Shown here: in pieces, positions 1-40,114 of the stretch
How positions within the stretch are numbered: position 1 is the first letter of the stretch
How the letters are laid out: each line of letters opens with the position of its first letter
Assembly (NCBI GenBank): GCA_947311115.1
Contig: CAMZKE010000051.1
Location: 1 to 40,114, forward strand
Direction of reading: 5' to 3'
Source of the DNA: an uncultured Bacteroidales bacterium
GTDB taxonomy: Bacteria; Bacteroidota; Bacteroidia; Bacteroidales; JAFGXI01
DNA length: 40,114 nt
The notes under the pieces: generated by a model
Told to the model about the DNA's origin: nothing
The model's input: only the letters and a program-made list of their open reading frames with translations
Database searches by the model: none
Position numbers and translations under genes: made by a program

Positions 1-155
1 AAACACCATATTGGTGATATTCAGAATTTTACTAATTTAGTTAGATGGAATTATTCATGCATTTTTCTTTTTCTGAGATGAGGCGACGAACCATGCCACT
101 GTATATGAATACCGCAAATGGTCTGCAACAAAGTATCAGGAAAAGAAAAATATAT
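1..155. other. Non-coding left edge of window
   Basis: No gene is supported here. A small hairpin (CACCA-TAT-TGGTG) lies near position 5-17. A minus-strand frame is open for about 40 codons and stops at about position 51, but it has no start and matches nothing I recognise. The stretch may be the remainder of a larger repeated element whose best-defined part begins at 156. Confidence 0.4.
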
Positions 156-256
156 ATTGAAAAATATAATCACCCAAATTTGGGTGTTTTGATAAGCAGT
201 TGTTTATAAATAGATTATACGTAATATTATTGTACTATATTAATAATGCGGGTTAA
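156..256 (+). repeat. Dispersed repeat family 1, copy A
   Basis: About 101 bp that recur, reverse-complemented, at the right edge of the window (40005-40114) and, truncated at the left, at 4636-4702. Shared blocks are ATTGAAAAATATAA, the palindrome CACCCAAATTTGGGTG (171-186, perfect here), TTGTTTATAA, and the terminal AATAATGCGGGTTAA. In this copy the terminal motif extends into a second perfect palindrome, GGGTTAACCC (250-259). It lies upstream of the efflux operon. No coding capacity is seen; it looks like a non-autonomous mobile or REP-type element, but its mobility is inferred. Confidence 0.75.
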
Positions 257-367
257 CCCAAAACAGATTAGAATATAATGTATTTAAAAGAAACATTAAA
301 CATAATTTAAAAATGAGTATGCCCTATTTTAATGATAATAATCTTTTATTTTAATCGTTTAATAATG

Positions 368-375
368 TAAATTTG
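368..375 (+). promoter_or_regulatory. Putative -7 box for efflux operon
   Basis: TAAATTTG is an exact match to the Bacteroidota sigma-70 -7 consensus TAnnTTTG, 25 bp upstream of the adaptor ATG. No convincing -33 TTG is visible at the usual spacing, so this is a motif call only. Confidence 0.45.
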
Positions 376-400
376 CAATAATTAGTAACTATATAAACAC

Positions 401-1627
401 ATGAAAAAGAAAATAATTTACTCTGCAATATTTATTGTTATAGTAGCAACAGTATGGTTTTTTACAGGAAATACAACAACTGACAAATCAATAAAAATAA
501 ATCCTAAATTTGGTAAATTTGTAATAAACGTAACAGTTAAAGGCGAACTTGATGCGGAAAAATCAGTAAATATTAATGGTCCAAGTGGTTTGCGTACTAT
601 AAGAATTTACAACGATATTAAAATAGAGGATTTAATTCCTGAAGGAACAGTAGTTGATTCCGGTGCATATATTGGGCGGCTAGACAAAACGCCTGTAATG
701 AGCAAATTAAAAGAGGTAGATGCAAATCTTGAAAAATTAACAGGGCAAATAAATAAATCTAAAATTGATTCGGCATTAGACCTAAGAGCAGCACGCGATC
801 AACTTGTAAATCAAAAATATGCTATTGAAGAAAAGGAAATTGAATTAAAAAACTCTAAATATGAACCTCCTGCGGTTCAACGTAAAGTCCAAATTGATCT
901 AGAAAAAGCTAAACGAAAATATAATCAGAGCATTCAGAATTATAAATTGAAAAAAGATAAACAAATAAATATTATTCAGAGTGCAATAATAGATTTTAAT
1001 AAAGGGCAGACTAGTAAAGACCAGATAATGAAAGTGTTAGATGGTTTTACGGTAAAAGCACCGCAGGCAGGAATGGTAATTTATGCAAAATCGTGGAACG
1101 GTAAAAAGAAAGTACCTGGTTCAAGCATTAGCCCTTGGAATCCAATAATTGCTACTTTACCTGATTTATCAACAATGCAGATAAAAAGCTTTGTTAATGA
1201 AATAGATATTAGCAAAATAAAAGAAGGTCAAGAGGTTGAAATTTCGGTTGATGCTTTTCCTGATAAAATATTAAAAGGAGAAGTAGAATCTGTTGCTAAT
1301 ATCGGAGAAGAACTTGCAAACTCAAGTGCTCATGTTTTTGAGGTCATTATTAATGTAATAGGAACAGACCCTGATTTACGACCATCGATGACAACAAAAA
1401 ATATTATTACAACTAATGTAATCGATAGTGCTTTGTATATACCTTTAGAATGTTTACACTCTAACGATACCGTAGTTTTTGTTTACACTAATGGATATAA
1501 AAAAATTATTGAAACAGGCGAAAACAATGAAGATAATATTATTGTTACAAAAGGCTTAACTATTAATGATGAAATTTATCTTTCGGAACCGGAAAAATCT
1601 GAAGATTGGGAATTTTATAAAAAATAA
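401..1627 (+). CDS. HlyD/MacA-like periplasmic adaptor subunit of efflux transporter
   Basis: Membrane fusion protein of 408 residues that would bridge an inner-membrane transporter to an outer-membrane channel. An N-terminal membrane anchor (about residues 5-22) is followed by the first half of a biotinyl-lipoyl-like domain (about 45-103), a charged helical hairpin (about 105-205), the second lipoyl half (around FTVKAPQAGMVIYAK, about 215-230), and a beta-barrel/membrane-proximal region. This order is standard for HlyD/MacA/RND-type adaptors. It is first in an operon with a MacB-like permease and a TolC-like protein. The ATG at 401 directly precedes the positively charged start of the anchor and has no Shine-Dalgarno, as usual in this phylum. 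The substrate cannot be told from sequence. Confidence 0.88.
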   Translation: MKKKIIYSAIFIVIVATVWFFTGNTTTDKSIKINPKFGKFVINVTVKGELDAEKSVNINGPSGLRTIRIYNDIKIEDLIPEGTVVDSGAYIGRLDKTPVMSKLKEVDANLEKLTGQINKSKIDSALDLRAARDQLVNQKYAIEEKEIELKNSKYEPPAVQRKVQIDLEKAKRKYNQSIQNYKLKKDKQINIIQSAIIDFNKGQTSKDQIMKVLDGFTVKAPQAGMVIYAKSWNGKKKVPGSSISPWNPIIATLPDLSTMQIKSFVNEIDISKIKEGQEVEISVDAFPDKILKGEVESVANIGEELANSSAHVFEVIINVIGTDPDLRPSMTTKNIITTNVIDSALYIPLECLHSNDTVVFVYTNGYKKIIETGENNEDNIIVTKGLTINDEIYLSEPEKSEDWEFYKK

Positions 1628-1720
1628 ACACCTTGATAATAAACCGACCAGATAATTTTTTGCAAATTATTATTTAAAGCATATGGAATTAAATCCAAAC
1701 AAATTAAAACTATTTTTATT

Positions 1721-3061
1721 GTGATTTTTAATCAAAAAACATTAACAAAATATAAGCTAAATATTAAGATTGCTTTTGATGCCGTTTTAAGTAATAAAGT
1801 ACGAACTATTTTAACAGGGCTTGGTATTATTTTTGGTGTTGCAGCCGTAATTGCAATGCTTGCTATAGGAAATGGAGCAAAAAAAGAACTTCTCGACCAA
1901 ATGAAACTTGTAGGAGTAAACAATATAATTATCACTCCAAAAATTGAAAAGAACAAACAAAAATCGAACTCCGACGATAAAAAAGAAGATAATGAGAATA
2001 ATCTTTCGGCAGGTTTAACCTTAAAAGATGCTGAGGCAATTAAACGAATTATACCAAGTGTAAAACAAGTAAGCCCTGAGGTTACTAGCGAACAACAAAT
2101 AGTTTTTAAAAAAAATAGTATTTCAGGGAATTTTACAGGAATAACAAATAGTTTTTTTGATGTTTATAATTTAGAATTATCAGAAGGTAAATTTTTTAAC
2201 AACACACACTATCAAAAAGGGGAACAGGTTTGTATAATCGGTTATAATGTTGCAATAAAACTGTTTCCTACCGAAAACCCTATAGGTAAACAAATAAAAT
2301 GTGGTGGACTTTGGTTAAAAGTAATAGGCGTGCTAAAAAATAGATTAATGGACGACGACCAAATGACAAACCTTCAGATCGACAATTTTAACTTAAATAT
2401 TTATGCTCCAATACAAACTGCTCTTTTACGCTACAACGATCGTTCAGTAATAAATTCATCAAAACTAAAAAAATCGTATAATGAAGATGAAATGCCGACA
2501 GACATGAATTCAAATCAGTTAGATAAATTAATTGTACAAATTGATGAATCGGAGAATATAAGTACAAGTTTAAATATTATACAACGATTACTAAAAAGAC
2601 GACATATAAACGCAGAAGACTTTATTATTACTGTACCCGAATTATTATTAAAACAGGAACAAAAAACCCGTAATATTTTTAATATTGTATTAGCTGCAAT
2701 TGCTAGTATTTCTCTAATAGTAGGAGGAATAGGCATTATGAATATTATGTTAGCATCGGTACTTGAACGAATAAAAGAAATTGGGCTACGTCGTGCAATT
2801 GGTGCAAGGCAAGAAGATGTAGTTTTACAATTTATTGCTGAGGCAACAATAATATCGGTTAGTGGCGGTATTATAGGTATTATTTTAGGAATTACTCTTG
2901 CAATATTAATAAGCCAGTTTACCGAGATAACAACAATAGTATCAGCATTTTCAATATTTGTTTCATTTTTTGTATCGGTTGGAGTTGGTATTTTGTTTGG
3001 ATATATGCCAGCAAAAAAAGCCGCATTGCAAGACCCTGTAACATCATTACGCCATGAATAA
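1721..3061 (+). CDS. MacB-like ABC transporter permease (FtsX family), no ATPase domain
   Basis: Inner-membrane permease of 446 residues. TM1 lies at about 30-52, followed by a large extracytoplasmic MacB-type domain (about 55-315) and three C-terminal helices of the FtsX domain (about 318-345, 365-395, 402-428), with the cytoplasmic motif KEIGLRRAIGAR between TM2 and TM3 that is typical of MacB/LolC/FtsX permeases. Unlike E. coli MacB there is no N-terminal nucleotide-binding domain, and no ATPase gene lies next to it. The start is GTG at 1721; the ATG at 1683 is out of frame. It sits 93 bp after the adaptor gene and overlaps the TolC-like gene by 8 bp, so the three are very likely co-transcribed. 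Confidence 0.88.
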   Translation: MIFNQKTLTKYKLNIKIAFDAVLSNKVRTILTGLGIIFGVAAVIAMLAIGNGAKKELLDQMKLVGVNNIIITPKIEKNKQKSNSDDKKEDNENNLSAGLTLKDAEAIKRIIPSVKQVSPEVTSEQQIVFKKNSISGNFTGITNSFFDVYNLELSEGKFFNNTHYQKGEQVCIIGYNVAIKLFPTENPIGKQIKCGGLWLKVIGVLKNRLMDDDQMTNLQIDNFNLNIYAPIQTALLRYNDRSVINSSKLKKSYNEDEMPTDMNSNQLDKLIVQIDESENISTSLNIIQRLLKRRHINAEDFIITVPELLLKQEQKTRNIFNIVLAAIASISLIVGGIGIMNIMLASVLERIKEIGLRRAIGARQEDVVLQFIAEATIISVSGGIIGIILGITLAILISQFTEITTIVSAFSIFVSFFVSVGVGILFGYMPAKKAALQDPVTSLRHE

Positions 3062-4526
3062 AAAAATTATAACATTATTATTAATAGTAAATTCTGTTTT
3101 TGCATGGTCGCAAAATCAGCAGTTATCTTTGCAAGATGTAATTAGAATTGCAAAAGAAAATTCGCCGGATGCTCGAAAAGCTAAGCATCAATTCAGAGCA
3201 AATTATTGGCAATATAGAACCTATAAACGAAGTATGTTGCCTCAATTAGTTTTTGATGGCACACTTCCGTCAGTTAATAGAGCTTTTACTGAATATACCT
3301 CATCAGAGGGAGTACAAGAGTATGTTGGACAAAGCTATATTTCGTATAGTGGAGCATTAAGACTAAACCAACAAATAGGTTTAACCGGTGGTAGTGTATT
3401 TCTCTCAATAGGACTGCAACGTATTGATAATTATTATGATACAACAACCACTAAAAATTATCTTTCAACACCTATAAGTATTGGTTATAATCAACCTTTG
3501 TTTAATTATAATCCATATAAATGGAATAAAAAAATTGAGCCAATAAAATATGAAAAAGCCAAACGTGAATATCTTGAAGCAGTTGAACAAGTTTCAATAA
3601 CAGCTGTAAATTATTTTTTCGATTTACTTGCTGCTGAAATGAATATGAATATTGCCGAAGTTAATGTTGCAAATTACGATACATTATATAAAATTGCTCA
3701 GGGCAGATATAGTTTGGGTAGAATAAAAGAGAACGATTTGCTTCAATTAGAATTGCAGCTTTTAAAATCTAAATCACAAAAAGAAAAAGTTCAGCTCGAT
3801 TATCAAAATACATTATACAAATTCAAGTCATTTTTAAGAATAAAAGATAATAGCAATATTATATTAATTTTACCCGAAGTTAATAAACTTGCTACAGTTT
3901 CTTATGATGATGCTATAAATCTTGCAAAAAATAATAATCCTGAAGTGCTTGATTTTGAGCAACGATTACTGGAAGCTCGTGCAAATTTAAGTAGAGCCAA
4001 AACCGAAAACGGACTAAATGCAAATTTATATGCCGTTTTTGGGCTTACACAAAATGCTGATTTATTACCAAATGCATATAAAAACCCTAACGACCAACAA
4101 CAATTAACACTAGGAATACAAGTTCCAATTTTAGACTGGGGAATGCGTAAAGGGCAAGTAAAAATGGCTGAAAGTAATATGGATTTAATTGAAGAATCAA
4201 TTGAGCAAGAGAAGATAGATTTTAATCAATCAATATTTATGAAAGTTTCTGAGTATAATATGCAACAGAATCAGTTACTTATTGCAGCAAAGCGTGATAC
4301 TATTGCTCGTAAAAGTTTTTATGTAATAAAAAACAGATATTATTCCGGTGGTGTTTCTGTTACCGATTTAAATATTGCTCAAAACGATATGGATAACTCT
4401 AAAATTAGTTATATACGTACTTTGCAAAACTATTGGCGTACACTTTTTCAATTACGAAAATCTACTCTTTACGATTTTCAACAAAATAAACCTATTAATG
4501 TTGATTTTGAAGAAATTTATAACTAA
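3054..4526 (+). CDS. TolC-family outer membrane efflux protein
   Basis: Outer-membrane channel component of 490 residues. A signal peptide (MNKKIITLLLIVNSVFAWSQ) is followed by two similar halves of long amphipathic helices interrupted by short strands, as in OEP/TolC repeats. One begins near LSLQDVIRIAKENSPDARKA and the second near VSYDDAINLAKNNNPEVLDF, each the usual start of an OEP repeat. The start codon overlaps the end of the permease gene (ATGAATAA), indicating translational coupling. With the two upstream genes it forms an adaptor-permease-channel efflux set. Confidence 0.9.
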   Translation: MNKKIITLLLIVNSVFAWSQNQQLSLQDVIRIAKENSPDARKAKHQFRANYWQYRTYKRSMLPQLVFDGTLPSVNRAFTEYTSSEGVQEYVGQSYISYSGALRLNQQIGLTGGSVFLSIGLQRIDNYYDTTTTKNYLSTPISIGYNQPLFNYNPYKWNKKIEPIKYEKAKREYLEAVEQVSITAVNYFFDLLAAEMNMNIAEVNVANYDTLYKIAQGRYSLGRIKENDLLQLELQLLKSKSQKEKVQLDYQNTLYKFKSFLRIKDNSNIILILPEVNKLATVSYDDAINLAKNNNPEVLDFEQRLLEARANLSRAKTENGLNANLYAVFGLTQNADLLPNAYKNPNDQQQLTLGIQVPILDWGMRKGQVKMAESNMDLIEESIEQEKIDFNQSIFMKVSEYNMQQNQLLIAAKRDTIARKSFYVIKNRYYSGGVSVTDLNIAQNDMDNSKISYIRTLQNYWRTLFQLRKSTLYDFQQNKPINVDFEEIYN

Positions 4527-4554
4527 GCTTTGCATAAAAACACCAAATACTGCG

Positions 4555-4591
4555 TTACTTTTGTTTCGGCAACAGATATTTACAAAAGTAA
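4555..4591. terminator. Stem-loop between convergent genes
   Basis: TTACTTTTGT and ACAAAAGTAA form a perfect 10-bp inverted repeat with a 17-nt loop, 28 bp after the TolC-like stop and upstream of the convergent unknown gene. It could terminate transcription from either side, though no strong U-tract follows directly. The TTACTTTTG...CAAAAGTAA arrangement also resembles a hairpin I recall from other bacterial genomes. Confidence 0.5.
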
Positions 4592-4635
4592 ACCCGTTAA
4601 TTTAAAAAAATGCGAGTGCGTCTCTTTAACCCAGA

Positions 4636-4702
4636 TTATAACCAATTGTTTATAAATAGATTATGCGTGGTGTTGTTGAATTCTATGAATAATGCGGGTT
4701 AA
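4636..4702 (+). repeat. Dispersed repeat family 1, copy B (left-truncated)
   Basis: Shares TTGTTTATAAATAGATTAT with copy A and GAATTCTATGAATAAT with copy C, ending in AATAATGCGGGTTAA. It lacks the ATTGAAAAATATAA and CACCC palindrome part. A TTTAACCC immediately to the left (4625-4632) makes an inverted pair with the terminal GGGTTAA, so this shorter form has its own terminal inverted repeats. Confidence 0.7.
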
Positions 4703-4751
4703 AAAAGTTTTACCATTCAACATAATAAGTATTTTTAAATCTAAATTAATA

Positions 4752-5612
4752 TCACTCAAGATAATTAATAGATTTAACAACTTTTTTTGCTTTACCTGAT
4801 TTGTATTGGTTACGTAAACAGAAATTTGCAAATAAAATTACGTTATCCTTATTTGTAGTTTTAAAACTATTTTTAATTGACGATTTAATAGGCTTTAACT
4901 CTATTTTGTTATCTTCAATACTTTTGATTAAATATTGTGTTTGTGTTAAATTAAAGCGGTCGGCATCAACCAAAAGTTTAATAATACCTGTGCTTGATTT
5001 AGGTTCATTTTTAAACAATGTTGGTAAATCTTTATGATTATGAAAATACTTATCAGTAGCACGTGCAATTTTATCATGAGCTTCATCATTAGCAATATGC
5101 CATAATGTATGCGATGTTTTTACAGCTCCCTTAATATGTAATTCGCCAATAAATTTTATTGATGCTCCTGTTTTACCATCAGTTTTAAATCTTTTACCTG
5201 CTTGTTTCTCTGTAAGCTCATTAAATTTTAAAGTTTTTAACGATGAAGTTGTATCAGTTAAAATTATATGTAATTTATAATAATCACTCTTTTTAAACTC
5301 TACATGATTTGCTTTTGTTAAAGGACTTGCTTTAGGAACAGTATATTTAAAATAATTTCCGTAAATATCCCAATACATTGTAATGTCAATTATTTTGCAT
5401 TCGCCTGTGTTACAGGCAGGAACATATAATTTACTGTAATAATATACAGGTAATTTTGTTTCTGGGTTAATTGCTTGAATGATAGTTGTTTCTGTCGAAT
5501 CATTTATTTTTACATTAAATTTTTCGCCATCAACAGTTTCAATTTTTGATGTATTAATTAATGTAAAACCTAAAATAATAGCAAATGGTAATAAAAAAAC
5601 TAATTTTCTCAT
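4752..5612 (-). CDS. Exported protein of unknown function with flavinylation-like motif
   Basis: Unknown function; 286 residues with an N-terminal signal peptide or anchor (about 1-20). Two cysteines are close together (C67, C72 in CNTGEC). A DGKTGAS motif at 145-151 fits the Dxx[ST]GA[ST] pattern at which ApbE attaches FMN in FMN-binding domains, followed by an HTLWHIAND segment. I recall Bacteroidota proteins with a similar DAVSGAT...TLWH arrangement, so a covalent flavoprotein is possible but unproven. It starts 15 bp downstream of kdsD on the same strand, so it is probably co-transcribed. It ends convergently with the efflux operon. Confidence 0.7.
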   Translation of the reverse strand: MRKLVFLLPFAIILGFTLINTSKIETVDGEKFNVKINDSTETTIIQAINPETKLPVYYYSKLYVPACNTGECKIIDITMYWDIYGNYFKYTVPKASPLTKANHVEFKKSDYYKLHIILTDTTSSLKTLKFNELTEKQAGKRFKTDGKTGASIKFIGELHIKGAVKTSHTLWHIANDEAHDKIARATDKYFHNHKDLPTLFKNEPKSSTGIIKLLVDADRFNLTQTQYLIKSIEDNKIELKPIKSSIKNSFKTTNKDNVILFANFCLRNQYKSGKAKKVVKSINYLE

Positions 5613-5627
5613 AATTTATTAAATTTG

Positions 5628-6590
5628 TTAAACGATACCTTCATTTAAAATATCGTGTAAATGAATAATTCCTTTATATTTATTGTTGTCAACTACAATA
5701 AGTTGAGTAATTTTATTTTCTTCCATTATATTAAAAACATCAATTGCCAAAGTATTCAAATTAACAGTTTTTGGATTTGCTGTCATAATATCTTTAGCTG
5801 TAAATTTTGATATATCAAGCGATTTTTCAAGCATTCTTCTAATATCGCCATCAGTAATAATACCAATAAGTTCATTATTTTTAATAACGGCAGTTGCTCC
5901 AAATCTTTTTTCTGAAATTTCAAGAATTACATCTTTAATACTTGTATCAACATTAACTTGAGGCATTTTAGTGCTTTTTAATAAATCACTTATTTTTAAA
6001 TACAAACGCTTTCCTAGACTTCCACCCGGATGGTATTTTGCAAAATCTTTATTAGTAAAACCTTTTAATTCTAGCAAACAAACAGCCAGAGCATCGCCAA
6101 TTACAAGCTGAGCTGTAGTGCTATTTGTTGGTGCTAAATTATTAGGGCAAGCTTCTTTTTCTACAGTAGCTTTTAACACATATTTCGAATGATTTGCCAA
6201 ATAAGAATCAGTATTTGAGACCATTGCAATTAGGGTATTTCCTGTATTGTTTATTATTGGAACAAGCGACTTTATTTCAGGAGTATTACCACTTTTTGAA
6301 ATACAAATTACAATATCATTTTTTTGAATAATACCTAAATCGCCATGAATAGCATCGGCAGCATGCATAAAAACGGCAGGAGTACCTGTTGAGTTTAAAG
6401 TAGCCACAATTTTATTCCCAATATTTGCACTTTTTCCTATACCTGTAATTATTAAACGTCCTTTGCTATTATATATTTCTTCTACAGATTTAACAAAATC
6501 ATCATCTAAATAATCAATTAATTTTTTTATTGCATCAGCTTCAGCTAAAATAGTTTCTTTTGCAATATTTATAATTTTTTGCGAGGACAT
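5628..6590 (-). CDS. kdsD: Arabinose-5-phosphate isomerase (KpsF/GutQ family)
   Basis: Interconverts D-ribulose 5-phosphate and D-arabinose 5-phosphate, the first step of Kdo synthesis for lipopolysaccharide. The 320 residues hold an N-terminal SIS sugar-isomerase domain (about 40-180; GIGKSANIGNKI, CISKSGNTPE) with the family signature FAKYHPGGSLGKRL (about 193-206), then two CBS domains (about 215-265 and 272-320; GIITDGDIRR in the first). Length and domain order match KdsD/GutQ. The gene is divergent from ridA with an 81-bp gap containing a -7 box, and leads an operon with the unknown exported protein. Confidence 0.93.
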   Translation of the reverse strand: MSSQKIINIAKETILAEADAIKKLIDYLDDDFVKSVEEIYNSKGRLIITGIGKSANIGNKIVATLNSTGTPAVFMHAADAIHGDLGIIQKNDIVICISKSGNTPEIKSLVPIINNTGNTLIAMVSNTDSYLANHSKYVLKATVEKEACPNNLAPTNSTTAQLVIGDALAVCLLELKGFTNKDFAKYHPGGSLGKRLYLKISDLLKSTKMPQVNVDTSIKDVILEISEKRFGATAVIKNNELIGIITDGDIRRMLEKSLDISKFTAKDIMTANPKTVNLNTLAIDVFNIMEENKITQLIVVDNNKYKGIIHLHDILNEGIV

Positions 6591-6607
6591 ATAATTTTTT
6601 TATGCTA

Positions 6608-6615
6608 CAAAGTTA
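6608..6615 (-). promoter_or_regulatory. Putative -7 box for kdsD
   Basis: On the minus strand TAACTTTG matches TAnnTTTG exactly, 17 bp upstream of the kdsD ATG. The same octamer precedes the 26476-28206 gene. No clear -33 element was found. Confidence 0.45.
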
Positions 6616-6671
6616 CATATAATTTTTTTTTAGTGAAATTCTTAATAATTTAGTAGAAATTTAAACTTAAC

Positions 6672-7055
6672 ATGATGAACAAAATAATTCACACAGAAAA
6701 AGCACCTGCAGCTGTTGGTCCATATAGCCAAGCTGTTGAATCAAACGGAATGTTATTTATATCAGGTCAAATTCCACTTAACCCTAAAACAGGTAAAATT
6801 GTTGAAGGTGGTATAGTAGAGCAAACAGAGCAAGTAATGCAAAATATTGAAGCAATACTTACCGAAGCCGGTTATAAATTTACCGATGTAATTAAATCAA
6901 CTTGCTTACTTAGCGATATGGAAAACTTTGGTGCAATGAACGAAGTTTATGGTAAATATTATTCTTCGAACCCTCCGGCACGTGCTGCATTTGCAGTTAA
7001 AAGTTTACCACTTGGAGTAATGGTTGAAATAGAAACTATTGCTGTTAAAGCATAG
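6672..7055 (+). CDS. ridA: RidA family enamine/imine deaminase
   Basis: Hydrolyses reactive 2-aminoacrylate-type enamine/imine intermediates released by PLP enzymes; cytosolic. The 127 residues are the usual family length. Recognisable segments are APAAVGPYSQAV near the N-terminus, LFISGQIPLNPKTG, and the C-terminal region NPPARAAFAVKSLPLGVMVEIE that contains the conserved arginine. Two ATGs in tandem (6672, 6675) are equally plausible starts. It appears to be a single gene, divergent from kdsD. Confidence 0.93.
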   Translation: MMNKIIHTEKAPAAVGPYSQAVESNGMLFISGQIPLNPKTGKIVEGGIVEQTEQVMQNIEAILTEAGYKFTDVIKSTCLLSDMENFGAMNEVYGKYYSSNPPARAAFAVKSLPLGVMVEIETIAVKA

Positions 7056-7174
7056 TTTATAAGTAAATACACGTATTTTATAAATAAACATTTAATATGT
7101 GTATTTATTTTATTAATTTTATGCAACTTTTAGAACAGAATAAAAGTCTTATTTTTTTTAATTTAAAATCTACA

Positions 7175-9580
7175 ATGATGAGAAAATTTTTACTTATGAT
7201 TGCATTGGGGTTGTTTTTTATAACTACAAATGCACAAACCGTTTACAAAGACTACATTGATGGTCAGGCTTATTTTGCTATAAGTCATCAACAGTATGTT
7301 GATTTAACCCAAGGAAATTTAGGAGATAAAAGTGTTGATTTAAACACTATAAATTCCTTTAACTTTTTAGATGCAATGTTTAAAAAGTATGATGTTACTG
7401 AGATTAAACAAATTTTTTCTAATGCTACAGAAGAAAAAATTAAACGAATTTTTAAAATTAAATTTGCTGATAAATCGCAAATAGATAACCTATTAGCTGA
7501 TTTTTCAAAAGTTGATGGATTATATAATGTTGAAAGAGTTCCATTATATCATACATTTGCTACTCCTAATGACCCATATTATGGAATGACATTTAGCTCT
7601 ACCTGTGATGTTCAGTGGTACTTAGATGTAATTAATGCTCCTGCAGCTTGGGATATTTCGTATGCTAATTCAAATGGTAAAGTTGGTATTGTTGATGGTG
7701 CTATTTTAAATACTCACGAAGATTTAAGTAATGCTGTAGTTCTTGCTTATGACGGTGAAACTGACTCAGAAGGCAGTTCTGCACCGCCATCTGCTACTTA
7801 TGAATGGTCTCATGGTACACATTGCTCCGGTTTAATAGGTGCTGAAAATAATAATGGAGTAGGTATTGCTTCTATTGGTGGTGGAGTTGCAATTTATGCT
7901 GCTAAAGGAGGACGTAATTCTGATGGTGCATTATATTATATAGCTGAAGGATTAAACTGGCAAGCGAATCAACCAATAAATGTTTTATCATTATCGTTTG
8001 GAGGAACAGGTTCTAGCCAAAACGAACAAGATTGGTACACATGGATGCACGATACAAAAGATGTTGTTATTCTTGCAGCTGCAGGGAACGATGGTACAAC
8101 TGAAGTTAATTATCCTGCAGGTTACGATAATGTAATTGCTGTTGCATCTACAAATTCAGATGACCAACGATCAGATTTCTCAAATTATGGTAGCAACTGG
8201 GTAACAATTGCTGCACCGGGTGGTTATTGCGACGGTAATATACCAATGTTTAGTACTACAGCCTCAACTCACGATTGGGGAACAGGTGAAGGTGAAATAC
8301 AATACGATGTAATGCAAGGAACCTCAATGGCAACACCATTAGCCGCCGGAGTTGTTGGTTTAATGAGAAGTTTAAACCCTGCATTATCTGCAACAGAAAT
8401 TGAAAACTGTTTATATAGTACTTGTGTAAATGTAGGCACTTTTGTGGCTGAAGGTAGAGTTGATGCAGCAGCTGCAATGCAATGTGTACAATCTACTTTA
8501 AATGGCGACCCAATTGCTAACTTTACAGGAACACCATTAAATGTTATTGAAGGTGGTTCAGTAAGTTTTACTGATAATAGTTCTGATGGCGGTAATGCAA
8601 TTACTTCTTGGAGTTGGTCTTTCTCTGGAGGAACTCCTAGTAGCTCTAGCTCACAAAACCCAACAGTAACATATAATACAGCGGGTACTTATAATGTTTC
8701 TTTAACAGTAACAAACTCTCAAGGCAACGATATTGAGACAAAAACCGGTTATATTACAGTTTCTCCTGAAGGAAATGCTTTTACTCTTGATTTTGAATCG
8801 AGTGCTGATTTTACAGGTGATTTTGACCCTTGGACAACTAATGATGTTGATGGTACAACAACATGGGGAATACAAGATGTGGATTTCCCTGGTGCTGGTA
8901 CAGCAATGTCTTTCATTGCATTTAACCCATCTAGTTGTACTCCAGCACAAACAGACCCTGCACCTCATGGCGGTAATAGATTTGGCGCCTGTATGGCATC
9001 GAACCCTAATAATGGACCAACTAATAACGATTGGTTAATTTCTCCAAAAGTACAGTTAGGTTCTAACTCTAACTTTAAAGTTTGGGTTAAATCTCATACT
9101 GATGAATATGGTTTAGAAAGATATAAAATAGGTGTTTCAACAACAACTAACGACCCTAGTGCATTTACATTTATTTCATCAGGCAGTTATGAGGAAGCTC
9201 CACTTACATGGACAGAAAAAACTTATGATTTGTCAGCTTATGATGGTCAACAAGTATATGTTGCAATAAATTGTGTGTCAAGCGATGCGTTTATTTTTAT
9301 GGTTGATGATATTAGTATTAATACAACAAGTACAGGAATTAATACATTATCAGAAAACAATGTAAACATTTATCCTAATCCTACAACAGGAATACTAAAT
9401 ATTACAGGTGTTGATAATTTTAATAAAATTCAAGTTATTGATATTAACGGTAAAATTGTTAACACAATTACTGATTATACAAAAACTATTAATGTAAGTA
9501 ACCTAACAAAAGGTAACTATATTATTAAAATTGTAACCGATAACTCAGTAATAACAAAAAGGTTTACTCTTATTAAATAG
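7175..9580 (+). CDS. Secreted subtilisin-like (S8) serine protease with PKD domain and T9SS type A sorting domain
   Basis: Extracellular protease exported by Sec and then T9SS. Starting at the ATG pair at 7175/7178 gives the signal peptide MMRKFLLMIALGLFFITTNAQ; the track start at 7097 adds 26 residues that would bury it. Numbering from 7175 (801 aa): a propeptide-like region to about 125; S8 domain with Asp174 (GIVDGA), His213 (SHGTHCSG), oxyanion Asn305 (AAAGND) and Ser384 (GTSMATP); a PKD domain (about 445-535); a jelly-roll choice-of-anchor J-like domain (about 538-715); and a C-terminal type A CTD opening with VNIYPNPTTGILNI and ending FTLIK. All catalytic residues are present, so it should be active. 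A family 2 repeat and a strong hairpin follow its stop. Confidence 0.93.
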   Translation: MMRKFLLMIALGLFFITTNAQTVYKDYIDGQAYFAISHQQYVDLTQGNLGDKSVDLNTINSFNFLDAMFKKYDVTEIKQIFSNATEEKIKRIFKIKFADKSQIDNLLADFSKVDGLYNVERVPLYHTFATPNDPYYGMTFSSTCDVQWYLDVINAPAAWDISYANSNGKVGIVDGAILNTHEDLSNAVVLAYDGETDSEGSSAPPSATYEWSHGTHCSGLIGAENNNGVGIASIGGGVAIYAAKGGRNSDGALYYIAEGLNWQANQPINVLSLSFGGTGSSQNEQDWYTWMHDTKDVVILAAAGNDGTTEVNYPAGYDNVIAVASTNSDDQRSDFSNYGSNWVTIAAPGGYCDGNIPMFSTTASTHDWGTGEGEIQYDVMQGTSMATPLAAGVVGLMRSLNPALSATEIENCLYSTCVNVGTFVAEGRVDAAAAMQCVQSTLNGDPIANFTGTPLNVIEGGSVSFTDNSSDGGNAITSWSWSFSGGTPSSSSSQNPTVTYNTAGTYNVSLTVTNSQGNDIETKTGYITVSPEGNAFTLDFESSADFTGDFDPWTTNDVDGTTTWGIQDVDFPGAGTAMSFIAFNPSSCTPAQTDPAPHGGNRFGACMASNPNNGPTNNDWLISPKVQLGSNSNFKVWVKSHTDEYGLERYKIGVSTTTNDPSAFTFISSGSYEEAPLTWTEKTYDLSAYDGQQVYVAINCVSSDAFIFMVDDISINTTSTGINTLSENNVNIYPNPTTGILNITGVDNFNKIQVIDINGKIVNTITDYTKTINVSNLTKGNYIIKIVTDNSVITKRFTLIK

Positions 9581-9587
9581 ATAACAT

Positions 9588-9682
9588 TTAATCTGTTTGG
9601 GTTTAATTCCCCGTTCCTTTGGACGTATAAAAGGATAGTATTCCAAACGATACCTTGTTCGCTTGCGGCGAAAAGGCTCATT
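9588..9682 (+). repeat. Dispersed repeat family 2, copy R1
   Basis: About 95 bp beginning TTAATCTGTTTGGGTTTAAT and ending CTCATT. It contains two potential hairpins (CGTTCC-TTT-GGACG and a GTTCGCTTGCGGCGAA block) and shares blocks such as ATAGTATTCCAAA and CGCTTGCGGCGA with R2 (29236) and R3 (31317). It begins 7 bp after the protease stop codon. This copy is the most diverged of the three. No coding capacity; REP-like. Confidence 0.8.
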
Positions 9683-9687
9683 CTAAT

Positions 9688-9722
9688 AAAAAGCTACTAT
9701 TGCAATGCGATAGTAGCTTTTT
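9688..9722 (+). terminator. Rho-independent terminator after S8 protease
   Basis: AAAAAGCTACTAT pairs perfectly with ATAGTAGCTTTTT (13-bp stem, 9-nt loop), ending in a T-tract. It lies directly beyond repeat R1, so the repeat is probably transcribed as part of the protease 3' UTR. Confidence 0.85.
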
Positions 9723-9832
9723 ATATTTCATAATACCAATTAACAATAAATTGTTAATTAATAAGCTTAGTAGTATGTAAAACCGATATTTAATTTAGTT
9801 AATTTTACCTGATTAAACATATTTGTATAACT

Positions 9833-12800
9833 ATGCAAAATAGACTTTTATTAATAGGCTTTGTTTTCTTAACAGTATTAAGTTTCAATACTTTTGCTCA
9901 GAAAACTATTGTATATAACAATCCGAGTGTTATATATAACGAAGCATTAAATCTTTATAATAAGGAGAAATACACCGATGCTCAACAGTATTTTAAAAAA
10001 GCATTAGATATAAAAAATAAAAACTTTGTTTTTGAAAGAGCTAATGCTGAATATTATTATGCACGATGTGCAATGTTTTTATTTCATCGCGATGCCGATT
10101 ATTTAATACGTAAGTTTATTTCTAAACACCCCGAAAGTCGCTATTACCAAGAAGCTATTTTTGAAATGGCAAAATTTCAATATCAGAAAAAGAAATACCG
10201 TAAAGCATATAAATGGTTTTCACAGGTTGATAAATATTTGCTAACCAACGAACAATTAATAGAGTACAATTTTAAATACGGATATTCGCTATACATAAAA
10301 TCTAAATTAGATGAAGCAAGTTTTCATTTCTATGAAATTATAGATAGCACTGAAAGCGAATACAATTCGCCTGCTATATACTATTATGGTCATATATGTT
10401 ACGAGCAAGAAAAATATGAAACAGCATTAATTCAATTTAAAAAACTTGAAGAAGACGATTTATTTGCACCAATAGTACCGTATTATATAACTCAAATATT
10501 ATATATACAAGGTAAATATGACGATATTATTTGTTATGCACCAGACTTAATTGATGCTGTATCGGAAAAACGATACCCTGAAATTGCACGAATACTTGGT
10601 GAAGCATATTATAAAAAAGAACGATATAAAGAAGCGATTCCTTATCTTGAAATATATCGTGATAAGGGTTTAGATTATGATAGAGACGATAAATATGAGT
10701 TAGCATATTCGTATTATAAAACAGAAAATTATGAGAGTGCAATAAAGAATTTTAAAGGAGTGCTTTATCCAAAAGATGAGTTAGCTCAAAAGGCATATAT
10801 TGCTATGGCAGACTGTTTTTTAAAAACAGATGATAAACCGGGTGCAAGAACAGCTTTTTACGAAGCATCAAAATTAGATTTTGATAAAAAAACAGCTATT
10901 GATGCAATGTTTAACTATGCAAAACTTAGTTACGAGTTATCCGATTCACCATTTAACGATGCAATAAAAGCATTTACCGCATTTATTAATAAATATCCTG
11001 ATTCACCACGTACAGATGAGGCTTACACATATTTAAGTAAGGTATATTTAACTACTAAAAACTATCAAGCAGCAATTGAATCGTACGAACAAATTAAAAA
11101 TATTACTAAAGATATTGAGATTGCATACCAACGAATTACTTTTTTTAGAGGTATGGAGTTGGTTAAAAACAGAGCATATAGAGCTGCAATTCAGAATTTT
11201 GACAAATCAATAAATAATTCAAGCTTTGATAAAACAATAAAAGCACGTGCTTGGTATTGGAAAGCACAATCTTATTATAATATTAAAAGATACAATGATG
11301 CAGAACGAGGATACTCTACATTTATTACAACACCCGGTGCCTACTTGTTAACCGAGTATATGAATGCTCATTACGACCTTGGTTATTGTTATTTTAAGCA
11401 AAAAAAATATAAAAAATCGGAAAATTGGTTCAGGAAATTCTCGGATATGAATTCTGATAAAACAAGCGAAATGGTTAACGATGCAAATATTAGAATTGGC
11501 GATTGTTTGTTTATGCAGAAAAAGTACCAGTTTGCAGTAGATTTTTATGACAAAGCAATAACTATAAACAAACGAAACACCGATTATGCACTATTCCAAA
11601 AAGGTTTTTCGCTTGGATTATTAAAAGACTATAACAACAAAATTATTGTTTTAAGTACACTTGTAAACGATTATTCAAAATCTATTTATTGCGATGATGC
11701 CGTTTACGAAATAGGAAACAGCTATTTTGCTATGGAAAATAACGATATGGCAATCAGTACGTTTACTCAACTTGTCGACGATTATCCTGAAAGCCCATAT
11801 ATACCAAAAACATATCTTAAATTAGGATTACTATATTTAAACAAAGATAAACCGCAAGAAGCACTTGCTGCTTATAAAGCCGTTACCGAAAAATATCCGA
11901 ATTCGCCACAGGCAAAACCTGCAGTTGATTTAATAAAAAATATTTACACAAACGATTTAGCCGATGTTGATGGGTATATAAAATACACCAAAGAGGCAGA
12001 TATTAATATAAATATTACCGAAACACAGGAAGATTCACTTAACTATCGTACTGCCGAAAAAGTATATATGAAAGGCGATTGCGAAAAATCTAAAAAATTA
12101 TTTACAAAATATATAAATAAATTTAAAAACGGAAAATATTTATTAAATGCAAATTTCTACAAAGCAGAATGTAATTATCAATCGGGAGAAAGTGACGAAG
12201 CTCTTAAGTCTTATACCTATGTAGCATCGCAAGAAAAAAGTGAATTTACAGAAGAGGCACTTGTAAAAGCTACACAAATTGCATACTCCAAAGCTAAATA
12301 TAACGAAGCTATTAATTTGTACAAAAAACTTATAAAGTATGCCGATAACAAAAGTAATATAGCAAAAGCCAATGTTGGAATTATGCGTAGTTATTACAAT
12401 TTAAAAGATTACGATAATTCTGTAAAAGCAGCAATAAATGTTTTAAAAGACCCCGATATTTCTGATAATATGTATCGTGAAGCACATTATACAATTGCTC
12501 GTTCGTTTTACGAGAAAAAAGATTACAGAGGTGCATTTGACGAATATCAATTACTTGCCGAAGATGTTACAACCGATGAAGGTGCCGAAGCAAAATATCG
12601 TTTAGCCGAAATATATTTTAAAAACGGCGAAATTGATGATGCCGAAGCTGAAATAAACGATTTTAGAACACAAAACGCATCAAACAAATATTGGCTTGCT
12701 AAAGCATATATCTTATGGGCAGAAATTTTTAAAGCTAAAAACGATTATTTCTACGCAACAGCTACATTGCAAAGTATTATCGACAACTATGGCAATAAAA

Positions 12801-13027
12801 CCGATGGAATTGTAGAAGAAGCAACAAATAAACTCGTTTCTTTCGAAGATGAAATGGAAGAAGATGAAGATTTAGATGAGGCAGCCCAAGAAGATGTTTT
12901 ACAAGAAATAAATGAGATAGATAATCTTATTGATGATGATTCTACACCTGTTAAAGATGATGAAAAATCTTCGGTTGTAAAACCTGAGAAAAAAATAGAA
13001 GACAAACCTAAAACGGAAGTTGAATAA
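9833..13027 (+). CDS. Exported tetratricopeptide-repeat protein (1064 aa)
   Basis: Large TPR scaffold predicted to be periplasmic. A signal peptide (MQNRLLLIGFVFLTVLSFNTFAQ, no lipobox) is followed by TPR-like helical pairs over almost the whole length, for example YNEALNLYNKEKYTDAQQYF (about 35), YYKKERYKEAIPYL (about 258) and EEALVKATQIAYSKAKYNEA (about 805), and then a strongly acidic/charged low-complexity tail (about 1003-1064). The downstream barrel-like gene begins 18 bp after its stop, so the two form an operon. I recall such TPR/barrel neighbours in other Bacteroidota but no firm function. It differs from the lipoproteins SprE/PorW in lacking a lipobox. A near-consensus -7 box (CATATTTG, about 9819-9826) precedes it. 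Confidence 0.85.
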   Translation: MQNRLLLIGFVFLTVLSFNTFAQKTIVYNNPSVIYNEALNLYNKEKYTDAQQYFKKALDIKNKNFVFERANAEYYYARCAMFLFHRDADYLIRKFISKHPESRYYQEAIFEMAKFQYQKKKYRKAYKWFSQVDKYLLTNEQLIEYNFKYGYSLYIKSKLDEASFHFYEIIDSTESEYNSPAIYYYGHICYEQEKYETALIQFKKLEEDDLFAPIVPYYITQILYIQGKYDDIICYAPDLIDAVSEKRYPEIARILGEAYYKKERYKEAIPYLEIYRDKGLDYDRDDKYELAYSYYKTENYESAIKNFKGVLYPKDELAQKAYIAMADCFLKTDDKPGARTAFYEASKLDFDKKTAIDAMFNYAKLSYELSDSPFNDAIKAFTAFINKYPDSPRTDEAYTYLSKVYLTTKNYQAAIESYEQIKNITKDIEIAYQRITFFRGMELVKNRAYRAAIQNFDKSINNSSFDKTIKARAWYWKAQSYYNIKRYNDAERGYSTFITTPGAYLLTEYMNAHYDLGYCYFKQKKYKKSENWFRKFSDMNSDKTSEMVNDANIRIGDCLFMQKKYQFAVDFYDKAITINKRNTDYALFQKGFSLGLLKDYNNKIIVLSTLVNDYSKSIYCDDAVYEIGNSYFAMENNDMAISTFTQLVDDYPESPYIPKTYLKLGLLYLNKDKPQEALAAYKAVTEKYPNSPQAKPAVDLIKNIYTNDLADVDGYIKYTKEADININITETQEDSLNYRTAEKVYMKGDCEKSKKLFTKYINKFKNGKYLLNANFYKAECNYQSGESDEALKSYTYVASQEKSEFTEEALVKATQIAYSKAKYNEAINLYKKLIKYADNKSNIAKANVGIMRSYYNLKDYDNSVKAAINVLKDPDISDNMYREAHYTIARSFYEKKDYRGAFDEYQLLAEDVTTDEGAEAKYRLAEIYFKNGEIDDAEAEINDFRTQNASNKYWLAKAYILWAEIFKAKNDYFYATATLQSIIDNYGNKTDGIVEEATNKLVSFEDEMEEDEDLDEAAQEDVLQEINEIDNLIDDDSTPVKDDEKSSVVKPEKKIEDKPKTEVE

Positions 13028-13045
13028 ACTTAAAATAAAAGAATT

Positions 13046-14746
13046 ATGTACGCAAAAATATATATATCAATAATAATAGTTTTATTCACATTTTTTGGAG
13101 CAATGGCTCAACAAACTACAAAACGCTCTAATACAAAAGACACTCTAAAGTCTGATGTAATTGTTGTTCGTGCTTACGACCCAACAGTATCTGATGCAAA
13201 CAAAATAAATATTACTCCTAATATTAAAGACTCAACAAAAGTGGATGTAAAATTTAATTATTATATCGATGCCGAAAAAGCTGATGCTAAGTTTGAGGTA
13301 ATGCCAATAAAAGCAGCTAAAATCTTACCTGAGCCACTTAAAAAACTGTATCACAGCAACCTAACTGCAGGTTTTGGCAATTATTACACACCTTATGTTG
13401 AGTATAGCTACAATTCTTTACGGTCTAAAAAGAATAGTTATTCGGTTCATTTAAAGCACCTTTCATCAGCAGGAAAATTAAAATTAGATGGCTATGACGA
13501 GAAAGTTTTTGCAGGATATAGTAATAATTTGGCCGAAATAAATACAAAACATTTTGTTAGCCGTAATTCTACAGTTACAACGGGTGCATTTTTTAACCGA
13601 GATGTGTATCATAATTACGGTTTTTTGGTTGATTCGCTACCTGAAAATGTTGATAGCCTTCCTGCAAAAGAAGATTACAAACAACGATATTGGTCGGCTG
13701 GTGCAAATATTAGATATATGAGCAATAATGTTGACAGCAATCATTTTAATTTTAATACAGGTATTGCTTATAACTATTTAGAGAATTTGCAAAAAGGAAA
13801 CCAGCATACTATTGAGTTTGATGGTAATTTTAATCAATTTCATAAAAGAGAAATGTTAGGTGCCGATATTAATGTTGGCACATATAAATTTCAACAAGAC
13901 ACAATTGATAATTTACGTGTAAACATAGGTATTAAACCTTTTATTAATGTTGGAAATAAGAAATGGCACATAAAAGCAGGCTTAGATGTAATTGCTGATG
14001 TTTATGATGAGGCGGTAAACTATTATTTCTATCCTAATGTACATTTTGAATATAATATTGTTGAAACTTTTTTAACACCGTATATTGGTATTTATGGTAG
14101 AAACGATGTTAATCATTATTCAAAAATAATTAGAGAAAACCCTTACATTACAAGCAATTTAGTTACTCAAAACACAAATAATTTATTTATTGGTAAGGCT
14201 GGTTTTAGAGGTAAATTATCAAAAAGTTTATCGTACAATTTAGGTATAGACTACTCAATTATTAACGGAATGTACTTTTTTGTAAACGATACTAGCACAA
14301 AATACGACAATACTTTTACCGTTGAATACGATAATGTTGAGTTAACTACCTATACAGGCGAAGTGTATTGGGCAAAAACTAAAAAATTAAGCTTTACTTT
14401 AAGAGGAGAGTATTTTCAGTATAAAATGGATAGTTTGTTAAAGCCCTGGCACAAACCTGATTACGAAATAACCTTAACAACACGCTATAATTTACGTGAT
14501 AAAATACTTGTAAATTTCGATGTGTTTGCTATAAGTCAGCGTTTTGCAAAAAACATGTACGTGCCTGAAACACCTATAAAACTCGGTGGTACTGTTGATG
14601 TAAATCTTGGTATAGAATATAGGTACAACAAACTTATCTCGGCATTTGTTAAGTTTAATAATATAGCAGCAGTAAAGTATTATAAGTTTAATCAATATCC
14701 TACACAAAGGTTTAATATTATGCTTGGTTTAAGTTATTCGTTTTAA
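13046..14746 (+). CDS. Outer-membrane beta-barrel-like protein partnered with TPR protein
   Basis: The 566 residues have a signal peptide (ending GAMAQQ) and a short N-terminal segment VIVVRAYDPTVSDANKINITP, which resembles Bacteroidota proteins often annotated as TonB-dependent-receptor-like. The rest alternates amphipathic strands with aromatic residues and ends in a strand, FNIMLGLSYSF, with terminal Phe, as in outer-membrane barrels. No TonB-dependent plug domain is evident and the length is short for a TonB receptor. The tight coupling with the exported TPR gene suggests a shared envelope function, possibly with the TPR protein docking on the barrel from the periplasm. Function unknown. 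Confidence 0.75.
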   Translation: MYAKIYISIIIVLFTFFGAMAQQTTKRSNTKDTLKSDVIVVRAYDPTVSDANKINITPNIKDSTKVDVKFNYYIDAEKADAKFEVMPIKAAKILPEPLKKLYHSNLTAGFGNYYTPYVEYSYNSLRSKKNSYSVHLKHLSSAGKLKLDGYDEKVFAGYSNNLAEINTKHFVSRNSTVTTGAFFNRDVYHNYGFLVDSLPENVDSLPAKEDYKQRYWSAGANIRYMSNNVDSNHFNFNTGIAYNYLENLQKGNQHTIEFDGNFNQFHKREMLGADINVGTYKFQQDTIDNLRVNIGIKPFINVGNKKWHIKAGLDVIADVYDEAVNYYFYPNVHFEYNIVETFLTPYIGIYGRNDVNHYSKIIRENPYITSNLVTQNTNNLFIGKAGFRGKLSKSLSYNLGIDYSIINGMYFFVNDTSTKYDNTFTVEYDNVELTTYTGEVYWAKTKKLSFTLRGEYFQYKMDSLLKPWHKPDYEITLTTRYNLRDKILVNFDVFAISQRFAKNMYVPETPIKLGGTVDVNLGIEYRYNKLISAFVKFNNIAAVKYYKFNQYPTQRFNIMLGLSYSF

Positions 14747-14925
14747 ATAATTATTATATTTCTTGATGAAAATTAATTTATAGATGTCTCCTATATATAA
14801 AAGTATGAGCATCACATGTAAATAATAACTATTAACTCGATATGTTTTTCATATTTTAAAGTGTTTTTAAATAAAGGTATTTATACCAACTTAACAACAA
14901 AATACGCTATATAAATTACAATATA

Positions 14926-15684
14926 ATGATTGTATCCACATTCGAAAAAAGCAATAATAAACCTAATCGAATAATATCGCTTGTGCCATCAGTAACCGAA
15001 TTATTATTTTATTTAGGTTTGGGTAATAAAATTGTTGGTGTTACAAATTATTGCAAATATCCTGAAAAAGAAATTTATAATACAACCAAAATTGGAGGTA
15101 CAAAAACAATAAATTATGATGTAATAGAAAAGTTAAAACCAGATTTAATAATTGCTATAAAAGAAGAAAATACAAAAGAAGAGGTGTTAAAATTAGCTGA
15201 AAAGTATAATGTTTTCGTTGGCGACTTAACCGATTATAAATCTGCATTATCATTAATAATGCAAATTGCTAGTGTTTGTAGTGCAAAAGAACAAGCAAAG
15301 CAATTAGTTTTAGAAATAAACAATAAATTTGATAAATTAAATAACGATATTACTAAAACCTGTTGCTACTTAATTTGGAATAAGCCAATTATGACTATCG
15401 GAAATAAAACATTTATTTCGAGTATGCTAGAAAAAGCAGGTTTTAACAATATATTTTCATATTTGCAATCATATCCACAAATAACAGAATCAGATATTCT
15501 AAAAAAAAATCCTGAATATATTTTTCTTTCATCAGAGCCTTTTAAATTTACTGATAAGCATCGTAAAATATACCAAGAAAAATTTCCAAACAGCAAAGTA
15601 GTTTTAGTTGATGGCGAAATATTTTCTTGGTTTGGTAGTCGTATGCTTTTTGCTCCTGAATACTTTAACAAATTGTTGAAATAA
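14926..15684 (+). CDS. BtuF-like helical-backbone substrate-binding protein, no signal peptide
   Basis: Periplasmic-binding-protein fold of the cobalamin/iron-siderophore class (COG0614-like), 252 residues. The N-terminal RIISLVPSVTELLFYLGLG and the following IVGVTNYCKYP are typical of BtuF-like proteins, as are KLKPDLIIA (about 65-73) and the C-terminal half starting near WNKPIMTIG. No signal peptide or lipobox is present at the ATG at 14926, and no in-frame upstream extension with one was seen, so the protein may be cytoplasmic or use atypical export. No BtuCD-like permease or ATPase genes are adjacent. The ligand is unknown. Confidence 0.8.
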   Translation: MIVSTFEKSNNKPNRIISLVPSVTELLFYLGLGNKIVGVTNYCKYPEKEIYNTTKIGGTKTINYDVIEKLKPDLIIAIKEENTKEEVLKLAEKYNVFVGDLTDYKSALSLIMQIASVCSAKEQAKQLVLEINNKFDKLNNDITKTCCYLIWNKPIMTIGNKTFISSMLEKAGFNNIFSYLQSYPQITESDILKKNPEYIFLSSEPFKFTDKHRKIYQEKFPNSKVVLVDGEIFSWFGSRMLFAPEYFNKLLK

Positions 15685-15793
15685 ATATATCGCAAAATAA
15701 TAAACAACCAAATGTTAGTAAAATAAAGTTTGGTACAAAAAAGTTATTGTTTTAAGTTATATTTTTACACTTAATAATTAAAATTTGGTCAAA

Positions 15794-16801
15794 ATGAACT
15801 TTAAAATAGTTTCAATAATTTTAGCATTGCTTTTTTTGGTAACGTCTTGTGTTTCACCGCGATTGTTTAAAGATGAAAAGACGAGAAGAACCGAATCGGA
15901 ACAAAAAGTTGATGACTTAAAAGCAAGTAATAAAGATTTATCAGAAAAATATAACGAGGCTAAAGCTGAATTTGATAGAATGAAAGCTGATTATGATAAA
16001 ATTTTGGCAAATTCTGAAGCCTCAGATAAAAAATACAACGACCTAGAAGAGCGTTATGACAAACTAAATTCACAATACAAAAGTTTGGTTAAAGATGTTG
16101 AAAACAGAATTAAAAAAGGTGACTCGGAAACCCAAGCTTTATTAAAAAATATACAGAAAATGCAAAACGATTTGCAGGAGCGTGAAGATAAATTAAAAGA
16201 ACTGGAGGCATCGTTAAACGAAACCAAAAGAAGTCTTGATTTGCAAAAATTAGAGTTAGACCAAAAAAATGCAGATATAAATGCAAAACAAGCTAAAATT
16301 GACGAACTTGAAAAAATTCTTGCAGCCAAAGATAGTGCGTCAATGGCATTACGTAAAAAAATATCAGATGCACTAACAGGTTTTGAAGGAAATGGATTAA
16401 CTGTTGAGCGTAGAAATGGGAAAGTTTATGTTTCTATGGATGAAACACTATTATTTAAAACAGGTAGTGATAAAGTAAATCCTCGCGGAGTAAAAGCACT
16501 TGATAAACTTTCGGAAGCACTTGCTACAACCGATAATGTAAATATTTTGGTTGAAGGTCATACCGACGATGTAGGTGACGCAAATTATAACTGGGATTTA
16601 AGTGTAAAACGTGCTACGTCTGTAGTTAAAATTTTACTTAATAATAAAAATTTAGCACCTACAAAAGTAACAGCGGCAGGGCATGGTGAGTATATGCCTC
16701 TTGTTAAAGGTACTTCTGCCGAAGCTAGAGCCAAAAACAGAAGAACAGAAATAATTTTAGAGCCAAAATTTGATAAATTACTAGAATTAATAAATAACTA
16801 G
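15794..16801 (+). CDS. OmpA-family lipoprotein with long coiled coil
   Basis: Envelope lipoprotein that would tether the outer membrane to peptidoglycan. The ORF track begins at a TTG (15785), but the ATG at 15794 gives a clean lipoprotein signal with lipobox LVTSC (Cys19). A heptad-rich, highly charged coiled coil spans about 35-190, followed by an OmpA C-terminal domain (about 205-330) with the peptidoglycan-binding motif EGHTDDVGDANYNWDLSVKR and KNRRTEI near the end. The stop (TAG) overlaps the GTG start of the glycosyltransferase by one base, so the two are translationally coupled. Confidence 0.92.
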   Translation: MNFKIVSIILALLFLVTSCVSPRLFKDEKTRRTESEQKVDDLKASNKDLSEKYNEAKAEFDRMKADYDKILANSEASDKKYNDLEERYDKLNSQYKSLVKDVENRIKKGDSETQALLKNIQKMQNDLQEREDKLKELEASLNETKRSLDLQKLELDQKNADINAKQAKIDELEKILAAKDSASMALRKKISDALTGFEGNGLTVERRNGKVYVSMDETLLFKTGSDKVNPRGVKALDKLSEALATTDNVNILVEGHTDDVGDANYNWDLSVKRATSVVKILLNNKNLAPTKVTAAGHGEYMPLVKGTSAEARAKNRRTEIILEPKFDKLLELINN

Positions 16802-17973
16802 TGTCAAAAAAAGTACTTCGTATAGTAAATCGTTTTAATCTGGGAGGTCCTACCTTTAATGCAGCATATTTAACAAAATATTTAGCCCCTGAATTTGAAA
16901 CATTACTTATTGGAGGCGAAAAAACAAAATCAGAAGAAAGCTCTGAATTTATACTTCAACAACTTGGAGTAAACTATCGAAAAATAGATGCTATGAGTCG
17001 CGAAATATCGTTGCTTAACGATTACAAAGCATATAAAGAAATAAAGCGAATAATTCGAGAGTTTAAACCTGATATTGTTCATACACACGCATCAAAAGCC
17101 GGATTACTTGGTAGGCTAGCAGCAAAACACAGCGGCGTAAAAGTAATTGTTCATACTTTTCACGGTCATGTTTTTCATTCATATTTTGGCTCGTTTAAAA
17201 CAAATGTTTTTAAAGTTTTAGAAAGATATTTAGCACGTAAATCAAATATAATAATAGCAATAAGTAATAAACAAAGAAACGAACTTGTAGTTGAACATAA
17301 AATTGCACCCGAAAATAAATTCAGAATTGTTCCTTTAGGTTTCGATTTAGCACGTTTTAAAAAAATTACTATCGAGCAACGCAAAAATTTTAGGCAAAAG
17401 TATAATATTTCAGATGTAGAAATTGCAATTACAATTGTAGGTAGGCTTGTACCAATAAAAGACCATAAACTTTTTATTGATTCAATAAAACAATTAAAAT
17501 ATAAAACCGATAAACAAATTAGAGTATTTATTGTAGGTGGTGGTGAGCTTTATAACGAATTAATTAATTACACAAAAAGTATAGGTTTAACTGCATCAAA
17601 AAATACAAAAGAAGCCGATATAAATTTTACATCGTGGATAAAAGAAACCGAATGGGTTTACGCCGGTAGCGATATAGTTGCACTATCGTCGTTAAACGAA
17701 GGAACTCCGGTAAGTTTAATTGAGGCACAAGCGAGCGGAAAGCCAATAGTATCTACAAAAGTAGGTGGTATTGAAGATATTGTTGTTGAAGGAAAAACAG
17801 CTGTTTTATGCACAAACTCAGTTAATAGTTTTACGGGTGCATTATTAGAAATAATAGAAAATTACGACCAATATTTAAAAAATTCGCAAGAAAATATTAA
17901 TTTAGTATCAGAAAATTTTAGTTATAATAGACTTGTTAATGATGTAAGAGAACTTTATAATAAAATAACATAG
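16801..17973 (+). CDS. Glycosyltransferase family 4 (GT-B)
   Basis: Retaining GT-B glycosyltransferase of 390 residues, probably adding a sugar to a surface polysaccharide, lipid carrier or glycoprotein. The N-terminal acceptor domain has the glycine motif NRFNLGGPTFN (10-20) and DIVHTHASKAGLLGR (91-105). The C-terminal nucleotide-sugar domain carries VGRLVPIKD (213-221) and the EX7E motif with Glu300 and Glu308 (NEGTPVSLIEAQASG). The start is GTG at 16801, overlapping the ompA-like stop by one base; no better ATG exists near it. The donor and acceptor cannot be assigned. Confidence 0.9.
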   Translation: MSKKVLRIVNRFNLGGPTFNAAYLTKYLAPEFETLLIGGEKTKSEESSEFILQQLGVNYRKIDAMSREISLLNDYKAYKEIKRIIREFKPDIVHTHASKAGLLGRLAAKHSGVKVIVHTFHGHVFHSYFGSFKTNVFKVLERYLARKSNIIIAISNKQRNELVVEHKIAPENKFRIVPLGFDLARFKKITIEQRKNFRQKYNISDVEIAITIVGRLVPIKDHKLFIDSIKQLKYKTDKQIRVFIVGGGELYNELINYTKSIGLTASKNTKEADINFTSWIKETEWVYAGSDIVALSSLNEGTPVSLIEAQASGKPIVSTKVGGIEDIVVEGKTAVLCTNSVNSFTGALLEIIENYDQYLKNSQENINLVSENFSYNRLVNDVRELYNKIT

Positions 17974-18001
17974 TGAGACAGGGTTACTGTTATATTTTTT
18001 T

Positions 18002-18117
18002 AGATCTAGTTCATACAGGTCTTTGCCGTTTTTCAGTAAGTTCAAAATGACAAATGACAAAACTTTGTGTTGTAAACGTAACATCAGTGCTGTCATACTG
18101 AGCAAAGCGAAGTATCT
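18002..18117. repeat. REP-like element with degenerate inverted ends
   Basis: The right end, TGTCATACTGAGCAAAGCGA followed by AGTATCT, is a variant of the widespread bacterial dispersed sequence TGTCATTCTGAGCGAAGCGAAGAATCT (recalled). The left end starts AGATCT and contains TTCAAAATGACA, so the ends form a degenerate inverted pair around a 40-50 bp core. It fills most of the gap between the glycosyltransferase and the NRAMP-like gene. No coding capacity. Confidence 0.6.
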
Positions 18118-18168
18118 AATTTATTACGATAAATTACAGTCATTTTAATAAGTGTTAAATTTTAAAAA

Positions 18169-19419
18169 ATGAACAAAAATTTTATAAAATCTTTAGGACC
18201 CGGTCTACTTTGGGCAGGGGCAGCAGTTGGAGTTTCTCATTTGGTACAATCAACAAGAGCAGGAGCAAATTTTGGATTTTATCTTGTTGGAATTTTAATT
18301 TTTGTAAACGCAATAAAATATCCATTTTTCGAATTTGCTCCTCGTTATGCGGCTGCAACAGGAAATAATTTAATATCAGGATATAACAAAATAGGTAAAT
18401 GGGCAATTGCTTTATATGCTTTTTTTACCTTTGCCACAATGTTTACAATACAAGCAGCAGTTACTATTGTTACAGCTGGTTTAATAAAAAATATACTTAA
18501 CACTGAATTAGATGTAACTACTATAAGCCTTTTATTGCTTTTAGGGACAATGGCCATTCTTATTATAGGGAAATTTTCGGTATTAGATAAATTAATGAAA
18601 TTTATTATTTTAGCACTTACACTTTCATTGATTATTGCTGTAATAAGTGCATTTTCTCACGGATTTAATCCAAACCCCGAATTTGCAACAGTTTTTAATT
18701 GGGGTACAGCCACACATATAGCATTTTTAATAGCATTTGTAGGTTGGATGCCAGCACCTATTGATGTTTCTGTTTGGCACTCGTATTGGTCTGTTGAAAA
18801 GCAAAAAGATACAGGATATAGACCAAAATTAAAAGAAGCTCTTTTAGATTTTAAAATTGGATATATTGGTACAGCATTTCTTGCACTTGGCTTTTTAAGT
18901 TTAGGTGCACTATTAATGTACGGAACAGGCGAACAATTATCGCCAAAAGGTGGTGTTTTTGCAGGACAAGTAATAAGTTTATTCACAAAAAGCATTGGTA
19001 GTTGGTCGTATCCAATAATTGCTATCGCTGCTTTAGCTACAATGTTTAGCACAACATTAACTTGTCTTGATGCTTATTCAAAAGTATTAAAACCAACTAC
19101 CGAATATTTAACACCAGGTTTAAAAGGAAAAAACAATAGTTGGCTTGTATGGTTTTGGTTAATTATTGTTGTAACCGGTGCATTATTACTAATATATGTG
19201 TTTGCATCGAGTATGGCAACTATGGTTGATATTGCAACAACTTTATCGTTCATAACAGCTCCGGTATTAGCATTTTTAAACTATAAAGCTGTTACAGCTA
19301 AACATATTAATTATAAATATAAGCCAAAAAAACTATTAAAAATATATGCAATAATTGGTATTATATTTCTATCTGCCTTTAGTATTGGCTTTTTAATATG
19401 GAAGTTTTTTCTTAATTAA
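18169..19419 (+). CDS. NRAMP-related (APC-superfamily) membrane transporter lacking the DPGN motif
   Basis: Integral membrane protein of 416 residues with about 11 hydrophobic helices, recognisable as NRAMP-like by its opening FIKSLGPGLLWAGAAVG and by the TM6 region GWMPAPIDVSVWHSYW. In canonical NRAMPs TM1 continues into DPGN, whose Asp and Asn bind Mn2+/Fe2+; here that stretch reads GVSHLVQSTRAGA. The TM6 motif MPHN is MPAP, so one metal-ligand Met is kept. The substrate therefore may not be a typical divalent transition metal. It seems to be a single gene, 67 bp before the sensor gene. Confidence 0.85.
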   Translation: MNKNFIKSLGPGLLWAGAAVGVSHLVQSTRAGANFGFYLVGILIFVNAIKYPFFEFAPRYAAATGNNLISGYNKIGKWAIALYAFFTFATMFTIQAAVTIVTAGLIKNILNTELDVTTISLLLLLGTMAILIIGKFSVLDKLMKFIILALTLSLIIAVISAFSHGFNPNPEFATVFNWGTATHIAFLIAFVGWMPAPIDVSVWHSYWSVEKQKDTGYRPKLKEALLDFKIGYIGTAFLALGFLSLGALLMYGTGEQLSPKGGVFAGQVISLFTKSIGSWSYPIIAIAALATMFSTTLTCLDAYSKVLKPTTEYLTPGLKGKNNSWLVWFWLIIVVTGALLLIYVFASSMATMVDIATTLSFITAPVLAFLNYKAVTAKHINYKYKPKKLLKIYAIIGIIFLSAFSIGFLIWKFFLN

Positions 19420-19474
19420 CACTAAATTGTTTATATATTTTAACTTATCGTATATTAGTAACCAATAATTTAAT

Positions 19475-19482
19475 TACTTTTG
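19475..19482 (+). promoter_or_regulatory. Putative -7 box, possibly giving a leaderless transcript
   Basis: TACTTTTG matches TAnnTTTG exactly, but ends only 4 bp before the ATG at 19487. With the usual 5-8 bp to the transcription start, the mRNA would begin at or next to the start codon. Confidence 0.4.
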
Positions 19483-19486
19483 GTAT

Positions 19487-22400
19487 ATGAGAAACTTTTA
19501 CCTACTATTTTTCTTTATTATAACAACAACTATTTTTGCACAAGATGCCGAAGATTTTGTTTACGAAACGCCCTATGTACGCCATTTTACGTATAAAGAA
19601 TATGGAATGCATACACAATGTTGGCATTCAACACAAGACTCTACAGGGAAACTATATATTGCAAATGGTGAAGGTGTAGCTATTTACGATGGTGTTAACT
19701 GGGAAAAACTACCTTTACAATGGGCGTGGAGAATAGAAGATTTGAATAATACAATTTATGTCGCAAACAATAATATTTCGTATATCGAAACGGATAGTAT
19801 AACTCTTAAACCAAGAATAAAGAAAATATTTATTGACACTGCTAAATATCAAATATCTACCAAGATATTTCAAGAATCTTTTAAAACAAAAAAAAGTGTA
19901 TTTTTTTCAAATTATGATAATTTAGTAGAAATTAGAGATAAAAAATTTATTAACTCATACAAGACTTTTGGCAAACGAGTTTTTACTTATAATAATAATG
20001 TATTTATACAATCTAAAGACACAATAAAAAGTATAAATAACGTTTTATTAAAAGGTTTAGACAGCTTAAAAGAAGAAAATATATATAATATATTTACAAT
20101 AAATAATATTGTTTACATATTAACAAATGCTAATAAAATTTACAAAGCAAATATTGATGAAAATAATAAATATCAACTTAGAAACCTTCGATTAGAGCTG
20201 GATCTAGAAAAAATAAATGGAAGCTTCTCACAATATAATATAACTTTAGACAATGACATTATAATGTCGTTACATTCAGGAGGGGTTTTAGTTTATAATA
20301 CGATATCAAAAAAGAAAATATTTGTTAATAAAGGTTTAAATGAAGATATAGGAGTAATAAATGCGTTAAGTTATACAAATAATAAAAATATTATTGCTTG
20401 TACCAATAACGGATTTTATTTAATAAATTATAACTCGCCTGTAAAGTATATTAAAAGTAATAATAAACTAAAAAGTATAATTTCTTCAATAATTGAATTT
20501 AACGGTTATACCTATGTGTCAACTCTAGATGGTTTATATAAATTAAAAAAGCAACAAGCATCAAATAAATATTCTATAAAGAAATTGAATAAAAAATATA
20601 ACAGTTTTTTAGCATTTAAAATACATAATAATAAATTATATGTTTCATCGCGCGATGGTGTTGATATTGTAGAAAACGATAGTATTATAAAAATTGCAGA
20701 TGCTAATATTGGTTTTTACTTTATATTTTCTAAATTATATCCTGATTTATTGTATGTTGGTACCGCCACATCGCTAATCATATACAAAAAAACTAATAAT
20801 AAATATAAACAAATATATAAACTAACCGATTTAACCACAAATATTAACTCAATAGTTGAATATAAAAACAATTTATGGTTTGTTTATAGCGATACCGAAA
20901 TTGCAAAACTTTCATTAAACAATAAAAACTTTGATTCTATGAAAGTCTTTAATTTAAAAACAGGAAACTTACAACTTAATGTTTTTAACAATAGACTTTT
21001 TGTTACTTCTGAATTTGGAGAAGTAAGTCATTATTACGACTACAAAACAGAAAAATTTCTTCCATGGAATATATTTATTAATAAAAATACAAAAAAAACT
21101 CAATATTACTCGTTAATTACTCAAATTAACACAAAAACATATTTTGGTATTTCTGCAAACAGTAAAATTATAACAAAAATTATAACAAAAAAGGAGGGTA
21201 CAAAATTTATCGATAAGCCATACAAAAGCATAGGCTCAGACCAATATTTTGGGGCTTTTTACGATTCTACTTTAAACAAATTATTTATTGGTGGTTCCGG
21301 GTTTATTCTTACAGTTGATAACGATATTGAAACAGCTCCAACAATTAACAATTACCACACCTATATTAGAAAAGTTATAATAAACGACTCTATAACAAAA
21401 CCACTAAAAACACTGCAAAGAAAAAGTAAAATAAAATTTCTTTTTTCTTCAAACAGTATATATAATTCAGAAAAAACATTATACTCTTATATGCTTGAGG
21501 GTTACGATGATAAATGGTCTGACTGGACAACTGATGCCTACGCAAATTACACAAATTTAAATTATGGTGATTATACTTTTAAAGTTAAAAGTAAAAATAT
21601 TTATGACCAAATTAGTGATGAAACTTACATAAGTTTTGTAGTTGAAAAAGCATTTTATCAAACAATACTGTTTAAAATATTAATTATATTATTGTTAATA
21701 TTAGTTATTTATATAGTAGTTTATATAAATGGTAAAAGATTAAAAGCAATAAACAAAAAATTAGAACTACAAGTAGCCGAACGCACTCGCGAAATAAAGA
21801 AACAAAATATTGAATTAGAAAAACTATCAATAGTAGCACAAGAAACAGACAATTCGGTTTTACTTTACGATTCTAAATTTAATTTAGAGTGGATTAACGA
21901 AGGTGAGATACAAAATTTTGGTTATACTCTCGAACAAATTTGGGAGGAGTTTGGAACAAACATAGAAGAAATAAGTTTTTATCCGAAAATAAAAGAAGTT
22001 ATAAAAAAATTAAAAGAAACAAAAAAAAGTGTCCATTATAGTAGTAGTGGTAAAAGAAAAAATGGCAAAATAATTTGGACAAGAACTACATTAACTCCAT
22101 TATTAGACAAAAAAGGAAACATAAAAAAAATAATTGCTATTGATTCTGATATTACTGAGGTTAAACAAGCCGAAGAGAAAATAAAATTACAAAATACGCT
22201 AATTAATCATAGTATTGAGTACGCAAAACGAATACAAACGGCTGTATTACCTTCTAAAAAAGAAATAGAAAACAATACAAAAGATAGTTTTATATTACAT
22301 AAGCCAAAAGATATAGTTAGCGGCGATTTTTATTGGTTTCATACCAAACAGGATAAAACAATTATTGTATCGGCAGACTGTACAGGGCATGGTGTACCCG

Positions 22401-22954
22401 GTGGTTTTATGAGTATGATAGGAAATACAATTTTAAACAATATAATAAAAGAACAATCTGTTTTCGAGCCAAATATAATACTCGATTATTTAAACGAAAA
22501 AATAAATGCAATAGTTAATAAAGACGCAGAAACAGGTCAAACCGATGGAATGGATTTGTCAATAGCACTAATTGATAAAGAAAATAATACCATTGAATTA
22601 GCATCGGCAAACCAAAATATTTTCTTTGTTAGAAATAACAAAATTGTAGAGTTTTATGGCGATATTTGGTCGATAGGTGGTGTATTTAACGAAGATGGAA
22701 AACACAATTTTACATCAAAAAAGTTTAAATTAAACGAAATAACACATTTGTACTTTTCTACCGATGGTTATTACGACCAATTTGGAGGAAACGAAGATAA
22801 AAAATTAATGAAAGATATTTTTATTGATTTAATAATAAAAAATTATAAATTGCCAATGGAAAATCAAAAGCAAGTTTTTGAGGATTTTTTAAACAATTGG
22901 AAAAAAGACTTAAAACAAACTGATGATATTCAGGTAATTGGTATTTTATTATAG
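19487..22954 (+). CDS. Membrane sensor with beta-propeller, Y_Y_Y, PAS and SpoIIE/PP2C phosphatase domains
   Basis: Signalling protein of 1155 residues. A signal peptide (ending TTTIFAQ) leads into a periplasmic region of propeller-like repeats (about 25-620), comparable to two-component-regulator propellers, then a Y_Y_Y domain (about 650-715; YMLEGYDDKWSDWT). One transmembrane helix lies at about 722-745, then a coiled-coil linker (VAERTREIKKQNIELEKL), a PAS domain (about 780-905) and a SpoIIE-type PP2C phosphatase (about 915-1155) with IVSGDFYWF, SADCTGHGVPGGFMSMIG and the late metal-binding-type motif DGMDLSIALID. Its output would be dephosphorylation of a partner, classically an anti-sigma-factor antagonist, but none is encoded here. 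It heads a tight four-gene run. Confidence 0.9.
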   Translation: MRNFYLLFFFIITTTIFAQDAEDFVYETPYVRHFTYKEYGMHTQCWHSTQDSTGKLYIANGEGVAIYDGVNWEKLPLQWAWRIEDLNNTIYVANNNISYIETDSITLKPRIKKIFIDTAKYQISTKIFQESFKTKKSVFFSNYDNLVEIRDKKFINSYKTFGKRVFTYNNNVFIQSKDTIKSINNVLLKGLDSLKEENIYNIFTINNIVYILTNANKIYKANIDENNKYQLRNLRLELDLEKINGSFSQYNITLDNDIIMSLHSGGVLVYNTISKKKIFVNKGLNEDIGVINALSYTNNKNIIACTNNGFYLINYNSPVKYIKSNNKLKSIISSIIEFNGYTYVSTLDGLYKLKKQQASNKYSIKKLNKKYNSFLAFKIHNNKLYVSSRDGVDIVENDSIIKIADANIGFYFIFSKLYPDLLYVGTATSLIIYKKTNNKYKQIYKLTDLTTNINSIVEYKNNLWFVYSDTEIAKLSLNNKNFDSMKVFNLKTGNLQLNVFNNRLFVTSEFGEVSHYYDYKTEKFLPWNIFINKNTKKTQYYSLITQINTKTYFGISANSKIITKIITKKEGTKFIDKPYKSIGSDQYFGAFYDSTLNKLFIGGSGFILTVDNDIETAPTINNYHTYIRKVIINDSITKPLKTLQRKSKIKFLFSSNSIYNSEKTLYSYMLEGYDDKWSDWTTDAYANYTNLNYGDYTFKVKSKNIYDQISDETYISFVVEKAFYQTILFKILIILLLILVIYIVVYINGKRLKAINKKLELQVAERTREIKKQNIELEKLSIVAQETDNSVLLYDSKFNLEWINEGEIQNFGYTLEQIWEEFGTNIEEISFYPKIKEVIKKLKETKKSVHYSSSGKRKNGKIIWTRTTLTPLLDKKGNIKKIIAIDSDITEVKQAEEKIKLQNTLINHSIEYAKRIQTAVLPSKKEIENNTKDSFILHKPKDIVSGDFYWFHTKQDKTIIVSADCTGHGVPGGFMSMIGNTILNNIIKEQSVFEPNIILDYLNEKINAIVNKDAETGQTDGMDLSIALIDKENNTIELASANQNIFFVRNNKIVEFYGDIWSIGGVFNEDGKHNFTSKKFKLNEITHLYFSTDGYYDQFGGNEDKKLMKDIFIDLIIKNYKLPMENQKQVFEDFLNNWKKDLKQTDDIQVIGILL

Positions 22955-22968
22955 TAACACAAGTAAAA

Positions 22969-23292
22969 ATGAGCAGACCATTATTAATAGCCGAAATTGT
23001 AGCCGAAGGAGGTTCGATAAAGTTTTTTAAAGATAAGAAACATAAAAAAGATATTTTCTTTTTAATAACTAATGAGGATTATTTCAATAATGAAGATGAC
23101 GATTCTAAAGAATCAGATTTATATAATAGTCTGCCAGAATTAATGCAAGATACCATAAAATTATACCCTATTTTTATGCTCCATCCTATGTTTATCCATA
23201 AAGAATATAAAGAGCAGATTAATAGTTGTTTAAACGAATATGCTTTGTCAAGAGGCGTTGATTTGCAAGCATGGTGTAATGCACTTAAATAA
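22969..23292 (+). CDS. Small protein of unknown function (107 aa)
   Basis: Not recognised. Predicted cytosolic, no signal peptide or membrane helix. An N-terminal segment (RPLLIAEIVAEGGSIKFF) reads as beta strands, an acidic loop (NNEDDDSKESD, about 42-52) follows, and the C-terminal half is helical and contains LYPIFMLHPMFIHKEYKEQI. It is 14 bp after the SpoIIE sensor and 6 bp before the GNAT-like gene, so it is almost certainly co-transcribed and its codon use looks like its neighbours'. A role as partner or target of the upstream phosphatase is possible from position only. Confidence 0.75.
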   Translation: MSRPLLIAEIVAEGGSIKFFKDKKHKKDIFFLITNEDYFNNEDDDSKESDLYNSLPELMQDTIKLYPIFMLHPMFIHKEYKEQINSCLNEYALSRGVDLQAWCNALK

Positions 23293-23298
23293 AAAAAC

Positions 23299-24417
23299 AT
23301 GGCAATAAAAATAGTTGAAGTAAAAACAAAGGCTGATGCAAAAAAATTTGTGAATTTTCAGTTTGAACTATATAAAAACTCACCTATGTGGGTTCCGCCA
23401 ATTAAGGCTGACGAAGTAAAAGCTTTAGATAAAACACAAAATCCGGCATTCGATTTTTGCGATGCTCATTTCTTTTTAGCATACAAAAATAATAAAATTG
23501 TTGGTCGTATAGGCACAATAATAAATCACGAGTACAATAAAAAAGTAGGCGAAAAACTTGGACGTTTTAATCGTATCGAATTTATAGACGATAAAGAAGT
23601 GAGTAAAGCCTTAATTAACAAAGCTATTGAATTATTTAAAGAAAAGGGCATAAAAAAAATTCATGGACCTTTAGGTTTTACAAACCTCGATACTCAAGGA
23701 ATGTTAATTGAAGGTTTTGAATACTTACCTTCGGTAGCATCTGTATATCATTTACCATATTATAAAGAACATATTGAAGCATTAGGTTTTGAAAAAGAAA
23801 ACGATTGGGTTGAGTTTAGACTTACTGTAGGCGAACACGCACAAAAAAAAGCTTCGCGTGGTGCTTCACTTATTACAAAAAGATATGGATTTGAAGTAGT
23901 ACGTTTTAAAGACAAAAACGGATTGATGGAGTATGGCGAAGAGGTTTTTAAAGTATTAAACGATGCTTTCAACGAATTGCCATATATGAATAAATTTAAT
24001 GATAAAATGATTAAATTATATTCCGATAAATACTTTAAAATTCTTAATCCAAAATATGTTAGAATTGTAAAACACGAAGGTGAATTAGTTGGTTTTGTTG
24101 TTGGCACACCATCGCTTTCAGAGGCAATGCAAAAAGCAAAAGGTAAATTATTTCCATTTGGTTTTTTACATATTTTAAAAGCGATGAAAAACCCAACTGT
24201 TATCGATTTTTTCTTAACAGGAGTAAAACACGAATATCATAGCAAAGGTGTGGCAGTAATTTTATTTGCAGAATTGCAAGAAGAAATGCTAAACGCAGGA
24301 ATTAATACAATTGAAACTACCGGTATTTTTGAAACAAACCACAATGTAATCTCAAATTGGAAAAACTACGAGCATATTCAACATAAACGTCGCAGATGTT
24401 TTGTGAAAAGTATTTAA
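23299..24417 (+). CDS. GNAT-like acyltransferase family protein
   Basis: Protein of 372 residues with an N-terminal GNAT-like region (about 1-150; VNFQFELYKNSPMWVPP, FFLAYKNNKIVGRIG) and a second, more diverged one (about 190-372; GELVGFVVGTPS, KGVAVILFAELQEEML). This matches the duplicated-GNAT layout of a conserved uncharacterised family I recall from Bacteroidota and other phyla. No substrate is known to me. It is cytosolic, with 6 bp to the upstream gene and 16 bp to the K+ channel gene. Confidence 0.78.
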   Translation: MAIKIVEVKTKADAKKFVNFQFELYKNSPMWVPPIKADEVKALDKTQNPAFDFCDAHFFLAYKNNKIVGRIGTIINHEYNKKVGEKLGRFNRIEFIDDKEVSKALINKAIELFKEKGIKKIHGPLGFTNLDTQGMLIEGFEYLPSVASVYHLPYYKEHIEALGFEKENDWVEFRLTVGEHAQKKASRGASLITKRYGFEVVRFKDKNGLMEYGEEVFKVLNDAFNELPYMNKFNDKMIKLYSDKYFKILNPKYVRIVKHEGELVGFVVGTPSLSEAMQKAKGKLFPFGFLHILKAMKNPTVIDFFLTGVKHEYHSKGVAVILFAELQEEMLNAGINTIETTGIFETNHNVISNWKNYEHIQHKRRRCFVKSI

Positions 24418-24433
24418 CTACTAATGCAGAATA

Positions 24434-25240
24434 ATGCAATCATCACTAAAAAAGAAACTATACGATATAATTTTTGAGGCTGACACTCCTGCAGGCAAAG
24501 CTTTCGATATTATTTTATTGATAGTTATTTTATTCAGTATTTTGCTTGTAATGCTCGAAAGTGTTGCGTCAATAAATTTACAATATGGTGCATTTTTGCG
24601 AATTGCAGAATGGGTAATAACTATAATATTTAGTATTGAGTATATTACACGTTTATACGTTGTGCATAAGCCTCTTAAATATGCTTACAGCTTTTTTGGT
24701 ATTATTGATTTACTTTCAATACTACCCTCTTATATTGCTTTGTTTATTACCGGAGGAGTGCATGGTTTGGCTGTTATTAGAGCCTTAAGATTACTTCGTA
24801 TTTTTCGCATATTAAAGCTATCTCGTTATACCAACGAAGGTAAAATACTAATTGATGCACTAAAAGAGAGCCGTCAAAAACTAAGCGTTTTCCTTTTTGG
24901 GGTACTAACTATCGTAATAATAGTTGGAGCTATAATGTATATTATAGAAGGACCTGAGCATGGTTTTACAAGTATTCCGGAAAGTATTTATTGGGCAATT
25001 GTTACAATTACAACGGTCGGTTATGGCGATATTTTTCCGCAAACCGATATTGGTAAATTTATTTCAAGTATGTTAATGATAATGGGTTATGCTATAATTG
25101 CTATCCCCACAGGTATAGTTACAGTAAATTTAAAACAAAAAAAAGAAATTACTACACAAGTTTGCCCATACTGTTTAAAAGAAGGGCACGATAAAGATGC
25201 CATTTATTGCAAATATTGTGGTAAAGAATTAAACGAATAA
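24434..25240 (+). CDS. Voltage-gated-type potassium channel with C-terminal zinc ribbon
   Basis: Six-helix Kv-type channel subunit of 268 residues. S1 lies at about 25-45, S2-S3 at about 57-103, and S4 has six basic residues at every third position (R116, R119, R122, R125, K128, R131). S5 is at about 150-171, followed by the selectivity filter TTVGYGD (193-199) and S6 (about 207-231). Past S6 there is a short tail with two CxxC pairs (C244/C247 and C259/C262; CPYCL, CKYCG), a likely zinc ribbon. The stop codon lies inside a 16-bp remnant of repeat family 1, so the C-terminus may have been set by the repeat. Last gene of the 19487-25240 run. Confidence 0.92.
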   Translation: MQSSLKKKLYDIIFEADTPAGKAFDIILLIVILFSILLVMLESVASINLQYGAFLRIAEWVITIIFSIEYITRLYVVHKPLKYAYSFFGIIDLLSILPSYIALFITGGVHGLAVIRALRLLRIFRILKLSRYTNEGKILIDALKESRQKLSVFLFGVLTIVIIVGAIMYIIEGPEHGFTSIPESIYWAIVTITTVGYGDIFPQTDIGKFISSMLMIMGYAIIAIPTGIVTVNLKQKKEITTQVCPYCLKEGHDKDAIYCKYCGKELNE

Positions 25241-25250
25241 TGCGGGTTAA
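25235..25250 (+). repeat. Terminal remnant of repeat family 1 (copy D) overlapping a stop codon
   Basis: GAATAATGCGGGTTAA is identical for 16 nt to the right end of copy B (4687-4702), and all but the first base is shared with copy A. Nothing upstream matches, because it is the end of the channel coding sequence; the TAA stop (25238-25240) lies inside the motif. Confidence 0.6.
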
Positions 25251-25303
25251 GCAGAATTATAATTGAAGCTAGTGGTAATGATGGGTTTTTCTAATATAAA
25301 TTT

Positions 25304-25311
25304 TACCTTTG
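25304..25311 (+). promoter_or_regulatory. Putative -7 box for lipB
   Basis: TACCTTTG matches TAnnTTTG exactly, 21 bp upstream of the lipB ATG. A -33 TTG was not seen at normal spacing. Confidence 0.5.
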
Positions 25312-25332
25312 TAATTATTAATTTGGTTCAAA

Positions 25333-26019
25333 ATGAAACACAAAATAAAATACAAAAACTTAGGTTTAATTAGTTATGCTGATGCATGGGATATTCAGAA
25401 AGGAATATTTGCAAAAAAAGTAAAAGCTAAAGGTTTAAAAGTAATACCTGAAATTGAAAATGACTTGTTGATTTGCGAGCACAAGCATGTTTACACAATT
25501 GGAAAATCAGGCGAACAAAACAATTTATTAATTAATAATAAATTTTTAAAAAACATTGATGCTGAATATTTTAAAATTGATAGAGGCGGAGATATTACGT
25601 ATCACGGGCCAGGGCAAATTGTTGGTTATCCTATTTTAAATTTAGAAGAATTTAATATGCTTGCCAAAAAGTATATTTATAATTTAGAGCAGGTTATTAT
25701 TGAGGTTTTAAAAGAATATGGCGTTAAATCGGAACGCTCTGAAGGGGCAACAGGCGTTTGGCTTGATGTAGGTGTGCCCACAAAAGAACGAAAAATTTGT
25801 GCAATAGGCGTAAAAGTTAGTAGGTGGATAAGTATGCACGGTTTTGCTTTTAATGTAAACACAGATTTAAGTTACTTTAACCATATAAACCCATGTGGTT
25901 TTACCGAAAAAGGAGTAACATCATTAGAAAAAGAACTTGGGGAAAAGCTTAATACTGATGAGGTTACAAAAAACATATTAAAGCAATTTGCTATTGTTTT
26001 TAATGCTGAAATTATTTAA
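25333..26019 (+). CDS. lipB: Octanoyl-[acyl-carrier-protein]:protein N-octanoyltransferase
   Basis: Transfers octanoate from octanoyl-ACP to the lipoyl domains of 2-oxoacid dehydrogenases and glycine cleavage H protein, the first step of lipoate synthesis; cytosolic. The 228 residues match the family. Visible motifs are RGGDITYHGPGQIVGYP (84-100), the catalytic lysine Lys161 in CAIGVKVSRW, and the acyl-thioester cysteine Cys188 in HINPCG. The ATG at 25333 lies 21 bp after a -7 box. No lipA is adjacent. It is convergent with the 26476-28206 gene. Confidence 0.95.
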   Translation: MKHKIKYKNLGLISYADAWDIQKGIFAKKVKAKGLKVIPEIENDLLICEHKHVYTIGKSGEQNNLLINNKFLKNIDAEYFKIDRGGDITYHGPGQIVGYPILNLEEFNMLAKKYIYNLEQVIIEVLKEYGVKSERSEGATGVWLDVGVPTKERKICAIGVKVSRWISMHGFAFNVNTDLSYFNHINPCGFTEKGVTSLEKELGEKLNTDEVTKNILKQFAIVFNAEII

Positions 26020-26022
26020 GTG

Positions 26023-26088
26023 ACTTCTAATAATTTATTCGTATCAGGAATTTCGGAAATTTTGATAGGCGGTTTGATTATTAGAAGT
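26023..26088 (+). other. Stem-loop with nested hairpin after lipB
   Basis: ACTTCTAATAAT (26023-26034) and ATTATTAGAAGT (26077-26088) are perfect 12-bp inverted repeats. The enclosed loop contains a second hairpin, ATCAGGAATTT-CGG-AAATTTTGAT, with one bulge and one G-U pair. It starts 4 bp after the lipB stop. It may act as a 3' UTR structure or terminator; no T-tract follows. Confidence 0.6.
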
Positions 26089-26111
26089 AATATCATGAAA
26101 ATATAATTAAA

Positions 26112-26195
26112 ATTAAAAGAAGTATGTGGTAAATTCTGAAAACCCTTTGGGAGCAAGTATAACAATATTTTTTATTTCCACATATTTCTTTTAAT
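26112..26195. other. Long imperfect inverted repeat in convergent gap
   Basis: ATTAAAAGAAGTATGTGG (26112-26129) pairs with CCACATATTTCTTTTAAT (26178-26195): 17 of 18 positions match around a 48-nt loop that itself holds a small CCC-TTT-GGG hairpin. Function unknown; a small structured RNA or a tiny non-autonomous element are options. Confidence 0.55.
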
Positions 26196-26271
26196 CCGGT
26201 TTATTTGCTTGGGTTAATACATCTCGTTATCATATAAATATATTAGTTAAATATTATTTATATTTTGTTTC

Positions 26272-26295
26272 TTTATAAAAATTAATTTTTATAAA
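26272..26295. other. 24-bp perfect AT palindrome
   Basis: TTTATAAAAATTAATTTTTATAAA begins here and is a perfect 24-bp palindrome without a spacer. The remaining gap (about 26300-26420) is AT-rich with nothing else recognised. Confidence 0.5.
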
Positions 26296-26423
26296 TCCCT
26301 TTGTTTACTAGTTTATAATGCCGAAGCAATTACTTTGTCAATTTATTACCCATGCATACATCAATATATGTTGTAACAAGTTTAAATCTTTTAAATTATA
26401 TGTGTTGAAAATAATATAACAAA

Positions 26424-26455
26424 AAAAGCCTTCAAAAATTAATTTGAAGGCTTTT
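26424..26455 (-). terminator. Terminator of the TPR/OmpA-like lipoprotein gene
   Basis: AAAAGCCTTCAAA and TTTGAAGGCTTTT form a 13-bp stem with a 6-nt loop 20 bp after the minus-strand gene's stop. On the minus strand it is followed by a T-tract, and it can also act on readthrough from lipB. Confidence 0.85.
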
Positions 26456-26475
26456 AAAAATTTATTAGTTAAAAC

Positions 26476-28206
26476 TTATTTAATAATAGTTTTAAATGTA
26501 TCGTTATCAAAGAATTTAGCAAACTCCATATCTGTTGCTGCCATTTTCTTGAATTTAGCATCTTTTTCAATAGCTGAACGTAAGTTGTTAAATAAAGCAT
26601 CACTATCGCCACTACGAGCACCAATAACAGCTTTTAAATAATATCCACCGGCTTTTTCTTTACAAGGACCACAATCAACAGCATTTTTACCACCATCGTT
26701 ATCGCCATTAAGAACTTTAGCTAAACCTGCACACATTGAACATTCATCGCCAAAATATGTAATTGCAGAAGCGTAATCGCCTTCTTTTATTGCAATAACA
26801 CCTAAGTTATGGTTAACCTCAGCACCAGCACCTGAAGCAGAAGTAAAATACTCTTTAGCTTCTGTTATGTTACCTGCTTGTAATTCAACAGCACCTAAGT
26901 TGTTAAGGATAATTTGATTTGAGTTATCAATTGCTTTAGCAGCTTCGAAAGCAGTTTTTGCTTCCGCTAATTTGTCAGTTTTCCAAAGGATAAAACCTTT
27001 ATTGTTCTCGCCTCTCCAATCTTTAGGGAATTGCTCAGCACATTTTGTATATACTTTTAATTTAAATGCGTCATCATCTTTAAGAGTAGCTGTATAAAGC
27101 ATTTCTTCTACATTTAATGTGTCAGGGTATGCATTAAATAAAGAATCTAATTCTTGGTCAGAATATCCAACTAAATCAACATTAATGCTAATTTTAGAAC
27201 GACGTAATTGAGGAAGAATATCTTTCGCTAACTCAGTATAAGCAGCAGCAATATTTTTAATTTCTTTTTCTCTTTGCTCGCCATCAGAATACATTGAAAG
27301 AACTCTTAAAATAAGATCTTTATCATTAATCTGAGAGTTTTGAACTAATGATTTAAATCCATCCCAATCTTCTGCTGTTGTAGAAGAGCTTATAAAACCT
27401 TCTTTTTTAGCATCATCTACTTTCTTAAATTGCTTTTGAACATATTTGTCAGCAGTTTTAGAACGACGGTCAGCTAATTTTGTGTTTAAATCTGTGGCTC
27501 CATCAGGAGAAGCGTAAGAAGAAACTGTTACGCCTTTAAATTCTTTTCTATCATTATTTTTAACTTCATCAATAAATGCTAATAAATCTTTTACTTGATC
27601 TTTTTTAAGCTCAGATGATTTTAGGTTAGCTTGTTGAATTTGATAAAGAATTTCAGCACCTTTATTAGCAGAAGTAATTCTTTGGAAATTATCTTTTCCT
27701 AAAATTGTTTTACCTTTAAGGTTTACCAAGCTAGGTGTAGCAATTACGCCATTAGCAATTTCTTTTGCATCAAAAGTTACTTTCTTATCTGGTTTAGTAG
27801 CCATGTAAGCGTCAATTTTAATTTCTAATTTAGAAATTCTCATTGCGTCTTCGTATGCAATTTTACCATTATAAGAAAAGCTACCTCCGTCAGCATATCC
27901 AATAACTTTATTGTTGTCTTGTACTGACTCTCCTTGAAGTTTTGTCATAGTGTAAGCTTTTTCACCACCTTCAAACTTCAAAATAGGTGTAGCTTCTGCT
28001 ATCACTTTTTTGTGGAAATACTTTGGTGGGAATTTACCTGAAATATTAATTTCAACGCTATCACCATGCATTTCTAAAACTGTTGGTGTTACTGTATAAG
28101 TAACTTGGTCATAGTTTTTAACCATTTTTTTCAATCCTCCACAACTTGTTAAAATAACAGCTGCTAGAACGAATACTCCAAATTTTAAAAGACTTCTTGT
28201 TCTCAT
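26476..28206 (-). CDS. Lipoprotein with OmpA-like and TPR regions
   Basis: Outer-membrane lipoprotein of 576 residues (lipobox ILTSC, Cys22). An N-terminal beta-rich region (about 30-175) is followed by an OmpA_C-like segment (around VTVSSYASPDGATDLNTKLA, about 224-243), a helical region, and C-terminal TPR-like repeats (about 395-500) such as NLGAVELQAGNITEAKEYF. I recall similar TPR/OmpA-like lipoproteins widely conserved in Bacteroidales but no firm function. Two CxxC pairs, CSMC (489-492) and CGPC (512-515), lie in the last part of the TPR region. A -7 box (TAACTTTG) lies 40 bp upstream and a strong terminator downstream, suggesting a single-gene unit. Confidence 0.82.
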   Translation of the reverse strand: MRTRSLLKFGVFVLAAVILTSCGGLKKMVKNYDQVTYTVTPTVLEMHGDSVEINISGKFPPKYFHKKVIAEATPILKFEGGEKAYTMTKLQGESVQDNNKVIGYADGGSFSYNGKIAYEDAMRISKLEIKIDAYMATKPDKKVTFDAKEIANGVIATPSLVNLKGKTILGKDNFQRITSANKGAEILYQIQQANLKSSELKKDQVKDLLAFIDEVKNNDRKEFKGVTVSSYASPDGATDLNTKLADRRSKTADKYVQKQFKKVDDAKKEGFISSSTTAEDWDGFKSLVQNSQINDKDLILRVLSMYSDGEQREKEIKNIAAAYTELAKDILPQLRRSKISINVDLVGYSDQELDSLFNAYPDTLNVEEMLYTATLKDDDAFKLKVYTKCAEQFPKDWRGENNKGFILWKTDKLAEAKTAFEAAKAIDNSNQIILNNLGAVELQAGNITEAKEYFTSASGAGAEVNHNLGVIAIKEGDYASAITYFGDECSMCAGLAKVLNGDNDGGKNAVDCGPCKEKAGGYYLKAVIGARSGDSDALFNNLRSAIEKDAKFKKMAATDMEFAKFFDNDTFKTIIK

Positions 28207-28246
28207 AATATAAATTATGTTATTATTTAATTTCTTTTCTAAACTA

Positions 28247-28254
28247 CAAAGTTA
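28247..28254 (-). promoter_or_regulatory. Putative -7 box of lipoprotein gene
   Basis: On the minus strand TAACTTTG matches TAnnTTTG exactly, 40 bp upstream of the start codon, leaving a short 5' UTR. Confidence 0.45.
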
Positions 28255-28329
28255 TAAATGTTTTCAAAAAAAAAAAGTATTTGCATACATTATATTGTCT
28301 AATATTTTTATTTACTGTAAATATTAGGC

Positions 28330-29166
28330 TTAATTTGTGTAATTTAGTATTAATCCTTTTAACGGAGACTTTGTTAATGATGTTAATTTTACATCTTTTG
28401 AATAGCATATCTCTTTTATTATATCGCTGAAATAAAAAGAGATAGAGCCAATTAATCGTAAATCCTTTTCTTGATAATTTTCATACTTAAGAATTGTCTT
28501 ATCAAAGAAATTTTCAAAACTGTTATATAACATATTTTTTATGGTTTCATTATTTTTGTTATTATTAATAAATGGCATAAAAGATGCTAAAAACTTGTTT
28601 GGGAAAGGCTCTTTATATATTCTATTAATTATTTTACTTAAGTCTAGATTAAAAGTATTATAAAATTTAGTTTCAATATTTTCGGGTAATTCATTATCTA
28701 AAAGTAATTTTATAAATGCTTTACCAATTGCTGCACCACTCCCTTCATCACCAAGTATATATCCTAAAGAACTTATATTTTTTACAATTTTACCATTTTT
28801 ATATACACCTGTATTTGATCCTGTTCCCAATATTCCAATAATACCATCTTCTTTTCCAAATTGTGATATTGCAGCACCCAATAAATCACTTTCAACTATT
28901 ATAGTTGCATTTGCGAAAAGTTTTTTAAGAGGATATGAAATTATTTTTTTTCTATTATCGGAAGAACAACCTGCTCCATAAAAGTATATTTTATGAATAA
29001 ATTCTGCGTATTTGGTTATTTTAGTCTTAGTTAATTCCTGTATAACATTATCGCTATTAACAAAAACAGGATTTAAACCTATTGTTTTAAATGTTAAAAT
29101 TTTGTCTTTACCGTCAATTAAAACCCAATCTGTTTTTGTAGAACCACTATCTGCAATTAATATCAT
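28330..29166 (-). CDS. BadF/BadG/BcrA-type ATPase, N-acetylglucosamine kinase-like
   Basis: ASKHA-fold sugar kinase of 278 residues, likely phosphorylating N-acetylglucosamine or a related amino sugar during cell-wall recycling. Phosphate-1 motif ADSGSTKTDW (5-14), phosphate-2 region GILGTGSNTGVY (about 115-126) and the following GDEGSGAAIG (about 138-147) are all in place. Cytosolic, single gene. Family assignment is strong, the exact sugar is inferred. Confidence 0.88.
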   Translation of the reverse strand: MILIADSGSTKTDWVLIDGKDKILTFKTIGLNPVFVNSDNVIQELTKTKITKYAEFIHKIYFYGAGCSSDNRKKIISYPLKKLFANATIIVESDLLGAAISQFGKEDGIIGILGTGSNTGVYKNGKIVKNISSLGYILGDEGSGAAIGKAFIKLLLDNELPENIETKFYNTFNLDLSKIINRIYKEPFPNKFLASFMPFINNNKNNETIKNMLYNSFENFFDKTILKYENYQEKDLRLIGSISFYFSDIIKEICYSKDVKLTSLTKSPLKGLILNYTN

Positions 29167-29202
29167 ATATTTTTTCTATAAATATATACAATTTTTTATA
29201 AT

Positions 29203-29237
29203 AAAATAATCGCAAACCTTATGTTTGCGATTATTTT
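29203..29237. terminator. Terminator after LruC-domain gene
   Basis: AAAATAATCGCAAAC pairs with GTTTGCGATTATTTT (15-bp stem, 5-nt loop). It lies beyond repeat R2 downstream of the minus-strand LruC gene and upstream of the kinase gene, so it would isolate the two. T-tracts lie on both sides. Confidence 0.8.
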
Positions 29238-29331
29238 AATCTGTTTGGGTTTAATTCCCAGTCCCTTGCGACGTATAAAAGAATAGTATTCCAAAGCGAT
29301 ACCTCGTCCGCTTGCGGCGAGGAGATTCATT
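29236..29331 (+). repeat. Dispersed repeat family 2, copy R2
   Basis: About 96 bp, close to R3 over its full length: TTAATCTGTTTGGGTTTAAT, ACGTATAAAAGAATAGTATT, then the hairpin CCTCG-T-CCGC-TT-GCGG-CGAGG and AGATTCATT. It lies 19 bp after the stop of the minus-strand LruC-domain gene. Confidence 0.85.
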
Positions 29332-29350
29332 TTAAGCAATTATTCTAGTC

Positions 29351-31102
29351 TTATTCTGTGTAAACGTTATTATTTGTTGGTGTCTCGTACCAAGTCTTTT
29401 CATTTTCGCCTGAACTTACTGCCCATGTTGAAAACTTTGCATAGGCATCGGTAATTTCTATGCCTTCAAGCGGATGTTTATACACGCTATCGGCTGATAC
29501 AACGCTTATTGCCCATGGTAAACCGTCAATAGTTCTGTATGGAGTACCTGCATTATCGTTTCCTGTACCTAAAACTGATTGGTCTGCGGCTTCTGTAGGC
29601 GGAAAGTTTGGCATATGTATTTCGTAGCCTCTGTTGTTTGTTTGGTAAACATAATAATTGGGTACTAATGCACCTATATAATTATTGTTAAAAGTTATAT
29701 TTGTTGTTAATCGTACCGGTGTACCTGTTTTATCGTAAGATGTATTTGTATAGTACGGAACCATTACGTCAAATTTATTATTAAAAATAATTATTCCGTT
29801 TACTACATCATTATCAATACTACCATCGCCGGAAACACTGGTAACTATTTGTGTATTTATAGCTGTTTTATTTGCATCTAAAATATTACACCCAAAACCT
29901 AGGGCTGTGCTACCTCCTCCTGCATTTATTTTTGTGTTTAATACCGCGTCAACATAATAGCCTTCAGCATTTACAGATAATTCGCCTTTTGTTAGCATTA
30001 CTAAATCATTAAAATCATAATCTCCTTTATAAGGCCATAAATCTTCAAATGAAATTGTTTCATATCCAATATTAGGGTACATTATTTTATAAGCCTTTGT
30101 TGGGTCGTTTGGATAATCATCACCATTATCATTTACTCCATCACCATCAGTATCAAGAACAACGTCAACACTCTCATAAACTATTTTATCTACATATGAA
30201 CCTGAATATAATCCTATATAAAATTGAAAATGAGTGGCATTAGCTAAAATTACACCACTTGATGTAATTGTATTTCCTGTGGTACTAACATAAGTTTCTC
30301 CAATCCAATTACCATTTGCATCAAAATTATCAAGCCATAAGTTAATTGAACCTGAAAATGTCATTGAGAAATCGAATGCAGACCCTCCTTGTACAGGAAA
30401 TGATTGCTCTATTATTTCGAATAAATTAGAGTAGTTTTTAAATACATTTTCTCCATCTATATTACTTACGTGTCCTTCGGTATAATTTGTGTAATACCAT
30501 TTTCCGGGAGTTCTTAATTCTGTCCAGCTCCTTTCATCTTTTTCCAAGTTATCTATATTAAACTCGCTATTTTGTACTAGGTTTGTACCTGTTGTGCTTT
30601 TATTATGTGTAAATTTAGCCATGTTTTTTTGATAGTTAAATGCAAATTCCCTATCGTACACTAAGCTATTCTTCGTGCCATCTCTAGGTTCTGGAGCAAT
30701 TATCATGGTTATATTTCCATCTGTCTTATTTAATAGTTGCTTATTTCCTGAATTTGGATACATTAAATAAAGATTTCCAATATTTGCTGGAGTTTTAATA
30801 GCAAATTTTGCAACTGAATTAATAATTTTTGCTTTTGATATTATATTATCGTCTTTGTCGATTAATAAAAGCAATTGTCCTTCAGTACTAATGTTTTTTC
30901 CCGTTTCTGGTTGCATTGTTACATTTAATGCTCCACTTTTAGAGGCTGACCAATCGAAATCAAAAGGAGCTTTAATGTCGTTAATATTTGTTGGAGTTAC
31001 TACTTGGGTAGGTGAATAAGAAGGAGAATCATCTGTTTCTTTTTTACATGATGAGAATATAGCAAACGTAGCAATCATCACCAAAAATGTTTTAGTTTTC
31101 AT
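29351..31102 (-). CDS. LruC-domain surface lipoprotein
   Basis: Lipoprotein of 583 residues (lipobox IFSSC, Cys19) whose following residues, KKETDD, are charged/acidic as in Bacteroidota surface-export signals, so it may be displayed outside. A middle beta-rich region (about 190-310) resembles a carbohydrate-binding-type jelly roll. A calcium-binding-like DTDGDGVNDNGDDYPNDP follows (about 318-335) and then the LruC/DUF4842-type region with FEDLWPYKGDYDFNDLV (about 351-367). Function of this family is not known to me. The 5' side (31103-31316) is AT-rich with no clear promoter motif; repeat R2 and a terminator follow the stop. Confidence 0.85.
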   Translation of the reverse strand: MKTKTFLVMIATFAIFSSCKKETDDSPSYSPTQVVTPTNINDIKAPFDFDWSASKSGALNVTMQPETGKNISTEGQLLLLIDKDDNIISKAKIINSVAKFAIKTPANIGNLYLMYPNSGNKQLLNKTDGNITMIIAPEPRDGTKNSLVYDREFAFNYQKNMAKFTHNKSTTGTNLVQNSEFNIDNLEKDERSWTELRTPGKWYYTNYTEGHVSNIDGENVFKNYSNLFEIIEQSFPVQGGSAFDFSMTFSGSINLWLDNFDANGNWIGETYVSTTGNTITSSGVILANATHFQFYIGLYSGSYVDKIVYESVDVVLDTDGDGVNDNGDDYPNDPTKAYKIMYPNIGYETISFEDLWPYKGDYDFNDLVMLTKGELSVNAEGYYVDAVLNTKINAGGGSTALGFGCNILDANKTAINTQIVTSVSGDGSIDNDVVNGIIIFNNKFDVMVPYYTNTSYDKTGTPVRLTTNITFNNNYIGALVPNYYVYQTNNRGYEIHMPNFPPTEAADQSVLGTGNDNAGTPYRTIDGLPWAISVVSADSVYKHPLEGIEITDAYAKFSTWAVSSGENEKTWYETPTNNNVYTE

Positions 31103-31316
31103 AATATTATGTTTTAGAGTTTTTAGGTTTAAAATAAATTCTACGTCTATTGTTTTTGTAATGTTACGATGTTAATCAATTAATTATTATGAGTTATGTA
31201 ATAATTTTTAGTGATTGTAATTTTGGTGTAATAAATATAATAATTGGTGTAATATTTAAAATATTAGAATGTTAAGTAATTAAAAATAGTAATGTTTTAT
31301 GAACCAATTATATACT

Positions 31317-31412
31317 TTAATCTGTTTGGGTTTAATTCCCCGTCCCTTGGGACGTATAAAAGAATAGTATTCCAAAACGATATCTCGTCCGCTTGCGGCG
31401 AGGAGATTCATT
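31317..31412 (+). repeat. Dispersed repeat family 2, copy R3, touching a stop codon
   Basis: Best-formed copy: perfect hairpin CGTCCC-TT-GGGACG (31341-31354) and CTCG-T-CCGC-TT-GCGG-CGAG. The terminal TTCATT overlaps the first two plus-strand bases of the TAA stop of the minus-strand PorE-like gene. Together with the AT-rich upstream region of the LruC gene it accounts for the gap 31103-31410. Confidence 0.85.
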
Positions 31413-33474
31413 AATCATCAAAGCCATCATTAAAATTAATAAATCTAAATTCGGTTCTACGGTTTTTAGCACGTCCTTCCTCGTTATCAGTGCCGTCAGG
31501 GTTTGTATTTGGTGCAATTGGCTTTTCTTCGCCATAACCTTTGGCAATAAGTCGTTTTTTATTAATCCCCTTTTTTATTAGATACTTAACTACGCTTTCT
31601 GCACGTTTTTGTGATAATTCTTTATTATATTCATCGTCCCCCTTGCTATCAGTGTGCGAGCTAATTTCTATTTGAACATTAGGTATTTCTTGTAACACTA
31701 TTAGTAATGTTGAATCAATAGTTGCTTGTGCTTTATCTGATAAATTAGATTTATCGAAATCGTAATAAATATTTACAGGTATTGGCTTTTGTGGTATTGG
31801 GTCAATAATTACAGTATCGTACAATGTTGTCGATTCTGTTATGTTATATGTGTTTATTTTCATTATTTTTTCGTAAAAACCAAAGTTTTTTACTTTAATT
31901 TCGTAAGTGTTATTTGGTTCTAAATTATAATAGCATTTTCCGTTTTTGTCAGTTCTATTAGAATTTATATCAATGGCTTTTTTTGTACGTAAATTTATTA
32001 ATGATAATACAGTTTGAATACTATCAACACTTTGGTCTGTTGTTTTAATACCCATTTTTTCATTAATGGTTCTGAAAATGCTATTATCTTTATTGGCAAT
32101 AACTGTTCCTTCAAATTTTATATCAATAAATTCGGTATAAATAAATTCGTAAATATCGTCGCAACAAGTTTTGTTTTTTAACGATACTCCGCCTTCTCTG
32201 TTCGATACAAAAAATCCTTGTTTTCTATTTTTGTTTAATGTAAAATATATATCATCAGCTTGAGAGTTTATTGGATAACCATAATTTACAGGGTCTGTCC
32301 AGTTACGAACATCACCTGTTGTTTTGAAAATATCGAAACCGCCCATACCGGGTAAGCCATCAGAACTAAAATATAAATTACGAGTGTTATTATCATAGTA
32401 TGGTGTAAACTCGTTTCCCATTGTGTTAATACTTGAGCTTAATTTTTTTACTTTTTTAAATATTTTTTTTCGCTTGTCGTAAATTGAGTACCAAATATCT
32501 GTGCCGCCTTTTCCTCCCGGTCGGTCTGATACGAAATACAATACCTCGTTGCTTTTTTTAGCATCAATACCTATTGTCGGCTGAGTTGAAGTATAATTTT
32601 TTATATTTATTGGCTCAGGCAATTCTTTGGGGGTTAACCATTCGCCACCCTCAATATAACTAACCCATATATGACAAATAGTTTTGTTTTTCCAATTTTT
32701 CTTACATTTTGTAAAATAGAATTTACTTTTATCAACCGAAAAAGCTCCATTTCCTACATTTAAAGTGCTATCGTTAAAAGCGTTTAGGGTATCAACAAAA
32801 TGCCATTTGCCATTTTTTTTAATTGCTTTGTAAAATTTTGTTAATGGCAGGTTATTTAATGTGTCGCTTATATCGTAATACTCTATATTATTAGCTCTTA
32901 ACGATGTGTACCATAGCGTATTTTCATCAACTGATATAGGATTGGCTTCTAAATGTGCTTTATTTACACTTGTATCTATATGTGTTACAATAACTTTAAG
33001 GGTACTATCTTTCATGTTTTTTGCTAAATCGCAACCATTTATTTGAGCCATAGAAAGTTTTTTGTATTTCTTTTTTTCTTCGCCATGTTTGTATTCTTTT
33101 ACAAATTTTGCGAAATGCTCTTTTGCATCGTCATATTTACCTTGTTGCATTAGTGCTTTTGCGTAAAAATAATGTGCTAAAGGATATTTATTGGGATTTC
33201 CTTCGTACGACATTAAAAAATACTCTTCTGCTTTCTGGTAATTCCTTGTTTTTAAATAAAGCTCGCCAAGTTTATATATTGTTTTTGCGTTACCGGGACT
33301 TATTTCGTGGTGATACTCATAATAATCGATAGCCGAATATAAATCGCCTGCTTTTTCCGCTTCTTTGGCAAAACTTTTTACTTGCCAAGGTTGTATTTTT
33401 TTTAATGTTTCTTCCGGTTGAGCAAAAGCAATGTAAAACGAAAGTATAAGACTTATTAAAACTGTATATTTCAT
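31411..33474 (-). CDS. PorE-like OmpA-family protein (TPR, PD40 propeller, CRD, OmpA)
   Basis: Protein of 687 residues with a signal peptide (ending IAFAQ). Domains in order: TPR (about 35-130), WD40/PD40-type beta-propeller (about 165-440; YFVSDRPGGKGGTDIWYS, LYFSSDGLPGMGGFDIF), a carboxypeptidase-regulatory-like domain (about 455-560), and an OmpA C-terminal peptidoglycan-binding domain (about 575-687; EISSHTDSKGDDEYNKELSQ). This is the order described for PorE, the T9SS component that links PorP-type proteins to peptidoglycan, but PorE is a lipoprotein and no lipobox is visible here. It starts 2 bp after the PorP/SprF stop. Probably a module-specific paralogue. Confidence 0.9.
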   Translation of the reverse strand: MKYTVLISLILSFYIAFAQPEETLKKIQPWQVKSFAKEAEKAGDLYSAIDYYEYHHEISPGNAKTIYKLGELYLKTRNYQKAEEYFLMSYEGNPNKYPLAHYFYAKALMQQGKYDDAKEHFAKFVKEYKHGEEKKKYKKLSMAQINGCDLAKNMKDSTLKVIVTHIDTSVNKAHLEANPISVDENTLWYTSLRANNIEYYDISDTLNNLPLTKFYKAIKKNGKWHFVDTLNAFNDSTLNVGNGAFSVDKSKFYFTKCKKNWKNKTICHIWVSYIEGGEWLTPKELPEPINIKNYTSTQPTIGIDAKKSNEVLYFVSDRPGGKGGTDIWYSIYDKRKKIFKKVKKLSSSINTMGNEFTPYYDNNTRNLYFSSDGLPGMGGFDIFKTTGDVRNWTDPVNYGYPINSQADDIYFTLNKNRKQGFFVSNREGGVSLKNKTCCDDIYEFIYTEFIDIKFEGTVIANKDNSIFRTINEKMGIKTTDQSVDSIQTVLSLINLRTKKAIDINSNRTDKNGKCYYNLEPNNTYEIKVKNFGFYEKIMKINTYNITESTTLYDTVIIDPIPQKPIPVNIYYDFDKSNLSDKAQATIDSTLLIVLQEIPNVQIEISSHTDSKGDDEYNKELSQKRAESVVKYLIKKGINKKRLIAKGYGEEKPIAPNTNPDGTDNEEGRAKNRRTEFRFINFNDGFDD

Positions 33475-33476
33475 AT

Positions 33477-34484
33477 TTAAAATCTATCGCAAGGTATTGC
33501 TATTTTTTTAGCAGTTGTATTTTTACTTCTATAAATTAATGTTATCTCTAATGCACCTCGGTGTGATGTGGCAGGTGTTAACGACGAAATATTAACATCG
33601 TAACTTACGCCAATATCCATATTTGTAAAATTAAGACCTACTGCAAAAATAATAGCGTCGGTTTGGCTTAATACAGTTCTAATATGAGGTCCAAAAAATA
33701 TTGACTTTGCATAATAATTATTTTGAGGCAGATTGTAACCAAAATTTACACCCCAAATCATATCGGCAGCACGTTTATGATTCATATATAATATACGTGG
33801 CTTTGCAAAAAACTTTTTCGATAAATCAATTTTTGTTCCAACATGAATAATATGTCGTAATGGTAATTTGTTTTTTTGTGTACCAAACTGTTCGGTCGGG
33901 TTTGATACATGAAAAAGTGAATATCCAAATTCGGGCTCAATTTTACCAAATTTACGGCTTACAATTATTCCTGCATTAACATCTAAATATGATGTGCTTT
34001 CGTTTAAATCATTCTCGTTATTTGCAAAATCAGGATTAAACTCACCAATACTCCTGTCATATTGAGATGGATAAGTTACTTTTGAATTAAATTTTTTGTT
34101 TACAAAGCCTAATTGTATTCCTCCCGAAATTTTATAGTCGTTGTAGCGTGTTTGGTAAGCTAATGATATCATTATTTTATTAGCTGTTAAATCGGCACTA
34201 CCCGAATTATCGTTTAAAAAATAAATACCTGCACCAAAATTTCTTCCAAAAAGTTTTAATCTTTTATCTAGTCCAACTGATATTGTATTATATGGTTCTT
34301 TTGAAACGGCACCCCATTGGGTTCTGAAAATATTTGATAATCGCCAATCGCCATCAAATCTACCTGTATTTGCAGGGTTTAAGGTTAGCGGGCTGTAATA
34401 AAACTGCGAAAAATGTATATCTTGAGCGTAACTACTAAAAGTAATTATTGATAAAATAAATAGTATGCGTAATTTTTTTACCAT
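33477..34484 (-). CDS. PorP/SprF-family type IX secretion outer-membrane protein
   Basis: Outer-membrane protein of 335 residues with a signal peptide (ending SSYAQ) and the family opening DIHFSQFYYSPLTLNPANTG (about 22-41), then a predicted beta-barrel (for example ISVGLDKRLKLFGRNFGAGI). PorP/SprF proteins are needed for export or surface retention of type B CTD substrates. Its start overlaps the end of the upstream protease gene by 7 bp and the PorE-like gene begins 2 bp after its stop, so the three form an operon, divergent from a type B substrate gene. Confidence 0.93.
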   Translation of the reverse strand: MVKKLRILFILSIITFSSYAQDIHFSQFYYSPLTLNPANTGRFDGDWRLSNIFRTQWGAVSKEPYNTISVGLDKRLKLFGRNFGAGIYFLNDNSGSADLTANKIMISLAYQTRYNDYKISGGIQLGFVNKKFNSKVTYPSQYDRSIGEFNPDFANNENDLNESTSYLDVNAGIIVSRKFGKIEPEFGYSLFHVSNPTEQFGTQKNKLPLRHIIHVGTKIDLSKKFFAKPRILYMNHKRAADMIWGVNFGYNLPQNNYYAKSIFFGPHIRTVLSQTDAIIFAVGLNFTNMDIGVSYDVNISSLTPATSHRGALEITLIYRSKNTTAKKIAIPCDRF

Positions 34485-35338
34485 AAATAATATCTGTTAT
34501 GTAAATATTCGTATGCCATTACCCTGTATTGTTGCTTTGTAAATTTGCATCTGCAATCGCCATAATACGACATAATATTATCGGTTGGAGGCATATAAAA
34601 TTCATCGTTACTATCTTTTAACATTGGCGACAATTCGCATTGATTGTTTGCAGTGTATGCACTGGGTAAATCAGCACTTGGGTCGGCTTCTGTATCGCAT
34701 AAAAAATCGCCGCTTGTTTCACAATTAGATTCATTTACAAGCTCTGTTGCGTTACCATCGCCAAAAGTGTGAAGTAATCCAAAAAAATGACCAAACTCGT
34801 GTGGTATCGTCATATCATCAACATTATCTTTAAGAATAAATATATTATCAGCTCCGCCCGGATACGATGTAAAACCTGTTGCTTGTGGCAAACCCTCGAA
34901 AGCTGTTACAAAATACACATTTATAGTACTATCAATATGATTATTTGTAGTCATTTGCTGTTCTTCTTTTAATCCATCATCATCATTTACGACCAAAGTA
35001 TCCCACTGATAGTTTTCTATTGAGTCGATTGAACAAATTCTAAAACTTAAATTTATTGGAGAGAATTTACTATTTAATGTATCAATAGCAATATAAATAT
35101 CGTTAGTATCAATATTTGGTTCTCCTAAACTATCTAGTACAATATGAATTGATAACGACAATGTTTTATCTAGATTTGGCAAAAGCTGATTTTGCGGTAT
35201 TGCCGTATTTCTTGCTTGAGCATAAGCGTAATAAGCAGGTGTTAACTCATTTGTAAATTGAGCTGATACATTATTAATACCCAATAAACTAATTATTATA
35301 ACTAAATTAATAAATATAACATTTTTTATTTTATACAT
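34478..35338 (-). CDS. M43-type (pappalysin/cytophagalysin-like) zinc metalloprotease
   Basis: Metzincin protease, about 286 residues from the ATG at 35338, chosen because it begins a clean signal peptide (ending NNVSAQ); the track start at 35371 adds 11 residues. The zinc motif HEFGHFFGLLH (HExxHxxGxxH) is complete, followed by the cysteine-rich ESNCETSGDFLCDTEADPS typical of M43 and a Met-turn in NIMSYYGDC. The protein ends soon after, without a T9SS C-terminal domain. It leads the operon with PorP/SprF and the PorE-like protein, so it may act in the periplasm or at the cell surface on the adjacent adhesin, but that is inference. Confidence 0.9.
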   Translation of the reverse strand: MYKIKNVIFINLVIIISLLGINNVSAQFTNELTPAYYAYAQARNTAIPQNQLLPNLDKTLSLSIHIVLDSLGEPNIDTNDIYIAIDTLNSKFSPINLSFRICSIDSIENYQWDTLVVNDDDGLKEEQQMTTNNHIDSTINVYFVTAFEGLPQATGFTSYPGGADNIFILKDNVDDMTIPHEFGHFFGLLHTFGDGNATELVNESNCETSGDFLCDTEADPSADLPSAYTANNQCELSPMLKDSNDEFYMPPTDNIMSYYGDCRCKFTKQQYRVMAYEYLHNRYYLW

Positions 35339-35373
35339 TGATATGTTAAAGTTTGTAATTTGTAATTTCAATT

Positions 35374-35387
35374 TGCTAAAATTAGCA
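35374..35387. promoter_or_regulatory. Inverted repeat in divergent intergenic region
   Basis: TGCTAA-AA-TTAGCA lies between the divergent protease operon and the PKD adhesin gene. Both sides also carry TATTTTAG/TAATTTTAG stretches close to the -7 consensus but not exact. It could be an operator shared by both units or a chance AT-rich repeat. Confidence 0.3.
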
Positions 35388-35468
35388 TAATTTCTAAACT
35401 TTTAAAAAAAAACATTAAAATATGTTAATAATTTTATATTTTAGCACAAAAAATAAACATAACATACA

Positions 35469-38400
35469 GTGAAATTACGATATATTTTAATTATTACGAT
35501 ACTATTTTTAGTTAAGGCAAATATTTATTCTCAAATAAGTGCATCAAGTAACTCAGTTTGTATTGGCGAAGCCATAAGTTTTACATACCAAAGCAGTAGC
35601 AATTTAACAGGTGTAGTTTGGGATTTTGGCGATGGAGCCGGAGCTCAAGATTTGTTAAATGTAAGTCATTCGTATAATAATTCAGGAACATATACAGTTT
35701 CTTTTACTGCAAACGGAGGCGTTTCAGATCAAATACAGATAACAGTTCATCCTGATCCAACTGTTATTTTTAATGGCGGTGGTGCAGGGTGTACGCCTTT
35801 TGATGCTAGTTTTATAAGCACATCGGTTGGTGGTGATGGCTCTGCTATTGTTAGTACTGTTTGGACTTTTGGAGATGGTGGTTCTGATACCTCACCAACA
35901 CATACATATAATGCAGCAGGAGTTTTCGATGTGTCGCTCGAAGTAACCGATGCAAATGGCTGTACTGCTTATGGTGTTGTTAACGATTTAGTTTCCACGT
36001 CACCAGAACCATTTGCTTATATAACAACAAATCCAATGCCTGCTGTAGCATGTTTACCTCCTTTAAACGTAAATTTTAATGGAAGTAATTCTCATAGTAA
36101 TTCGCCAAGTGGTTCAACATTAACTTACCAATGGGATTTTGGAAATGGAAATACCGGTTCCGGAGTTAATCCTCCTCAGCAAATATACGATGCTTTAGGT
36201 TCTTATCCTGTTTATTTAACTGTTACCGATAACAATGGTTGCCCACATGATACAACTTTAAATGTTGAAATTCATAACCCGACAGCAGGATTCGATGTTG
36301 GTGATACAGTTTGTAAATCAGTTACTTTTGTAGATAATTCTTCAGGAGGTTCAGTTTTGTGGTTTTATGGCGATGGTAATATTAGTTATAACCCACATCA
36401 TGAATATGCTGATACAGGTTATTATCAAGTAATGCAAATAGTAACTATAGCAGGAACAACTTGTAGAGATACACTTATTGATACAATATTTGTAGAAGAA
36501 CCTTTTGCAAGTTTTACTATTGACCCAAGTTTTTTATGCGATATTTATTCACCGGGAAATGTTATTCATTTTAATAGCAATTCTTCATCAGCCAATGTAG
36601 TTGGTTATGATTGGGATTTTGGTTTAGACACAATAGCTGACGACCCAATTATTGGGCATTATCATGGAACTCTCGGTACATCAAGTGAAGCAAACCCAAC
36701 TGACACTGTGGTTTTTGTGGACAACGAATATAGTATAAATGGAATGGGAGTATTTACTACTTGCCTTACTGTGCAAACTATTCATGGATGTACTGATGAT
36801 ACTTGTATTGTTGATACCATTCAAAAGCCAAATGCCTTGTTTATGACCGATGTAACCGATGGCTGTTTACCATTAACGGTAGAGTTTTCCGATTCAAGCA
36901 GCTCTTTTACCGATATTCTAGGTTTTACTTGGTTTTTTGGCGATGGAGATAGTCTTGTTGGAGGAATAAATGACACTATTGTTTCGCATACTTATATAAA
37001 TGAAGGTATTTATAACTCTTATTTGGTAATTACTAATGAGCATGGTTGTACCGATACTTCGTATTTTACACCAATTTATGTTGGCGATGTAAGTAGCCCT
37101 AACTTTTCAATTTCAAATAATACCGTTTGCCCACAAGATACCGTATATTTTACCGATTTAACAACTTTACCTGATTCTATTGATTATTGGCACTTTACAG
37201 CTGATAACAATTTAATGTCGCATTGCCCTACAATGTCAGAGCCATACTGGGTTTTTCATTCGGTAACAGGTGTTCATGATATTACACTTACAACATGTAA
37301 TAAAGGTTGTTGTACCGATAATACTTTATCAAACTTTATAACTGTACAAGGTCCTATTTGCAAAATAGATAATTATAGTATGGATTGTGCGACACCTTTC
37401 GATTTTTCTTTTGATGGAAATGTTGATGATGTTGAAAATTGGCAATGGGATTTTGGAGATGGTACAATTATTTCCGGTTTAACAAATTTAACAGATACAA
37501 TTACATCGCACACTTACTCAACTACAGGTAATTACAATGTTGTATTAACAGCCTATAATTCAACAACAGGTTGCACACAGTATTCTGACACAATAATAAT
37601 TCATGTAAGAGATATAGATGCCTCTTTTGGTGAAGATTCATTATACTGTATGAATGTTGGCGATTATTTTAGTAGTTCTTCTTCTGTTGATGTATATACA
37701 TCGTGCCATAGAGGGTATTATTGGGATTTTGGTGATGAAACCAGACCTATTAGAACAGATATGGATTCAATATCTCATATTTTTGCTGATACAGGTAATT
37801 ATACAGTAACATTAATTGTACGAGACATTAACATGTGTACCGATACAGTTACTAAAAATGTTAGAGTTTATGGTGTTTATGCAGGTTATATTATTGATAG
37901 CTTATATGGATGTAAACCTGAATTTGGTGTTAATTTTACAGACACTTCTACTTTCGATTATTCTGATTCGTTATATTCTTGGCAATGGAACTTTGACGAT
38001 GGTACATATAGCTCTGAACCACACCCTCACCATAATTTTGTTTATACAAGTACACAACATAGTTTCCAAGTGCTTTTAACTGTAACCGATAGTATTGGCT
38101 GTAAAGATACGCTTACTAAAACTGTACAGTTTTCGTTACCTAATGCTAATTTTAATTATTTTCTTGATAGAGAAATTTGCGTAGGCGATAGTGTTGGTTT
38201 TAATCCGTATAGTAATGATACATCATTACAGTTTACATGGAATTTTGGCGATAATGATACATTATATTATCTTGATACAGCATTACAAAATTATTATCAT
38301 ACATATTTGCATGATAGTATTTTTAGTGTTTCGTTACAGGTTGAAGACTCAATACATTGTTTAGAGAATTACACATTATCACAAAATATTGATGTACAAG

Positions 38401-39947
38401 CGTATCCAATAGCAGGTTTTTTTACCGTGCCTGATTTATCTATACCTCTTTGTTATGGAAACAACGTTGTATATACCGATACAAGTATCTCAAAATATTT
38501 TTACGAGCGTACTTGGGATTTAGAAGATGGAACACCAGTTTCGCCAGACTCAATAAATACTTGGTTTTACGACGAAAAAGGAATATATAATGTTAGTTTG
38601 GTAGCAACCACAACTAACGGTTGTAGCGATACAGCTACAGCTACGTTAAATGTTGTAGGACCTATAGCTGATTTTACATTAGCCCCTAATTTAATATGTA
38701 AAGGTCAAGATATTACATTTAATCTTTCAAATATGGAAGATGTGTTATATTATTATTTCGATTTTGGTGATGGAATTACAACAGATACTATCACTGTTAA
38801 CGGACAAACATCGATAGATGAAACCCATACATATAATTATGGACCTGTTTCTGGACAAACAATTGCTCAATTAACAGTATTTTCTGACGATACTCTTTGT
38901 CCGGTAAGGTTTGATACAATAGTATATATACATACAGTTATTGCCGATTTTAATCGTAATAACGAAATTGCAAAAACAGATACAGCTCATTGTTTATTTA
39001 TTACTGATGAGTTTAATAGTTCGGCATCTATTAATGCCGATAATATTTCGTGGAGTTTTGGAGACGGTGCAAGTGCTGGAAATATACAAAATCCTCAACA
39101 TGAATACTCTCAGCCAGGAACTTATAATGTTACCCTACATATTCAAGACGATGAATCGGGCTGTACTGATGAGTTAATAAAACCAATGATAATTTTTCCA
39201 AACCCTGAAGTTATTGCCTATGGTGGTGATACGTGTAGGGGTGATGCAATACAAATTTTTGCAAACGTAACAACAGGTAATTTTGTTTGGAATCCTACCA
39301 CCGGATTAAACGATGCAACAGCACAAAACCCTATGGCATCGCCAAACGAGACCACAGAATATACTGTTTTTGTTTCAGATACTAACGATTGTAAAGATAC
39401 TGCTAAAACAATAGTTTATATTCAGCAACCACCTGAAGAGTGGGTACGTGATACAACTATTATAATTGGTGAAACTTTTAATCTTAACGGTGAACAAGAA
39501 GGTGGTTATTCTTATGTTTGGTCTCCTGAAACAAATTTAGATTGTACAGTGTGTCCAAATCCAAATGCAAATCCACAAGACGATATTTCTTACTATTTAG
39601 TTGTGCAAGATACAATGGGATGTAAGTTTATCGCAAACAATCGTTACGATGTTGAAGTGCTACCAGTTTCTTCAGTTGATGTACCTGATGTGTTTACACC
39701 TAATGGTGATGGCGACAATGACCGTATATATGTAAAGGGTTGGGGAATAAAAAAACTATTAGAGTTTAGTATTTATAATCGCTGGGGTGAAAAGGTTTAT
39801 ACAAGTACCGATATTAACGAAGGTTGGGACGGTACATTTAATGGTAAACCACAAAATGTAGATTCGTATGCATACTATGTTAGATGCGAAACATATATTG
39901 ACCCTCAGCCAATTACTAAAAAAGGAACTTTTACACTTATTAGATAA
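35469..39947 (+). CDS. Giant PKD-repeat surface adhesin with type B T9SS C-terminal domain
   Basis: Secreted protein of 1492 residues. GTG start at 35469, signal peptide ending KANIYSQ. About 14 PKD-like domains follow (roughly 25-1290), each with a variant of WxFGDG, a HxYxxxGxYxVxL block and often a pair of cysteines; one near residue 570 (DYWHFTAD) is degenerate. Two SprB-type Ig-like repeats follow (about 1250-1395; VWNPTTGLNDATAQNP, VWSPETNLDCTVCPNP), then the gliding-motility-associated (type B) CTD starting VPDVFTPNGDGDNDRIYVKG and ending KKGTFTLIR. Such proteins are long fibrous adhesins exported by T9SS. It is divergent from the PorP/SprF operon by about 130 bp. Confidence 0.93.
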   Translation: MKLRYILIITILFLVKANIYSQISASSNSVCIGEAISFTYQSSSNLTGVVWDFGDGAGAQDLLNVSHSYNNSGTYTVSFTANGGVSDQIQITVHPDPTVIFNGGGAGCTPFDASFISTSVGGDGSAIVSTVWTFGDGGSDTSPTHTYNAAGVFDVSLEVTDANGCTAYGVVNDLVSTSPEPFAYITTNPMPAVACLPPLNVNFNGSNSHSNSPSGSTLTYQWDFGNGNTGSGVNPPQQIYDALGSYPVYLTVTDNNGCPHDTTLNVEIHNPTAGFDVGDTVCKSVTFVDNSSGGSVLWFYGDGNISYNPHHEYADTGYYQVMQIVTIAGTTCRDTLIDTIFVEEPFASFTIDPSFLCDIYSPGNVIHFNSNSSSANVVGYDWDFGLDTIADDPIIGHYHGTLGTSSEANPTDTVVFVDNEYSINGMGVFTTCLTVQTIHGCTDDTCIVDTIQKPNALFMTDVTDGCLPLTVEFSDSSSSFTDILGFTWFFGDGDSLVGGINDTIVSHTYINEGIYNSYLVITNEHGCTDTSYFTPIYVGDVSSPNFSISNNTVCPQDTVYFTDLTTLPDSIDYWHFTADNNLMSHCPTMSEPYWVFHSVTGVHDITLTTCNKGCCTDNTLSNFITVQGPICKIDNYSMDCATPFDFSFDGNVDDVENWQWDFGDGTIISGLTNLTDTITSHTYSTTGNYNVVLTAYNSTTGCTQYSDTIIIHVRDIDASFGEDSLYCMNVGDYFSSSSSVDVYTSCHRGYYWDFGDETRPIRTDMDSISHIFADTGNYTVTLIVRDINMCTDTVTKNVRVYGVYAGYIIDSLYGCKPEFGVNFTDTSTFDYSDSLYSWQWNFDDGTYSSEPHPHHNFVYTSTQHSFQVLLTVTDSIGCKDTLTKTVQFSLPNANFNYFLDREICVGDSVGFNPYSNDTSLQFTWNFGDNDTLYYLDTALQNYYHTYLHDSIFSVSLQVEDSIHCLENYTLSQNIDVQAYPIAGFFTVPDLSIPLCYGNNVVYTDTSISKYFYERTWDLEDGTPVSPDSINTWFYDEKGIYNVSLVATTTNGCSDTATATLNVVGPIADFTLAPNLICKGQDITFNLSNMEDVLYYYFDFGDGITTDTITVNGQTSIDETHTYNYGPVSGQTIAQLTVFSDDTLCPVRFDTIVYIHTVIADFNRNNEIAKTDTAHCLFITDEFNSSASINADNISWSFGDGASAGNIQNPQHEYSQPGTYNVTLHIQDDESGCTDELIKPMIIFPNPEVIAYGGDTCRGDAIQIFANVTTGNFVWNPTTGLNDATAQNPMASPNETTEYTVFVSDTNDCKDTAKTIVYIQQPPEEWVRDTTIIIGETFNLNGEQEGGYSYVWSPETNLDCTVCPNPNANPQDDISYYLVVQDTMGCKFIANNRYDVEVLPVSSVDVPDVFTPNGDGDNDRIYVKGWGIKKLLEFSIYNRWGEKVYTSTDINEGWDGTFNGKPQNVDSYAYYVRCETYIDPQPITKKGTFTLIR

Positions 39948-40004
39948 TTTTAGAAAATTATAATAGGTATTTTCAATATACTGATTTATGGTTAGTAGCT
40001 TTGT

Positions 40005-40114
40005 TTAACCCGAATTATTCATAGAATTCAATAACACTACTTATAACTTGCTTATAAACAATTTGTTACCACAAAATCCAAATCACCCAAATTGGGGTGG
40101 TTATATTTTTCAAT
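40005..40114 (-). repeat. Dispersed repeat family 1, copy C (inverted)
   Basis: Reverse complement reads ATTGAAAAATATAA, CACCCCAATTTGGGTG, TTGTTTATAA, GAATTCTATGAATAATTCGG and GTTAA, aligning with copy A from its first base. The palindrome has one mismatch here (40084-40099). The element may continue past the window end. Nothing else is seen between the adhesin stop and this repeat. Confidence 0.75.

Follow-up and report, generated by a model that had tools for sequence, protein, structure and literature searches.

Bacterial MITEs of the Correia/NEMIS, ERIC/IRU, RUP and YPAL kinds are small, gene-less, A+T-rich and mostly intergenic, with terminal inverted repeats and a target duplication, and their transcripts are predicted to fold along their length (PMC2229807). 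For Bacteroidota, a term search of a 2024 review showed examples from Porphyromonas gingivalis and Cardinium only (PMC10969869). Both the general features and the folding recur in the repeat family described here, which was found through the window, i.e. the whole stretch of 40,114 nucleotides that was analysed (contig CAMZKE010000051.1 of assembly GCA_947311115.1, from an uncultured Bacteroidales bacterium). A preliminary description had singled out the gap between two convergent genes, lipB and a TPR-repeat gene, as holding four inverted repeats where at most two terminators are needed, and had suggested that a structured small RNA or small non-autonomous elements might be present. The results presented below indicate, with a probability that we put at about 0.9, that the gap consists of one decayed MITE, moved in trans by some transposase, plus one terminator.

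Results

Inverted repeats in the gap

All four repeats (a 12-bp perfect inverted repeat, an 18-bp inverted repeat with one mismatch, a 24-bp perfect palindrome and a 13-bp stem) were confirmed at the positions first reported for them, and as a set they lie beyond chance. Three perfect arms of at least 12 bp with partners within about 110 bases were counted in the gap, against a mean of 0.045 per dinucleotide shuffle, and this number was reached in none of 200 shuffles. The explanation that the repeats are unrelated, being two terminators together with chance palindromes in AT-rich DNA, draws on the composition of the gap (77% A+T, 23% G+C) and on the quality of the 13-bp stem as a terminator. 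It fails to account for the shuffle result or for the finding that three of the four structures fall within a single 281-bp unit that matches a repeat family end to end; the covariance-model match described below refutes it for those three, and we give it next to no credence.

The 13-bp stem is the exception. It was the one terminator-like structure found, against 0.1 expected, and has 13 pairs with G+C in the stem, a 6-nt loop and a T-rich tail on the minus strand, 3′ of the TPR-repeat gene. It is the ordinary intrinsic terminator of that gene and stands outside the element, so that its earlier reading as a terminator holds, for this structure alone among the four.

Table 1. Features of the window considered in the text.
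Feature	Position	Strand	Basis or remark
Right-end fragment of the MITE family (truncated second copy)	14752-14792	+	Homology and pattern searches
lipB	25333-26019	+	LplA-B_cat, E 3.6e-48
Left target-site duplication copy, TTTA	26015-26018		Flank comparison; overlaps lipB stop codon
Putative decayed full-length MITE copy	26019-26299	+	Left end first, same direction as lipB; covariance model R1, alignment A3
Left terminal inverted repeat, AGTGACTTCTAATAATTTATTCGTATCAGGA (family GGGGACTTCTAWWAATTCATTCGCATCAAGA)	26019-26049	+	Pattern search, reversed control 0
Inverted internal copy of outer end, ATTATTAGAAGT	26077-26088	+	Alignment A3, short 74-bp forms
Interior 18-bp inverted repeat, one mismatch	26112-26195 (26112-26129 / 26178-26195)		Shuffle test, alignment A3
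About 20 bases extra relative to intact copies	26208-26230		Alignment A3
Right terminal inverted repeat	26270-26299	+	Pattern search, alignment A3
24-bp palindrome	26272-26295		Right terminal inverted repeat after decay (family TTGATAGAAATTAATTTATAGAAGTCCCC in own genome)
Right target-site duplication copy, TTTG	26300-26303		Three of four bases match left TTTA
Intrinsic terminator of TPR-repeat gene	26424-26455 (26424-26436 / 26443-26455)	-	13-bp stem, 6-nt loop, T tract
TPR-repeat gene	26476-28206	-	Convergent to lipB

A dispersed family with inverted ends

Comparison of the gap with its own genome returned scattered partial copies on other contigs, and a consensus drawn from these by eye has the same sequence, inverted, at its two ends. 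A pattern for the end sequence matched 17 dispersed sites in the genome, and the reversed pattern none. When about 85,000 species genomes were scanned with a 23-base sequence, this end was also recovered from two other MAGs, which led to intact copies. Most of these are 257-284 bp long, and the MAGs that carry them represent four or more other families of the order. They have imperfect terminal inverted repeats of about 31 bp (GGGGACTTCTAWWAATTCATT...TCAAGA) and no coding capacity; the commonest subfamily starts GGGGACTTCT and finishes AGAAGTCCCC. The small size and lack of genes (257-286 bp when intact, 46-76 bp in the short forms described below, against an upper size of about 600 bp for the class) are those of a MITE, as is the dispersal, with 29 end sites in genome G061 and 19 in G524 besides the 17 already given, and none with reversed-pattern controls. 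Copies at unrelated places in G061 are nearly identical (97%). The suggestion of a small non-autonomous element is thus borne out: further copies occur both in the same genome and in those of other species, and they have terminal inverted repeats as well as, as shown below, 4-bp target duplications.

Of 393 genomes from the order, 13 matched the end pattern: about eight to ten, in different families, hold convincing copies, and the rest show one weak match each; the reversed pattern gave two single matches in the same set, in which some genomes carry two labels with identical coordinates (G061 and G784, G524 and G614, G533 and G623, G508 and G055). No copies were seen with the end pattern in five genomes of the window's own family, and a genome of the same genus is without any copy. 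Pattern and model searches of 396 genomes across the phylum, few of them from the window's order, returned the window's own genome only. Plasmid and phage collections gave no real match, and viral contigs only chance matches inside genes. This distribution, over several families of mostly uncultured Bacteroidota and with absence from close relatives, suggests horizontal spread or repeated loss.

Structural variants were also observed. G061 carries, alongside the GGGGACTTCT subfamily, a second one with GGAGGGTTCTAATAATTCATTTGCATCAAGA ends and altered inner stems (GCATAG/CTATGC); several G524 copies (L159, L176, L184 and L189) have an extra GCCTGCCTGACCGGCAAGGCAGGC-type hairpin at the same place in the right arm; and in a copy from G769 (L249) a GC-rich hairpin (TTCCGAAGCTCCGAAGGAATCCCTTCGGGA) is inserted in the left end.

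The copy in the window

A covariance model (R1) trained on ten intact copies, with the window copy left out, matched 26019-26300 over its full length (model positions 1-262) with 58.6 bits and E = 8.5e-13. The same segment could be aligned with the intact copies end to end (alignment A3), apart from about 20 extra bases near 26208-26230. Judged by its sequence, the segment 26019-26299 is a member of the palindromic MITE family, complete in length but degraded. The structures described earlier as separate can be placed within it: the 12-bp repeat pairs the left end (26023-26034) with its inverted internal copy (26077-26088), which corresponds to family positions of about 60-71 (TTTTTAGAAGT) and to a deletion point of short derivatives, and the palindrome is the right end after decay. 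The presence of four structures was correctly reported; three of them are parts of one 281-bp element and not independent features. The near-perfect pairing of the interior 18-bp repeat is peculiar to the window copy.

The extra bases, with those just before them, may contain a remnant of another repeat family (TTATTTGCTTGG), a 12-mer that recurs at C56 and C83 in the same genome. No ORF of at least 60 amino acids was found inside 26019-26299. A plain search with the middle segment alone (26100-26245) gave no significant full copies in the genome, and this segment is recognisable only via the intact copies of other genomes. The copy has lost the ability to form the family fold and presumably has no present function. 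The right-end fragment elsewhere in the window lies directly 3′ of a gene and is followed by TATATA.

Fold and strand symmetry

A common branched fold was obtained for ten intact copies. After a 21-pair outer stem it has one arm built from stacked helices (columns 32-124), then a CCC-GGG hairpin, then another long arm (columns 134-256). In this fold 93% of cells are paired, against 41-53% with shifted partners, and the ends of about 31 bp, with their 21 outer pairs, are terminal inverted repeats of the MITE type. Both sides have changed in 22 of 98 pairs, which none of 500 shuffles attained, and the consensus energy is -94, compared with -29 ± 3 for column-shuffled alignments. Conservation and additional copies of the repeats, whose absence was to count against the original idea, were both found. 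A conserved short frame in the interior (MxNxxNPxGTNIINN) was considered and rejected, being broken in several copies, with variation that tracks the stems.

Such covariation and energy, together with the many copies directly 3′ of stop codons, would be consistent with a structured small RNA or a cis-acting RNA element, such as a riboregulator or a 3′ UTR stabiliser, kept for its RNA fold. RNA tolerates G-U but not A-C pairs. Among the 94 pairs that the folds of the two strands share (14 copies), however, G-T occupied 32 cells and A-C 30, and the two strands fold equally well (-98.6 and -99.2), so that no strand is preferred. Since G-T and A-C are about equally frequent, whatever constrains the sequence, or generates the paired substitutions, is symmetric between strands and acts at the DNA level. 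Nor does the window copy keep the family fold, and the neighbours of the copies are unrelated genes in both orientations. Searches with Rfam 15 identified no family in the window at either gathering or relaxed thresholds and only chance-level matches at loci with intact copies, and promoter-like sites in the gap showed no excess over chance. With G-U not favoured over A-C and no described family matched, the proposed small RNA is not supported, and we regard an RNA function of either kind as very unlikely.

The constraint is on DNA, or the pattern is a product of template-switch correction, rather than a property of one RNA strand. Template switching in hairpins can yield double changes of this sort (PMC8794818), and correction of this kind can readily explain a symmetric covariation. 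A further proposal, which we consider rather doubtful, is that the branched palindrome is the working part of the element: it would be recognised or moved as extruded DNA hairpins (a cruciform or a lagging-strand fold-back), the fold of either DNA strand would be maintained by selection, and the derivatives of 46-76 bp would be mobile minimal forms.

Target sites and placement

Identical 4-bp flanks were found at 14 of 32 copies, compared with a mean of 4.6 when flanks were permuted and no more than 12 in any of 5000 permutations; the count is conservative, as the tally includes one copy with misplaced boundaries and another whose flanks agree only once shifted by one base. The target site is TWWA, and a duplication of this fixed length (4 bp) again agrees with a MITE. 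Four of the identical flanks are non-palindromic, and every one of these is a direct repeat (TAAA/TAAA in three cases, TTTA/TTTA in the other), never an inverted one; since a true duplication requires direct flanks, these cases fit duplication. In the window copy itself only three of the four bases agree. Its TTTA overlaps the lipB stop codon, in which the first base of the element serves, and the same arrangement, with TAG, was seen at C78:52782. The majority of copies (27 of 29 examined) are intergenic, and 10 lie within 7 bp of the stop codon at the 3′ end of a gene, a placement that fits a target that can include TAA. The genes adjoined are unrelated and in both orientations.

The strong folding of single strands, and the likeness of the 46-76-bp forms to solo hairpins, would also suit a hairpin-ended element moved as a single strand by a Y1 transposase, in the manner of REP/REPIN or IS200/IS605, rather than a MITE moved by a DDE enzyme. 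Y1 transposase chemistry is not known to make 4-bp target duplications, whereas the copies are flanked by direct ones, and no strand asymmetry was seen. The intact copies also end in GGGG...CCCC and not in the GTAG or CGTC tag that stands at the hairpin foot of RAYT-mobilised REP/REPIN sequences; these tags are given for REPs by the title of PMC3733652. Movement of this type is accordingly most improbable, and a MITE, mobilised, as we infer, by a DDE-type transposase, is preferred.

Short forms

Copies of 46, 48, 50-55, 61 and 74 bp retain one end together with roughly the outermost 10 bp of the opposite end. To judge by their sequences, these junctions probably arose by deletion between TTTTTAGAA-type repeats of the element. 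G060 yielded several short copies with duplications and no full one, which indicates either that short forms move or that full copies are readily trimmed.

Search for an autonomous partner

Among the sites listed, no inward-facing pair of these ends was found 0.8-3 kb apart. Ten carriers gave 31 matches to DDE_Tnp_1, and no locus read was flanked by the ends. In G775, 13 contig ends share GGGGGGTTCTAAAAATTCATT (given also as GGGGGGTTCTAAAAATTC and GGGGGGTTCTAAAAATTCATTTTTTTCAAAA) after TWWA; their interior differs from that of the present family and is cut off by assembly breaks about 135 bp inside (L239-L245 and others; C9, C14, C30, C41, C53, C66 and C68). These perhaps belong to a high-copy element with related ends, which would be a candidate autonomous partner and the best lead to an autonomous relative.

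Two other repeats were noted. In the window's genome, several element copies (on C76, C112, C83 and C56) have next to them a second dispersed family with TTAACCTGAATTATGCAT-like ends; a DDE_Tnp_1 transposase locus on C143 (L300) has ends of this type too, inverted and about 1.8 kb apart. A third, palindromic repeat, ATTCTGAATATCACCAATATGGTGTTTATTAAAATTTAGTTAGAT, occurs at contig ends and near element copies (L022, L028 and L030, on C56, C148 and C83 of the window's genome).

Discussion

The course of events at lipB can be proposed as follows. The element carries no gene, and its paired ends, GGGG(A/G)(C/G)TTCTAWWAATTCATT, would be bound by a transposase encoded elsewhere and acting in trans, which would make a 4-base staggered cut at TWWA, insertion then duplicating those four bases. 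One copy would have landed in the last codons of lipB, where the stop codon straddles the junction and thus leaves the gene whole; point mutations and the insertion of about 20 bases probably spoiled this copy later. Short derivatives of 46-76 bp would arise by deletion between internal TTTTTAGAA repeats.

The present work adds an apparently unlisted MITE family of a known type. Strong covariation over 260 nt is normally read as proof of a functional RNA, and a palindromic mobile element can mimic it; the equal numbers of G-T and A-C pairs mean that the signal is possible without any strand-specific RNA. The family appears to be previously unlisted on comparison with MITEs published in openly accessible papers.

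The CIR elements of Caulobacter and Brucella are likewise folded repeats with two long arms that are conserved between genera, but they have no terminal inverted repeats joining both ends, whereas the ends of the present family pair over 21 bp (PMC2229807). BrickBuilt, MITE239, MITE464/PgRS and MITE700 of P. gingivalis are also intergenic MITEs of Bacteroidota (PMC4596501). Their ends (GAGACC..., GAGACTG... or ACGT...) match IS5-family ISPg elements, in contrast to the GGGGACTTCT or GGAGGGTTCT ends seen here (PMC4596501, TIR table), and BrickBuilt has 23-nt tandem repeats that the present family lacks (PMC4596501). MITECca01 of Cardinium, another Bacteroidota MITE, has palindromic ends and a length of about 240 bp (PMC9769881), but is confined to one lineage and has an IS982-family parent, ISCca4 (PMC9769881), while the present family spans several families with no parent identified. 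Relative to the MITEs with which this report opened, the present family has a different sequence, a greater length (about 260 bp), GGGG ends of about 31 bp, a branched fold and a 4-bp TWWA duplication in place of their TA motif (PMC2229807).

Follow-up and report, generated by a model that had tools for sequence, protein, structure and literature searches.

The window analyzed here, a 40,114-nucleotide stretch of DNA from an uncultured Bacteroidales bacterium, carries a four-gene locus that we read, with a probability of roughly 60%, as encoding a cell wall-anchored rod of fixed length and a dedicated periplasmic escort of M43 fold. A trio of PorE, PorP, and type B substrate is already known from other systems; a fixed-length rod with an M43 or pseudo-M43 partner is undescribed as far as the literature we searched shows. 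Nothing on M43 proteins as members of a T9SS module was found in that literature, most subscription journals lying outside it.

Open reading frames and profile matches agreed in every detail with the layout given in the first-pass annotation, namely, a minus-strand operon of M43, PorP/SprF, and PorE-like genes divergent from the gene for a 1492-amino-acid PKD protein with a type B CTD. The M43-like metalloprotease of the pappalysin/cytophagalysin family (34478 to 35338, minus strand; PF05572) has 286 amino acids when read from its ATG, with a signal peptide, no CTD, and a C-terminal tryptophan; the longest reading frame of this gene (34478 to 35371, minus strand) begins at a TTG at 35371. The gene overlaps by 7 bp (34478 to 34484) with that of the PorP/SprF-family outer membrane barrel (33477 to 34484, minus strand; 335 amino acids), and a gap of 2 bp (33475 to 33476) separates the latter from the gene for the PorE-like protein (31411 to 33474, minus strand; 687 amino acids). 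The gene for the PKD-repeat rod (35469 to 39947, plus strand; 1492 amino acids, 40 cysteines) starts with a GTG at 35469 and lies 130 bp from the M43 ATG at 35338, or 97 bp from the frame that begins with TTG. This 130-bp divergent intergenic region (35339 to 35468) contains no copy of the Bacteroidetes promoter motif TAnnTTTG. Downstream of the PorE-like gene, the window encodes an LruC/DUF4842-domain protein (29351 to 31102), and where the PorE-like gene ends, a low-G+C spacer follows with short G+C-rich palindromic stretches (ccgtcccttgggacg and its neighbors; 31340 to 31420), which may form a terminator or a small repeat.

The PKD protein has 10 PKD_4 matches and ends in a T9SS type B sorting domain (Bac_Flav_CTERM; 39678 to 39944, plus strand) that scored above the curated TIGR04131 cut-off of 35 bits in both the protein scan (55.9 bits) and the genome scan (62.9 bits). 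The barrel passed both of its profiles, PF11751 with 137 bits (cut-off, 22.3) and TIGR03519 with 164 bits (cut-off, 90.6). The PorE-like protein has the domain set of PorE, comprising TPR, a beta-propeller (PD40), a regulatory-like domain, and an OmpA peptidoglycan-binding domain (PF00691, 81 bits), and its AF2 model reached a pLDDT of 87. Its NF052230 score of 307 bits is under the cut-off of 600, which another gene of the same genome (G000:C48) passes with 648 bits, and no lipobox cysteine was seen when its N terminus, MKYTVLISLILSFYIAFAQPEE, was read by eye.

The locus places a PorP/SprF-like shuttle beside a type B substrate in a genome that bears a T9SS. The SprA translocon itself lies outside the locus, elsewhere in the genome (G000:C1; 2636 bits), and trios of PorE, PorP, and type B protein without M43 are common and have been described (PMC12618676, PMC9143113); the candidate reading of the locus as a self-contained export module is weakened by both facts. 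The genome has 14 full-length PorP/SprF genes, a further partial match where a contig ends, many PorE-like genes, and about 35 type B CTDs above the cut-off, numbers that oblige many of the type B substrates either to share a shuttle or to draw on one encoded elsewhere. The label “giant” does not fit the PKD protein either, as type B reading frames in the same genome extend to 3416 amino acids.

Two further genomes from the window's own small family carry the identical layout, with different genes outside the unit. Identities to the window in these two genomes were 70 and 52% for the M43 protein, 70 and 64% for PorP, 71 and 60% for the PorE-like protein, and 59 and 51% for the PKD protein, which is exactly 1492 amino acids long in all three genomes. 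A profile of the three M43 proteins matched nine more genomes when run against 247 genomes of the order. Seven of the nine had short M43 proteins and the same partners in other gene orders: the PKD gene was divergent from PorP-PorE-M43 (L040 and L043), PKD-PorP-PorE was divergent from M43 (L041 and L045), or the whole set stood in tandem (L046); in L044 and in L042, which lies at a contig end, the genes seen were PKD and M43 alone. The remaining two (L047 and L048) had long M43 proteins without partner genes. Searches of genome contigs with the window M43 protein alone gave no match, and a 10-sequence M43 alignment succeeded as the query. The resulting scan of GTDB species genomes yielded 80 named loci from the Bacteroidales, Flavobacteriales, Saprospirales, Chitinophagales, Sphingobacteriales, and Cytophagales, a set gathered by M43 similarity with scan patterns that favored the catalytic helix or a GDxxCDT motif. 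Most of these loci pair a PKD protein of 1400 to 1500 amino acids with an adjoining M43 protein of 250 to 300. Two of the module M43 loci (L051 and L067) are on contigs labeled Verrucomicrobia and Thermoanaerobaculia, which are probably misbinned Bacteroidota.

Clustering of the genes around the 80 module M43s placed a PKD gene in 74 loci, PorP in 42, and PorE in 36, with any other family in at most 7. The M43 and PKD genes lay within 400 bp of each other in 65/80 cases, 56 of these pairs being divergent, compared with 0/33 for other M43 genes, for most of which only about 1.5 kb of flank was read. Among the 42 loci with more than 5 kb on both sides, 41 had the PKD gene and 25 had all four genes. 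The module is thus made up of four genes with no fifth member, and M43 and PKD are its core pair. PorP or PorE was not near the pair in 13 to 17 of the 42 well-flanked loci, mostly from Saprospiraceae, where anchoring may therefore differ. That the gene set persists while the gene order varies favors function over frozen synteny. The proposal that the four genes form one unit was borne out, with the same set recurring, rearranged, in many Bacteroidota families; separation of the protease and PKD genes in relatives was looked for, and the two instead stay together. The protease is also the fixed member that it was suspected to be, with the qualification that what it constantly accompanies is the PKD rod, not PorP.

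We then considered what the M43 protein does. The window protein matched PF05572 with 33.0 bits (cut-off, 23), its AF2 model (pLDDT, 88; pTM, 0.83) had PAPP-A, PAPP-A2, ulilysin, and mirolysin as the best PDB fold matches in Foldseek, in agreement with the sequence profile, and both the HExxHxxGxxH motif (HEFGHFFGLLH, residues 180 to 190; 34769 to 34801, minus strand) and the Met-turn are intact. Module M43 proteins share this fold and zinc motif with the M43 peptidases mirolysin, ulilysin, cytophagalysin, and PAPP-A but differ from them in being short and without a CTD, in forming one clade, and in the repeated loss of catalytic residues. They have 247 to 337 amino acids and an N-terminal hydrophobic signal, and they occupy one side of a branch that separates them from the 33 other M43 proteins (SH-aLRT, 95, with motif columns masked). 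The catalytic glutamate or a core zinc histidine is gone in 24/80 module proteins and in 0/33 others (Fisher, 9e-5). These losses comprise 21 replacements of the glutamate (by Q, L, M, A, or F) and 3 cases in which the second zinc histidine is missing and the glutamate is kept; by this strict count, the site is intact in 56/80. Metzincins can use aspartate as the third zinc ligand, and four cases with H-to-D or H-to-N changes at that ligand and an intact glutamate were for this reason left out of the count. By parsimony on the best tree, many branches of which are weakly supported, the losses amount to about 10 separate changes.

Pairs of inactive M43 genes close enough to measure gave dN/dS values of 0.04 to 0.09, within the range of most intact pairs, and these measurable copies are thus under strong purifying selection. 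The disulfide-type cysteines and the GDxxCDT segment, for which the scan partly selected, are kept at 96 to 100% in the inactive proteins. The final residue is tryptophan in 68/80 module M43s (67/79 plus the window, where the codons lie at 34478 to 34483), often as YLW, and occurs in 93% of the proteins with an intact site but in 67% of the inactive proteins; it is possibly a docking tail.

The strongest competing explanation is that the M43 protein is a processing protease for which catalysis is the point of the association and whose target during export is the PKD protein, its CTD, or a partner. It would account for the M43 fold, for the constant linkage to the PKD gene, and for the complete HExxHxxGxxH and Met-turn of the window and of the 56 relatives with an intact site. 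We nevertheless regard it as unlikely, because the gene has been kept, under purifying selection where this could be measured, through about 10 changes that removed the glutamate or a zinc histidine, and because type B proteins are reported to remain bound to their PorP-like partner (PMC9143113). With catalytic residues lost in 24/80 proteins, trimming or processing cannot be the role common to module M43s, and the suggestion that the protease perhaps trims the adhesin fails as a general role, the site of the window copy itself being intact. Instead, the M43 protein is probably a dedicated periplasmic partner, an escort that binds the rod before or during export; its predicted place in the periplasm follows from a signal peptide recognized by eye and from the missing CTD. 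Catalysis would then be dispensable for the conserved function, and in the window lineage the intact site may add a proteolytic step.

We also asked which partner M43 follows. On a PKD tree built from a 275-residue middle region of proteins limited to 1340 to 2200 amino acids, the presence or absence of M43 needs 4 changes, against a shuffled mean of 31.5. The apparent exceptions are a locus with a tblastn M43 match and no called M43 reading frame (L119), a second CTD gene inside a module locus (L065), and a genuine PKD pair without M43 (L186). On the PorP tree, the same label needs 13 changes, and the PorPs of M43 loci intermingle with those of other trios, which gives no support to an initial view of M43 as tied to PorP. 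Few changes on the PKD tree and mixed PorPs together indicate that M43 travels with the PKD protein. A reverse search, in which genomes of the order and the phylum were scanned with a profile of the PKD protein middle, revealed many trios of PKD (about 1450 amino acids), PorP, and PorE without a detectable M43, and the expectation of an M43 in every such trio was dropped. About 40 PKD proteins of this search, mostly linked to PorP and PorE, have no M43 nearby; an escort is thus dispensable in some cases.

How common such trios are in the order would also fit a division in which PorE, PorP, and the PKD protein are the functional unit and M43 acts separately in the periplasm or at the surface, for example, in immunity, sensing, or inhibition, and is merely coregulated; M43 is, moreover, often divergent from the trio operon and not inside it. 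We consider this quite improbable, because M43 is confined to one PKD clade and remains beside the PKD gene also at loci that have no PorP or PorE close by. The layout shared unchanged by three genomes from a single small family might have suggested chance or synteny frozen among a handful of relatives, a reading that the wider survey refutes for practical purposes with its varied gene orders and unrelated flanks in Bacteroidales, Flavobacteriales, Saprospirales, Chitinophagales, and others.

Forty-seven full-length PKD partners are collinear from end to end at 29 to 59% identity to the window protein, and their lengths range from 1381 to 1595 amino acids, with the middle 80% between 1434 and 1494. 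In the alignment of these 47 proteins, 34 columns hold cysteine in at least 80% of sequences. Cysteine pairs about 25 to 30 residues apart straddle domain borders (165-195, 258-282, 332-357, 441-466, and 527-554, and so on along the protein), and disulfides probably staple each PKD domain to the next, which would give a rigid rod whose length is set. Such a protein, collinear, constant in length, and rich in disulfides, does not resemble a fast-changing adhesin, and the designation of the protein as an adhesin is weakened accordingly.

In related systems, PorP-like proteins serve as both shuttle and anchor, and PorE binds PorP (PMC9143113, PMC12618676). In Porphyromonas gingivalis, PorE binds PorP and PorP binds the type B protein PG1035 (PMC9143113), so that a type B CTD protein sits on a PorP barrel bound to PorE, a periplasmic protein whose OmpA domain binds peptidoglycan, as would the corresponding window proteins; that system differs in having a single PorP and no described M43 partner, and the window PorE-like protein is a paralogue, under the PorE cut-off and with no lipobox seen. 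In Flavobacterium johnsoniae, five operons, thought to form static surface complexes, combine the genes for a type B substrate, its shuttle, and a homologue of PorE; they coencode the cognate partners, as here, with no M43 gene mentioned (PMC12618676). Shuttle and type B substrate of F. johnsoniae have been shown to pair as cognates (PMC12618676). At the window locus, the nearest relatives of both the CTD and PorP are the corresponding proteins of other module copies in other genomes. Paralogues of the same genome (13 PorPs and 10 CTDs compared) rank only from 52nd (PorP) and 63rd (CTD) on, and the two nearest own-genome loci, C145 and C127, are the same in both lists. These ranks are in keeping with cognate pairing of this PorP paralogue and the CTD, short of proof.

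The PorP/SprF-family carrier of SprB likewise serves a type B substrate and has cysteine in its periplasmic C-terminal tail, where the CXC of SprF is linked by a disulfide to GldK in gliding (PMC12635249). By comparison, the window PorP has a single tail cysteine, Cys332 (IPCDRF; 33489 to 33491, minus strand), and a PorE-like gene alongside; CXC is absent from its tail and from those of all module PorPs (0/42). From this combination, the window PorP is probably static and not a gliding carrier. The window PorE-like protein has a vicinal cysteine pair, C437-C438 (TCCDDIY; 33161 to 33166, minus strand), that at least 90% of the aligned PorE-like sequences share. Among 76 PorP-PorE pairs (L013 to L219), the tail cysteine and the cysteine pair occur together in 48 and are both missing in 24, with the tail cysteine only in 4 and the cysteine pair only in 0. 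Put differently, the PorP tail cysteine is present in 48/48 pairs whose PorE-like protein has the vicinal pair and missing in 24/28 without it, an association that represents only 2 to 3 independent tree contrasts and is therefore a lead, not a result. By analogy with SprF-GldK, it suggests a disulfide between the PorP tail cysteine and the PorE cysteine pair.

The escort reading can be laid out as a sequence of steps. Sec would export the proteins into the periplasm, as signal peptides read by eye predict, and there the M43-fold protein would bind the PKD rod, a step to which coinheritance and adjacency point and in which M43 catalysis would be optional across the family. The rod would then pass the general SprA/Sov T9SS translocon by means of its type B CTD and be captured at the surface by its cognate PorP-family barrel, both as known for the class. 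Finally, the OmpA domain of the PorE-like protein would tie PorP to peptidoglycan, as known for PorE, and may leave a static, anchored rod.

More broadly, and more tentatively, an M43 clade may have become T9SS accessory factors, that is, noncatalytic pseudoprotease escorts of one disulfide-stapled family of type B rods, whose activity was repeatedly lost while the partner role was kept, together with a PorP barrel locked to its PorE-like protein by a disulfide from the PorP tail cysteine to the PorE Cys-Cys pair; for this wider combination, we would put the chances slightly short of even. The pairing, across the phylum, of a single rod family with an M43-fold protein that has repeatedly lost its active site bears on how large type B substrates stay ready for T9SS export and on the periplasmic factors that attend individual substrates. 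It offers a candidate for a dedicated escort, and the natural intact and inactive versions of M43 are a built-in control for separating binding from cutting.
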